Origin: a virus
Reading direction: 5' to 3' (one strand)
Length of the DNA: 42,547 nucleotides
Virus record (IMG/VR): IMGVR_UViG_3300045999_007964
Location: 1-42,547 of that record
Shown: in pieces, positions 1 through 42,547 of the stretch
Numbering within the stretch: the first letter of the stretch is position 1
How the letters are laid out: every line of letters begins with the position of its first letter
Translations under genes and position numbers: made by a program
Notes under the pieces: generated by a model
Told to the model about the DNA's origin: nothing
The model's input: the letters and a program-made list of their open reading frames with translations, nothing else
The model's database searches: none

Positions 1-2
1 AG

Positions 3-296
3 CGCCTCTGGGACCTCTTAGACGAGGTTCAGAGGACTCTGTTCCCAGGCACCGTAATCAACGACGTGCTGCTCCAGGACCCTGCTGTGGTGGGTAGGAG
101 GGTTGAGAGGGATGTTGATAAATCCATTCGTGACTATGAACGCTTGACAGAGGGTTCAAACATCAGTAGAATACCTTTGTCCCGGTTGATAGAGACACCT
201 ATAGATACTTTTAAGTGTTATACTGAAGAGTGTAAGAAACTTGGAGGAGAAATGAGAATCTGTTCACCATGGATTGACACCTGTAAAAAAGAATGA
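3..296 (+). CDS. Hypothetical protein, 5'-truncated by the window edge
   Basis: The frame is open from the left edge to a TGA at 294-296, so the true start lies outside the window. The visible part is about 97 residues, hydrophilic and charged, with Leu/Arg-rich N-terminal part (RLWDLLDEVQRTLFPG) that looks helical and two Cys near the end. I do not recognise the family. It ends 17 bases before the first tRNA and so closes the unit upstream of the tRNA cluster. Its first hundred bases are clearly more GC-rich than the following DNA. No catalytic motif is visible. Confidence 0.6.
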   Translation, partial: RLWDLLDEVQRTLFPGTVINDVLLQDPAVVGRRVERDVDKSIRDYERLTEGSNISRIPLSRLIETPIDTFKCYTEECKKLGGEMRICSPWIDTCKKE

Positions 297-313
297 TATA
301 TTATTATTCTTAC

Positions 314-406
314 GGAGGATTGGCAGAGTTAGGTTTAATGCAGGGGATTGCTAATCCCCCGATACATGCTAAAATGTATCCGTTGGTTCAAATCCAACAT
401 CCTCCG
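314..406 (+). tRNA. tRNA-Ser(GCT)
   Basis: Cloverleaf with acceptor GGAGGAT (314-320) pairing ATCCTCC (399-405), discriminator G406, anticodon GCT inside GGGATTGCTAATCCC, and the long variable arm expected of serine tRNA (ATACATGCT-AAAATGTAT). T-loop TTCAAAT. Reads AGC/AGU. CCA is not encoded. Confidence 0.95.
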
Positions 407-410
407 CCTT

Positions 411-482
411 GGGAGATTAGCTCAGTGGTAGAGCAATGTGCTGATAACGCAGAGGTCGGTGGTTCAAGTCCACCATTTCCCA
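411..482 (+). tRNA. tRNA-Ile(GAT)
   Basis: Acceptor GGGAGAT (411-417) pairs ATTTCCC (475-481) with one G-T pair; discriminator A482. D-arm GCTCAGTGGTAGAGC and T-arm GGTGGTTCAAGTCCACC are canonical. Loop CTGATAA gives anticodon GAT. Four bases after tRNA-Ser; the discriminator region runs straight into the next promoter. The outer anticodon-stem pair is a mismatch. Confidence 0.93.
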
Positions 483-483
483 C

Positions 484-512
484 TTGACAATCAAATCCTG
501 ATCTGGTATGAT
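484..512 (+). promoter_or_regulatory. Sigma70-type promoter for tRNA-Arg, with palindrome
   Basis: TTGACA (484-489), 17-base spacer, TATGAT (507-512). GACAATCA (486-493) and TGATTGTC (509-516) form a perfect inverted repeat with 15 bases between, overlapping both promoter boxes; nearly the same arrangement recurs at 822-854. Confidence 0.75.
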
Positions 513-520
513 TGTCTTAT

Positions 521-594
521 GACTCAGTAGCTCAGTTGGATAGAGCATCTGCCTTCTAAGCAGTTGGTCGGGGGTTCAAGTCCCTCCTGAGTCG
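521..594 (+). tRNA. tRNA-Arg(TCT)
   Basis: Acceptor GACTCAG (521-527) pairs CTGAGTC (587-593), discriminator G594. Anticodon stem CTGCC..GGCAG-like with loop CTTCTAA gives TCT, reading AGA/AGG codons that are common in AT-rich phage genes. T-arm GGGGGTTCAAGTCCCTC. Confidence 0.94.
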
Positions 595-636
595 TTACCA
601 CTTGCACTGGAAAGATAAACCAGAATGCCGTGGTAA
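595..636 (+). ncRNA. Structured RNA hairpin, copy A of a repeated tRNA-spacer element
   Basis: Starts at the base after tRNA-Arg. TTACCAC (595-601) pairs GTGGTAA (630-636); inside, GCA (604-606) pairs TGC (626-628) and CTGG (607-610) pairs CCAG (620-623), closing a 9-base loop AAAGATAAA. The apical 19 bases ctggaaagataaaccagaa recur exactly at 5112-5130, where the outer stem has different bases but still pairs. Conserved loop plus compensated stem suggests a functional RNA, possibly a processing signal. Class unknown. Confidence 0.65.
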
Positions 637-738
637 GATAGAGGCTACGTCCCTGTTATATCCTTGAGGTATATCACACGTAGTCCATCAATAACACCCC
701 TCAAGCCTATCAACGATGCTCAAACAGAGGGGTCACTA
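637..738 (+). other. tRNA spacer with two further hairpins
   Basis: No gene seen. GGCTACGT (643-650) pairs ACGTAGTCC (678-686, one bulged T), enclosing a hairpin TATATCC / GGTATAT with a TTGA loop (657-674). ACCCCTC (696-702) pairs GAGGGGT (727-733). Together with copy A this makes about 140 bases of structured spacer, reminiscent in position of the non-tRNA stable RNAs encoded in the T4 tRNA cluster, but no homology is claimed. Confidence 0.4.
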
Positions 739-820
739 GTCGATGTGGCGGAATTGGTAGACGCGCTGGGTTTAGGTTCCAGTAGATTAATCTGTGAAGG
801 TTCAAGTCCTTTCATCGACA
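739..820 (+). tRNA. tRNA-Leu(TAG)
   Basis: Acceptor GTCGATG (739-745) pairs CATCGAC (813-819), discriminator A820. Anticodon stem CTGGG/TCCAG with loop TTTAGGT gives TAG. Short class II variable arm (TAGATTAATCTGT region) fits leucine. Reads CUN, especially CUA. Confidence 0.93.
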
Positions 821-821
821 C

Positions 822-850
822 TTGACAATCAAACTAAAATAGTTTATGAT
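822..850 (+). promoter_or_regulatory. Sigma70-type promoter for tRNA-Gly, with palindrome
   Basis: TTGACA (822-827), 17 bases, TATGAT (845-850). GACAATCA (824-831) faces TGATTGGC (847-854) with a 15-base gap, the same layout as at 484-516. Transcription would begin a few bases before the tRNA at 861. Confidence 0.72.
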
Positions 851-860
851 TGGCTTATAA

Positions 861-931
861 GCGGGTATGGTGTAGCGGTAACACGCCATCCTTCCAAGTT
901 GGAATCACCGGTTCGAACCCGGTTACCCGCT
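861..931 (+). tRNA. tRNA-Gly(TCC)
   Basis: Acceptor GCGGGTA (861-867) pairs TACCCGC (924-930), discriminator T931. Anticodon loop CTTCCAA gives TCC. T-arm CCGGTTCGAACCCGG is perfect. Reads GGA/GGG. Confidence 0.95.
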
Positions 932-971
932 CTTGGTAGTCGTTATGCAGATAGCATAGAAAGACGCCAAA

Positions 972-1041
972 GGAAGTTAAGTCAAAGAATCGAGACAAGC
1001 AGACAATGCCCTTTGAACTGGTGTAAGTCCAGTAACTTCCT
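972..1041 (+). ncRNA. Degenerate tRNA-like element
   Basis: GGAAGTT (972-978) pairs AACTTCC (1034-1040) as a 7-bp acceptor-like stem. Immediately inside its 3' strand, ACTGG-TGTAAGT-CCAGT forms a 5-bp stem with a 7-base loop exactly like a T-arm. GTC/GAC (981-983, 994-996) could be a D-stem. The anticodon arm is poor (only GCA/TGC pairs), so no anticodon can be read. It could be a decayed tRNA or a tRNA mimic. Confidence 0.45.
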
Positions 1042-1050
1042 CTAATCTCT

Positions 1051-1058
1051 TATAAATA
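1051..1058 (+). promoter_or_regulatory. T4-type late promoter TATAAATA
   Basis: Exact TATAAATA, 25 bases before the HNH start codon. Same octamer and nearly the same distance precede the genes at 22951, 26783 and 31809, supporting use with the phage late sigma/gp33 system. Confidence 0.7.
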
Positions 1059-1083
1059 TGATTAACATAATAAGTTAATCACT

Positions 1084-1389
1084 ATGAGAGACCAAACAAA
1101 ACTAAAGAAGAATGTAGGAACTTGGAGAAAAAGAACTAAAGAACTGCTTGTTGAATATAAAGGAGGCAAGTGTGAATTTTGTGGTTATAATAAATGTATT
1201 GAAGCACTTGAGTTTCATCACATAGACGAAACTACAAAAGAGTTTCAAATCTCTGGTTCTACAAAATCTTTGGAAAAACAAAAGAAGGAAGCAGATAAAT
1301 GTTATATGTTGTGTGCTAATTGTCATAGAGAAGTCCATGCTGGATTTTCACTCTATCACAAACCTTCTTCTGCAAGTATTCCCCTATAG
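1084..1389 (+). CDS. HNH homing-type endonuclease
   Basis: 101 residues. A zinc-binding HNH fold is visible: CEFCG (about residues 31-35), FHHID (49-53) as the catalytic His pair, and CANCHREVH (77-85), with two CxxC pairs that would bind zinc. Lys-rich N-terminus could contact DNA. It sits inside the tRNA cluster under its own late promoter, and its TAG stop (1387-1389) lies inside tRNA-Asn, overlapping the first ten bases of that tRNA. This placement is typical of free-standing phage homing endonucleases, which cut a nearby allele lacking them. The target site is not identifiable here. Confidence 0.88.
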   Translation: MRDQTKLKKNVGTWRKRTKELLVEYKGGKCEFCGYNKCIEALEFHHIDETTKEFQISGSTKSLEKQKKEADKCYMLCANCHREVHAGFSLYHKPSSASIPL

Positions 1390-1452
1390 CTCAATTGGCA
1401 GAGCACGGTGCTGTTAACACTGGGGTTGTTCGTTCGAGTCGGACTGGGGGAG
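1380..1452 (+). tRNA. tRNA-Asn(GTT)
   Basis: Acceptor TCCCCTA (1380-1386) pairs TGGGGGA (1445-1451), discriminator G1452. Anticodon stem CGGTG/CACTG, loop CTGTTAA gives GTT. T-arm GTTCG-TTCGAGT-CGGAC. Its first ten bases are also the last codons and stop of the HNH gene. Confidence 0.93.
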
Positions 1453-1454
1453 TT

Positions 1455-1503
1455 GGATGAACTTCGGTTCTTCCATACGAGTCGGGACCATCATATCCGA
1501 CTC
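1455..1503 (+). other. Two hairpins between tRNA-Asn and tRNA-Val
   Basis: GGATGAAC-TTCG-GTTCTTCC (1455-1474) is an 8-bp stem with one mismatch and a UUCG tetraloop. GAGTCGG (1479-1485) pairs CCGACTC (1497-1503). No T-run follows, so these look like processing or spacer structures, not terminators. Confidence 0.5.
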
Positions 1504-1508
1504 ACCAT

Positions 1509-1580
1509 GGGCGATTAACTCAGAGGTAGAGTGGCACGTTTACACCGTGTACGTCGGCGGTTCGATCCCGTCATCGCCCA
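1509..1580 (+). tRNA. tRNA-Val(TAC)
   Basis: Acceptor GGGCGAT (1509-1515) pairs ATCGCCC (1573-1579), discriminator A1580. Anticodon stem GCACG/CGTGT and loop TTTACAC give TAC. T-arm GGCGGTTCGATCCCGTC. Reads GUA/GUG. Confidence 0.94.
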
Positions 1581-1608
1581 CTTGATAAATAAAAATAAAA
1601 AGAGTATA

Positions 1609-2043
1609 ATGGAAAAACTTTATAAACTCTTGAGTGATGCTCAGTCATCGCTTTTTGTTTTATTCCATAAAACTTGGGCATTTCATTGGAATGTTGTAGG
1701 TGAAGACTTCACTCAACTTCATCAACTCTTTGGTGGTCAGTATGAGACTATGTTTGAAGAGATTGATCGTCTCTCAGAACATATGCGTTATCTGAATGTA
1801 AAACCTCTCAGTTCTCTCTCCAGAATGCTTGAGGTAACTCAGATTAAAGAAGCAGCAAGTTCAACTGGAGCAAAAGAAATGCTTCAAGAACTTCTTGATA
1901 ATAACACTAAATTTTGTGAGTTGATGGTAGAGATTTCAGAAGAGTCTGAAAATCAAAAGTCATATGCAACTGCTAACTTAGTTCAGGACCTAATGGAATC
2001 TCATGGTAAATTTGTTTGGATGTTAAGATCTCACTTACAATGA
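1609..2043 (+). CDS. dps: Dps-like ferritin-fold DNA/iron protection protein
   Basis: 144 residues, all-helical. The Dps signature is visible in the first third: TWAFHWNVVGEDFTQLHQLF (about residues 23-42) followed by YETMFEEIDRLSEHMR, which supplies the His, Asp and Glu ligands of the inter-subunit ferroxidase site. Dps proteins assemble as dodecamers that bind DNA and oxidise Fe2+ with peroxide. It probably protects DNA or handles iron and peroxide during infection in the light, matching the peroxiredoxin at 22345. The start at 1609 is chosen because the Dps N-terminal helix begins there; a strong Shine-Dalgarno is absent. It follows tRNA-Val closely, so it may ride on the tRNA transcript. 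Confidence 0.85.
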   Translation: MEKLYKLLSDAQSSLFVLFHKTWAFHWNVVGEDFTQLHQLFGGQYETMFEEIDRLSEHMRYLNVKPLSSLSRMLEVTQIKEAASSTGAKEMLQELLDNNTKFCELMVEISEESENQKSYATANLVQDLMESHGKFVWMLRSHLQ

Positions 2044-2058
2044 ATAGGATGAAGAATA

Positions 2059-2310
2059 ATGATTTCAATAAGATGCAAAGATTGCAATAAAGAATTAACA
2101 GGACACCCATCAAAAACAGTTACTTGTGGGTGTCCTAATATGGCAACAATTCGTGGAGATAAGATTTCAGCACTTGACTTATCTCGTATTGTTATGCTAA
2201 ACTCTCTAAAAGAAAGTTCAAAAACAAACGTGTTGACCTCTCAAGATATTGCTTGGCAGGAAGCACGTAGACAACGTAAAGTTCGTCGTTTGGATTTTGA
2301 GGTTCGCTGA
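2059..2310 (+). CDS. Small zinc-ribbon-like protein
   Basis: 83 residues. CKDCNK near residues 6-11 and CGCPN near 23-27 form a plausible four-Cys zinc knuckle. The rest is basic, ending EARRQRKVRRLDFEVR. Fifteen bases after the Dps-like gene, so likely co-transcribed. The size and zinc-knuckle-plus-basic-tail layout resemble small phage nucleic-acid-binding regulators, but no family is recognised. Confidence 0.7.
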   Translation: MISIRCKDCNKELTGHPSKTVTCGCPNMATIRGDKISALDLSRIVMLNSLKESSKTNVLTSQDIAWQEARRQRKVRRLDFEVR

Positions 2311-2320
2311 ACCTCCTATT

Positions 2321-2404
2321 GGAAAGGTGACCGAGTGGTTTAAGGTAGCAGTCTTGAAAACTGCCGTGTTAATAGCACCGTGGGTTCGAATCCCACCCTT
2401 TCCG
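2321..2404 (+). tRNA. tRNA-Ser(TGA)
   Basis: Acceptor GGAAAGG (2321-2327) pairs CCTTTCC (2397-2403), discriminator G2404. Loop CTTGAAA gives anticodon TGA; long variable arm CGTGTTAATAGCACCG is typical of serine. Reads UCA/UCG, complementing the GCT serine tRNA. Confidence 0.95.
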
Positions 2405-2466
2405 TTTTAAGTTAAGTTACAAATTTAACAATTTCTTCAACAGTGTTACGATATGAACACAAAAAG

Positions 2467-2499
2467 TTGACGTTGAAATACCTGTGATTAGTATATAAT
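2467..2499 (+). promoter_or_regulatory. Possible promoter ahead of the 2520-4663 unit
   Basis: The 115-base gap after tRNA-Ser holds TTGACG (2467-2472) and TATATAAT (2492-2499). Spacing to TATAAT is 21, to TATATA 19, or 16 to TAGTAT (2489-2494), so the fit is weaker than for other promoters in the window. Confidence 0.4.
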
Positions 2500-2519
2500 A
2501 GTATCACCGGGACAAACCT

Positions 2520-2669
2520 ATGGATCAACACACCTATGATAATTGGGTGAAGATCAAGGCAACTTTTGAAGCCTCTGGCAACACCAATAATATGTTTTAT
2601 TACCGAGCATGTGAAATTGTAAAAACCAAAAGAGACCCTCTTGCAAAGTTTCTTGGAGATGAGAAATGA
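2520..2669 (+). CDS. Hypothetical 49-residue protein
   Basis: ATG at 2520, TGA at 2667-2669 overlapping the next gene's ATG (ATGA). Soluble and charged, with YYRACEIVKTKRDPLAKFL in the C-terminal half. The start-stop overlap and the promoter-like sequence upstream support a real gene. Function unknown. Confidence 0.6.
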   Translation: MDQHTYDNWVKIKATFEASGNTNNMFYYRACEIVKTKRDPLAKFLGDEK

Positions 2670-2869
2670 TGCACGAACAAGAAGAATTTATCACACGTTC
2701 TGAAGTTCAGGAGATGATTGATGCAGCAATACGACGACACAACCGTAATGCTTCTATCATTAGTATGTGCGTCGGTTGGGTGGTTCTTGCTTTATTTGCT
2801 GAGGGATTGTTGAGATTGGTTGGAGTTATTCCTCCTTTACTGCCATGGCTCAAAATCACTTTGAACTAA
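2666..2869 (+). CDS. Single-pass membrane protein, hypothetical
   Basis: 67 residues: an acidic N-terminus with a basic patch (AAIRRHNRN), then a hydrophobic segment SIISMCVGWVVLALFAEGLL and a second short one to LPWL. Overlaps both neighbours (ATGA upstream; 25 bases downstream). Function unknown. Confidence 0.6.
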   Translation: MMHEQEEFITRSEVQEMIDAAIRRHNRNASIISMCVGWVVLALFAEGLLRLVGVIPPLLPWLKITLN

Positions 2870-3135
2870 TTTTTTTAGTTCCATGGTTTGTTCTTGTGGT
2901 CATTGCTGTTTCTATGTTTGTCCAAGGTTGGATGATTATGAATGCTCATCGTGGGTATTCTAAAAGTCCAAAGGTAAAACATCCAGAATTAAACGACGTT
3001 AAAGCAGGAGACCCTTTACTAGTGGTTAAATTCACAGAAGAAGACATTCAAGAACTACAACAGAGAATTCTCCAACAAAAAATGGATGAACTCTTTGAAG
3101 AACCATCTACTTATGAGGATGAGGAAGATGAGTAA
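2845..3135 (+). CDS. Membrane-anchored protein with acidic tail
   Basis: 96 residues. One transmembrane segment (LIFLVPWFVLVVIAVSMFVQ, about residues 8-27), then a soluble domain containing KHPEL and PLLVVKFTEED, and a strongly acidic end (YEDEEDE). The layout, including HPE, a hydrophobic VxF strand and a Glu/Asp tail, is shared with the protein at 35908-36141, so the two look like distant paralogues. The tail suggests interaction with a basic partner or cations. Family not recognised. Confidence 0.7.
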   Translation: MAQNHFELIFLVPWFVLVVIAVSMFVQGWMIMNAHRGYSKSPKVKHPELNDVKAGDPLLVVKFTEEDIQELQQRILQQKMDELFEEPSTYEDEEDE

Positions 3136-3223
3136 AACAATTTACACTGCAATGACTATTTTTGGTATTATAGGATTATTTGTTTTTTGGGGTCTTAATC
3201 ACGCATATCCAGGAGTTTTATGA
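3128..3223 (+). CDS. 31-residue single-span membrane microprotein
   Basis: ATG at 3128 overlaps the previous stop; TGA at 3221-3223 overlaps the ATG of gnd. Nearly the whole protein is one hydrophobic helix (TAMTIFGIIGLFVFWGL) with a short polar end. Size and shape resemble the tiny single-helix subunits of photosystems or cytochrome b6f, but no specific match is recognised. Confidence 0.5.
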   Translation: MSKTIYTAMTIFGIIGLFVFWGLNHAYPGVL

Positions 3224-4254
3224 AAGTAGGATTAATAGGACTAGGAAGAATGGGCGAAGGTATGTCTCGCCGCATGATGAAAGCGGGAATAGAAGTATGG
3301 GGTTATCGCAGAAATTATGAAAAAGCAAACGAAGCATTTGAAAAGGGATATGTGAATGGAATTGCAACTACTATTGAAAATCTTGTTAAAGTAGTTAAAC
3401 AAAATAAAAACGGTAGATCTCAACCAGGTATTTTTCAGATGGTTGTTCCTGCTGAAACTGTAGAGGAGACAATCAATGAGTTACTACGATATTGTAGTGA
3501 AGGAGATATTATTATTGATCATGGCAATAGCAATTTTAAAGACAGTAGGAAAAGAGCAGAACGTCTGGCAAAACTTGGTATCCAATATATTGATTGTGGT
3601 ACTAGCGGCGGTGTTTATGGTTTGGATCGTGGATACTGTCTTATGGTTGGTGGCGGAAATACTGCGGTCGCCACTTGTGCGAGGATTTTTGATGCCCTCG
3701 CTCCAGGAATCATCGCTGCCCCAAGGACTCAATTTGACTCGGATGTAACCTCTGCTGAGTTTGGTTGGTTACACTGCGGTGGTCCTGGTGCAGGTCACTT
3801 TGTGAAAATGGTTCATAATGGAATTGAATATGGAATGATGCAAGCATATGCCGAAGGATTCAATATTCTAAAGAACGCCAATAATGGAGCACAGTATGTC
3901 AAAGAAGGTGATGCTGAAGTCGCTCCAATGGCAGATCCTGAATCCTATTGCTACGACATTGATGTTGCTGAGGTGGCTGAGTTATGGCGTCGCGGTAGTG
4001 TGGTTGGCAGTTGGTTACTTGATCTTACTGCTGATGTGTTACGCAGGGATGGTAGCCTTAAACAGTTCTCTGGAGGCGTATCCGACAGCGGTGAGGGTCG
4101 TTGGACTGTTTCTGCCGCTGTGGACCTGGGGGTTCCCGCTCCTGTTATTACTACGGCACTATTTGAGCGATTTAACTCACGCAATCTTGGATCATTCGGA
4201 GCAAAAATCCTGAATGGTATGCGTTATATGTTTGGAGGTCATCATGTTAGGTAA
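3220..4254 (+). CDS. gnd: 6-phosphogluconate dehydrogenase, decarboxylating
   Basis: 344 residues, the short form of the family. N-terminal Rossmann motif GLIGLGRMGEGMSRRM (residues 4-19), IIIDHGNSNFKDSRKRA around 98-114, the substrate-binding CGTSGGVYGLDRGYCLMVGG around 126-145, GHFVKMVHNGIEYGMMQAYAE with the catalytic Lys, and C-terminal GGVSDSGEGRWT. It converts 6-phosphogluconate to ribulose 5-phosphate with NAD(P)H. Cyanophages are known to carry pentose phosphate genes, which redirect host carbon to NADPH and nucleotides. Start ATG overlaps the upstream stop. The gene closes into a small membrane ORF by an 11-base overlap. Confidence 0.95.
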   Translation: MKVGLIGLGRMGEGMSRRMMKAGIEVWGYRRNYEKANEAFEKGYVNGIATTIENLVKVVKQNKNGRSQPGIFQMVVPAETVEETINELLRYCSEGDIIIDHGNSNFKDSRKRAERLAKLGIQYIDCGTSGGVYGLDRGYCLMVGGGNTAVATCARIFDALAPGIIAAPRTQFDSDVTSAEFGWLHCGGPGAGHFVKMVHNGIEYGMMQAYAEGFNILKNANNGAQYVKEGDAEVAPMADPESYCYDIDVAEVAELWRRGSVVGSWLLDLTADVLRRDGSLKQFSGGVSDSGEGRWTVSAAVDLGVPAPVITTALFERFNSRNLGSFGAKILNGMRYMFGGHHVR

Positions 4255-4363
4255 AGCACTTATTTTTGTTGCCATTCCTTTTGTATTATCTACACTGTAT
4301 TTCGGAACACGAGGAGGATACTATGATTCCGAAGACTATAAGGGAAATGGAACCGCACATTAG
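4244..4363 (+). CDS. 39-residue secreted or membrane microprotein
   Basis: ATG at 4244 inside the end of gnd, TAG at 4361. Hydrophobic N-terminus (GKALIFVAIPFVLSTLYFG) then a polar, Tyr/Asp-rich end (GGYYDSEDYKGNGTAH). Overlaps the next gene by 41 bases in another frame. The conserved-looking polar tail argues against chance; function unknown. Confidence 0.55.
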   Translation: MLGKALIFVAIPFVLSTLYFGTRGGYYDSEDYKGNGTAH

Positions 4364-4550
4364 GCAGAAATATTGGTTTGCAATGTCTGCCTTTTCAAGA
4401 ATGTATGGTGTAAAGACTGCTGCTAATGATATACATATTAAACAGTTCTGTATTGAATGGTCACACTGGGACGTTCATGCTCCTTTACAGGGGCTTGACG
4501 AAACCGACCAATACATGTATTATGAATACAAGAACTGGAGGGGAAGATGA
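4323..4550 (+). CDS. Hypothetical 75-residue protein
   Basis: Start at 4323 chosen because GAGGAGG (4311-4317) sits at a good distance. Soluble, rich in Trp, Tyr and His (QKYWFAMSAF, FCIEWSHWDVH, YMYYEYKNW). No recognised domain. Stop TGA overlaps the ATG of the next microprotein. Confidence 0.7.
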   Translation: MIPKTIREMEPHIRQKYWFAMSAFSRMYGVKTAANDIHIKQFCIEWSHWDVHAPLQGLDETDQYMYYEYKNWRGR

Positions 4551-4663
4551 TTTTTCATCTTGTTGAAACATTAGCAGCAAGTCCTTTCTTTCTTTTTCTA
4601 TGTGGATGTGGGTTGACAGTTGTTCCATTTGCTGGTATTATGTTTATACACAGAAACAAATAA
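4547..4663 (+). CDS. 38-residue membrane microprotein
   Basis: ATGA overlap with the upstream gene, good Shine-Dalgarno (GGAGGGGAAG), and a single hydrophobic helix with CGCG (LFLCGCGLTVVPFAGIMF). The stop TAA abuts tRNA-Pro directly. Function unknown. Confidence 0.5.
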   Translation: MIFHLVETLAASPFFLFLCGCGLTVVPFAGIMFIHRNK

Positions 4664-4739
4664 CGGAGTATCGCCTAACTTGGTCATGGCACCTGCTTTG
4701 GGAGCAGGAATAATTTCGGTTCAAATCCGAATACTCCGA
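4664..4739 (+). tRNA. tRNA-Pro(TGG)
   Basis: Acceptor CGGAGTA (4664-4670) pairs TACTCCG (4732-4738), discriminator A4739. Anticodon stem CCTGC/GCAGG and loop TTTGGGA give TGG. T-arm TTCGGTTCAAATCCGAA. Begins at the base after the upstream stop codon. Confidence 0.94.
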
Positions 4740-4755
4740 TCATAAAACTCACTTT

Positions 4756-4986
4756 ATGAAAATGTATCCAGAACTTTCAGATCTCCAAAAATTTACAGTT
4801 AAAGAGTTTCAAGAAGATTTTGATAATCTAATACAAAGAGTAGAAAATGGTGAATCATTTATTATTACTGATGGGGAAAGAAACGCAGTGATAGTTCCAT
4901 ACAACGAAACCATAAAGTTTGCAGTAGAATCTAAAGTGGATGACGATGTGATACGAATACACACCGACCACGAAGAAGGTTGTTGA
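4756..4986 (+). CDS. Phd/YefM-like antitoxin-fold protein
   Basis: 76 residues. Residues 13-50 read FTVKEFQEDFDNLIQRVENG then ESFIITDGERNAVIVPYNE, which matches the Phd/YefM layout: strand-helix-helix ending in Gly, a strand ending in a turn, then AVIVP. This fold binds operator DNA and neutralises a toxin through its C-terminus. Here the C-terminal part is short and acidic (DHEEGC) and no toxin gene lies on either side (tRNA-Pro upstream, tRNA-Ile downstream). It may act on a host toxin or be a stand-alone repressor; both are inference. Confidence 0.65.
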   Translation: MKMYPELSDLQKFTVKEFQEDFDNLIQRVENGESFIITDGERNAVIVPYNETIKFAVESKVDDDVIRIHTDHEEGC

Positions 4987-5011
4987 CATAGAGTTTCAGG
5001 TCCTCTACAAT
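4983..5011 (+). promoter_or_regulatory. Sigma70-type promoter for tRNA-Ile(TAT)
   Basis: TTGACA (4983-4988), 17 bases, TACAAT (5006-5011). The -35 overlaps the end of the Phd-like gene. CAGGTC (4997-5002) and GACCTG (5013-5018) form an inverted repeat with the -10 box in its loop. Confidence 0.72.
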
Positions 5012-5025
5012 AGACCTGTCTTTAT

Positions 5026-5097
5026 GGGACTGTCGCCTATTGGTTAAGGCCCACTGCTTATAACGGTGTGAACGGAGTTCAATTCTCCGCAGTCCTA
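5026..5097 (+). tRNA. tRNA-Ile(TAT), rare anticodon
   Basis: Acceptor GGGACTG (5026-5032) pairs CAGTCCT (5090-5096) with a terminal G-T, discriminator A5097. D-arm GCCTATTGGTTAAGGC, anticodon stem CACTG/CGGTG with loop CTTATAA, T-arm CGGAG-TTCAATT-CTCCG. The loop places TAT at 34-36, so it should read AUA. Bacteria usually read AUA with a CAU tRNA modified to lysidine. Confidence 0.88.
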
Positions 5098-5099
5098 TT

Positions 5100-5143
5100 G
5101 AGTAGCCCGCGCTGGAAAGATAAACCAGAAGTGCCACCTACTC
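5100..5143 (+). ncRNA. Structured RNA hairpin, copy B of the tRNA-spacer element
   Basis: GAGTAG (5100-5105) pairs CTACTC (5138-5143); GCG (5109-5111) pairs TGC (5132-5134) with one G-T; CTGG (5112-5115) pairs CCAG (5125-5128) around AAAGATAAA. The apex equals copy A at 607-625, while the outer stem differs in sequence and still pairs. It fills almost the entire space between tRNA-Ile and tRNA-Met. Confidence 0.65.
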
Positions 5144-5147
5144 ATCC

Positions 5148-5220
5148 GCTCCTTTAGCAATCTGGTGAATGCAGCGAACTCATAATTCGCCTGAGGCGTG
5201 TTCGATCCACGCAAGGAGCA
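5148..5220 (+). tRNA. tRNA-Met(CAT), elongator type
   Basis: Acceptor GCTCCTT (5148-5154) pairs AAGGAGC (5213-5219), discriminator A5220. Anticodon stem GCGAA/TTCGC and loop CTCATAA give CAT. The G1-C72 pair excludes the initiator, which has an unpaired first position. It could instead be the lysidine-type isoleucine tRNA, less likely given the TAT isoleucine tRNA next door. Confidence 0.9.
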
Positions 5221-5244
5221 TGGGCAGAAAACCATCTGTCCACC

Positions 5245-5273
5245 TTGACTTCTTCAAGTCAAACCCTTATAAT
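5245..5273 (+). promoter_or_regulatory. Sigma70-type promoter
   Basis: TTGACT (5245-5250), 17 bases, TATAAT (5268-5273), 22 bases ahead of the ATG at 5296. The -35 is the 5' arm of a perfect inverted repeat TTGACTT-CTTC-AAGTCAA (5245-5262). Confidence 0.78.
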
Positions 5274-5295
5274 ACTAAGGTCAACATTCAAAACA

Positions 5296-5511
5296 ATGAC
5301 TCTCACAGCAAAATTCAAGAAAGACGTTCAGACCCTCCGTGGCGCAGCAAACGGTGACTTCTACCTTGATGTAAAGAATCCAAAACTTTATAAAAAGGTT
5401 CGTCGTTTCTATGAAAACGAAGGGGTAGTATTTTCAGGTGATCCTCTGGATGATTATGAAATGCTTATGGAATATGTTCTTGCCGATCTTGAATCCGTAG
5501 AAGTAGCATGA
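5296..5511 (+). CDS. Hypothetical 71-residue protein
   Basis: Start ATG chosen from the promoter position. Small, mixed-charge, likely alpha/beta (FKKDVQTLRGAANGDFYLDV, then YKKVRRFYENEGVVFSGDPL, acidic C-terminus). ATGA overlap with the next gene indicates an operon. Family not recognised. Confidence 0.7.
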   Translation: MTLTAKFKKDVQTLRGAANGDFYLDVKNPKLYKKVRRFYENEGVVFSGDPLDDYEMLMEYVLADLESVEVA

Positions 5512-5747
5512 AACCAAAAGTTCTTCTTGAACGTGAAGGATATCGCTTCATTGAAGCAGGTATTCTTGAAATAAACGGTAAACCCGATTACCGTATGCAA
5601 AAGCAAAATGAGTACACTAAACGCTGGAATGACATTTATCTTTTTGATAATGTTCTTCAATGTTCTACTGCAATGGAAGATATTGAATATGCGAAGTGGT
5701 TAGATCCAGATAGAGTTCCTTGTTATGTGAAAGATGATGAAGATTAA
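5508..5747 (+). CDS. Hypothetical 79-residue protein
   Basis: Overlaps the previous stop by four bases. Soluble, with alternating pattern suggesting strands (GYRFIEAGILEINGKPDYRM, WNDIYLFDNV) and an acidic end (KDDED). Function unknown; position implies co-expression with the oxygenase downstream. Confidence 0.65.
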   Translation: MKPKVLLEREGYRFIEAGILEINGKPDYRMQKQNEYTKRWNDIYLFDNVLQCSTAMEDIEYAKWLDPDRVPCYVKDDED

Positions 5748-5752
5748 CTAAA

Positions 5753-6406
5753 ATGTTAAATCATATTGAACGGATTAAAATTCTTCCAGAACTGGTAGTT
5801 AAACTGCATTACAATTTTGATTTTGAAAATTCTCTAAAGTCAAAGTGTGATGAGACTATTGAATACTCAAAAAAACAAGAAGAAAAAGTTCCACTTGAAT
5901 ACGGAGACGCTGTTTCTACAGTTGTCCATAACGTAAATGGACAACCTCATACCTGGATCGAAAATAAAAAATTCATTCAGTTTCTAAATGCAAATCTACC
6001 ATATATTCTAAAAGAGTTTGGTTTAGCGCATCAACCAATTACTGTTTCAAATTCTTGGGTTAATCGCCACTCTAAGGGTGGAGAAACTCTTGAACACAAG
6101 CATCAATTTGTTGATTTGGTTGTGAGTTCTTATTTGTTTTGTCCTGAAGGAAGTGGTAACTTGCTTGTCAGAGATCCTTTAGAATATCATAGATGGAATG
6201 ATGTTTTAGAAAGTGCATATTTTAAAAAACAAAAGTACCAATATCCTTGGGTTGAAGTTCCAGTAAAGACTAATGATGTTCTTATATTTCCTGGGTGGTT
6301 AAATCATAAAACTGAAAAGAGTAATATTGATATAGATAGATATGTCATGACCACTAATTTAAAATATGGCCCGGGTGGTCCAATGATGAGTCCCGGTATG
6401 ACTTAA
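5753..6406 (+). CDS. 2-oxoglutarate/Fe(II)-dependent oxygenase
   Basis: 217 residues, in the size range of phage 2OG-Fe(II) oxygenases with the double-stranded beta-helix fold. Visible signatures are SNSWVNRHSKGGETLEHKHQ with the first iron ligand region, VVSSYLFCPEGSGNLLVRDP in the core, and VLIFPGWLNHKTEKSN with the distal His followed by RYVMTTN. These enzymes hydroxylate proteins, nucleic acids or small molecules, releasing succinate and CO2. The substrate is unknown. They are frequent in cyanomyoviruses and may sense or adjust 2OG, the host nitrogen signal; that role is inference. Confidence 0.82.
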   Translation: MLNHIERIKILPELVVKLHYNFDFENSLKSKCDETIEYSKKQEEKVPLEYGDAVSTVVHNVNGQPHTWIENKKFIQFLNANLPYILKEFGLAHQPITVSNSWVNRHSKGGETLEHKHQFVDLVVSSYLFCPEGSGNLLVRDPLEYHRWNDVLESAYFKKQKYQYPWVEVPVKTNDVLIFPGWLNHKTEKSNIDIDRYVMTTNLKYGPGGPMMSPGMT

Positions 6407-6436
6407 AACTAGCCCTGGTCGGGAGCAAAACCCCTT

Positions 6437-6670
6437 ATGTCTAAATCTGATTTACTTCGGTGGATTGGAAACATTCTTCTCATAATTGGTTACCAAACTA
6501 TGTTGTGGGGAGAATTTAAATATGGTTTAATGATAAAAGTTGTTGGAGGATTACTGACAATACCTTTTGCAATTAAACTTAAACTTTGGGATGTATTATT
6601 TTTATGTGCATTCTTTGGTATTACCGAGATATCAAAGTTAACTCAACTTTTCTTAGTTTCGCAAAACTAA
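6437..6670 (+). CDS. Multi-span membrane protein, hypothetical
   Basis: 77 residues, mostly hydrophobic, with three likely membrane helices (LLRWIGNILLIIGYQTMLWG, LMIKVVGGLLTIPFAIKL, VLFLCAFFGITEIS). No signal or catalytic motif seen. Confidence 0.65.
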   Translation: MSKSDLLRWIGNILLIIGYQTMLWGEFKYGLMIKVVGGLLTIPFAIKLKLWDVLFLCAFFGITEISKLTQLFLVSQN

Positions 6671-6719
6671 GTGGTGGAGTCAAAAGACCCTTCAAATATA
6701 CACACTACACACAATAATC

Positions 6720-6926
6720 ATGAATAAAACACCATATGAACTTCGGTTCGAAATTTTCAAACAAGCATATGCTATGCTTTCAGATAATTATCATGTAGAG
6801 TTTGCGAAAGCAGAATGTGGTAATGGTGGCACATTACCAAAAGACTTTAATGTACAATATCCAAGTCTTTCAGATGTGCTTTCACAAGCAGAAGCAATTA
6901 ATAACTTTATTTCTGCTACAAAATAG
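6720..6926 (+). CDS. Hypothetical 68-residue protein
   Basis: Soluble, with an amphipathic N-terminal helix (TPYELRFEIFKQAYAMLSDN) and C-terminal helix (SQAEAINNFISATK). No recognised domain. It is the last gene before the structured spacer and terminator at 6930-7061. Confidence 0.65.
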   Translation: MNKTPYELRFEIFKQAYAMLSDNYHVEFAKAECGNGGTLPKDFNVQYPSLSDVLSQAEAINNFISATK

Positions 6927-6929
6927 GTT

Positions 6930-7017
6930 TCTTGCCATTCCTTAAAAAGGCAAGTGGTGCGGATGGGGAATTCTTTCTCCGCCTGGTTTCCAATTTCCAG
7001 TTAAAGAATTGGTGGCG
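6930..7017 (+). other. Structured RNA region upstream of the glycan operon
   Basis: No gene. Three local helices: CTTGCC/GGCAAG (6931-6936, 6949-6954), GCGGA/TCCGC (6959-6963, 6978-6982) and CCAATT/AATTGG (6990-6995, 7007-7012), the last extendable by CGCC/GGCG, which would compete with the second. Two mutually exclusive pairings before a terminator are what a cis-regulatory RNA would show. Known cyanophage RNA motifs such as wcaG or manA are candidates; I cannot confirm either by eye. Confidence 0.45.
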
Positions 7018-7033
7018 AGCCTGAGTTACATAA

Positions 7034-7061
7034 GAGGAGTTGCATAAACTCCTCTTTTTTT
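7034..7061 (+). terminator. Rho-independent terminator carrying a -35 box
   Basis: GAGGAGTT-GCATA-AACTCCTC (8-bp stem, 7034-7054) followed by seven T. The hexamer TTGCAT (7040-7045) at stem end and loop is the -35 of the promoter that drives the glycan operon. Confidence 0.85.
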
Positions 7062-7068
7062 GTATACT
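7040..7068 (+). promoter_or_regulatory. Promoter of the glycan operon, nested in the terminator
   Basis: TTGCAT (7040-7045), 17-base spacer that is the terminator arm plus T-tract, TATACT (7063-7068). Start codon of the first operon gene is 26 bases downstream. Confidence 0.78.
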
Positions 7069-7094
7069 ATATACTAAGAGAAATTTATTAGTCT

Positions 7095-8150
7095 ATGAGT
7101 GAGTACAAGAAAACGGCACTTGTGTTAGGTGCTGGTGGCTTTATTGGAAGTCATATGGTAAAACGACTACGCTCTGAAGGTTATTGGGTGCGTGGTGTAG
7201 ATCTTAAGAATCCAGAATATTCTAAAACAGAAGCACACGAATTTATTATTGGAGATCTAAGAGATCTTAATTTTGTAGAAAGAGTTCTTCAATATAAAGG
7301 TCCATATTGTAATTTTTATAACTTTGTTCCTTCAAAGTACATTGATACTTTTGATGAAGTATATCAGTTTGCTGCTGATATGGGCGGTGCAGGGTTTGTT
7401 TTCACTGGTGAAAACGATGCAGACATTATGCACAACTCCGCAACAATTAATTTAAATGTTCTTGAAGCACAACGTCAACTTAATGACTTCAAGAACGTAA
7501 ATAAAACTAAAATTTTCTATTCTGGATCCGCATGTATGTATCCAGAACATAATCAACTTGATCCTGACAATCCAGATTGTCGTGAAGAGTCCGCATATCC
7601 TGCTAATCCAGATTCTGAGTATGGTTGGGAAAAACTTTTCTCCGAGCGACTATTTTTTGCTTATCATCGTAATTATGGGATCCCTGTTCGGGTTGCTCGT
7701 TACCACAATATTTTCGGTCCAGAAGGAACCTGGGAGGGTGGAAGAGAAAAAGCACCAGCAGCAATCTGTCGTAAAGTTGCCCATCTTTCAGAGGAAGGTG
7801 GATCCATCGAAGTGTGGGGAGATGGCTTACAAACTCGTTCCTTCCTGTATATTGATGAATGCATCGAAGCAACCCGCAGAATGATGGATAGTGATTTCAT
7901 CGGACCTGTTAATATTGGTTCGGAAGAAATGGTTACTATCAATCAACTTGTAGATACTGCCGCTAAAGTTGCGGGTAAAGTTGTAGAAAAAAATCATATT
8001 GATGGACCTCTTGGAGTTCGTGGTCGTAATTCTAATAATGATCTCATTAGGGAAAAACTTGGTTGGGATTATTCACAATCTCTTGAAGAAGGAATTAGAA
8101 AAACATACGAATGGATTTCCTCTCAAATTTCTAAAAAACAAACTGCTTGA
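7095..8150 (+). CDS. gme: GDP-mannose 3,5-epimerase-like SDR
   Basis: 351 residues. Extended short-chain dehydrogenase with Rossmann motif GAGGFIGS (12-19), active-site SGSACMYPE and YGWEK (Tyr/Lys pair). Several stretches match plant GDP-mannose 3,5-epimerase closely: QFAADMGGAGF, GGREKAPAAICRK, VWGDGLQTRSFLYIDECIE, PVNIGSEEMVTINQL, GVRGRNSNNDLI. The enzyme turns GDP-D-mannose into GDP-L-galactose (and GDP-L-gulose). First gene of a 15-gene operon with its own promoter 26 bases upstream. Its product is the 6-hydroxy analogue of GDP-L-fucose, so it could supply the fucosyltransferase-like enzymes downstream. A generic epimerase role is the alternative, but the match pattern is specific. Confidence 0.88.
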   Translation: MSEYKKTALVLGAGGFIGSHMVKRLRSEGYWVRGVDLKNPEYSKTEAHEFIIGDLRDLNFVERVLQYKGPYCNFYNFVPSKYIDTFDEVYQFAADMGGAGFVFTGENDADIMHNSATINLNVLEAQRQLNDFKNVNKTKIFYSGSACMYPEHNQLDPDNPDCREESAYPANPDSEYGWEKLFSERLFFAYHRNYGIPVRVARYHNIFGPEGTWEGGREKAPAAICRKVAHLSEEGGSIEVWGDGLQTRSFLYIDECIEATRRMMDSDFIGPVNIGSEEMVTINQLVDTAAKVAGKVVEKNHIDGPLGVRGRNSNNDLIREKLGWDYSQSLEEGIRKTYEWISSQISKKQTA

Positions 8151-8152
8151 TT

Positions 8153-9004
8153 ATGAAAATTACAATTTTAGGATCCAGTGGGCAGATTGGTGCCTACCTT
8201 TCGGAGTATCTTCGCGAGAAGGGTCATACGGTTATTGATTTTGATAAGGTTGAAACTCCAAATCATGATATGACTGTGATTCCAAATCAATATCTTGAAA
8301 ATGCAATTCAGACAGCAGACTTTGTATTCTTTCTTGCATTTGATGTTGGTGGATCTCGTTACTTGAAAAAGTATCAACATACATTTCAATTCATTGATAA
8401 TAATGCCCGTTTGATGGCAAATGCATTTGGACTTCTTAAGAAATATAATAAGAGATTTGTTTTTGCATCATCCCAGATGAGTAACATGAGTTACTCACCT
8501 TATGGTGTACTCAAGAATGTTGGAGAACTCTATACTAAATCTCTAAATGGTCTTATTGTTAAGTTCTGGAATGTGTATGGAATTGAAAAGGACCATGACA
8601 AAGCACATGTTATTACAGATTTTATCCGCAAAGGATTTGAGACTGGCGTAATTGATATGCTCACCGATGGTCAGGAAGAACGTGAGTTTCTTTATGCTGA
8701 AGACTGTTGCGAAGCACTTGAGGCAATTATGGAAAATTATAATGAATTTACATCAGAAGATAATCTCCATATTACAAGTTTTAAGTCCACAAAAATTATT
8801 GACATTGCAAGTATTATTTGTGGACAATTTAATTTGATTGGAAAGTATGATGTAAAAGTTCAACCATCTGATCAGAAAGATAGTGTTCAAATGGATAAGA
8901 GAAATAGACCAGATACTTATTTGATGAAATGGTGGACTCCAAAAACTACAATTGACCAAGGCATCGCTAAAGTATTTGAAGCAATGAAGGGAGATTATCT
9001 ATGA
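8153..9004 (+). CDS. NAD-dependent epimerase/dehydratase, second SDR
   Basis: 283 residues from ATG 8153, two bases after the upstream stop. Rossmann motif ILGSSGQIGAYLSEYL (residues 4-19), FVFASSQMSN in the Ser position, and YGVLK as the catalytic Tyr/Lys pair; LTDGQEEREFLYAEDC corresponds to the substrate lid of sugar-nucleotide epimerases. Likely reduces or epimerises a nucleotide sugar; one option is a GDP-sugar synthase acting after the first gene. Substrate cannot be read from sequence. Confidence 0.82.
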   Translation: MKITILGSSGQIGAYLSEYLREKGHTVIDFDKVETPNHDMTVIPNQYLENAIQTADFVFFLAFDVGGSRYLKKYQHTFQFIDNNARLMANAFGLLKKYNKRFVFASSQMSNMSYSPYGVLKNVGELYTKSLNGLIVKFWNVYGIEKDHDKAHVITDFIRKGFETGVIDMLTDGQEEREFLYAEDCCEALEAIMENYNEFTSEDNLHITSFKSTKIIDIASIICGQFNLIGKYDVKVQPSDQKDSVQMDKRNRPDTYLMKWWTPKTTIDQGIAKVFEAMKGDYL

Positions 9005-9993
9005 AGATATTTGTTACTGGATGTGCAGGACTTCTTGGGTCCAATTATACAAGACATCTTTTGGCAAACGGTCATAAGGTAATAGGTATTGATGATCTTT
9101 CTGGTGGATATAAGGCATTTCTTCCGAAGTCTGAAAATTTTACCTTTGCAAAGTTTGATCTTGAAAGGAGAAAGAAAGTAGTTGATCTATTTGAAGAGCA
9201 TAAACCAGATGTTCTTTTGCATTTTGCCGCTTATGCTGCTGAAGGACTATCACCTTTTATTCGCAACTATAACTATAGAAACAATCTTATTTGTTCTGCC
9301 AATTTAATCAATGAATGTATCAAGCATGATACTAAAATGATTTTTACTTCAAGTATGGCAGTTTATGGTGAACAAGAACCTCCATTCACTGAGGATAAAC
9401 GACCACAACCAATTGATCCATATGGTATTGCTAAGTACGCTGTGGAGTGTGATTTAAAATTGGCTCACGAACAGTTTGGTCTTAGATATAATATTGTTCG
9501 TCCTCACAATGTTCTTGGAATTTATCAAAACATTTGGGATCGTTATCGGAATGTGATTGGTATTTTTATCCGCAAAACTTTGAATGGGCAACCCATTCTT
9601 GTTTATGGTGATGGGGAACAGACTCGTGCTTTTTCCGATATCAAATATTATATGGAACCATTTGATAAACTTCTCACAGATTTTGACGGAGAAATATTTA
9701 ATATTGGTGCCGATAAGCACTTTACTCTAAATGAGGTTGCTGAAACAGTACAGAAGATTGGTAAAAAATATGGATATGAAGTTCCTATTGAGCATGGTGA
9801 ACCGAGACATGAAGTGAAACATGCATATTGTGATCACACAAAAGCAAAAAGTATGTTAGAATTTAGAGATGAAACTAATCTTGAAGAATTAATTGAAAGT
9901 ATGTTTGTTTGGGCAATGAGTCAACCAAACAGAAAAGTTAAAACTATGGAATATGAAGTTACTAAAGACATTTACGATTATTGGAAAAACTGA
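9001..9993 (+). CDS. UDP-glucose 4-epimerase-like SDR
   Basis: 330 residues, overlapping the previous gene by four bases (ATGA). FVTGCAGLLGSNYTRHL gives the NAD-binding motif, HFAAYAAEGLSPF the conserved loop, IFTSSMAVYG the Ser, and DPYGIAKYAVE the YxxxK pair. NIVRPHNVLGIYQNIWDRYR and VYGDGEQTRAFSDI follow the GalE/WcaG pattern. It probably interconverts a UDP-hexose epimer pair. Third sugar-nucleotide enzyme in a row, so the operon makes at least two activated sugars. Confidence 0.85.
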   Translation: MKIFVTGCAGLLGSNYTRHLLANGHKVIGIDDLSGGYKAFLPKSENFTFAKFDLERRKKVVDLFEEHKPDVLLHFAAYAAEGLSPFIRNYNYRNNLICSANLINECIKHDTKMIFTSSMAVYGEQEPPFTEDKRPQPIDPYGIAKYAVECDLKLAHEQFGLRYNIVRPHNVLGIYQNIWDRYRNVIGIFIRKTLNGQPILVYGDGEQTRAFSDIKYYMEPFDKLLTDFDGEIFNIGADKHFTLNEVAETVQKIGKKYGYEVPIEHGEPRHEVKHAYCDHTKAKSMLEFRDETNLEELIESMFVWAMSQPNRKVKTMEYEVTKDIYDYWKN

Positions 9994-10682
9994 TGACTGA
10001 TTACACTTTCCCTGATTGCAACCGATATTTTCAGGAAAACTTAGAAAAACTTAGATATAAGTTTAATGGTGCTGAGAGTATTAAAAATAATTATTCTCAA
10101 GCATTTCAAGATATGTTTGTCTTGAGTATTCTTGATGGAAAAAAGAATGGAACTTATGTTGAGATTGGAGGAGATCATGGTGTAATTATTAGTAACACCT
10201 ATCTTCTTGAAACTGAGTTTGATTGGAAAGGCGTTTCTTTTGAAATTGATCGGTCAAAGGTTGAAGGATACAACTCTATTAGAGATAATAAGTGCATTTG
10301 TGCTGATGCAATTCAATTTGATTATAAAAAATTCTTTAAAGAGAATAATTACCCAAAGCAAATTGATTATCTCCAAGTTGACATTGAACCTGCCTGGCAA
10401 ACTCTTAATGCACTGAAAGCACTTCCTTTGGATGAATATCGCTTCTCTGTGATTACTTATGAAACTGATCTTTATAAGGATGGTCCTGATGCTGGTGAAG
10501 AGGCAATGGAAATCCTTCTATCTCGTGGATATGAATTGGTTGTAAGAAATGTTGCTAACCAAAATAATCCATATGAAGATTGGTATGTAGATCCTACTGT
10601 GGTTGATCCAGAAATTGTAAAACTTTTTGTGCAGAAAGGAAGAATTTCTAAAGAGTCAACAGAATGTATCTTTAGGAGTTGA
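9993..10682 (+). CDS. FkbM-like SAM-dependent methyltransferase
   Basis: 229 residues; ATG shares a base with the upstream TGA. YVEIGGDHGVIISNTYLLE around residues 53-71 is the SAM-binding loop of the FkbM-like class, SFEIDRSKVEGYNSI the next acidic strand, and IDYLQVDIEPAWQTLNALKA the motif seen in family members. C-terminus ends in a Cys/Arg-rich piece. Such enzymes O-methylate sugars. It lacks a clear signal peptide, so it acts in the cytoplasm. Less typical than the next gene, hence lower certainty. Confidence 0.75.
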   Translation: MTDYTFPDCNRYFQENLEKLRYKFNGAESIKNNYSQAFQDMFVLSILDGKKNGTYVEIGGDHGVIISNTYLLETEFDWKGVSFEIDRSKVEGYNSIRDNKCICADAIQFDYKKFFKENNYPKQIDYLQVDIEPAWQTLNALKALPLDEYRFSVITYETDLYKDGPDAGEEAMEILLSRGYELVVRNVANQNNPYEDWYVDPTVVDPEIVKLFVQKGRISKESTECIFRS

Positions 10683-10685
10683 CTT

Positions 10686-11312
10686 ATGCTTTTGAGTTTT
10701 AATTCCTTGATTAGGAAGTATAACATTAACGTTACTGGTGTGATTCATGTTGGCGGTCACATCGGACAAGAAATGGAAACCTATAAGAAGAATAATGTAG
10801 AAAACTTGATTGTGTTTGAACCACAAAAAGTACCATTTCAAAAGTTGACTGATGTTGTCAACTCTATTGGGTTTGATAATATTAATCTTATTAATAAAGC
10901 ACTTGGAAGTAGTTGTGCTACTGTAGAAATGACTTGTAATGATGATGGATTGTGTAGTTCAATTCTAAATCCTAAACATGTTTTAGAACAATATCCAAAT
11001 ATTATTTTTGACAGGAAAGAAACTGTTGAAATGGTTACGATGGATTCTGTAATTGGGAAAAATCATAGTTATAATTTTCTCAATATGGACACTCAAGGAT
11101 ATGAACTTGAAGTTCTAAAAGGAGCAAAAAATACTCTCAAGACTATTGATTGTGTTTATACTGAGGTTAATAATACTGAAGTCTATGAAGATAATGCTCT
11201 TATTGAAGACATTGACGATTTCCTTAAAGGATATAATATGGTTAGAGTTGAAACTGATTGGATGGGCGGTACTTGGGGTGATGCCTTTTATATTAAGCAG
11301 GATTTGATATGA
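10686..11312 (+). CDS. FkbM family methyltransferase
   Basis: 208 residues. GVIHVGGHIGQEMETYKKN (about 18-36) is the SAM-binding motif I, NLIVFEPQKVPF motif II, and SYNFLNMDTQGYELEVLKGA with EVNNTEVY the family hallmark. Likely methylates a hydroxyl of one of the sugars assembled by the operon. Second methyltransferase in tandem, unlike the first in sequence, so two positions or two sugars may be modified. Ends with a four-base overlap into the next gene. Confidence 0.87.
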   Translation: MLLSFNSLIRKYNINVTGVIHVGGHIGQEMETYKKNNVENLIVFEPQKVPFQKLTDVVNSIGFDNINLINKALGSSCATVEMTCNDDGLCSSILNPKHVLEQYPNIIFDRKETVEMVTMDSVIGKNHSYNFLNMDTQGYELEVLKGAKNTLKTIDCVYTEVNNTEVYEDNALIEDIDDFLKGYNMVRVETDWMGGTWGDAFYIKQDLI

Positions 11313-12109
11313 GAAGTATTGTGAATAGTGTCTCTCATTGGTATGGGAGACTTGGAAATAATATTCAACAAATCTGTAATGGAATTCTATACTCTCAAAT
11401 TCATGGAGACGGATTTGTTAGTCCTCATCATGAATTAATTGAGCAAGTGATATTGAATCACGAAGGCAAAACAATGCTTCGTCCAAATAGATTCTTTCAT
11501 TATAATACTCAAAATAAAGACTTTGATATTCCTATTGATTTTCTATATGAAAATATTGGAAAAGTTGCAAAGCAATATGTAGTTCCAAACTTTAAATTTA
11601 GCATTGATAAACCATTTGATGATGATACTTTAGTCATTCATATTCGTAGTGGAGATATTTTTGCGCATGAACATAATCCTCCACATGATTATGTTCCCAA
11701 TCCTTTATGTTATTATTTAAATTTGATTGAGGAATACGATAAAGTAATTGTGGTCACTGAACCAGATAACTGTAATCCCATAGTTGATGAACTTAGAAGG
11801 ATTGAAAAAGTAACCATACAATCAAAATCAGTAGGAGAGGATTTTGCAACTCTTATGAGAGCAAAAAATCTTGCATCTTCTGGCACTGGTACTTTTGCTG
11901 TTGCTGCTGGATTATGCTCTTCTAATCTTAAGAATTTTTATTGTACAAACTTATATCTTGACGAGCATTTAAATCCTGGGATGTTAATGAAAACTGAAGA
12001 GGTCACTGTTTATGTGATGGAACTTAAAAATTATATTCAACTTAAGAATTGGAAAAACGACGAAGAGCAACGTAAATTTATTCTGGAGTATAGCAATGAG
12101 AGTATTTGA
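11309..12109 (+). CDS. Fucosyltransferase-like glycosyltransferase (GT-B, HxRxGD)
   Basis: 266 residues. N-terminal GRLGNNIQQICNG resembles the donor-binding start of GT11/O-fucosyltransferase-like enzymes, VIHIRSGDIFAHEH carries the HxRxGD motif that binds GDP, and ASSGTGTFAVAAGLCS is the C-terminal loop. These transfer L-fucose-type sugars from GDP. Divergent from the three clearer GT11 proteins downstream. Membrane spans are not seen, so it would work at the inner face of the membrane. Confidence 0.72.
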   Translation: MRSIVNSVSHWYGRLGNNIQQICNGILYSQIHGDGFVSPHHELIEQVILNHEGKTMLRPNRFFHYNTQNKDFDIPIDFLYENIGKVAKQYVVPNFKFSIDKPFDDDTLVIHIRSGDIFAHEHNPPHDYVPNPLCYYLNLIEEYDKVIVVTEPDNCNPIVDELRRIEKVTIQSKSVGEDFATLMRAKNLASSGTGTFAVAAGLCSSNLKNFYCTNLYLDEHLNPGMLMKTEEVTVYVMELKNYIQLKNWKNDEEQRKFILEYSNESI

Positions 12110-12953
12110 TTCCTTTATTTTCTTTAATGAGTTAGATCTTCTTGACCTTAGACTCAATATACTCAATGATGTAGTTGATTATTTCGTAATTACAGAATCT
12201 CCTTGGACTGTTAGTGGAAATCCTAAACCACTTTACTATCAGGAAAACAAAGAAAGATTTTCTAAGTTTCATCATAAGATTATTCATAATATCACTGAAG
12301 AAATTCCCAATGACTATAGTGATTATGTGGATAAGAAAAAATATCATACTCCTATGGGAGGAAATGATTTGAATGGAACTCCATATAGAGAGTATCCAAT
12401 TCGTTTTCAAAGAGCCATCTTTAATAGAGATAGTAGCATTTATGGATCAGTAAATTTTGGAATCAATGATGATGATATTATTCTTACCAGTGATGCCGAT
12501 GAAATTATTAATCCTTTAGTTCTTAAAGATCTATCTTGGTTTGATCCAAACAATCATTATGTTTGCCTGCAGAAAGCATTTTACTACAAGTTAAACTATC
12601 TTTATCAAGATGATTGGATGGGAACAAGGATTTCTACATTCAAAACTCTTTCAAATTATTCTGTAGATCTTTTGCGAAATATGCATAAAGATGCTTATAG
12701 AATTGAGCAGGCGGGTTGGCATTGGAGTTTCTTTGGTGACGCAGATAATTTTAGATTGAAATTGGCTTCATATGAGCATACTGAAAATAATGTAGAGTCT
12801 AATACTGCAAATGCGGAGAGAAAAATTGACGAAGGTATTGATCCTTTTGGTAGGTCTATTCAAATAAAAACAATTCCCATTGATGACTCATATCCAGAGT
12901 ACATTGTTGTTAATCAAGAAAAATACGCAGAATTTATTAAACCATGGAATTGA
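12096..12953 (+). CDS. GT17-family glycosyltransferase
   Basis: 285 residues. RVFDSFIFFNELDLLDLRL at the N-terminus, VVDYFVITESPWT, then DDIILTSDADEI containing the DxD-like metal site, and GWHWSFFGDADNF match the GT17 (beta-1,4-mannosyl-glycoprotein GlcNAc-transferase-like) pattern. In bacteria such proteins belong to surface polysaccharide clusters. Fourteen-base overlap with the upstream gene. Donor is probably a UDP-sugar. Confidence 0.85.
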   Translation: MRVFDSFIFFNELDLLDLRLNILNDVVDYFVITESPWTVSGNPKPLYYQENKERFSKFHHKIIHNITEEIPNDYSDYVDKKKYHTPMGGNDLNGTPYREYPIRFQRAIFNRDSSIYGSVNFGINDDDIILTSDADEIINPLVLKDLSWFDPNNHYVCLQKAFYYKLNYLYQDDWMGTRISTFKTLSNYSVDLLRNMHKDAYRIEQAGWHWSFFGDADNFRLKLASYEHTENNVESNTANAERKIDEGIDPFGRSIQIKTIPIDDSYPEYIVVNQEKYAEFIKPWN

Positions 12954-13894
12954 TTGAAGGTGTAGCACTTTCAGAGTTATGTGATTATTCCTTCGGAGAC
13001 CAGTCTGGTCAATGGGGGAATATTTTTACGTCTTTTATGAAAGATGCCAACTTAATGAATTTGGAATTTGTAGAAAAACTTTTTGAGATTAAAAAAAGCA
13101 GAGATTATATGACTCTGTTTATTGATAATATTCGTTTATATAAAAGACATATTGTAGAGGTAAAAGAGACTGACCGACCTTATGTTGAAAGTCTTATGGA
13201 AAGAAGTGATCTGTTGAAGTTGTGTTCAAACTTTCCTGATATGAAATTCATTATCTTCACTAACCTTGAAGATACTCCAACTGACGAACACATTTTTGAT
13301 GCTATTCCCGAAAACGTATTGTGCATTTCTGCTGTAAATGCTATTGCCTACGGTGGAAAAGTTGTACCTGCTCCTTACGGTTTGCAAAGGGCAATGAATC
13401 CAAGCGATGGTAGAATTGGTGATATTAAGAGTTCTATGAGATTTACTTCAAAGAATCCTCCAGGACTTTTATATGTGAGTCATAGCGAGAATACAAATTC
13501 TCAAAGAGTCGGTATCAAGAGTATTTTTAAAAATAAGTCTTGGGCAGAAGTTCATGAAGAGAGAGTCCCTTATTCTGTATTTTTATACAATCTCAGTCAA
13601 TCCAAATTTATGATTTGTCCTATTGGAAACGCTATTGATTGTCATAGAAATTGGGAAGTTCTTTATATGCGAAGAGTTCCCGTGATGAAAACTCATCCAT
13701 ATCTTGAGAAATTATTTGAAGGATATCCAGTTCTATTTGTAAATAATTACACTGAAGTAACCGAAGAACTTCTAAAAGATAATGATCATTTGTTTGCTAA
13801 AGCGCAAGAAATGGATCTAACTCAATTGACACTTCCAACTTTTTTTGATAACATTGTAAATAAAGCCTTAGAAGGAGAATATGTTAGTAAATGA
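12944..13894 (+). CDS. Exostosin-like glycosyltransferase
   Basis: 316 residues. The C-terminal half holds FMICPIGNAIDCHRNWEVLY then MRRVPVMKTHPYLEKLFEG and YPVLFVNNYTEV, which is the exostosin/GT47-type nucleotide-sugar site (conserved Glu after a Pro-Gly-like loop, then a P-hydrophobic pair). The N-terminal half (QWGNIFTSFMKDANLMNLEF) is unlike known domains. Overlaps both neighbours. Predicted to add one sugar to the growing glycan. Confidence 0.72.
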   Translation: MELIEGVALSELCDYSFGDQSGQWGNIFTSFMKDANLMNLEFVEKLFEIKKSRDYMTLFIDNIRLYKRHIVEVKETDRPYVESLMERSDLLKLCSNFPDMKFIIFTNLEDTPTDEHIFDAIPENVLCISAVNAIAYGGKVVPAPYGLQRAMNPSDGRIGDIKSSMRFTSKNPPGLLYVSHSENTNSQRVGIKSIFKNKSWAEVHEERVPYSVFLYNLSQSKFMICPIGNAIDCHRNWEVLYMRRVPVMKTHPYLEKLFEGYPVLFVNNYTEVTEELLKDNDHLFAKAQEMDLTQLTLPTFFDNIVNKALEGEYVSK

Positions 13895-14867
13895 AATGTA
13901 TCTCGGATCTGGTCTTGGTAACCAGATTTGGGCATCTGTCGTAACTCGCATCATTGCAGAAAAGTTGGGATACGAGTATGGCATTAAAGGCAAAGAACTG
14001 TGGAAAGGAAATGGTTGGATGCCTTACTTCTGGGGGAAGGAAGTTGTAGGTGGATCTGGACCTGATGGTGGTCCTCCAGATACTCTACCTGAAGGTATTG
14101 AGTACTGGTATCGTGAACGTCAGGAAGGTCACTATAAAGAGGGTCGTCATCAGCATGATATGAATCCTATTGACCACGGACTTTTCTTTCTTCCTGACAA
14201 CACAAAACTGGACGGAACATTCCAGAATATGTTGTATATTGAAGATCGCCGTGATGATATTCGGGAGTGGTGTAAAGTTGATGAAGATAAAGTCATTACT
14301 GATTATTCTGCAGATGATATTTGTGTAATTCATTTTCGTGGAGGAGATTACTCCACTGGATTTTCATTCCTACCACCTCAATACTATCAAATGGCAATTG
14401 AGAGAATGAAAGAAAAGAGAAGTGATATGCGATTTGTGATTGTAACTGATGATGCAGATCTTGCACGGAAGCATATTCCTGGGATTGAAGTTGTTGGTGC
14501 AGCAGTTTCTAATGAACCGGGTGGACCTGACTATAAGATCGGTTGGTATCAAATGAAAGGTGGACCTCTATCTATTGATTATAGTATTTTGCACACAGCA
14601 AAGAATGTGATTATGTCTTCCTCTACTTTTTCTTTCTGGCCTGTTTGGTTGTCAACAGAACTCAAAAATATCATTGTTCCAATGTATTGGTTTGATTGGA
14701 ATACTTCTGATGGATGGTGGAGACCTGTTGATTCTATCGTTCCTGAGTGGACTTATATGGATAGGTCTGGTAATATTAAAACAGGAAATGATTGTTGGCA
14801 GGATTATCGTAGGTATACGCATGTAATTAATCCCGAAACTTCTGGCGTTTTAGTTAAGTATGAATAA
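13881..14867 (+). CDS. GT11-like (fucosyl- or L-galactosyl-) transferase
   Basis: 328 residues, longer than typical GT11. GSGLGNQIWASVVTRIIAEK is the N-terminal motif, VIHFRGGDYSTGF the HxRxGD motif, YYQMAIERM the conserved helix, and IMSSSTFSFWPVWLS the C-terminal signature. Contains an extra Gly/Pro-rich stretch (GGSGPDGGPPD, about 56-66) not usual in the family. GDP-L-fucose or a close analogue is the expected donor. ATG overlaps the previous gene by 14 bases. Confidence 0.8.
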   Translation: MLVNEMYLGSGLGNQIWASVVTRIIAEKLGYEYGIKGKELWKGNGWMPYFWGKEVVGGSGPDGGPPDTLPEGIEYWYRERQEGHYKEGRHQHDMNPIDHGLFFLPDNTKLDGTFQNMLYIEDRRDDIREWCKVDEDKVITDYSADDICVIHFRGGDYSTGFSFLPPQYYQMAIERMKEKRSDMRFVIVTDDADLARKHIPGIEVVGAAVSNEPGGPDYKIGWYQMKGGPLSIDYSILHTAKNVIMSSSTFSFWPVWLSTELKNIIVPMYWFDWNTSDGWWRPVDSIVPEWTYMDRSGNIKTGNDCWQDYRRYTHVINPETSGVLVKYE

Positions 14868-15537
14868 GATTAGTCTCCCAAATGTAACTCTTTTTTGCAT
14901 TTCATCCAATAATATTGATGGTGCTCTCTATGCTTTGCAAAAAAGTATGGAGGGCATCTCCTTTGCAAAAGTTAAATTAATCACTCATGAAGATCCTGGC
15001 AATCTTCCTGAGGGAATTGAGTTCTCTAAATGTTATAAGATAGAATCAATTCATGATTACAACTATTATTGCATCTATAATCTCACTAAACATATTGACA
15101 CTGATTATTGTCTACTTGTTCAACCAGATGGGTATGTTATTAGGCCGTGGAAATGGGACAACAACTGGTTCAACTATGACTACATTGGAGCACCGTGGAG
15201 GTGGGAAGAAGCATCATTCATAACTCCTTTTGGAGAACATATTTCTGTTGGTAATGGTGGATTTAGTTTTAGGAGTAAAAAACTTCTTGATGTTCCAACC
15301 AAAGTTCAAGTTCCCTGGGATGTAAACAAAGGAGATTTTTACAAACATTTTGGGTATGGATCAACGTCGGAAGATGGAAACATCTGTGTTCACAATAGGC
15401 ATATATACGAAGAGCAAGGATGCAAATTTGCTCCAGTAGAAGTTGCCGCAAAGTTTTCTAAAGAAAGGCATATATCTCCATATCATGATGATATTGAGAC
15501 TTTTGGATTTCATTTTTTTGTTCAGGATATTCGTTGA
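14860..15537 (+). CDS. DUF5672-type glycosyltransferase-like protein
   Basis: 225 residues. YCLLVQPDGYVIRPWKWD, YDYIGAPWRWEE and SVGNGGFSFRSKKLLDV follow one another as in the DUF5672 family, which resembles GT-A transferases and is found in polysaccharide clusters. QPDG would be the metal-binding DxD equivalent. No membrane segment. Eight-base overlap upstream. Confidence 0.82.
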   Translation: MNKISLPNVTLFCISSNNIDGALYALQKSMEGISFAKVKLITHEDPGNLPEGIEFSKCYKIESIHDYNYYCIYNLTKHIDTDYCLLVQPDGYVIRPWKWDNNWFNYDYIGAPWRWEEASFITPFGEHISVGNGGFSFRSKKLLDVPTKVQVPWDVNKGDFYKHFGYGSTSEDGNICVHNRHIYEEQGCKFAPVEVAAKFSKERHISPYHDDIETFGFHFFVQDIR

Positions 15538-15544
15538 GGTAATT

Positions 15545-16318
15545 ATGATTGGTTATAATCATCTGGGTCGTAATGGCAGACTTGGTAATCAAATGTTTCA
15601 ATATGCTGCATTGAGGGGAATTGCAGAGAAGCATGGATATGAATGGTGTATTCCTCCAAGCGACTTTCGTAACGAGCATAAAGACCATCAGTTGTTTGAA
15701 GCCTTCAAACTTCCTTCTGTGAAGAATGTTGAGATGCTTGGTGCAACTTATGTTGAAGAAAAATCTTTTACCTTTGATGAAGACTTATTTGAAAATTGTT
15801 CTGACAATGTAAATCTTTATGGATTCTTTCAAACTGAAAAGTATTTTAAGCACATTGAACAACAGATTCGTGAAGATTTCATCTTTGTAGATGATATTTG
15901 GAATCCATGTAAGGAAATGTTTACTTTTGATGAAACAATCTCTTTGCATATCCGCAGAAGTGATTATGTAGAGAAACAAAATTATCATCCACTTTGTTCT
16001 ATGGAATACTATGAGGAAGCACTGAAAAGACTTCCTCAAGATATTCCAGTTCTTATTTTTTCAGATGACACTGAATGGTGTAAAAAGCAAGATATTTTTC
16101 AGCCAGATAGATTTCTTATCTCTGAATCTGATAATAATTTGGTTGATATGTGTCTAATGACAATGTGTAGTTATCACATCATTGCAAATAGTTCTTTCAG
16201 TTGGTGGGGTGCTTGGCTCTCTGGTAGTAAAAAAGTTATTGCTCCCAAGGTTTGGTTTGGTCCTCAAGCAAATCTTGATGATCGCGATTTAGTTCCTGAT
16301 TCTTGGGAGCGTATTTGA
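15545..16318 (+). CDS. GT11 alpha-1,2-fucosyltransferase-like
   Basis: 257 residues from ATG 15545, with GAGG just upstream; an earlier in-frame start would add a hydrophobic leader overlapping the previous gene and is less likely. GRLGNQMFQYAALRGIAEKH (10-29), SLHIRRSDYVEKQNYHPLC (HxRRxD), and IIANSSFSWWGAWLSG are textbook GT11 signatures. The family uses GDP-L-fucose. TGATG junction with the next gene. Paralogue of 17865-18722: both share TKHxYxWCIPP-like and FENC.DNV.L.GFFQ segments, so the pair arose by duplication. Confidence 0.9.
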   Translation: MIGYNHLGRNGRLGNQMFQYAALRGIAEKHGYEWCIPPSDFRNEHKDHQLFEAFKLPSVKNVEMLGATYVEEKSFTFDEDLFENCSDNVNLYGFFQTEKYFKHIEQQIREDFIFVDDIWNPCKEMFTFDETISLHIRRSDYVEKQNYHPLCSMEYYEEALKRLPQDIPVLIFSDDTEWCKKQDIFQPDRFLISESDNNLVDMCLMTMCSYHIIANSSFSWWGAWLSGSKKVIAPKVWFGPQANLDDRDLVPDSWERI

Positions 16319-17073
16319 TGAGATTTTCTATTGCAATTCCTGCACATGATAGGGGAGAAAATGGTCCAGTATGGATGAGAGAACTCCTTGACTCTATTAA
16401 GACTCAAACATTTCAAGATTTGGAAATAGTTGTTTCGGATCAAAGTAAAAATGATAACATTTTAAATGCGTGTAAGGAATACTCCAATGATTTTGATTTC
16501 AAATATGTAAAGTATAGTGGAAATATTCCTTGCGAAAATATTAATATTGCCCTTGATGAATGTGAGGGAGAGATTATTAAACCGATGTTTTCTGATGATC
16601 TCTTCGTTGTGAATAATGCTTTAGAAATTCTTGATCAGGAATATAAAAAGACTGGGTGTTCCTGGTCTTTTAGTGGATTTTGTGGAACTAAAGATGGTAA
16701 AACATTTTATGATGAAAGAGTTCCTCAGTGGACAGACTACATGTTAGAAGGTAGAAATCTTTTAAGTAGTCCTTCTGTTGTCTCTTTTTTGAGAAACTCA
16801 AAGCAACACTTTGATGAGAATCTAAAACTACTTTTAGATACTGAGTTTTATCATCGTATGCGTTGGGAGAATGGAATTCCCCATATTATTTCTGATGTTT
16901 TAGTTGCAAATCGTGATCATGACAATCGCATTAGTAGTCATCAGACATCTCAATATGATGCAGTGGTGGAACACCCAGAAGGTAGTTGGTTGATTAATAG
17001 ATCAGAGTATCACTACGTCCAAAATAAACATAAAGAATTTTGTATCAATAGAAAATATCCAGATGAAAATTGA
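16318..17073 (+). CDS. GT2-family glycosyltransferase
   Basis: 251 residues. FSIAIPAHDRG at the N-terminus with DSIKTQTFQDLEIVVSDQS is the GT-A nucleotide-binding half of GT2; IIKPMFSDDLFVVNNALEI holds the acidic metal motif. LDTEFYHRMRWENG lies in the acceptor-side helix region. No C-terminal membrane helices, so it is a soluble transferase, not a processive synthase. ATG shares its A with the upstream TGA. Confidence 0.87.
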   Translation: MRFSIAIPAHDRGENGPVWMRELLDSIKTQTFQDLEIVVSDQSKNDNILNACKEYSNDFDFKYVKYSGNIPCENINIALDECEGEIIKPMFSDDLFVVNNALEILDQEYKKTGCSWSFSGFCGTKDGKTFYDERVPQWTDYMLEGRNLLSSPSVVSFLRNSKQHFDENLKLLLDTEFYHRMRWENGIPHIISDVLVANRDHDNRISSHQTSQYDAVVEHPEGSWLINRSEYHYVQNKHKEFCINRKYPDEN

Positions 17074-17878
17074 TTTAAAGGAAGCAACTTTTATTATTCC
17101 AATTCGTATTGAGTCTACTGATAGGCTTAGGAATGTAATTACAACAACTGCATTTCTGTTGGAAAATTTTGATACAAATATTCTTATTAAAGAAGTTGAT
17201 GCAGAGTCTGTTTTTCAGAGAGATGCTCTACCAATTTTAAAGAATATTTTGGATGTTGAAATTAATGTAAATCATATCTTTGATAAAAGTGATGAACCAC
17301 TCTTTCATCGTCAGAAAGTTTTGAATGAGATGATTATGGAAGCAAAGACCGAGATAGTTGTAAACTATGATTGTGATGTTTTGCTTCCTTTAGATTCATA
17401 CCACGAAGCATATCAATCTATTTTGCATCATACGCATGATGTAATTTATCCATATGGACAAGGATTATTTCAAAGGAAAGTTCATGCAACTGATGAAGTA
17501 GTTTCTAATTTCTTACAAAATATGAACTTTGATTATCTTGAGAAATATTCGGAACGTAGCACCTCTGATTTTGGGTGGGTTCAGTTTTTCAATCGTCAAG
17601 TTTATATTGATGGTGGCATGGAGAATGAAAACTTTAAAGCATATGCTCCAGAAGATAAAGAAAGATTTTACAGGTTTAATACTTTAGAGTATAATGTTGG
17701 TAGAATTAATGATGTTGTTTATCACTTAGAGCATTCGCGAGGAGAAAACTCTTGGTTTAATAATCCCTACATGCAATCTAATATTAGTGAGTGGGAAAAA
17801 ATTCAAACTATGAACAAAAATCAACTAAAAGAATATTATTTGAAACAGGATTATCTTAAAAAATATGTTAGCATTTAA
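17063..17878 (+). CDS. GT-A glycosyltransferase, galactosyltransferase-like
   Basis: 271 residues. ATFIIPIRIESTDRLRNV opens the Rossmann-like domain, IVVNYDCDVLLPLDSY contains DxD, and YIDGGMENENFKAYAPEDKE matches the GG-x-E/ED acceptor motif of GT7/chondroitin-synthase-like galactosyltransferases. C-terminal Lys/Tyr-rich tail. Eleven-base overlap with the upstream gene and 14-base overlap with the downstream gene. Confidence 0.78.
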   Translation: MKIDLKEATFIIPIRIESTDRLRNVITTTAFLLENFDTNILIKEVDAESVFQRDALPILKNILDVEINVNHIFDKSDEPLFHRQKVLNEMIMEAKTEIVVNYDCDVLLPLDSYHEAYQSILHHTHDVIYPYGQGLFQRKVHATDEVVSNFLQNMNFDYLEKYSERSTSDFGWVQFFNRQVYIDGGMENENFKAYAPEDKERFYRFNTLEYNVGRINDVVYHLEHSRGENSWFNNPYMQSNISEWEKIQTMNKNQLKEYYLKQDYLKKYVSI

Positions 17879-18722
17879 TCAGATTGGAAATCTTGGTAGA
17901 CTTGGCAATCAAATGTTTGAGTATGCATCTCTAAGAGGGATTGCTACTAAACATAATTATGATTGGTGTATTCCACCATTCCACAGAAGTGGTATTGAAA
18001 ATTATAGTCTACATAATTGTTTTAAATTGGAGTCTGTTAGGGATTCTAATTTAAATTTTAGAGATGACTTTGGATATGTTCAAGAAAGATTCTTTCACTT
18101 TGATGAGGAACTTTTTGAAAATTGTCCAGATAATGTAAGTCTTCATGGATTTTTTCAATCTGAAAAATATTTTCAACATATTTCAGATGACATACGTAAG
18201 GACTTTACTTTTCATAATGAGCATCTTGAACCTTGTAAAGAAATGATGGAAAATTTCCAAGGTCAGGAACCAATCATGCTGCATGTTCGCAGAGGAGATC
18301 CAAATCTGGTTGATCCTCGCGGATTTAAGTGGGCATATGTAAATTGCTCTGATCAGCATCCTGTTCAAGCAATTGATTATTATGAAAAGGCACTTTCTTA
18401 TTTTGATGATGATCATCCTGTAATTGTATTTTCAGATTCTCCTGAATGGGTAAAAGAGCAGGAATTCTTTGAGAGTGATAGATTTTTTGTATCCGAACCA
18501 GTTGATAAATATCCAGACGGATCTTATACGCCATATGCTGACCTTTGCTTAATGTCATTGTGTTCTCACGCTATTATTGCTAATAGTTCTTTGAGTTGGT
18601 GGGGGTCATGGTTGATTAGTAATCCAAATAAAAAAGTTATCGCACCGCAAAAGTGGTTTGGTCCTGCGTATGCAGACAAAGATACTAAAGATCTTTATTG
18701 TTCAGGTTGGGTAGTAGTATGA
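17865..18722 (+). CDS. GT11 alpha-1,2-fucosyltransferase-like, second copy
   Basis: 285 residues. GNLGRLGNQMFEYASLRGIA, MLHVRRGDPNLVDPRGF (HxRRGD) and IIANSSLSWWGSWLIS are clear GT11 motifs. About as long as characterised bacterial members. Similar throughout to 15545-16318, with an insertion after HVRRGD. Start overlaps the previous gene; stop overlaps the next ATG. Expected donor GDP-L-fucose or GDP-L-galactose. Confidence 0.9.
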   Translation: MLAFNQIGNLGRLGNQMFEYASLRGIATKHNYDWCIPPFHRSGIENYSLHNCFKLESVRDSNLNFRDDFGYVQERFFHFDEELFENCPDNVSLHGFFQSEKYFQHISDDIRKDFTFHNEHLEPCKEMMENFQGQEPIMLHVRRGDPNLVDPRGFKWAYVNCSDQHPVQAIDYYEKALSYFDDDHPVIVFSDSPEWVKEQEFFESDRFFVSEPVDKYPDGSYTPYADLCLMSLCSHAIIANSSLSWWGSWLISNPNKKVIAPQKWFGPAYADKDTKDLYCSGWVVV

Positions 18723-19528
18723 ATGATTTACTTGATAAAAATAAATCAACGTATAAACTTAAAAATATTGGACCAATTTACTATTTGAATCTTGACGGGC
18801 AACCAGAGAGAAGAGAATATATGGAGAACCAATTTAAATATTGGGAGATAGAAAATTACACTCGCATCTCTGCATACGATGGTAGAGAAGATGACCTAAG
18901 TGATATTATTAGTGGTCGTTATCCTGAAATGATGAGTTCAGGTGAGGTTGGGTGTATTACGTCTCATTTGAAAGCAATTAAACATTGGTATGAGACAAGT
19001 GATAGTCCATATGCAATCATTATGGAAGATGATTGCAACTTGGACTTAGTTAAGTATTGGAACTTTACTTGGTCTGATTTTTATGCTCATGTTCCATATG
19101 ATTGGGATGTAGTTCAAATTGCCATTATTTGTACAGGTGATATACATGTAAAACTTCATAAGAGGTTTGTAAATGATTTTTCTACAGCTTGTTATCTAAT
19201 TACGAGACATCATGCAGAAAAACTTTTGAAGTTTCATGTTCGCGGTGATAAGTATAAACTTGATAATGGTGTTAAACCAAGACCTGTTGCTGATGATTTG
19301 ATTTATAACTCTGGTAATACTTACTCTATCCCTCTCTTGCTTTACCGTATTGAATTGGGTTCCAGTATTCACCCAGATCATATTGACGCTTTTCATAGAG
19401 GAAATTATAATGCTCTCTCACAGTATTGGCAGCAAAATGGTGCTAATATTGATATTAAGGATTATATGAATTATGATCCATTTTTGGGTAGAATAACTGA
19501 AAATTCAGCAGCCCAACAAACGACTTGA
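18719..19528 (+). CDS. GT25-family (LPS-type) glycosyltransferase
   Basis: 269 residues. GPIYYLNLDGQPERREYME (about 18-36), RISAYDGREDD, GEVGCITSHLKAIKHWYE and YAIIMEDDCNLDL are the ordered GT25 motifs; LITRHHAEKLL is the later conserved helix. GT25 members add galactose or glucose to lipooligosaccharide. Last gene of the operon; the next promoter begins over its stop codon. Confidence 0.88.
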   Translation: MNDLLDKNKSTYKLKNIGPIYYLNLDGQPERREYMENQFKYWEIENYTRISAYDGREDDLSDIISGRYPEMMSSGEVGCITSHLKAIKHWYETSDSPYAIIMEDDCNLDLVKYWNFTWSDFYAHVPYDWDVVQIAIICTGDIHVKLHKRFVNDFSTACYLITRHHAEKLLKFHVRGDKYKLDNGVKPRPVADDLIYNSGNTYSIPLLLYRIELGSSIHPDHIDAFHRGNYNALSQYWQQNGANIDIKDYMNYDPFLGRITENSAAQQTT

Positions 19529-19553
19529 CAAATTTGAAGAAAATCGGTACACT
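19525..19553 (+). promoter_or_regulatory. Porin promoter
   Basis: TTGACA (19525-19530) overlaps the GT25 stop; 17 bases; TACACT (19548-19553). CTAAATA (19552-19558), a possible late-promoter variant, overlaps the -10, so early and late use could be combined. Start codon at 19618 leaves a leader of about 55 bases. Confidence 0.78.
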
Positions 19554-19617
19554 AAATAAGTACTTAAGAATTCAGTTGTAATTCTTAACATTCGTCCTAT
19601 AGTACATAAAAATTTTT

Positions 19618-21087
19618 ATGAAACTCAAACAACTGATGCTTGCACCTGTTGCTCTGGGAATGGTTGCTCCTGTTGCTGCGAATGCCGCAGACCTTAACAT
19701 GGCAGCAGTCAACCAATATGTTACCTCTGAGCAGGTCACAAGTGTCACACAACTTTCTGATGTGCAACCTACTGATTGGGCATATCAAGCACTCAGCAAC
19801 CTTGTAGAGCGTTATGGTTGCGTTGCTGGTTATCCCAATGGCACCTTTGCTGGTGGACGTGCAATGACCCGTTATGAGGCAGCAGCACTCCTAAATGCTT
19901 GCCTTGATCGTGTTACTGAAAACACTGATGAACTCAAGCGTCTTGCTAATGAATTCCGTGATGAACTCGCTGTGATTCAAGGTAAGGTTGCTGGTCTGGA
20001 AACTAAAGTTGCATCTCTGGAAGCAACTCAATTCTCCACCACTACCAAACTGCGTGGTGAAGCAAACTTTGTTCTTGGTGGTGTTGATGACTACCAAACC
20101 AAAGGTGGTAATGCAACTCGCACTGCATTCAACTATGATCTCCGTCTGAACCTGGATACTTCATTCACCGGCAAGGATCTGCTGCGTACCCGCCTGCGTT
20201 CTGCTAACTTCAGTAGTGATCCTTTCGGTTCCAGTTCGTCACTCTTTAAATTGGATAAGGCAGACAACACTACCAGTGAAGTTGGTAACAACGTAGTTAT
20301 TGACCGACTGTTCTATCAGTTCCCTGCATTCAATAATAAAGCAACTCTGACTGCTGGTGCTGCTGTTCGTAACACTGAGATTGCTTGGATGCCTTCTGCT
20401 TATAAGTCTGGTATTCTTGACTTCTTTGCTGTTGCTGGTACTCCTGGTGTTTATAACAAAGCAACTGGTGCTGGTTTCGGTGCTCAGTACGGAACCAAAG
20501 GTCTCGTTGCTGGTGTAAACTATGTTGCCCAAAGTGGTAACAATAGTGAGACTGGAGTGTTTGATGAGACTGGTGCTCTGAACACCCTGGCACAAATTGG
20601 TTATCGTGGTACTAACTGGGGTGCTGCATTCGGTTACCGTTATGGTACTGAAGGTACTCGTGTTCGTACCTACAACGGCCTAAATGGTGCTTCTGGTACT
20701 CTGGTTCCAGGACAAACCTCTAACGGTTATGCACTCAATGCTTACTGGCAACCCACTCAATCTGGTTGGGTTCCCTCTATCTCTGCTGGTTATGGTTGGA
20801 ACACTGTAAGTGGTACTAATAGTGATGCTACTGATAGTCAATCTTGGTTTGCTGGTCTTCAGTGGGAAGACGTGTTTGTGGGTGGCAACTCTGCTGGTGT
20901 TGCTATCGGTCAAGCACCTACTGGTGAGAACCTTGAGAAGTCCACGATGCTTGAGATCTTCTACAAGTATCAAGTGTCTGATAACATCAGCGTCACTCCT
21001 GCTATCATCTACGGTAGCGACAATCAGCGTCTTGCTAATAACTCTTCCAACTGGGGTGGTGTGATCCAGACTACGTTTAAGTTCTGA
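19618..21087 (+). CDS. Cyanobacterial-type SLH outer-membrane porin
   Basis: 489 residues. Signal peptide MKLKQLMLAPVALGMVAPVA-ANA (cleavage about residue 24), SLH domain with TDWAYQALSNLVERYGCVAG and MTRYEAAALLNACL (about 52-100), a coiled coil (KVAGLETKVASLEATQ, about 123-138), then a long Gly/Asn/aromatic beta-barrel ending in FKF, the terminal Phe needed for outer-membrane insertion. This is the architecture of the major porins of marine Synechococcus. It likely replaces or supplements host porin during infection. Codon usage is more GC-rich than in the preceding operon, consistent with host origin. Own promoter and terminator. Confidence 0.92.
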   Translation: MKLKQLMLAPVALGMVAPVAANAADLNMAAVNQYVTSEQVTSVTQLSDVQPTDWAYQALSNLVERYGCVAGYPNGTFAGGRAMTRYEAAALLNACLDRVTENTDELKRLANEFRDELAVIQGKVAGLETKVASLEATQFSTTTKLRGEANFVLGGVDDYQTKGGNATRTAFNYDLRLNLDTSFTGKDLLRTRLRSANFSSDPFGSSSSLFKLDKADNTTSEVGNNVVIDRLFYQFPAFNNKATLTAGAAVRNTEIAWMPSAYKSGILDFFAVAGTPGVYNKATGAGFGAQYGTKGLVAGVNYVAQSGNNSETGVFDETGALNTLAQIGYRGTNWGAAFGYRYGTEGTRVRTYNGLNGASGTLVPGQTSNGYALNAYWQPTQSGWVPSISAGYGWNTVSGTNSDATDSQSWFAGLQWEDVFVGGNSAGVAIGQAPTGENLEKSTMLEIFYKYQVSDNISVTPAIIYGSDNQRLANNSSNWGGVIQTTFKF

Positions 21088-21118
21088 TCTCCTAACAAAA
21101 TTAGGTATAAATGACTAC

Positions 21119-21148
21119 CAGGGGTGCTTGACACCCCTTTCTTTTTCC
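21119..21148 (+). terminator. Porin terminator containing the next -35 box
   Basis: GGGGTG-CTTGA-CACCCC (21121-21137) followed by a T-rich run. TTGACA of the downstream promoter lies in the loop and 3' arm. Confidence 0.8.
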
Positions 21149-21156
21149 TATATAAT
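21128..21156 (+). promoter_or_regulatory. Promoter of the hli-ferredoxin operon, nested in the terminator
   Basis: TTGACA (21128-21133), 17 bases formed by the terminator arm and T-tract, TATAAT (21151-21156); both boxes match the consensus perfectly. Start codon 28 bases downstream. Confidence 0.85.
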
Positions 21157-21184
21157 TGTGTAACAATTCTTAACGAATTAAACA

Positions 21185-21379
21185 ATGACTGTAACGACTA
21201 ATGAATATGGGCAACAGAATATGTTTGCCAAAGAGCCAACCATGTATTACGAAAACTACGGTATGCTCTCACCTAATCAAGTAAAGGAGCGTACTAATGG
21301 ACGTTGGGCAATGGTCGGTTTTGTTGCTGGTGTTATTTCTTATACTGTCACTGGCAACTTCTTCTTCGGCATCTTCTGA
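21185..21379 (+). CDS. hli: High-light-inducible (Hli) protein
   Basis: 64 residues. ERTNGRWAMVGFVAGVISYT is the chlorophyll-binding Hli/LHC helix with its ExxNGRxAMxGF motif, followed by the TGNFFFGIF end typical of cyanophage Hli. Sits in the thylakoid membrane and protects photosystems from excess light. First gene of a photoprotection operon. Confidence 0.95.
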   Translation: MTVTTNEYGQQNMFAKEPTMYYENYGMLSPNQVKERTNGRWAMVGFVAGVISYTVTGNFFFGIF

Positions 21380-21392
21380 CAATTGATTGACA

Positions 21393-21479
21393 ATGACTTC
21401 ATTCTTGTTTACAATGACATCCGTTGCCTTCTTCGTTCTGTTGGCAGCATCCGTAGAAAAACTTTGTGAGACTTACTAA
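21393..21479 (+). CDS. 28-residue membrane microprotein
   Basis: ATG at 21393, TAA at 21477-21479 overlapping the ferredoxin ATG. One hydrophobic helix ([20 protein letters not shown]). Its place between hli and ferredoxin suggests a thylakoid partner; no known photosystem subunit is matched. Confidence 0.5.
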
Positions 21480-21772
21480 TGGCTACTTTTAACGTCACTC
21501 TCCAATCTCCTGATGGCACTGAAACTACAATTCAATGTGCTGATGACCAGTACATCCTTGAAGCAGCAGAAGAGGCAGGTGTTGATCTCCCTTCATCGTG
21601 TAAGGCAGGTGCTTGCTCTGCCTGTGCTGGTAAACTCATCTCTGGCACCGTTGACAATGAAGAACAATCGTTCCTTGATGATGACCAACAAGCAGAAGGT
21701 TGGGTTCTCACTTGCGTTGCTTATCCCACAAGTGATTGTGTAATTCTTACCGAACAGGAAGAGAATCTGTGA
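21479..21772 (+). CDS. petF: Plant-type [2Fe-2S] ferredoxin
   Basis: 97 residues, the standard size. Cys41, Cys46, Cys49 (CKAGACSAC) and Cys79 bind the cluster. Accepts electrons from photosystem I and passes them to FNR, reductases or bilin enzymes. A known cyanophage cargo gene. Overlaps the upstream microprotein by one base and the next GTG by four. Confidence 0.95.
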
Positions 21773-22047
21773 GTGCTGATATGCTCGGGCAACTTGGAGT
21801 TGCCCTCCAACAATTGAATTGGGATCGTGATGATGAACTTTCAGTTGAGATTGGTGGGGTAGCAGTCACAGGAACTGCTACCAGTCCAAATGCAAATCCA
21901 AAATGGGCAAAACCATTTGGAACTGTATCTTATCAAAACGATGCTTTTATTGTAATTAAAAACAAGTCAAGGAACCCAGTTGTTCCTTCACAACCAAATC
22001 CTGAACTTAAACAACAACACCCTTATAATGGAACACTCTCTAATTGA
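21769..22047 (+). CDS. Hypothetical 92-residue protein
   Basis: GTG start at 21769 makes a GTGA overlap with the ferredoxin stop; an earlier in-frame start would reach into ferredoxin. Soluble, beta-rich ([31 protein letters not shown]) with a Gln/Pro-rich tail. Function unknown; operon position suggests a role with ferredoxin or light stress. Confidence 0.65.
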
Positions 22048-22213
22048 AATTCTGACTTATTATGTAATTGTTGCTGCTCTGTTTATTGGAGCACCCGCAG
22101 TATTTTTTACAATTGTTTTTATGCCTGCACTTATGAATACAAAGGGAGCAGTTGTTGGTTATAAAACTCACCGCGATTATGGTGAAACTTCTATCTATTC
22201 TAAAGTAAAATAA
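22028..22213 (+). CDS. Single-pass membrane protein, 61 residues
   Basis: ATG 22028 lies within the end of the previous gene. Hydrophobic segment TYYVIVAALFIGAPAVFFTI followed by a charged tail (GYKTHRDYGETSIYSKVK). Followed 12 bases later by a second Hli gene. Family not recognised. Confidence 0.6.
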   Translation: MEHSLIEILTYYVIVAALFIGAPAVFFTIVFMPALMNTKGAVVGYKTHRDYGETSIYSKVK

Positions 22214-22225
22214 AGGAGAAAAGAA

Positions 22226-22345
22226 ATGAACAAAATTTTTACTGAACGTGCAGAACGCATTAATGGTTGGGCTGCAATGATTGGATTCGTGGCTGCTGCA
22301 GGATCTTATCTCATTACTGGACAAATTATTCCTGGTGTATTTTGA
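22226..22345 (+). CDS. hli: Second, minimal Hli protein
   Basis: 39 residues, close to the smallest possible Hli. ERINGWAAMIGFVAAAGSYL keeps the ExxNGxxAMxGF core, then TGQIIPGVF. Good Shine-Dalgarno (AAAGGAGAAAAG). TGATG junction with the peroxiredoxin. The Arg that normally follows NG is Trp here, which may alter the helix pairing. Confidence 0.88.
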   Translation: MNKIFTERAERINGWAAMIGFVAAAGSYLITGQIIPGVF

Positions 22346-22884
22346 TGGAGACTAACATGCGTAAAGAACAATATCAAATTCCTCAAGTTGAATTTGTATT
22401 CCGTGAGAATGGTGAATTTGTAACTCGTACTTCTTTAGATCTCTTTGATGGAAAGCGTGTGGTCATTTTTAGTCTGCCTGGTGCTTTCACTCCTACTTGC
22501 AGTGCCTATCAGCTTCCTGGATTCGAAGAGAAATACGACGACTTTATTGGTAGTGGCATCGATGATATTTACTGCATCTCTGTTAATGATGGGTTTGTAA
22601 TGAATGCTTGGCAGCAGGATCAGAACATTCAAAATGTAAAACTCATTCCAGACGGAAATGCATATTTCACACGTTCTATGGGAATGCTTGTCACTAAGTC
22701 CAACCTTGGTTTCGGCAGTCGCTCTTGGCGTTATGCTGCAGTCGTGGATAACGGAATCATCGAAAAACTATTCGTTGAGGCGGGTCAGCGGGATAATGCA
22801 GACACCGACCCTTACGAGGCGACTACTCCAGAAGTGGTTCTTGATTACGTGAAATCTACAGTACGAGAAACTGTTACTGCTTGA
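22345..22884 (+). CDS. Peroxiredoxin, Prx5-like
   Basis: 179 residues (a start at 22357 would shorten it by four). FSLPGAFTPTCSAYQLPGFE (43-62) holds peroxidatic Cys52 in PGAFTPTC, the Prx5/PMP20 signature; GSRSWRYAAVVDNGIIEKLF supplies the conserved Arg and the end of the thioredoxin fold. Reduces hydrogen peroxide and organic peroxides. With Hli and ferredoxin in one operon it points to oxidative and light-stress control. Followed by a strong terminator. Confidence 0.92.
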   Translation: METNMRKEQYQIPQVEFVFRENGEFVTRTSLDLFDGKRVVIFSLPGAFTPTCSAYQLPGFEEKYDDFIGSGIDDIYCISVNDGFVMNAWQQDQNIQNVKLIPDGNAYFTRSMGMLVTKSNLGFGSRSWRYAAVVDNGIIEKLFVEAGQRDNADTDPYEATTPEVVLDYVKSTVRETVTA

Positions 22885-22894
22885 AAATAATAAA

Positions 22895-22918
22895 GGCACC
22901 CAAAAGGGTGCTTTTTTT
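22895..22918 (+). terminator. Terminator after peroxiredoxin
   Basis: GCACCC-AAAA-GGGTGC (22896-22911) followed by seven T; the final T is the first base of the late promoter TATAAATA. Confidence 0.88.
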
Positions 22919-22925
22919 ATAAATA
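22918..22925 (+). promoter_or_regulatory. Late promoter TATAAATA for the lysis cassette
   Basis: Exact octamer fused to the terminator T-tract, 25 bases before the ATG at 22951. Confidence 0.78.
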
Positions 22926-22950
22926 TCTTCAGTGTTTATAGAGATAATCA

Positions 22951-23622
22951 ATGACCCTAGATCTTCATAACTTTTTTAAGTTTTATGATGATAGCAATTC
23001 AAATCATGTTGCAGCGGTCCAGTGGTTAGAAGATAATTTACCTGCTCAATTTTTAGATGATTCTGAAACCGATTGGATTGGAATTTTTAGAACTAAGCCC
23101 CCTACACCAGCAGTTCTTGCAGTTCCATATTTCAATCAAGTAGATAACTACAGAGATGCGCATAGAACTTGCAACTCTTCATCGTGCGCTATGTGCCTTG
23201 CTTTCCTCAAGCCAGGAAGCATTAAGGGTGATGACGAATACGTTAAGAAGGTATTTGCGATTGGTGACACGACTGACCATGCGGTACAGACGAAAGTTCT
23301 GGCAGGTTATGGAGTTAAGTCACACTTTAGTTACAATCTTTCTTTTGCTGATATTGATAAGAGTCTTGATGCTGGAAAACCTGTTGTTATTGGTATCCTG
23401 CATCGCGGTTCTCTATCTGCACCTACTGGTGGGCACATGTGTGTTGTAATTGGTAAGACTCCTGATGGCAAAGGATATTATGTAAATGATCCATATGGTT
23501 CACTGAACGATAACTATACTGGTCCTGTAACTAACGGTAAGAAAACAATTTATACCAAAGCAGTTCTTAAGCACCGTTGGTGTCCAGGAGGCAACGATGG
23601 ATGGGGCAGAATCTTCGATTAA
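22951..23622 (+). CDS. C39-like cysteine peptidase with shared N-terminal module
   Basis: 223 residues. Residues 4-34 (LHNFFKFYDDSNSNHVAAVQ, WLEDNLPAQF) form a module also present in the lysozyme at 23721. The rest fits the C39-like papain fold: RTCNSSSCAM with probable catalytic Cys74, GGHMCVVIG with the His near 162, and VNDPYGSL with the Asp near 178. Such domains cleave peptides, possibly peptidoglycan cross-links. No signal peptide. Expressed late and adjacent to lysozyme, so a lysis or virion-associated role is likely. Confidence 0.8.
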   Translation: MTLDLHNFFKFYDDSNSNHVAAVQWLEDNLPAQFLDDSETDWIGIFRTKPPTPAVLAVPYFNQVDNYRDAHRTCNSSSCAMCLAFLKPGSIKGDDEYVKKVFAIGDTTDHAVQTKVLAGYGVKSHFSYNLSFADIDKSLDAGKPVVIGILHRGSLSAPTGGHMCVVIGKTPDGKGYYVNDPYGSLNDNYTGPVTNGKKTIYTKAVLKHRWCPGGNDGWGRIFD

Positions 23623-23635
23623 TTTTAAAAGGAAG

Positions 23636-23743
23636 ATGCTTAAAGTGATTAAAGATCTTACAAATAATGGAAAGCACGTAGAAGCAAACGAACTTTATCA
23701 ACGGTATTTCGGAGACAACAATGGCAAGAATCGATCTACATAA
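23636..23743 (+). CDS. 35-residue hypothetical protein
   Basis: AAGGAAG stands directly upstream of ATG 23636. MLKVIKDLTNNGKHVEANEL is helical and YQRYFGDNNGKN follows; the last 23 bases overlap the start of the lysozyme gene. May serve mainly for translational coupling. Confidence 0.5.
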   Translation: MLKVIKDLTNNGKHVEANELYQRYFGDNNGKNRST

Positions 23744-24395
23744 CTTCTTCAAGTTTTATGACGAGAAGAACCCTAACCACGTTAAGGCAGTGCAATGGTT
23801 AGAAGATAATCTACCTGTCAAATATCTGGAGGATAATATTGATTGGGCAGAAATTTACCGAGGAAAAAAGTCTAATGCTGCACCAGCACCTGCTGCTGCA
23901 GCTTCTGCCGCTCCTGTAGCAGGTGGTGATGATGTTCCTCAGATGGGCATCAAACTCATCAAGGAATTTGAAGGATGTCATCTAAAGGCATATCCAGATC
24001 CTCTTACTGGTGGACTTCCAATCACCATTGGTTGGGGTTCTACTCGTAAGAAGGATGGTTCGCCATTCAAACTTGGCGATACTTTAACTCAAGCAGAGGC
24101 GGATGCACTTCTCATTGAACAATGTAAAAATGAGTTTCTTCCTGCACTGCGTAAAATCCCACATTGGAATGAAATGTCAGATGGAAAAAGAGGCGCTCTG
24201 CTCAGCTTTGCTTATAATCTTGGTGCCGGTTTTTACGGTGGTGATAACTTTAATACTATTACTAAACGCCTGAAGAACAGAGAGTGGGATTTAGTTCCCG
24301 ATGCGCTTTATCTCTATAGAAATCCTGGTTCCAATGTAGAAGCAGGATTAGCACGTAGAAGAAAAGCAGAAGGTGAAGCTTGGAAAAAAGGTTAA
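23721..24395 (+). CDS. GH24 (T4-type) lysozyme/endolysin with shared N-terminal module
   Basis: 224 residues. Residues 5-32 (DLHNFFKFYDEKNPNHVKAV, QWLEDNLP) match the module of the C39-like peptidase; an Ala/Pro linker (AAPAPAAAASAAPVA, 53-67) joins it to a GH24 domain. IKEFEGCHLKAYPDP and ITIGWGS provide catalytic Glu84, Asp93 and Thr102. FAYNLGAGFY and RRRKAEGEAW complete the fold. It cleaves the MurNAc-GlcNAc bond of peptidoglycan. No signal peptide, so it needs a holin, or acts as part of the virion. Confidence 0.92.
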   Translation: MARIDLHNFFKFYDEKNPNHVKAVQWLEDNLPVKYLEDNIDWAEIYRGKKSNAAPAPAAAASAAPVAGGDDVPQMGIKLIKEFEGCHLKAYPDPLTGGLPITIGWGSTRKKDGSPFKLGDTLTQAEADALLIEQCKNEFLPALRKIPHWNEMSDGKRGALLSFAYNLGAGFYGGDNFNTITKRLKNREWDLVPDALYLYRNPGSNVEAGLARRRKAEGEAWKKG

Positions 24396-24413
24396 CCTCA
24401 AACTAAGGAACAA

Positions 24414-24767
24414 ATGGAAACACCAAACAAAAAGGAAAAGTGTATGAGTACTTTTATTCGTATTGCCATTTTGGGTTGGTCTGCCGCACTTCTTACTGCT
24501 AGCTATGCTGGGGCTCTCGCTAAGATGGACCCAACTTTTATTGCAACTGTGTTCACTGCATCTGCTGCCACATTTGGTATTAATACAATGAAGAAGGGTG
24601 GTGATGATGATGAAAAAAAAGATGAACCACGTAGAGAAGAAGTAGTTGCTACTGCACCACCAGAACCTCCAGCACCTGAACCAACAACTTTGGAAGAAAG
24701 AGTTGAAGCTCTTGAAGAAAAAGTTGAGGAAGGTGAGGGATTTGTAAAACCACGCACAGGAACCTAA
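24414..24767 (+). CDS. Candidate holin (two membrane spans, charged tail)
   Basis: 117 residues (a second start at 24444 with AAAAGGAAAAG gives 107). Two hydrophobic segments, IRIAILGWSAALLTASYAGA and PTFIATVFTASAATFGI, then a charged coiled-coil tail (TLEERVEALEEKVEEGEG). Two start codons about ten residues apart just before the first span recall dual-start holins. Directly after lysozyme. The holin call is by context and topology only. Confidence 0.6.
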   Translation: METPNKKEKCMSTFIRIAILGWSAALLTASYAGALAKMDPTFIATVFTASAATFGINTMKKGGDDDEKKDEPRREEVVATAPPEPPAPEPTTLEERVEALEEKVEEGEGFVKPRTGT

Positions 24768-24883
24768 TGTCAAAATCAGCAAACAAAGGTAAAAAGGGTA
24801 GCGCAGGATCTGCCAACAATAAAAAGCAGAATTCTGGCAATGCTAATGCCAAGAAGGCAAAAAATGGCGGTAAGAAAAAGTGA
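24767..24883 (+). CDS. Very basic 38-residue protein
   Basis: ATG overlaps the upstream TAA by one base. Composition is almost only Lys, Asn, Gly, Ser and Ala (SKSANKGKKGSAGSANNKKQ), net charge about +14. It could bind nucleic acid or neutralise packaged DNA, or be a low-complexity peptide of unknown role. Confidence 0.5.
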   Translation: MSKSANKGKKGSAGSANNKKQNSGNANAKKAKNGGKKK

Positions 24884-25059
24884 TTGATTTTATCGCCTTT
24901 ATGATTGTTGGTTATTCTGAGATTAGTCCTGGCAGTTGTCAGTTGGAATACCTTCGTTATAATGAAGTTCACTCGCTTGTAATCCCGTGCCAAGAGAATG
25001 GAACACTCCAAAAAGGGAGTGTTGGAATGCTCCCATCCACAAAATACTTCAAGCAATAG
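24880..25059 (+). CDS. 59-residue hypothetical protein with hydrophobic N-terminus
   Basis: GTG at 24880 gives a GTGA overlap with the previous stop; an ATG at 24901 is the alternative. IDFIAFMIVGYSEISPGSCQ then LEYLRYNEVHSLVIPC, ending STKYFKQ. Possibly membrane-attached. Two hairpins (AACACTCC/GGGAGTGTT near 25002-25022 and CACCCGTC/GACGGGTG near 25067-25092) lie in or just after it. Confidence 0.5.
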   Translation: MIDFIAFMIVGYSEISPGSCQLEYLRYNEVHSLVIPCQENGTLQKGSVGMLPSTKYFKQ

Positions 25060-25187
25060 ATAATCACACCCGTCTTTATATGGAGACGGGTGATTTTTGG
25101 CATGAAGAACAGGCCCAGATCTTGAGAAAGTATGTAAAAGATTTGAAAGTCTGGATTCACAAAGAAGAGGGTTGGTGGAACGAATGA
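24987..25187 (+). CDS. Hypothetical 66-residue protein
   Basis: The conserved-looking part is ILQAIDNHTRLYMETGDFWH and EEQAQILRKYVKDLKVWIH, a charged helical pair. The first available start (24987) overlaps the previous gene by 73 bases; no better ATG, GTG or TTG exists upstream of ILQAIDNH, so the start is uncertain (an ATG at 25081 would lose the first helix). TGA overlaps the next ATG. Confidence 0.55.
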   Translation: MPREWNTPKRECWNAPIHKILQAIDNHTRLYMETGDFWHEEQAQILRKYVKDLKVWIHKEEGWWNE

Positions 25188-25930
25188 AAAAGTTGCTCAC
25201 CTCAATTGGTTTATTGCTGACGTTAGCACTTCCTACTAGTGCTTCTTCATTATTACCAAAACAACCAACAGTAAGACCTTATAGTGCAGAGGCAATGGGT
25301 TGTATGATTCTCTTAGAGTGTACTGAAGGAATAGAGAAACTATCAGTAGATTCTGAACTACTAAAGGATCCAGACTTTGATCCATTCAGAGAAGAATTAA
25401 AAAGAATTATTACTGCTCTTGATGGTGTAAATGTTCCTGTTTATGTTGCCCCAGAAAGATACTTTACTCCAAGAACAGTGGGGTTATATAAACCAAACTA
25501 CAATCGTTTCTTTGTGAACGAACAACTTCTCAAAGATCCAAGAGAGTTTCTTGGAACGATGAGACATGAAGGATGGCATGTTGTACAAGATTGTATGGGT
25601 GGTGGATTACAAACATCCTTTATGGCTCAAGTCCACCAGGACTCAGAAATTCCTGCTTGGGTGATGAAGCAGACTCGTTTGACTTATGAATCAATGATGC
25701 AGAGTCGTGCTATTCCTTGGGAGGCAGATGCTAACTGGGCAGAAGAGCAATCAAATCAGACTGCAGAAAAGTTAGAAATGTGTGCTAAAGGACCATTGTG
25801 GGAACAGATTAGACCAACTCCTATGACAATGGATTGGTTGATTGGGTGTGGATGGATGAAACCACAGGAAGGTAAGTATCCTTATTACCCAAATAAAAAA
25901 GTAGAGTATTGTACTGAAGGTAAGTACTAA
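25184..25930 (+). CDS. Secreted protein with HExxH zinc-peptidase motif
   Basis: 248 residues from ATG 25184. Signal peptide KKLLTSIGLLLTLALPTSAS with cleavage near residue 20. MRHEGWHVVQD (about 128-138) is an HExxH zincin motif, preceded by VGLYKPNYNRFFVNEQLLKD. Several Cys suggest disulphides in the periplasm. It could cut envelope proteins late in infection. Alternatively the motif may be structural; catalytic activity is not proven by sequence. Confidence 0.65.
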   Translation: MKKLLTSIGLLLTLALPTSASSLLPKQPTVRPYSAEAMGCMILLECTEGIEKLSVDSELLKDPDFDPFREELKRIITALDGVNVPVYVAPERYFTPRTVGLYKPNYNRFFVNEQLLKDPREFLGTMRHEGWHVVQDCMGGGLQTSFMAQVHQDSEIPAWVMKQTRLTYESMMQSRAIPWEADANWAEEQSNQTAEKLEMCAKGPLWEQIRPTPMTMDWLIGCGWMKPQEGKYPYYPNKKVEYCTEGKY

Positions 25931-26079
25931 TGGATTTTCCCTGGGGAGTTGTTACAATATTAGGATGCGGTCTTATCTTTACTGCATATGTAATTTACTA
26001 CATATTAAAATTAGCACACGAGGAAATGAAAGATGAAAAATTTAGCACTCATCCTATCAACAACAAGTCTTCTCATTAG
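25930..26079 (+). CDS. 49-residue membrane protein
   Basis: ATG at 25930 overlaps the preceding TAA (taATG). Hydrophobic span VVTILGCGLIFTAYVIYYIL and polar tail (HEEMKDEKFSTHPINNKSSH). The tail overlaps the next gene by 47 bases in another frame. Function unknown. Confidence 0.55.
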   Translation: MDFPWGVVTILGCGLIFTAYVIYYILKLAHEEMKDEKFSTHPINNKSSH

Positions 26080-26245
26080 TGGAGCACTTTGCTATGGTGC
26101 TTATGTAACTTATAAAAAAGCAGAGGCAATTTTGAACAACCCAGAACAGTTTGTTGGTAAGGTTGTAGAGAATCAAGTCAATAAAGCATTTGAAAAATTA
26201 CCTATTCCAAAACTAAATAATGAGAAGTTTAAGCTGCCATTCTAA
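26033..26245 (+). CDS. Membrane or secreted 70-residue protein
   Basis: Shine-Dalgarno GAGGAAATGAAAG upstream. N-terminal hydrophobic segment LALILSTTSLLISGALCYGA, then a charged part (NPEQFVGKVVENQVNKAFEK). Single-span or lipoprotein-like layout. One-base overlap with the nuclease. Confidence 0.62.
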   Translation: MKNLALILSTTSLLISGALCYGAYVTYKKAEAILNNPEQFVGKVVENQVNKAFEKLPIPKLNNEKFKLPF

Positions 26246-26694
26246 TGGATAAGGATCCGTACATTTATAGAATCAAGTCAGTTCTTAAGGTTGTAGATGG
26301 CGATACTATTGATGCTGCTATTGACCTTGGGTTTGATATCTCCCTTACTAAGCGAATTCGTCTTGCTGGTGTCGATACCCCAGAGAGCAGAACAACTGAT
26401 GCAAATGAAAAGAAACTTGGTCTTGAGGTTAAAGAGTGGCTCAAGAAAAAGTTAGAAGGGCAGGAAGATATTATTGTTAAAACAGAACTCCCAGATTCTA
26501 CCGAAAAGTACGGAAGAATTCTGGGACATTTGTTTATTGGAGATAAGGAAGTATCCGCAGTCAATAAAAAGAAATCAGTCAATCAACAAATGATTGATGA
26601 GGGATTTGCTTGGACTTACTCGGGAGGCACCAAAGTTAAAAACTTTGAAGAATTAAAAGAAATTAGACGACAAAGAGGAACTCTGGTAGAATAA
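26245..26694 (+). CDS. Staphylococcal-nuclease-like (thermonuclease) protein
   Basis: 149 residues. SVLKVVDGDTIDAAIDLGF opens the OB-fold with the Ca-binding Asp, KRIRLAGVDTPES supplies Arg and Asp, and EKYGRILGHLF the second Arg; MIDEGFAWTYSGG fits the later helix. SNase-type enzymes cut DNA and RNA to 3'-phosphates. No signal peptide, so cytoplasmic host DNA or RNA would be the substrate. Phage copies occur widely. Confidence 0.87.
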   Translation: MDKDPYIYRIKSVLKVVDGDTIDAAIDLGFDISLTKRIRLAGVDTPESRTTDANEKKLGLEVKEWLKKKLEGQEDIIVKTELPDSTEKYGRILGHLFIGDKEVSAVNKKKSVNQQMIDEGFAWTYSGGTKVKNFEELKEIRRQRGTLVE

Positions 26695-26726
26695 ATAGTA
26701 TCACCTGTAAGTCGCATTATAGGTGG

Positions 26727-26751
26727 AAAGGGTGCTTCGGCACCTTTTCTT
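26727..26751 (+). terminator. Terminator with TTCG loop
   Basis: GGTGC-TTCG-GCACC with A/T extension, then TTTTCTT. Followed after one base by TATAAATA. Confidence 0.82.
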
Positions 26752-26752
26752 G

Positions 26753-26760
26753 TATAAATA
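26753..26760 (+). promoter_or_regulatory. Late promoter TATAAATA
   Basis: Exact octamer 22 bases before the HNH gene. Confidence 0.75.
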
Positions 26761-26782
26761 GTATTGCGACTTACAGAGTAGA

Positions 26783-27238
26783 ATGAAACACATTCACCAT
26801 ATTGTGCCTAAACATATGGGAGGCACAGACGACCCCAGCAATCTTATAGAGTTAAGTGTTGAAGAACACGCAGAGGCACATAAAAAACTCTATGAAGAAT
26901 ATGGTAATGAATATGATAGGATTGCTTATGAAGCACTATCTGGAATTATAAAAAAAGAAGAGGTAATACAACAAGTATTAAGTGAAGCAGGAAAAAGAGG
27001 TGGTGCTCCAAAAGGTAGAGTTCCTTGGAATAAAGGAAAGAAAGGAGTTCAAAAAAATCCTCATCTTGCTGAACTGAATAGGAGTAGGAGGGGGCATCCC
27101 ATTAGTGAAGAAGCAAAGGCAAAAGTTAGTGCTGCTAATACTGGTAGAAAAAGACCAGATTTAGCAGAAAGAAATAAGAAAAGAAAAGGTATGAATATTC
27201 TAAGAGACGAAAGTGGTAGGTTTGCTTCTAATAAATAA
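26783..27238 (+). CDS. HNH endonuclease with NUMOD3 DNA-binding repeats
   Basis: 151 residues. KHIHHIVPKHMGGTDDPSNL and IELSVEEHAEAH form the HNH catalytic core at the very N-terminus. The C-terminal half carries NUMOD3-type motifs (GRVPWNKGKKG, HPISEEAKAKVSAANTGRK), which contact DNA in homing endonucleases. Free-standing, under a late promoter, and directly followed by a modular phage protein, exactly like the HNH gene at 31809. Confidence 0.9.
   Translation: MKHIHHIVPKHMGGTDDPSNLIELSVEEHAEAHKKLYEEYGNEYDRIAYEALSGIIKKEEVIQQVLSEAGKRGGAPKGRVPWNKGKKGVQKNPHLAELNRSRRGHPISEEAKAKVSAANTGRKRPDLAERNKKRKGMNILRDESGRFASNK
27230..27237 (+). promoter_or_regulatory. Possible late promoter AATAAATA for the modular protein
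   Basis: AATAAATA overlaps the HNH stop, 20 bases before the ATG at 27258. The following sequence ACTAAAAAGTATT is repeated upstream of 32260, where CTAAATA stands 20 bases before the ATG. Confidence 0.5.
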
Positions 27239-27257
27239 CTAAAAAGTATTGTTAAAA

Positions 27258-27992
27258 ATGGACGCACAAGAACTTCGCAATCTTCAAGAAGCATATATGG
27301 AAGTTTATCAGAATCTTGATGAGGAAGGTAAAACTTCCCAAAGATTAGCAGATCTTGCTAATAAAAGAATTGGAGATTTGCCCCCAACACATCATATTCA
27401 TCATCGTAGAGGAACAACTTCTTTAAGAACTTTGTCGAATTTGTGGAATAATGCATCAAGAAGAGCAAAAGGTACATACCCCCAGCAATCAGGTCTTAGA
27501 AGGGGTGCTGGTGGGGCAGGAGTTCCAGATAGAGCAGGAGATTCTGTAACATCTCTACGAGGTACTCGTAGAGGTGCAGCACGCGCACTGCTTGACAAAG
27601 AGACAAAAGGTAGAAATACACCATTAACTCCAAGTGAACGTCCAATACCTATTAGAAGTAGATCAACTCCTCCCACAAGTGGACCAACCAGCAGAACAAA
27701 TACTCCATTAACTCCAAAAACTAGAGACGAAAGAGCAGCAGCAGCAGGATTCAAAGGTCAAGGATCTCTTCCAAAAGGTAAAAAACTCTATAGACAAACT
27801 GCTCGTGGTGTTACAACTGGAGATGATCCAATGAAAGTATTGCAGTCCGCAGCACAGCAGAAAGAACATTATGACCTCTACGACATCATCCTCTCACACC
27901 TTCTTGATGAAGGATATGCTGAAACACCAGAAGCAGCAGAAGCAATTATGGTTAATATGAGTGAGGAGTGGAGAAACTCTATTCTTGGTTGA
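27258..27992 (+). CDS. Modular phage protein 1 (MDAQEL N-module, IILSHLLDEGYAET C-module)
   Basis: 244 residues. Residues 1-17 MDAQELRNLQEAYMEVY and the C-terminal part DLYDIILSHLLDEGYAET plus AEAIMVNMSEEWR are nearly identical to modules in the protein at 32260. Between them lies a basic, low-complexity Arg/Thr/Pro/Gly region (RGTRRGAARALLDKE, PLTPSERPIPIRSRSTPPTS). LQE in the N-module fits the LxE site of T4 prohead protease gp21, so the N-module might be a capsid-targeting peptide; that is inference. Basic middle would suit DNA binding inside the capsid. The start is the ATG at 27258 since homology begins there. Confidence 0.75.
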   Translation: MDAQELRNLQEAYMEVYQNLDEEGKTSQRLADLANKRIGDLPPTHHIHHRRGTTSLRTLSNLWNNASRRAKGTYPQQSGLRRGAGGAGVPDRAGDSVTSLRGTRRGAARALLDKETKGRNTPLTPSERPIPIRSRSTPPTSGPTSRTNTPLTPKTRDERAAAAGFKGQGSLPKGKKLYRQTARGVTTGDDPMKVLQSAAQQKEHYDLYDIILSHLLDEGYAETPEAAEAIMVNMSEEWRNSILG

Positions 27993-27995
27993 TTT

Positions 27996-28214
27996 ATGAT
28001 ATATTTTAATATTGTTAGATTGTTTATTATCATCTGGGCAGCATTTATGATTTCTGCTTTGGAGTCTGTTGCCATTCGCACAGAAGGACAAGTAGAACTA
28101 GAAAGCACAAGTAGAGATGCATATGCAAAAGTACTTGTGCTTGCTGTAGGTTCTTTTCTTGGTGATGCTGCTTTTAAATTGAAAAATAAATCAAAAAGAC
28201 AAGCGAGCAGATAA
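27996..28214 (+). CDS. Membrane protein, 72 residues
   Basis: Two hydrophobic stretches (IVRLFIIIWAAFMISALES and KVLVLAVGSFLGDAAFKL) and a basic end (KNKSKRQASR). Its last 24 bases overlap tail-to-tail with the inverted operon. Function unknown. Confidence 0.55.
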   Translation: MIYFNIVRLFIIIWAAFMISALESVAIRTEGQVELESTSRDAYAKVLVLAVGSFLGDAAFKLKNKSKRQASR

Positions 28215-29084
28215 TTTTTTAGCAATTTTCTTAGGTGGGGCATAGAGGGACTTAAATCTTTCTTGCCCTTCTTTTGTGAATTTATCTTTTACTGGTTCAT
28301 CAATAATTACTTTATTTTCAATTTCATATAGAGTATTCTTTTCAATCTCATCACGAATATACTGCTCTACATTATCTGTTTGCGCAACGAGTCTTGTCCC
28401 TTCAGAGGAATATTCAAAAATATCAATATGTCCACCTTCAGACATTACATAATGAAGGACTGGTTTTACTTGTTTGATTTTAATTTTAAACTTATTCTTT
28501 GTTGCTTCTTTAATCAAAGGTTCAGCAGCATTTTTAAGTACATTCAATACTGCTGTTGATGCCATTGTCGCAGCAGTTGTAACTACTGCGACAGCACCAG
28601 CCGTAGCAACAAGAGAAGGATCAGGTAAATTAATATCGACTCCATAAACAGTAAAAGTTGGTTGTTGTTTACCTACTGGAACTTCTGCAACTTGAGATGG
28701 TTCAGATATTGGAGTTTGTATAGGAGGGGTTTGGACAACTTGAGGCAGTTGGGAAGGGGGAGTAGCATCAGGTAATCCTCTTGTTTTTTCCTGCTGTTCC
28801 GCCGCTGCTTGTTTTTGACGTTCTGCATTTACTGCAGCATCAAACTCTGCTTGAGTTGGAACATTAATGATTGGATACTTAATTGCAGTATTTGGAACAT
28901 CAACAACAGGAACTTCTAATCCACGAACAAGAGGTGCTTCTACTCCGCGAACATTTGGTCTATCTATAGTTGAAATTACAGATGGACCAGATATTCTGTT
29001 TACGTTTGAATTTGGTACATTAATCGGATTATTTCCGATTATGGGTCTTAGATTTGGGTTATCAATTAGTTGTATTGGTTCCAT
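28191..29084 (-). CDS. Pro-rich membrane-spanning protein of the inverted operon
   Basis: 297 residues from the Met at 29084. N-terminal half is Pro/Asn/Val-rich (PNLRPIIGNNPINVPNSN; several V-R-G-V/L-E repeats), then a Gln/Ala coil (AERQKQAAAEQQEKTRG), a Pro linker, one membrane span (VATAGAVAVVTTAATMASTA) and a soluble C-terminal domain (VLHYVMSEGGHIDIFEYSSE). Last gene of the minus-strand unit. Suggests a long spacer across the periplasm or a fibre-like protein. Family unknown. Confidence 0.65.
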   Translation of the reverse strand: MEPIQLIDNPNLRPIIGNNPINVPNSNVNRISGPSVISTIDRPNVRGVEAPLVRGLEVPVVDVPNTAIKYPIINVPTQAEFDAAVNAERQKQAAAEQQEKTRGLPDATPPSQLPQVVQTPPIQTPISEPSQVAEVPVGKQQPTFTVYGVDINLPDPSLVATAGAVAVVTTAATMASTAVLNVLKNAAEPLIKEATKNKFKIKIKQVKPVLHYVMSEGGHIDIFEYSSEGTRLVAQTDNVEQYIRDEIEKNTLYEIENKVIIDEPVKDKFTKEGQERFKSLYAPPKKIAKKLSARLSF

Positions 29085-29646
29085 TAACCACATCCTCAAC
29101 TTTTGGGTATTTCACAACAACATCAGCACAAACTTTGAAGTAAGGACTTTCTGGATGGAACATCACTCCATTTTTATAAGCTTCGCCGCATTTTAATAGT
29201 CTAACCAATTCAAAATCTAATCTTGCTTTATCAGTCTCTGCTTGTTGTCTTGCAATTTCAGTCTCTGCTCTCTTCTTACATAAGTTCATTAGATTGCTAT
29301 CTAATGGTATGTTGAGACCTGCAGAAATTCCCCAGTTACCATTGCGTGATGCAAAAGATTCGGGATCATCACTTCCATTGTTACTACTCATGGCAAACGG
29401 GGAGACTGAAAAAGTTGCACCTTGGCAACTTACTCCACCGCCATAAGTGTTAACTGCATATGGTCCTTGAAGAACTTGAACTGCTTGATTAGTTACATTT
29501 CCTGTAGCACTTGCACTTGGACCAGCAATGTTTGTATTGCTGGGTGCAGGAGTGCTTTGAGCAAATGCAGTTCCAGTTGAGATTATTGCGTAAAGACAGA
29601 GATTGATGTAGTAGTTGATTGCGTTTCTGTGGTGCGATCTATCCAT
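29062..29646 (-). CDS. Secreted protein of the inverted operon
   Basis: 194 residues. Signal peptide ending STGTAFA-QS (residues about 20-31). Mature part: GPYAVNTYGGGVSCQGATFS, SVSPFAMSSNNG, a helical AETEIARQQAETDKARLDFE stretch and two Cys pairs. Looks like an outer-membrane or periplasmic assembly factor; cyanobacterial proteins of similar style exist but I cannot name one. Start overlaps the upstream gene by 64 bases, with no later start available. Confidence 0.65.
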   Translation of the reverse strand: MDRSHHRNAINYYINLCLYAIISTGTAFAQSTPAPSNTNIAGPSASATGNVTNQAVQVLQGPYAVNTYGGGVSCQGATFSVSPFAMSSNNGSDDPESFASRNGNWGISAGLNIPLDSNLMNLCKKRAETEIARQQAETDKARLDFELVRLLKCGEAYKNGVMFHPESPYFKVCADVVVKYPKVEDVVNGTNTTN

Positions 29647-29948
29647 GTTTCTTTTGCCACTCCAGGGCCAAGATACGTCTCACTAAATTGAAATGGGGCA
29701 CCTTGAGTCATGATGGAATAACTAGCACCCCTTTGGGGGATACCTGGAATGTTAATGTTGGTTCCAGATACAGTATATGATTCGCCAGTAGTGTATTCAA
29801 CTTGACGAATAGTTTCTATGACTTTTGTTGTTGATTCTGTTGTTGCGTTAATTGTACCTCTTGTAAAATTAGGCACAACACTTTCAGCATAAACGGGAGT
29901 ACAAGTGACTCCCGTCGCCAAAAGCAAAGCGGGAGTTAAATGTCTCAT
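29583..29948 (-). CDS. Secreted SGTN-motif protein, copy 2
   Basis: 121 residues. Signal peptide MRHLTPALLLATGVTCTPVYA then mature SVVPNF. ESYTVSGTNINIPGIPQRGA, SYSIMTQGAPFQFSET and a Thr/Ser-rich end parallel the protein encoded just upstream (SYSASGTN..., YDINTPGQAFSFSET). The pair are paralogues, probably beta-rich surface or fibre subunits. Four-base overlap with copy 1. Confidence 0.65.
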   Translation of the reverse strand: MRHLTPALLLATGVTCTPVYAESVVPNFTRGTINATTESTTKVIETIRQVEYTTGESYTVSGTNINIPGIPQRGASYSIMTQGAPFQFSETYLGPGVAKETWIDRTTETQSTTTSISVFTQ

Positions 29949-30406
29949 TTGAATACGCTTAATTCAATCGATCTTTGAGCAGTTGCACTTGTACCTGCAC
30001 CACCAGCAGTAACAGTTGGGACACCAGTTGGGGAAAGAGTTCCCGCGAGAGTTCCTTTCTCACCACCAACTTGAGTTACGCTATCTCCGTAGAGATTTGG
30101 CGTTCCAATTACACCATTAGTAACTGTTTGAGTAGTAACTGGAGTATCAGCAGCATTGATAGTTTCGGAAAAACTAAATGCTTGTCCTGGAGTATTGATA
30201 TCATAGGTTCCAGCACCACCAACACCACCAAAGGATGTTGCTTGGACATTGGTTCCTGATGCTGAATATGAAGCACCGATTCGGGTTGATTGAACTGCAG
30301 CACCATCAACTTTCAATTGTACGGAGTCAGTGATTTTTGATGTGATTTCAGCAGCATTAACTGGGATTGCGAAGAATAACGAAAAGGCTAGAATAAGTCT
30401 TTTCAT
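29945..30406 (-). CDS. Secreted SGTN-motif protein, copy 1
   Basis: 153 residues. Signal peptide MKRLILAFSLFFAIPVNA-AE. Mature part is Gly/Thr/Ser/Val-rich, predicted beta: ASYSASGTNVQATSFGGVGG, GTYDINTPGQAFSFSET, TQTVTNGVIG. Shares the SYSxSGTN and TPGQAFSFSET pattern with copy 2. First gene of the minus-strand operon; a CTAAATA late motif lies upstream on the same strand. Export of phage proteins to the host envelope is uncommon and points to surface modification. Confidence 0.68.
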   Translation of the reverse strand: MKRLILAFSLFFAIPVNAAEITSKITDSVQLKVDGAAVQSTRIGASYSASGTNVQATSFGGVGGAGTYDINTPGQAFSFSETINAADTPVTTQTVTNGVIGTPNLYGDSVTQVGGEKGTLAGTLSPTGVPTVTAGGAGTSATAQRSIELSVFK

Positions 30407-30433
30407 TTTCTTTTATTGTGTGAACACTAAAAG

Positions 30434-30440
30434 TATTTAG
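30434..30440 (-). promoter_or_regulatory. Possible late promoter CTAAATA of the inverted operon
   Basis: Reverse complement reads CTAAATA, 27 bases before the ATG of the first minus-strand gene and only about ten bases from the divergent psbA promoter. Confidence 0.5.
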
Positions 30441-30450
30441 TAAAAAGGGC

Positions 30451-30479
30451 TTGACGGGGCGGTGGGGGCGTGCTATGAT
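30451..30479 (+). promoter_or_regulatory. psbA promoter
   Basis: TTGACG (30451-30456), 17 bases that are unusually GC-rich, TATGAT (30474-30479). Confidence 0.82.
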
Positions 30480-30650
30480 AAATAGGTAAACAAATGTTAC
30501 GAAACTTAAACATTCTGTAACACTGTTAAACTCCCCGTAAACCGAGACCTCTAGGGAGTATAAATGACGTCTCTCATATCCCCGCTGAGGGTGCGGGGAA
30601 CATAGTAACTCCACCATTTCCCTGATGGTCTTACTAACTGTTTAATAACA
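30480..30650 (+). other. Structured psbA leader, possible pseudoknot
   Basis: About 165 bases without a gene. ACTCCC (30530-30535) pairs GGGAGT (30554-30559). GAGAC (30544-30548) in its loop can pair GTCTC (30569-30573) outside it, giving an H-type pseudoknot. A further hairpin CCCCGC/GCGGGG (30590-30608) follows. Conserved PhotoRC RNA motifs are known upstream of psbA in cyanobacteria and cyanophages, so this leader is a candidate member. Confidence 0.6.
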
Positions 30651-31730
30651 ATGACTGCTACAATTTCAATTCAAAAACAGAATAATCTTTGGGAACAATT
30701 TTGCAACTGGATTACCAGCACCGATAATCGTTTGTATGTCGGGTGGTTTGGTGTATTGATGGTGCCTTGCCTCCTTGCTGCAACAATCTGCTTCATCGTT
30801 GCATTCATCGGTGCTCCCCCAGTGGACATTGATGGCATCCGTGAACCCGTTGCTGGTTCACTCATGTACGGAAACAACATCATCTCTGGTGCTGTGATTC
30901 CTTCGTCCAACGCAATTGGACTGCACTTCTACCCAATCTGGGAAGCCGCTTCACTTGATGAGTGGCTTTACAACGGTGGTCCTTTCCAACTTGTTGTCTT
31001 CCACTTCCTGATTGGTATCTATGCTTATATGGGTCGTGAGTGGGAACTTTCCTACCGTCTGGGTATGCGTCCTTGGATCTGCGTTGCATATTCTGCACCT
31101 GTTGCTGCTGCATCTGCTGTATTCCTGGTCTATCCTTTCGGTCAAGGTTCTTTCTCTGACGCCATGCCCCTGGGTATCTCCGGCACCTTCAACTACATGT
31201 TGGTGTTCCAGGCTGAGCACAACATCCTGATGCACCCCTTCCACATGCTGGGGGTGGCGGGTGTGTTCGGTGGCTCCCTGTTCTCCGCCATGCATGGTTC
31301 GCTGGTGACCTCCTCACTGGTGCGTGAAACCACCGAAACCGAGAGCCAGAACTACGGCTACAAGTTCGGTCAGGAGGAAGAGACCTACAACATCGTGGCT
31401 GCCCACGGTTATTTCGGTCGCCTGATCTTCCAATACGCTTCGTTCAACAACTCTCGTTCACTTCACTTCTTCCTTGCTGCCTGGCCTGTTGTAGGTATCT
31501 GGTTCACCGCTCTTGGTGTTTCTACGATGGCATTCAACCTCAACGGTTTCAACTTCAACCAGTCTCTGCTTGATAGTCAGGGTCGTGTTGTTAACACCTG
31601 GGCTGATGTTCTGAACCGTGCTGGTCTGGGCATGGAGGTGTCCCACGAAAGGAACGCCCACAATTTTCCATTGGATCTTGCAAGTGTAGAAGCAACACCT
31701 ATTGCTTTGACTGCTCCTTCTATTGGTTGA
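30651..31730 (+). CDS. psbA: Photosystem II D1 protein
   Basis: 359 residues, full length with no intron. All D1 hallmarks are present, e.g. ENRxxxxW-type start [80 protein letters not shown], and C-terminus NFPLDLA followed by a processed tail. Phage D1 replaces the photodamaged host protein and keeps energy flowing during infection. About 31160-31440 is markedly GC-rich (one 60-base block is about 62 percent GC versus about 32 percent near the start), suggesting recombination with host psbA. Own promoter, structured leader and terminator. Confidence 0.98.
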
Positions 31731-31750
31731 TAAAACTTCAATAGTTTTTG

Positions 31751-31777
31751 AGAGACCCTTTTGGGTCTCTTTTTTTA
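31751..31777 (+). terminator. psbA terminator
   Basis: AGAGACCC-TTTT-GGGTCTCT followed by T-run; the last T begins TATAAATA. Confidence 0.9.
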
Positions 31778-31783
31778 TAAATA
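31776..31783 (+). promoter_or_regulatory. Late promoter TATAAATA
   Basis: Exact octamer fused to the psbA terminator, 25 bases before the HNH gene. Confidence 0.78.
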
Positions 31784-31808
31784 ATATTGCACGATAAAAA
31801 GCACGAAA

Positions 31809-32228
31809 ATGTCTAAACTTTATTCTGACTTATACAGAAAGTGTATGACTTGTGGTGAGCAAAAATACGCAACCGAATTTTATGTTCGTGATAAAAAGAC
31901 TGGTAGGAGACATTCTGTATGTAAAATATGCGATAGAAAAAGAGTAAAGGAGCAATATAATGCAGAAACTTATAGAAATCAACATCTCAAAAGAAACTAT
32001 GGTATAACTCTCAACGAATACAATCAAATGCTTCTAGAACAGGAGCATCGTTGTAAAATTTGTGGAACTACTGAACCAGGTGGAAAGTATGGAAAGTTTA
32101 TGGTAGACCACTCTCATAATACTGGTGAAGTTAGAGGACTTTTATGTAAAAGTTGCAACATAGCTTTGGGTGAAGTAGGAGACAATATCAGCACTCTTCA
32201 AAAAATGATAGAATACCTAAATACCTAA
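31809..32228 (+). CDS. Endonuclease VII-type HNH endonuclease next to psbA
   Basis: 139 residues. N-terminal zinc knuckle CMTCGEQK...CKICDRKR, then a second set CKICGTTEP...DHSHNTGEVRGLLCKSCN, the recombination endonuclease VII fold with DH as catalytic pair. Related free-standing homing endonucleases occur just downstream of psbA in other cyanomyoviruses and target psbA (S-PM2 F-CphI); this gene sits 78 bases after psbA, so it is a likely counterpart. psbA here has no intron. Followed by a modular phage protein. Confidence 0.9.
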   Translation: MSKLYSDLYRKCMTCGEQKYATEFYVRDKKTGRRHSVCKICDRKRVKEQYNAETYRNQHLKRNYGITLNEYNQMLLEQEHRCKICGTTEPGGKYGKFMVDHSHNTGEVRGLLCKSCNIALGEVGDNISTLQKMIEYLNT

Positions 32229-32239
32229 ATACCTAAATA
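32217..32239 (+). repeat. Three tandem CTAAATA late-promoter-like motifs
   Basis: CTAAATA at 32217-32223, 32225-32231 and 32233-32239, an 8-base period crossing the HNH stop codon. The last copy is 20 bases before the next ATG. May strengthen late transcription or be slippage-generated. Confidence 0.6.
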
Positions 32240-32259
32240 ACTAAAAAGTATTTGTAAAA

Positions 32260-32868
32260 ATGGACGCACAAGAACTTCGCAACCTCCAAGAAGCATATAT
32301 GGAAGTTTATGAACTTGATGAAGGTAATAAAAAAAATAAGCAAAAAAAGAACGATGCTGTTTCTAAAATAATTCAGAAAAAACTCCATCCTTCAGTTTTA
32401 CCATCATTGACTTATGGTAGAAGAGAATTGAAAAATGAACAAGCAGACCTCTACGACATCATCCTCTCACACTTACTTGATGAAGGATATGCTGAAACCG
32501 TTGAATCAGCAGAAGCAATTATGGTGAATATGAGCGAAGACTGGAGATATCATATTTTAGAAGAAGTCCTTGATGAAGAAAATGAAAGAGGACAGAGAAG
32601 AGCCGCAGCGAGGAACATGATAGACAGACATAGGACCATGACTAAGGGAGTGTCTCCAGAAGATCGAACTGGTCCAGAGGGATACCTAAGACATAGGGCT
32701 AAAACTGAAAGACCTACAACTCTAAGAAATACCAGTTCAGCGGGACAAAGAAGAGCCGCAGCGAGGAATACGATAGACAGATCAGCAACTATGAGTAAGG
32801 GAGTGTCTCCAGAAGATCGAACTGGTCCAGAGGGATACCTAAGACATAGGGCTAAAACTGGCGGATGA
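32260..32868 (+). CDS. Modular phage protein 2 (same terminal modules, internal repeat)
   Basis: 202 residues. Begins MDAQELRNLQEAYMEVY and contains DLYDIILSHLLDEGYAET plus AEAIMVNMSEDWR as in the protein at 27258, but here the second module is central and is followed by two copies of a 39-residue repeat (RRAAARN, KGVSPEDRTGPEGYL, RHRAKT). Upstream DNA (ACTAAAAAGTATT ahead of the ATG) is conserved as well. Overall basic. Probably a virion-internal or structural protein; evidence for that is the LQE-type processing site and late expression only. Confidence 0.75.
   Translation: MDAQELRNLQEAYMEVYELDEGNKKNKQKKNDAVSKIIQKKLHPSVLPSLTYGRRELKNEQADLYDIILSHLLDEGYAETVESAEAIMVNMSEDWRYHILEEVLDEENERGQRRAAARNMIDRHRTMTKGVSPEDRTGPEGYLRHRAKTERPTTLRNTSSAGQRRAAARNTIDRSATMSKGVSPEDRTGPEGYLRHRAKTGG
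32591..32860 (+). repeat. Direct repeat within modular protein 2
   Basis: Copies at 32591-32707 and 32744-32860, offset 153 bases, so in frame (51 codons). The last 64 bases of each copy are identical, while the first part shows several substitutions, suggesting recent gene conversion or duplication. Confidence 0.85.
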
Positions 32869-32875
32869 TATAATT

Positions 32876-32900
32876 AGAGGGTGTAACAACCCTCTTTTTT
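32876..32900 (+). terminator. Terminator after modular protein 2
   Basis: AGAGGGT-GTAACA-ACCCTCT and T-run. The next ATG begins immediately after the T-run. Confidence 0.8.
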
Positions 32901-33023
32901 ATGTCTCATAATAATCAACATCATCCTATGGAATCCTGGGTTATCTGGGCAGGTGTAGGTATGATGGTCTTTACAGTTCTTGTATTTGCTTTATTTACTC
33001 TTGGGCAGATGTATTGGGGATAA
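32901..33023 (+). CDS. 40-residue membrane microprotein
   Basis: ATG at 32901 directly behind the terminator T-run (an inner ATG at 32931 is possible). Short His/Asn head, then one span (WVIWAGVGMMVFTVLVFALF) and TLGQMYWG. No Shine-Dalgarno is visible, which lowers confidence, but the helix is convincing. Confidence 0.5.
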   Translation: MSHNNQHHPMESWVIWAGVGMMVFTVLVFALFTLGQMYWG

Positions 33024-33050
33024 AATAATAAATATCTAAAAACATAAAAG

Positions 33051-33281
33051 ATGAAAACTTTTAAACAGTTTATTTTGGAATGTTTATTGGAAGGCATGGC
33101 AACACAAAGCACTGTTGATAAACCTGGATTTAGTTCAGATGCTGATGATATTGGACCTGTTGCTGGAAGAAGTCCAAAGATGTTTTTCATAGGCAGAAAA
33201 TTTGTTAAAACATATTCTAATGGTAAGTCTAAAGCAGAAAAAATTTGGTTAGATTCTTTTAAAAAATATCAAAATTTATGA
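33051..33281 (+). CDS. Candidate injected internal protein with capsid-targeting-like N-terminus
   Basis: 76 residues, basic. The start MKTFKQFILECLLEG resembles the capsid-targeting sequence of T4 internal proteins (MKTYQEFIAEA), and LLE-G fits the LxE cleavage of prohead protease gp21. The remainder (PKMFFIGRKFVKTYSNGKSK, AEKIWLDSFKKYQNL) would then be a small mature protein packaged with DNA and injected. AATAAATA at 33027-33034 may be its late promoter. By established knowledge T4 internal proteins use this route; for this protein it is inference. Confidence 0.6.
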   Translation: MKTFKQFILECLLEGMATQSTVDKPGFSSDADDIGPVAGRSPKMFFIGRKFVKTYSNGKSKAEKIWLDSFKKYQNL

Positions 33282-33308
33282 ATAAATTTGGTTGAGTATA
33301 AACACTCA

Positions 33309-33337
33309 TTGACTCCTGTGTTAAGCAATGTTAAGAT
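33309..33337 (+). promoter_or_regulatory. psbD promoter
   Basis: TTGACT (33309-33314), 17 bases, TAAGAT (33332-33337), 26 bases before the ATG. Confidence 0.75.
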
Positions 33338-33363
33338 AAATATGAGAAACGATATGGGAGGTT

Positions 33364-34425
33364 ATGACTTCTTCTACACTTTCAATTCCAAACCAGCAAA
33401 AAGGTTGGTTTGATTTATTAGATGATTGGTTGAAAAGGGATAGATTTGTTTTCGTTGGTTGGAGTGGTTTGCTCCTATTTCCAACAGCATATCTTGCTCT
33501 TGGAGGTTGGTTGACTGGAACAACATTTGTTTCATCTTGGTATACGCACGGTATTGCTTCCAGTTATTTGGAAGGTTGTAATTTTTTAACATCTGCGGTA
33601 AGCACCCCTGCAGATTCTATGGGTCATTCTCTTCTTCTACTTTGGGGTCCTGAGTCTCAGGGAGATTTCGTCAGGTGGTGCCAACTTGGGGGACTCTGGA
33701 CTTTTGTGGCGCTCCACGGGGCTTTCAGCCTGATTGGATTCATGCTTCGCCAGTTTGAGATTTCACGACTGGTAGGTATCCGTCCTTATAATGCAATCGC
33801 ATTCTCTGGTCCTATTGCAGTATTCGTTTCTGTATTCCTGATGTACCCTCTGGGTCAATCCAGTTGGTTCTTTGCCCCTTCCTTCGGGGTCGCAGCAATC
33901 TTCAGGTTCCTTCTATTCCTCCAGGGTTTCCACAACTGGACTCTCAATCCTTTCCATATGATGGGAGTTGCTGGTATATTGGGAGGTGCTCTACTATGTG
34001 CTATTCATGGTGCAACGGTTGAAAACACCCTCTACGAAGACGGGGACAAAGCAAACACCTTCAAAGCTTTTGAACCCACCCAAGAAGAGGAAACCTATTC
34101 AATGGTTACAGCGAATAGGTACTGGTCTCAAATTTTTGGTATCGCTTTTAGTAATAAGCGTTGGCTCCATTTCTTTATGTTGTTTGTACCTGTTATGGGT
34201 CTTTGGACATCTAGTATTGGAATTATTGGGCTCGCTCTTAACCTTAGAGCATACGATTTCGTCTCACAGGAAATTCGTGCAGCAGAAGATCCAGAATTTG
34301 AAACGTTCTACACGAAAAATATCCTTCTAAACGAAGGTCTTCGTGCTTGGATGGCACCAGTAGATCAACCTCACGAGAACTTTGTGTTCCCAGAGGAAGT
34401 TCTCCCTCGCGGAAACGCACTCTAA
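33364..34425 (+). CDS. psbD: Photosystem II D2 protein
   Basis: 353 residues. [20 protein letters not shown] start, [40 protein letters not shown], and C-terminus [15 protein letters not shown] are D2 signatures. Start ATG has GGGAGG upstream. With psbA it lets the phage renew the photosystem II core. The middle (about 33600-33960) is more GC-rich than the ends, as in psbA. Own promoter and terminator make it monocistronic. Confidence 0.98.
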
Positions 34426-34435
34426 AAATAAATAT

Positions 34436-34461
34436 AAGGAGTTCTTTGAACTCCTTTTTTT
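34436..34461 (+). terminator. psbD terminator
   Basis: AAGGAGTTC-TTT-GAACTCCTT followed by T-run. Confidence 0.9.
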
Positions 34462-34542
34462 ATGCTTCTCATTCTTATACTATTCCAACTTTTTGGAATT
34501 TTTATGTTTCTAATGTCATTGACAGACCACTATCATTACTAA
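34462..34542 (+). CDS. Possible 26-residue membrane microprotein
   Basis: ATG right after the terminator T-run; LLILILFQLFGIFMFLMSLT then a short His/Tyr tail. No ribosome binding site seen. Same geometry as the ORF at 32901. Confidence 0.35.
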   Translation: MLLILILFQLFGIFMFLMSLTDHYHY

Positions 34543-34547
34543 CAATT

Positions 34548-34709
34548 ATGAAAAACCTATCTCTTTCAGAAGATCAAATCAAACTTCTTGCTGATGCAAT
34601 TTGGATGCGTCAAAGATGTTTTGTTGCTGGGGATAAAAGATTTAAAGAATACGGAGCAATGTTAGACACACTCCTTGAAGATATGGATTATGTTCCTAAT
34701 AGATCTTGA
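34548..34709 (+). CDS. Hypothetical 53-residue protein
   Basis: Helical, soluble: LSLSEDQIKLLADAIWMRQR and EYGAMLDTLLEDMDY. Starts shortly after psbD unit and is followed within two bases by another small gene. No recognised domain. Confidence 0.6.
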   Translation: MKNLSLSEDQIKLLADAIWMRQRCFVAGDKRFKEYGAMLDTLLEDMDYVPNRS

Positions 34710-34710
34710 A

Positions 34711-34830
34711 ATGATCACCTCCGAAACTCCATATAAATTGGCAGAGATCATTAGAGATACTTGGCCAAACCTTTACAGACCGCCAGTAAAGACTTATAAT
34801 CAATCAAAAGCACAAGAAAAGAATGTATGA
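34711..34830 (+). CDS. Hypothetical 39-residue protein
   Basis: ATG two bases after the previous stop, stop overlapping the next gene by eight bases. SETPYKLAEIIRDTWPNLYR suggests an amphipathic helix. Function unknown. Confidence 0.5.
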   Translation: MITSETPYKLAEIIRDTWPNLYRPPVKTYNQSKAQEKNV

Positions 34831-35107
34831 TTATTGGGTGGTTACCGACAAAACCACAGGTAGAGTAATTGCTCATTGTGGAGAAGAGAATGATGCATTG
34901 ATGTTAGTTGGATTTGATAAAGATAAAAGAAGTTATCGCAAACAAAAGTTTATTTTGGATCAAGTCATTACAGTAACGTCAACAACAGATAAGCAACTTC
35001 CTGGTCAACAAGGTTTACCTGCAGCAAAAGAAGAACTACCTCCTATAGAACTTCAACAACAAGTATGGTTGCCTGAAGGACAGGGAATTCCAGTTAACGC
35101 TAAATAA
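34823..35107 (+). CDS. Hypothetical 94-residue protein
   Basis: MYDYWVVTDKTTGRVIAHCG and ALMLVGFDKDKRSYRKQKF indicate a small beta domain; the second half is Gln/Pro-rich and likely flexible (LPGQQGLPAAKEELPPIELQ). Family unknown. Confidence 0.62.
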   Translation: MYDYWVVTDKTTGRVIAHCGEENDALMLVGFDKDKRSYRKQKFILDQVITVTSTTDKQLPGQQGLPAAKEELPPIELQQQVWLPEGQGIPVNAK

Positions 35108-35124
35108 CTTTCAGTTTATAAAGA

Positions 35125-35364
35125 ATGATGAAGTTTACAGTTTATTCAAAAGATGGTTGCCCATATTGCACAAAAGTTCAGCAGGTGTTAGAGTTGGCAC
35201 AACTACAACATGTAGTCTACAAATTGAATACGGATTTTACTCGCGATGAGTTTTATGCTGAGTTTGGAGAAGGTTCTACCTTCCCTCAAGTGATTGTAAA
35301 TGATCAACACATTGGTGGATGCACAGATACTGTTCAATATCTAAAGGAGCAAAATTTAGTTTAA
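35125..35364 (+). CDS. Glutaredoxin
   Basis: 79 residues. VYSKDGCPYCTKVQQVLELA has the CPYC redox site; FPQVIVNDQHIGGCTD gives the cis-Pro and GSH-binding GG. Reduces ribonucleotide reductase or disulphides using glutathione; T4-like phages often carry one (nrdC-like). Two consecutive ATGs at 35125 and 35128. Stop overlaps the next ATG. Confidence 0.93.
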   Translation: MMKFTVYSKDGCPYCTKVQQVLELAQLQHVVYKLNTDFTRDEFYAEFGEGSTFPQVIVNDQHIGGCTDTVQYLKEQNLV

Positions 35365-35723
35365 TGAATAATAATCTTCACGAAGTTTACAGCGATGTAG
35401 AAAAGGCAATTGACTATGCCTTTAATGGTCAATTTGTTTTGAAGTTTTATGATTATCTAAAGGTTCGTGGAACTAAAAAAATTGAAGTAGAACAATTTAT
35501 TGAAAGTAATACGGCACATGAGCTGAGTAATCTTGTAATGGATTTAGATGATTATCTTGAAGGTGGTTCTGATGAGATGCATAAACAACTTCGTGAGGGA
35601 TATGGTCACATTCCAAAACCACAAGCAAGAAAGATAAGAAATTACCTGTATGGTATTCTTGAGGATGCCTGGAGATATAATCATGACAAAAGACCAGGAA
35701 GGCGGAAGAAGCAAACTAAATAA
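35364..35723 (+). CDS. Hypothetical 119-residue protein
   Basis: TAATG overlap with glutaredoxin. Helical: EVYSDVEKAIDYAFNGQFVL, LVMDLDDYLEGGSDEMHKQL, KIRNYLYGILEDAWRYN, and a basic end (KRPGRRKKQTK). Possibly nucleic-acid-binding through the tail. No family recognised. Confidence 0.68.
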   Translation: MNNNLHEVYSDVEKAIDYAFNGQFVLKFYDYLKVRGTKKIEVEQFIESNTAHELSNLVMDLDDYLEGGSDEMHKQLREGYGHIPKPQARKIRNYLYGILEDAWRYNHDKRPGRRKKQTK

Positions 35724-35889
35724 ATCAGAACCTCAAATCAATAGAGGTGTTGAATTATTACTACGCAATAGGAGGAGGAAATCATCAACGCCAAAGACTT
35801 TTCAAGTGAAGTTTGGTAAAATGATTTCTCTCTTCCGTAGAGAGTTTCATTTCTTTATAGAATTTCATTTTGATATTAGGAAAAAATAA
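35683..35889 (+). CDS. Basic 68-residue protein
   Basis: ATG at 35683 inside the end of the previous gene (41-base overlap). Basic middle (INRGVELLLRNRRRKSSTPK) and aromatic end (LFRREFHFFIEFHFDIRKK). The composition is not random translation-like; function unknown. Confidence 0.55.
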   Translation: MTKDQEGGRSKLNKSEPQINRGVELLLRNRRRKSSTPKTFQVKFGKMISLFRREFHFFIEFHFDIRKK

Positions 35890-35907
35890 ACTCTCTGGAG
35901 AAGGAAA

Positions 35908-36141
35908 ATGGAAACAGCATATGTAATAACATTTGTCACGATGTTCACATTGCTCTTTTTTATGGTAGGAGGTATAATTGGATGGTTAACCTACAGGCAT
36001 TTGTTGGAATCAAGACCTCCATATTTGCATCCAGAGTTTTTTGATGAAAATGGGCAGGTGATACCTGACGAAATAGTATCTGTACGATTTGAAAATAGCG
36101 ATTACGATTATGACTACGACGAAGACGAGGAAGAAGAGTGA
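35908..36141 (+). CDS. Membrane-anchored protein with acidic tail, paralogue of 2845-3135
   Basis: 77 residues. Shine-Dalgarno GGAGAAGGA. One span (VITFVTMFTLLFFMVGGIIG), then YLHPEFFDENGQ, IVSVRFEN and the tail YDYDYDEDEEEE. Same order of span, HPE, V-x-V/F strand and acidic end as the protein at 2845. The acidic codons overlap the start of the next gene, which reads them as basic residues. Confidence 0.7.
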   Translation: METAYVITFVTMFTLLFFMVGGIIGWLTYRHLLESRPPYLHPEFFDENGQVIPDEIVSVRFENSDYDYDYDEDEEEE

Positions 36142-36676
36142 AGATAGTATTGAATCTCTTCCAATAAACCCTTTTATTTTTGAGATTTTAGAACTTGCTT
36201 CAAAGCAGAGATCTAATGCTAAGAAAGTTGAAGTTCTCAAAACTTATGAGAATGATGCACTAAAGACTATTTTTATTTGGAACTTTGATGAGAGTGTTAT
36301 CTCACTTCTTCCTCCAGGAGAAGTTCCTTATGGTGATGTGAAAGATCAAAATGTTTATTCTGGAACTCTTTCCGATAATCTTTCCCGTGAAGCAATGGGA
36401 GGAGAGTCTGCCACTGTTCAAGATCTTCAAGGAAGAGGACGTACTTCACTTCGTAAGGAGTATCAAAATCTCTATCATTATGTGAAAGGTGGTAATAATA
36501 ACCTTTCAACTATTCGTAGGGAGATGATGTTTATCAATCTTCTTCAGGGACTTCACCCTAAAGAAGCAGAAGTGTTAGTCCTAACTAAAGACAAGAACCT
36601 TACAAATAAATACAAAGTATCTTTTGAAAATGTCAAAGAAGCCTATCCTGAAATTACTTGGGGTGGTCGTTCATGA
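36110..36676 (+). CDS. Conserved-type phage hypothetical protein
   Basis: 188 residues from ATG 36110, overlapping the previous gene by 32 bases; no downstream start fits before the core. Core reads PFIFEILELASKQRSNAKKV, ALKTIFIWNFDESVISLLPP, then a Ser/Gly-rich loop and helical LSTIRREMMFINLLQGLHPK, KEAEVLVLTKDKNLTNKYKV. Size and style match a T4-like cyanophage protein of unknown function with a DNA-metabolism neighbourhood. No catalytic motif visible. Confidence 0.7.
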   Translation: MTTTKTRKKSEDSIESLPINPFIFEILELASKQRSNAKKVEVLKTYENDALKTIFIWNFDESVISLLPPGEVPYGDVKDQNVYSGTLSDNLSREAMGGESATVQDLQGRGRTSLRKEYQNLYHYVKGGNNNLSTIRREMMFINLLQGLHPKEAEVLVLTKDKNLTNKYKVSFENVKEAYPEITWGGRS

Positions 36677-37011
36677 CAACAGCAGTAGGAGAAAAAAAGA
36701 AAATGGCAGAAAATAAAACCAAAATCAATAAAGTTCTGCCACACGAATATGGGTGCGAAATTCTTCTGGAAAGAACTACTTTAGAAAAAGCAAAAGACTC
36801 TTCATTTCCAAGTGATGCATATTTGATTTGGTATGTTGTGGATGAAGAAGAACATATTGATCTTACTCGCTGTGCAAAAAGAGTAAATCTTTTTGACATG
36901 TATTATGACAAATATGGTCCAGGTTCAGTACGAAAAATTGATTTTGGATATGGAAGAGTGAATCCCAAACTTTGGGGTTATAAGCAACCGGAGAAAAAGA
37001 AAAGAAAATGA
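36673..37011 (+). CDS. Hypothetical 112-residue protein
   Basis: Starts at the ATGA overlapping the upstream stop. Lys-rich at both ends (GEKKKMAENKTKINK; EKKKRK) with a folded centre (AYLIWYVVDEEEHIDLTRCA, FDMYYDKYGPGSVRKIDFGY). Function unknown. Confidence 0.65.
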   Translation: MTTAVGEKKKMAENKTKINKVLPHEYGCEILLERTTLEKAKDSSFPSDAYLIWYVVDEEEHIDLTRCAKRVNLFDMYYDKYGPGSVRKIDFGYGRVNPKLWGYKQPEKKKRK

Positions 37012-37220
37012 GTGCAGGATTTGGTGGGTCTCCCAATGAAAACCGAATTGGTAAAGACGCAAAAATTACAATTGATTTAGATAATATTGATCAGGTCATT
37101 AAACAATATAAAAAAATTAAAAAATATCAAAAGTCATCTCTGTTCGCTATCAAAACAATGGACGGCACAGAAGACATTGTGAGTTCATTGATAAAGGAAG
37201 CGGAGGAAAATCCACTGTAA
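37008..37220 (+). CDS. Hypothetical 70-residue protein
   Basis: ATGA overlap. AKITIDLDNIDQVIKQYKKI looks strand-helix; C-terminal acidic helix. Ends two bases before speD, so it is likely translated with it. Confidence 0.62.
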   Translation: MSAGFGGSPNENRIGKDAKITIDLDNIDQVIKQYKKIKKYQKSSLFAIKTMDGTEDIVSSLIKEAEENPL

Positions 37221-37221
37221 A

Positions 37222-37548
37222 ATGGGAAAGCATTATCTACTTAATTTGTATGGATGCTCGTTTGTTCTTTTGGACGACGAGCGTTGTCTTATAGACTTAT
37301 TAGAAAACGCAGCAGTTGCAAGCGGTGCCACTGTGGTTCAAACTATCTCAAAAAAGTTTGAACCACAAGGTGTCACTGTAATTTGTTTGCTGTCTGAAAG
37401 TCATATTAGCATTCATACTTGGCCTGAAGAAGGTAAAGCAGCAGTGGATGTTTATACTTGTGGTGATTGTAATCCAAAGATTGGATGCGATATGATTATT
37501 CATCAATTATATGCTCAAAATCATACCTTAAGTTATATTGAGCGTTAA
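37222..37548 (+). CDS. speD: S-adenosylmethionine decarboxylase proenzyme
   Basis: 108 residues, bacterial class 1B size. LSESHISIHTWPEEGKAAVD holds the self-cleavage site: the Ser after Glu becomes the pyruvoyl cofactor; YTCGDCNPK carries the catalytic Cys. Makes decarboxylated SAM for spermidine synthesis. A known cyanophage cargo gene; polyamines may help DNA packing. Confidence 0.96.
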   Translation: MGKHYLLNLYGCSFVLLDDERCLIDLLENAAVASGATVVQTISKKFEPQGVTVICLLSESHISIHTWPEEGKAAVDVYTCGDCNPKIGCDMIIHQLYAQNHTLSYIER

Positions 37549-37555
37549 CTAAATA
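37549..37555 (+). promoter_or_regulatory. Possible late promoter CTAAATA
   Basis: CTAAATA just behind the speD stop, 20 bases before the ATG at 37576. Confidence 0.45.
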
Positions 37556-37575
37556 CACTATATCTGGAGAAGTAT

Positions 37576-37893
37576 ATGCTCTCTACTCAATATCGTCTTC
37601 GCCTTGAAGCAATCTGTGAAAGAATTGTAAAAGGTGAATCTGTAGAGTTGAGTGAAATGATTTGGGCAGAAAAAATTGCCAAATCAAATCGTTCAGCAGC
37701 AACTATTCTAAGACAAGCAAGACGCCGTGCAGCTAATCCTGACATGCAGGAGGGCAGTCTTGATGACTTTATGAACGCATTAGATTTGGGAGATCCAGAT
37801 CCATCTAATCATAGAACAAGATTTAATGGTGCTGATGATATTATAGACTTCTTTACTGGAGACAAACCAGAAGATTGGAGACAAAGAGATTAA
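37576..37893 (+). CDS. Hypothetical 105-residue protein
   Basis: Shine-Dalgarno GGAGAAG. Two parts: helical N-terminus (QYRLRLEAICERIVKGESVE, NRSAATILRQARRRAANP) and an acidic C-terminus (SLDDFMNALDLGDPDPSNHR, DDIIDFFTGDKPEDW). The pattern could be a DNA-contacting helix plus an acidic interaction region. Family unknown. Confidence 0.65.
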   Translation: MLSTQYRLRLEAICERIVKGESVELSEMIWAEKIAKSNRSAATILRQARRRAANPDMQEGSLDDFMNALDLGDPDPSNHRTRFNGADDIIDFFTGDKPEDWRQRD

Positions 37894-37894
37894 A

Positions 37895-37920
37895 CTGTAT
37901 CATATTATACAGAAGTTTTT
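37895..37920 (+). terminator. Weak terminator before the riboswitch promoter
   Basis: CTGTAT-CATATT-ATACAG and, three bases later, TTTTT. The end of the T-run is the first base pair of the next -35 box (TTGCAT). Confidence 0.55.
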
Positions 37921-37947
37921 GCATAACTATACTAACAGGTCTATAAT
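37919..37947 (+). promoter_or_regulatory. Promoter of the glutamine riboswitch unit
   Basis: TTGCAT (37919-37924), 17 bases, TATAAT (37942-37947), about seven bases before the riboswitch. Confidence 0.8.
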
Positions 37948-37953
37948 GACCTT

Positions 37954-38050
37954 ACGTTCATCCCTCTGGGACGGAAGTAAGCCGACGCGGAACGGATCGT
38001 TCATTCGCTATTCGCAAATAGCGAACGCAAACGCCGACTGAAGGAACGCT
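37954..38050 (+). promoter_or_regulatory. Glutamine riboswitch (glnA / Downstream-peptide type)
   Basis: P1 CGTTC (37955-37959) pairs GAACG (38044-38048); a small TCCC/GGGA helix follows; then the conserved GGGACGGAAGTAAG (37968-37981) and, near the end, CTGAAGGAACGC, which are the ligand-binding segments of the glnA/Downstream-peptide class. Between them lies an expansion containing a 9-bp hairpin TTCGCTATT/AATAGCGAA (38004-38025) and a direct repeat GCCGAC. Known members sense L-glutamine and control nitrogen genes. The peptide gene starts 31 bases downstream with a Shine-Dalgarno AAGGAG, so translation control is plausible. Confidence 0.87.
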
Positions 38051-38080
38051 CTTTAACCTAAAAAACTAAGGAGAAACCTA

Positions 38081-38218
38081 ATGTCAAAAGTAGTTTATCG
38101 TGGAATCGAATATGATACTGAAAAGCGTATTGCATATCAACAACAGATGATGCAACAACCCCAACAATACAACGAAACCTATCGTGGTGTTAAGTTTGTA
38201 AAGGAGGGACATAAGTGA
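38081..38218 (+). CDS. Riboswitch-controlled DUF4278-like peptide
   Basis: 45 residues. Two YRG[IV] motifs, VVYRGIEYD (4-12) and ETYRGVKFV (33-41), flanking a Gln/Met-rich middle (YQQQMMQQPQQYN). YRGV-type repeats are the DUF4278 hallmark, found in small cyanobacterial proteins linked to PII nitrogen signalling, and short peptides are typical products behind this riboswitch class. Probably adjusts host nitrogen or amino-acid metabolism according to glutamine. Target is unknown. Confidence 0.75.
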   Translation: MSKVVYRGIEYDTEKRIAYQQQMMQQPQQYNETYRGVKFVKEGHK

Positions 38219-38316
38219 TGCAGAAACTTAACGTACTTCAACTCATTAAAGAGCAGAAGCAAAAAGAAGAGAGGCGTCGTAAGGCATCTCTTGCTACCCT
38301 GGTAGCAGCAAAATAA
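38218..38316 (+). CDS. 32-residue charged peptide, second gene of the riboswitch unit
   Basis: ATG overlaps the preceding TGA (TGATG) and has GGAGGG upstream. QKLNVLQLIKEQKQKEERRR then KASLATLVAAK is one amphipathic helix. Translationally coupled to the DUF4278-like peptide, so glutamine control should extend to it. Confidence 0.6.
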   Translation: MQKLNVLQLIKEQKQKEERRRKASLATLVAAK

Positions 38317-38320
38317 TTTA

Positions 38321-38349
38321 GAGGAGTGCTTGACACTCCTCTTTTTTTT
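38321..38349 (+). terminator. Terminator containing the next -35 box
   Basis: GAGGAGTG-CTTGA-CACTCCTC (8-bp stem) and eight T. The loop and 3' arm carry TTGACA. Confidence 0.88.
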
Positions 38350-38358
38350 GTCTATAAT
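38330..38358 (+). promoter_or_regulatory. Promoter nested in the terminator
   Basis: TTGACA (38330-38335), 17 bases, TATAAT (38353-38358); both perfect. Start codon 22 bases downstream. Confidence 0.85.
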
Positions 38359-38380
38359 ACCTTTGTTGAGGTTGATAAAG

Positions 38381-38566
38381 ATGGATAGAGAAAAGCTTAA
38401 GCTAATTGTCAGAAACCTTGAGTCTCTGGTAGAATGCTTAAAGGCAGAGATTGAACCTGAAACTGAAACTCAAGTTAAAGATCCTGTCTATGAAGAGATT
38501 AAAACTTTTTTAACTGACTACGACGAAGTATTTTATGACGAGGAAGATGAATACGATGTACGATGA
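38381..38566 (+). CDS. Acidic 61-residue hypothetical protein
   Basis: Start at 38381 follows the promoter. KLKLIVRNLESLVECLKAEI is a likely helix, then an acidic tail (YDEVFYDEEDEYD). Overlaps thyX by 11 bases. Function unknown. Confidence 0.65.
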   Translation: MDREKLKLIVRNLESLVECLKAEIEPETETQVKDPVYEEIKTFLTDYDEVFYDEEDEYDVR

Positions 38567-39266
38567 TTTTGAGTTTATGAAACCAGAAGTAAAACTCATC
38601 AGTGTTACTCCAGATGCAGAAAAGCACATGGCATATTGTGCTCGCGTAAGTAATCCTGCTAATCAAGAAAATGAGAAGTTCTCTGGTCTTCTCAAGTATT
38701 GTATTCAACATCAACACTGGAGCATCTTTGAACAAGCTTCAATGACTGTTGAGATCAATACTACAAGAGGTATCGCAGCTCAAATTCTTCGCCATCGTTC
38801 GTTTACATATCAAGAATTTTCGCAACGATATGCTGATACAAATCTCTTGAATAAAACCATTCCTCTTCCTGAACTGCGTCGTCAGGACACTAAGAATCGT
38901 CAGAACAGTATTGATGACATTCCTGATTATTTGAAACTGACCCTGACAGAAGACATCCGTGTTCATTTTGAGAGTGCTCTACGCCTCTACAACCGCCTCC
39001 TGGACAAGGGTGTGGCAAAGGAGTGCGCAAGGTTCGTACTGCCCCTGGCAACGCCCACACGCCTCTATATGACCGGTTCTGTGCGGTCGTGGATCCATTA
39101 CATTGATCTTCGCTCTGCACATGGTACACAGAAGGAACATATGGAAATTGCTGAACTTGTTCGTTGTATCTTTACTTGTCAGTTCCCTGCAGTATCTGAA
39201 GCACTTGGTTGGACTCGAGAGGGATGTTCAGATTGTATTGATCCCCCTTCTATTACTATTGAATAA
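38556..39266 (+). CDS. thyX: Flavin-dependent thymidylate synthase
   Basis: 236 residues (ATG 38547 is an alternative, nearer to GAGGAAG). The ThyX signature is present as RHRSFTYQEFSQRY (about 80-93); AYCARVSNP, EFNTTR-like EINTTRGIAAQILRH and SWIHYIDLRSAHGTQKEHME supply FAD and dUMP contacts. Makes dTMP using FAD and methylene-THF. Bases about 38985-39100 are more GC-rich than their surroundings, hinting at a recombined segment. Confidence 0.95.
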   Translation: MYDDFEFMKPEVKLISVTPDAEKHMAYCARVSNPANQENEKFSGLLKYCIQHQHWSIFEQASMTVEINTTRGIAAQILRHRSFTYQEFSQRYADTNLLNKTIPLPELRRQDTKNRQNSIDDIPDYLKLTLTEDIRVHFESALRLYNRLLDKGVAKECARFVLPLATPTRLYMTGSVRSWIHYIDLRSAHGTQKEHMEIAELVRCIFTCQFPAVSEALGWTREGCSDCIDPPSITIE

Positions 39267-39269
39267 ATA
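39262..39269 (+). promoter_or_regulatory. Possible late promoter AATAAATA
   Basis: Overlaps the thyX stop; 26 bases before the TTG start at 39296, the same spacing as the perfect octamers elsewhere. Confidence 0.5.
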
Positions 39270-39295
39270 TCCTTACATACTATGGAGGCATAAAT

Positions 39296-39544
39296 TTGGC
39301 AACTTACCCCGTTATCAATAAACAAACTGGTGAACAGAAAGAAGTAACAATGTCTGTTACTGAATGGGACCAGTGGAAAGAAGATAACCCAGATTGGACA
39401 AGGGATTGGAGTGATCCATCTACTTGTCCATCAGCAGGAGAGGTTGGTGAAGTCTATGATAGACTTAAGAAATCTCATCCAGGATGGAATGATGTTCTTC
39501 GCGCAGCATCAAAAGCACCAGGTTCAAAAGTAAAACCTATTTAA
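39296..39544 (+). CDS. Hypothetical 82-residue protein, TTG start
   Basis: TTG start supported by GGAGG (39284-39288) seven bases upstream; no ATG fits. ATYPVINKQTGEQKEVTMSV, TEWDQWKEDNPDWTRDWSDP and STCPSAGEVGEVYDRL; Trp-rich, single Cys. Its position before phoH is common in cyanomyoviruses. Function unknown. Confidence 0.72.
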   Translation: MATYPVINKQTGEQKEVTMSVTEWDQWKEDNPDWTRDWSDPSTCPSAGEVGEVYDRLKKSHPGWNDVLRAASKAPGSKVKPI

Positions 39545-39554
39545 TTAACTTTAT

Positions 39555-40310
39555 ATGGCAAGAAGGAAAAGAGTAGACGATCAACCAATTGGCGTTGGAA
39601 TGACTGCAAAGCAAATGAAACGCAAGAAACCAATTGGTCTTGATTTGATGAGAGATATTGAACCTCTTACAGACAATCAAAAACTTTTATACGAAGCATA
39701 CGAAAAGAATCAAAACATTGTTGCTTACGGATGTGCAGGAACTGGTAAAACGTTTATCACTCTTTATAATGCACTTCAAGATGTCCTTGATGAAAGGACT
39801 CCTTACGAAAAAATTTATATCGTTAGGTCTCTTGTCGCTACTCGTGAAATTGGTTTTCTTCCTGGCGATCATGAGGATAAGTCCTCACTTTATCAAATTC
39901 CCTATAAGAATATGGTAAAGTACATGTTCCAAATGCCAACAGATGCAGACTTTGAGATGCTCTATGGAAACCTCAAAACTCAAGGAACGATTAGTTTTTG
40001 GAGCACTTCTTTTATTCGCGGAACTACTCTGGACAATGCAATCATTATTGTAGATGAATTCCAGAACTTGAACTATCATGAACTTGATAGTATCATTACT
40101 CGTGTTGGTGAGAATAGTAAAATCATGTTCTGTGGTGATGCTACTCAAACTGACCTGATCAAAACAAATGAAAGGAATGGTATTATTGATTTCATGAAAG
40201 TACTTCGTATCATGCCTTCAATTGATATCATTGAATTTGGTGTAGATGATATTGTTCGTTCAGGTTTAGTCAAAGAGTACATTCTTGCAAAAATGGAAGT
40301 TGGTGTATGA
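39555..40310 (+). CDS. phoH: PhoH-like P-loop ATPase
   Basis: 251 residues. Walker A GCAGTGKT (about 59-66), Walker B IIIVDEFQNL, and IMFCGDATQTDL as sensor motif match PhoH/RhlB-type helicase-like ATPases. Common in cyanophages; role unclear, possibly RNA metabolism or phosphate stress. Overlaps the exonuclease by four bases. Confidence 0.95.
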   Translation: MARRKRVDDQPIGVGMTAKQMKRKKPIGLDLMRDIEPLTDNQKLLYEAYEKNQNIVAYGCAGTGKTFITLYNALQDVLDERTPYEKIYIVRSLVATREIGFLPGDHEDKSSLYQIPYKNMVKYMFQMPTDADFEMLYGNLKTQGTISFWSTSFIRGTTLDNAIIIVDEFQNLNYHELDSIITRVGENSKIMFCGDATQTDLIKTNERNGIIDFMKVLRIMPSIDIIEFGVDDIVRSGLVKEYILAKMEVGV

Positions 40311-40987
40311 CCTTTAATCATTGTAATTTTTTAGGTGATCTTGAACTAGAAAAGAAAGAAACAAATGGCATCCGCTTGTACAATCTTCCTGATGGTCAGT
40401 GGGTGCCTTCTATCACATCAGTAACCTCTTTCTACAATCGACAGATCTTTGTTGAGTGGAGAAAGAGAGTTGGTGAAGAAAAAGCAAATGCGATCACAAG
40501 AAAAGCAACTGCAAGAGGAACTGATTTCCACCAAGTCTGTCAAGACTATTTGGAAAACAAGGAACTAAACTGGAATGATTATCAACCCCTGACAAAGTTC
40601 ATGTATGTTCATGCAAAACCTTATCTTGATAAAATAAATAATATTCATGCAATTGAAAGAACTCTCTACTCAGAATATCTTGGACTTGCTGGACGAGTTG
40701 ATTGTATTGCCGAGTACGAAGGAGAGTTAGCAGTTATTGACTTTAAGACTTCAGATAAAATTAAACCAGAAGAATGGATTGAAAACTATTTTGTTCAAGA
40801 GACATTCTACGCTGCAGCATATTACGAACTCACTGGTCAGGTTGTTAAAAAACTCATCACACTAATGGTTACTCCTAACGGTGAAGTCAAAGTATTTGAC
40901 AAAAGGAACAAAGACGATTATATTAGACTATTAGTTCGTTATATCAAAGAATTTGTACATCACAATATTAGGCCAGATGGAGAATGA
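40307..40987 (+). CDS. PD-(D/E)XK exonuclease
   Basis: 226 residues. ARGTDFHQVCQDY (GxxxH motif), LAGRVDCIAEYEGELAVIDF with catalytic Asp and DFKTSDK (D-x-K), and ETFYAAAYYELTG (Gln/Tyr motif) match the RecB/MGME1-like nuclease family. Likely degrades single-stranded ends during replication or recombination. Lies between phoH and gp33, as in related phages. Confidence 0.87.
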   Translation: MTFNHCNFLGDLELEKKETNGIRLYNLPDGQWVPSITSVTSFYNRQIFVEWRKRVGEEKANAITRKATARGTDFHQVCQDYLENKELNWNDYQPLTKFMYVHAKPYLDKINNIHAIERTLYSEYLGLAGRVDCIAEYEGELAVIDFKTSDKIKPEEWIENYFVQETFYAAAYYELTGQVVKKLITLMVTPNGEVKVFDKRNKDDYIRLLVRYIKEFVHHNIRPDGE

Positions 40988-41234
40988 ATTAGAGAAAGCA
41001 TTAGAGAATAAGTTCTTTTGTCCATCACGTTTTGCACAAGAGATTGAAAACCTTGTGCAAGTAAACGTGGAGATGAATTATATTGATGCAATTATCTATT
41101 TCTGCGAACAGAACAACATTGACTTGGAATCAGTTCCAAAACTCATCTCAAAACCTTTGAAAGAAAAGATTAAGTATGAAGCAATGGAACTAAACTTTCT
41201 GAAGAAAACTTCCCGTGCTAAATTGATTTTTTAA
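40977..41234 (+). CDS. 33: Late transcription coactivator gp33-like
   Basis: 85 residues. ENKFFCPSRFAQEIENLVQV, NYIDAIIYFCEQNNIDLESV and PKLISKPLKEKIKYEAMELN match cyanophage gp33. T4 gp33 links RNA polymerase flap to the sliding clamp and enables transcription from TATAAATA promoters like those in this window. Immediately upstream of gp59 as expected. Confidence 0.82.
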   Translation: MENELEKALENKFFCPSRFAQEIENLVQVNVEMNYIDAIIYFCEQNNIDLESVPKLISKPLKEKIKYEAMELNFLKKTSRAKLIF

Positions 41235-41533
41235 TGATGCCGTTTGATTTTTCTTCATTAAATGAATGTTTTAGTGTTCTTGGACCTGAAATCATTGATA
41301 TTGATATTTCCGATAACAATGTTCCTTTTTATGAATCAATAAAAGAACAGCAGCATCAATGGTATTTGAAAAATAAAGAAAGGTTGAAGAAAAAAGCAAC
41401 ACAATATTTAAATGAAAATCGTGATGAAGTTAACCGCAAGCGAAGAGAAGCGAGAAACACTGAACCGTATAGGAGCTACTACCTCGCACGTCAGCGGGAG
41501 AGAAGGAGGAATTCTAAAGGTGCAGCCGTTTGA
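41234..41533 (+). CDS. Basic hypothetical protein
   Basis: 99 residues (Met at 41234 or 41237). Acidic first third (EIIDIDISDNNVPFYESIKE), then a long basic coil (WYLKNKERLKKKATQYLNEN, RKRREARNTEPY, RQRERRRNSKG). Inserted between gp33 and gp59, overlapping gp59 by 14 bases. The repeat-like K/R helix resembles DNA-binding tails of homing-type or HNH-associated proteins, but no catalytic part is present. Confidence 0.6.
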   Translation: MMPFDFSSLNECFSVLGPEIIDIDISDNNVPFYESIKEQQHQWYLKNKERLKKKATQYLNENRDEVNRKRREARNTEPYRSYYLARQRERRRNSKGAAV

Positions 41534-42116
41534 TGCGTATCGTGAATATCTTGCTCTAAAAAACCACTTCACAAAAGATAGTTATGATTATCATAAGTAC
41601 TGTGGAAAAAGTAGAGCAACAGTTCAGTCTTTCTACAAACGTAAGGATCGTTTCTGGTTTGAAAAGATTTCAAGACAGAAAACTGATCAAGAAGTTGTAG
41701 AATTTTTTGTCGCTAATTTTGTTTCTTGTCCTGATCCAGAAACACTTTGGATTGGAGAAATGATGAAAGACGGAGAGGCAAGATATCAAACCTGGCAAAA
41801 GAAAATACAATCACTTTCATATGTCTTCAAAGAAGAAAGTCAATCTTTATTTGAAGAAAATAAATTTGAGGATGTCTTTAAGTGTTCAAAGGGACATCCT
41901 GTTCTACTTAAAAAGTTTTTAAGTGGTAAAGTATCATTGGAAACAATGGTTCTTTTTGATAAGATCTTTGCATACTCAAAGAACTTTGATAAGAAACTTC
42001 AAGACCCGGTGTGGCAAACCGTAAGTCGTCGGATTAAAAAATATAATCCGTTTCTAAATATTGATGTATTTCGTTTTCGTAAAATCTTGAAAGAAATTAT
42101 TTTGGAGGGTCAATGA
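41520..42116 (+). CDS. 59: DNA helicase loader gp59
   Basis: 198 residues with GTG start at 41520, chosen because AAGGAGGA (41503-41510) is nine bases upstream and homology starts at VQPFDAYREYLALKNHF. SYDYHKYCGKSRATVQSFYK and DRFWFEKISRQKTDQEVVEF are typical of gp59. It loads gp41 helicase on forks covered by gp32. Stop overlaps the next ATG. Confidence 0.88.
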   Translation: MQPFDAYREYLALKNHFTKDSYDYHKYCGKSRATVQSFYKRKDRFWFEKISRQKTDQEVVEFFVANFVSCPDPETLWIGEMMKDGEARYQTWQKKIQSLSYVFKEESQSLFEENKFEDVFKCSKGHPVLLKKFLSGKVSLETMVLFDKIFAYSKNFDKKLQDPVWQTVSRRIKKYNPFLNIDVFRFRKILKEIILEGQ

Positions 42117-42457
42117 GTTTCTTTAGTTCCGAAGTCGTCCGTGCAGAAATGACGGAAATCGCAGAACTTCAAGAACAAATTTACAACAATGTTTTTAAGT
42201 TTCCTTCTATGACAAAAGAAGAAAAACTTGAGCATGTTGAAGTTTTGGAAACTCTTTTGGAAAAACAAAAAGTTCTTTATACAAGAATGAGTTTGTCTGA
42301 TGATCCTGAAGCAAGGGAAATGAAAGAACGTATTGTTAGTTCTGCTATTATGATGGGTATGCCCCCTGGCACTGACATGAACATCATCTTGAACAACATG
42401 TCCAAGATGCTTGATGTGATGAAGAAGCAGATTGACAAAACGGGTTCAGACCTGTAG
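42113..42457 (+). CDS. DUF1825 family protein
   Basis: 114 residues, all-helical: MSFFSSEVVRAEMTEIAELQ, KFPSMTKEEKLEHVEVLETL, then MMGMPPGTDMNIILNNMSKM. Matches the DUF1825 family shared by cyanobacteria and cyanophages, usually next to gp32. Function not known. The promoter for gp32 lies over its last codons. Confidence 0.85.
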   Translation: MSFFSSEVVRAEMTEIAELQEQIYNNVFKFPSMTKEEKLEHVEVLETLLEKQKVLYTRMSLSDDPEAREMKERIVSSAIMMGMPPGTDMNIILNNMSKMLDVMKKQIDKTGSDL

Positions 42458-42460
42458 AAT
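42432..42460 (+). promoter_or_regulatory. gp32 promoter
   Basis: TTGACA (42432-42437), 17 bases, TAGAAT (42455-42460); leader of about 40 bases to the ATG. Confidence 0.75.
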
Positions 42461-42505
42461 AACGAAGTACACAAAAGCCAAATCCAACTAATACGGAGAA
42501 ATCTA

Positions 42506-42547
42506 ATGTCTTTTTCTGATCTCAAGAAACAATCCAAACTGGGTTCT
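42506..42547 (+). CDS. 32: Start of ssDNA-binding protein gp32
   Basis: Only 14 codons are inside the window (MSFSDLKKQSKLGS), preceded by GGAG. The N-terminal LKKQSKLGS is the basic cooperative-binding (LAST-like) start of cyanophage gp32, and gp59/DUF1825 upstream supports the call. Confidence 0.8.
   Translation, partial: MSFSDLKKQSKLGS

Follow-up and report, generated by a model that had tools for sequence, protein, structure and literature searches.

Comparative analysis predicts two interleaved glutamine-aptamer units with one shared P3 helix in the leader of a cyanophage YRG-peptide transcription unit

Comparison with related modules showed that the leader at 37955-38049 is made, at the level of predicted structure, of two glutamine-aptamer units interleaved head to head, with one P3 in common. 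The 5′ half of unit 1 (S1) and the 3′ half of unit 2 (S2) form a predicted outer aptamer of canonical glutamine-I type; the 5′ half of S2 and the 3′ half of S1 form a predicted inner unit, which is circularly permuted. This nested twin, together with a switch that would be ON with glutamine, putative IF17-like peptides downstream and genes in the P2 arms of relatives, is the best explanation overall, and we consider it quite probable.

The window, that is the whole stretch of DNA analysed, is a 42.5-kb IMG/VR virus fragment of 42,547 nt (IMGVR_UViG_3300045999_007964). The SpeD and ThyX neighbours, ten tRNA matches and the wcaG and PhotoRC-II RNAs mark it as T4-like cyanophage, and the virus infects marine or freshwater cyanobacteria. 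The wcaG RNA (6923-7026, 92 bits), located 5′ of a sugar-nucleotide epimerase-like gene, and the PhotoRC-II RNA (30518-30613, 84 bits) are both typical leaders in cyanophages. One abiF RNA (RF03085) was matched at 697-733 within the phage tRNA cluster with 50.7 bits (cut-off 37); abiF RNAs are part of an abortive-infection system. There is also an ORF at 5753, the putative 2OG oxygenase of the original prediction; the analysis gave no support to the interplay suggested for it.

The leader belongs to a self-contained transcription unit composed of promoter, structured leader, genes for a YRG peptide and a charged peptide, and terminator (Table 1). The transcription start would be located about 7 nt 3′ of the promoter, which is the 5′ end of P1, and most relatives have a comparable promoter in the equivalent position. 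The next gene has a perfect sigma-70 promoter (TTGACA-N17-TATAAT, 12/12, 38330-38358), sharing sequence with the stem of the unit's terminator.

Table 1. Features of the transcription unit and of its leader in the window
Feature	Position	Strand	Basis or remark
Sigma-70-type promoter TTTGCA-N18-TATAAT	37918-37947	+	10/12 consensus matches
Unit S1	37955-37994	+	comparison and RF01739 match
S1 outer P1, 5′ strand	37955-37959	+	followed by A37960
S1 P2a	37961-37964/37968-37971	+	
S1 core CGGAAGUA	37972-37979	+	
S1 P3, 5′ strand	37980-37987	+	followed by CG
S1 inner P1, GAACG	37990-37994	+	
Unit S2	37998-38048	+	comparison and RF01739 match
S2 inner P1, CGUUC	37998-38002	+	followed by A38003
S2 P2b hairpin	38004-38012/38017-38025	+	the 9-bp hairpin of the original prediction
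S2 CGCAAA	38026-38031	+	
S2 P3, 3′ strand	38032-38039	+	
S2 GAAG	38040-38043	+	
S2 outer P1, 3′ strand, GAACG	38044-38048	+	
Shared P3 helix, 37980-37987 (S1) with 38032-38039 (S2)	37980-38039	+	six pairs plus C.A and A.C; covariation
Outer long-range pair G37974-C38049	37974-38049	+	presumed equivalent of crystal G23-C60
Inner long-range pair G37995-C38028		+	counterpart of the outer pair
Hairpin 38049-38055/38067-38073 over Shine-Dalgarno AGGAG (38069-38073)	38049-38073	+	C38049 common to the aptamer; in the MFE fold
45-aa YRG peptide, divergent DUF4278 (phrog_5049)	38081-38218	+	Pfam sub-threshold; PHROG match
32-aa charged peptide	38218-38316	+	ATG overlaps the preceding stop (TGATG) by one base
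Intrinsic terminator, stem 38320-38342 and T tract	38320-38350	+	overlaps the promoter of the next gene

RF01739 matched the leader twice, both times below the cut-off of 35 bits: 33.1 bits at 37996-38052 and 22-31 bits at 37953-37998. In the upstream match the 5′ half (CGUUCA-P2-CGGAAGUA) fits well and the 3′ half poorly; in the downstream match the 3′ half (GAAGGAACGC) fits well and the core poorly. These two matches are halves of a single interleaved structure, and the score stays below the cut-off, as expected of a model unable to bridge the interleaved inner unit. The nested architecture therefore explains why Rfam sees half matches alone at these loci. Similar half matches were found in other cyanophages, and the relatives L003, L008, L011 and L014 exceed the gathering cut-off. 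Taking the 5′ half of S1 with the 3′ half of S2, all core elements of RF01739 (P1, P2, CGGAAGUA, P3 and GAAG) are present, and G37974-C38049 supplies the glutamine-I long-range pair, with compensation in all 123 modules.

With these elements kept in the outer unit, the sequence agrees with the original prediction of a phage-coded glutamine-class riboswitch, and the strong promoter that it proposed is also there. Of the two Rfam families that it named, RF01739 was matched, albeit sub-threshold, but glutamine-II (RF01704) reached only 16.2 bits against a cut-off of 33; the latter identity was rejected, the P3 partner lying inside outer P1 in the supported topology. The 9-bp hairpin, described there as an unusual expansion, does exist, but it is P2 of the second unit and not an arbitrary expansion. 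It has one copy in the window (chance expectation 0), and the palindrome as a repeat within the window was rejected on this single copy. With small variants, the palindrome TTCGCTATTYGCRAATAGCGAA is found in P2a of L007, L035, L052, L061 and L130 and in P2b of the window; across lineages it sits in P2 of either unit, as though it had been exchanged between the arms.

The 123 distinct modules were collected from named Kyanoviridae and IMG/VR contigs through BLAST and by scanning with a sequence pattern, which constrained the 3′ half of S1 and the 5′ half of S2 and left the partner strands free; the parser demanded both outer P1 strands in each module, so the invariance of P1 across modules is partly imposed by the collection. 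Variants of the unit-1 GAACG were scanned for separately, and none was found save L149, in which part of the inner unit is naturally deleted and the outer unit is intact. According to P3, 64 modules are of a long type, 54 of a short type and five of other types.

A cellular origin of the twin was rejected. The GTDB scan gave 14 matches, of which the module-bearing ones are on phage-like contigs where checked (L148 among them), and the remaining ones resemble chance and have no second unit. L142 (NZ_RMVE01000006.1) is a 188-kb contig filed as the flavobacterium Nonlabens xiamenensis and 98% identical to cyanophage P-TIM40 (8 kb examined); this contig is contamination of a species-representative assembly.

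The shared P3 was revealed by covariation, which holds over the 123 modules and in alignment A1. Among the 64 long-type modules, position 1 of P3 is A-U in 58, G-C in three, C-G in one and G-U in one, with one break, and position 8 is U-A in 39, G-C in 12 and A-U in ten, with three breaks. The 54 short-type helices are AGUCG/CGACU with few variants, and the other five pair GGACGG with CCGCCC or CCGACC. In the window, AGCCGAC(G) of S1 pairs with (C)GCCGACU of S2. Two P3 positions, C.A and A.C, are mostly non-canonical.

The long-range pairs separate the nested topology from a tandem one with local pairing. When nested, the outer pair is C-G in 104 modules and G-C in 19, with no exception, and the inner pair is C-G in 119, G-C in two and C.A in two. 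When paired locally, mismatches appear at each long-range site in 18-19 modules, leaving 105/123 intact versus 123/123 for the nested topology; in alignment A1 the corresponding counts are 26/34 and 34/34. A rough, weakly supported tree of the downstream gene, built from short sequences, implies at least 11 flips of the outer pair. The nested P1 topology was also obtained by RNAalifold unprompted, and the nested fold was more stable than the tandem fold in 35/35 ORF-less modules. The covariation score of the nested structure was 0.267 versus 0.076 for shuffled alignments, and its pair counts far exceed those of shuffles and slides. P1 itself never varies, so its topology rests on the long-range pair, the folding energy and the match to the crystal aptamer.

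The solved aptamer reads CGUUG-P2-CGGAAGUA-AGGCCC..GGGCCU-GAAG-CAACG-C, and in the glutamine-I aptamer G22 and G23 of CGGAAGUA make critical long-range interactions solely in the ligand-bound state (PMC5393176). The outer aptamer has the same order of elements as this crystal sequence. In the structure of Ren et al. 2015, G23 reportedly pairs with C60, the base immediately 3′ of P1. We take G37974-C38049 to be the equivalent of this pair, placed by the numbering of the printed sequence.

The inner unit keeps P1, P2 and the long-range pair, its P1 is closed by a loop of 3-6 nt, and it has no E-loop of GUA and GAAG. This missing E-loop agrees with a reading in which only the outer aptamer is functional, its P3 being elaborated, and the inner unit is a ligand-free structural cap or a place where cargo genes insert; so do L149, whose outer unit stayed whole, and the simple P3 loop of host aptamers. 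However, the inner P1 is invariant, covariation is seen in P2b, and the inner long-range pair persists through two swaps from C-G to G-C, a conservation beyond the requirement of a cap. We give this reading slightly less than an even chance. A family RNA whose ligand was changed or lost, leaving only a leader structure or translation-coupling element, would fit the sub-threshold Rfam scores and the flip of the G23-C60 equivalent to C-G in most relatives, but it is improbable given that the outer unit keeps all glutamine-aptamer core elements and compensates at the ligand-dependent pair, and that the downstream gene family is the one under experimentally proven host glutamine riboswitches (PMC6316151). 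Two ordinary tandem aptamers acting in series with pseudo-cooperative control, for which speak the RF01739 score of each half alone, P1 sequences permitting local pairing and a tandem-riboswitch survey counting 157 glutamine doublets as pseudo-cooperative tandems (PMC9481103), are highly improbable and were rejected: S1 has no GAAG and S2 no GUA, therefore both units are incomplete, P3 covaries between the units and has no conserved local version, and the long-range pair fails locally but its outer site never breaks when nested.

Downstream of the nested twin, a YRG-motif ORF with a Shine-Dalgarno sequence was found within about 75 nt 3′ of 115/123 modules, and seven of the other eight modules reach the contig end. 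The first protein of the transcription unit is, as had been proposed, tiny and DUF4278-like with two YRG motifs: its match to Pfam DUF4278 (PF14105) has an E value of 0.001 and 19.8 bits (cut-off 25.3), and PHROG 5049 was matched at 2e-11. Close relatives of the same module exceed the Pfam cut-off (26.0 and 31.5 bits), therefore the peptide of the window is regarded as a divergent DUF4278 relative. The overlap of start and stop at 38218 likewise bears out the translational coupling of the second, charged peptide. The statement that this peptide is not a known partner needs partial correction: other phages have its helix fused to YRG proteins, at the N-terminus in Bellamy and S-SM2 and at the C-terminus in S-CREM1. 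The N-terminus of phrog_545 proteins is made of this same module, which was recognised solely through such fused proteins, the peptide as query against phages giving no match. These fusions suggest that the YRG and charged peptides of the window may act together.

A link to PII through the YRG motifs had been expected, and it was not supported. PirA, the known PII-binding peptide, is reported as "completely absent from marine picocyanobacteria", and the PirA paper makes no mention of DUF4278 or YRG (PMC8092223). In IF17, which inactivates glutamine synthetase, DUF4278 forms the N-terminal part, and host glutamine riboswitches usually control a DUF4278 gene (PMC6316151). By this analogy, DUF4278 points to inactivators of the IF17 type rather than to PII. 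Inactivators of the IF17/IF7 class join a DUF4278 N-terminus to an inhibitory C-terminal domain; in the window the YRG module gave a weak DUF4278 match, and the charged helix had no Pfam or NCBIfam match. From family knowledge, the YRG and charged peptides may act like IF17/DUF4278 regulators of glutamine synthetase, and they would slow host ammonium assimilation or tune the amino-acid supply during infection.

The window belongs to a clade with G-C at the outer long-range pair. In 17 of the 18 modules of this clade with sufficient downstream sequence, CUCUUUA just 3′ of the aptamer pairs with UAAGGAG and hides the ribosome site; DSL-LC02 is a clade member without this hairpin. Host glutamine riboswitches turn on the translation of IF17 (DUF4278, glutamine-synthetase inhibitor) as glutamine rises (PMC6316151; PMC11288750). 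In the window, glutamine would bind the outer site, and perhaps also the inner one, and the pair G37974-C38049 would form, withdrawing C38049 from the Shine-Dalgarno hairpin and exposing the ribosome site. C38049 is needed by both the ligand-dependent pair and the hairpin, therefore a simple ON switch would result, and this suggests for the window's clade that the YRG peptide and its coupled partner would be translated at high glutamine. A simple estimate of how far the Shine-Dalgarno sequence is exposed gave no consistent direction over the clades as a whole (16/34), so the mechanism is argued for the window's clade only, the one in which a conserved Shine-Dalgarno hairpin was seen.

Complete small ORFs were found within a P2 arm in 88 of the 123 modules: P2b (inner) carries one in 79, P2a (outer) in 26 and both arms in 17. 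The other 35 modules have hairpins only, including the window, whose P2 arms are small hairpins without ORF. The P2b ORFs have 49-69 codons. Pairwise comparison showed purifying selection on the inner ORFs, with pN/pS of 0.31 for P2b (54 pairs) and 0.30 for P2a (19 pairs). The ORFs belong to PHROGs 504, 6471 and 13397, without known function, and some are annotated as ordinary genes in GenBank. L026, L041, L050, L082, L121, L131 and L134 contain ORFs in both arms. With their hydrophobic N-terminus and their conserved Cys and His, the P2a proteins (phrog_6471) resemble small exported proteins.

The inner ORFs are fitted closely to the RNA. All 79 modules with a P2b ORF form the first four pairs of that arm, in which several pair types occur. 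In 71/79 the AUG has its A within the P2b stem, and the stop codon, usually inside the aptamer core, is exactly 7 nt from the module end in 73/79, as U-GA or U-AA at the P3/GAAG boundary. In the short-P3 class, the linker GAG becomes a GGAG ribosome site in 45/45 modules with ORF versus 0/9 without; a test on independent pairs gave the same direction, with just 3-5 informative pairs and p of 0.06-0.25. Translation of the inner gene would unfold the aptamer, and the folded aptamer would conceal the inner start codon. The two states would be mutually exclusive, therefore the same switch would toggle two genes. Tentatively, leaning a little against it, we propose that one leader may toggle between two proteins, the inner one when glutamine is low and DUF4278 when it is high, and that the shared P3 may couple two ligand sites.

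Single aptamers with local P3 were found in host Synechococcales, and most of those seen precede DUF4278 proteins with three YRG motifs. One host locus, L152, is a plausible candidate for the ancestral form: its aptamer is single, with phage-like sequence and a local P3, and the locus shows no similarity to phage. Cyanophages and other marine phages are already known to carry glutamine riboswitches, AG-345-P14 being named among the former (PMC9004378). The AG-345-P14 RNA (L011) and the 'glnA riboswitch' of S-CREM1 (L006) belong to the set of 123 modules; these RNAs and the tandem doublets were reported as ordinary or tandem riboswitches, and the literature that could be searched makes no mention of a shared P3, of nesting or of ORFs inside the aptamer.

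If true, the architecture is undescribed in the searchable literature, and aptamers interleaved by exchange of P3 would be an RNA counterpart of domain swapping. Most relatives would carry a complete gene in an aptamer arm with its stop codon in the binding core, a gene within a sensor arm being unreported for a riboswitch in that literature, and ligand sensing would be linked to translation of the sensor itself. It would also offer a testable way for very abundant cyanophages to sense the nitrogen state of the host and to influence glutamine metabolism.

The cyanophage modules share with glutamine-I (glnA or type 1, RF01739; PDB 5DDP) the P1 CGUU.., P2, the CGGAAGUA core, a P3 starting with A-U and GAAG; moreover, the base after P1 pairs with the second G (or C) of the core, and a DUF4278 gene lies downstream. 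They differ in that P3 of glutamine-I is a local hairpin, whereas the cyanophage P3 opens into a second, permuted unit, and P2 of relatives holds ORFs. With glutamine-II (Downstream-peptide or type 2, RF01704) they share a similar core (CGCA..), a C-G long-range pair and, in picocyanobacteria, small YRG/DUF4278 peptides downstream. P3 of glutamine-II is a pseudoknot with sequence 3′ of P1, whereas P3 of the cyanophage module is nested between two units. The glycine riboswitch also has two homologous aptamer units in one RNA before one gene, but they are serial and joined by a linker, and the cyanophage units are interleaved with a helix in common. As in group I introns with ORFs in peripheral loops, a protein gene is held in a loop of a structured RNA with conserved core; unlike these introns, the cyanophage RNA is not self-splicing but a metabolite aptamer, and the ORF stop is located in the predicted ligand-binding core.
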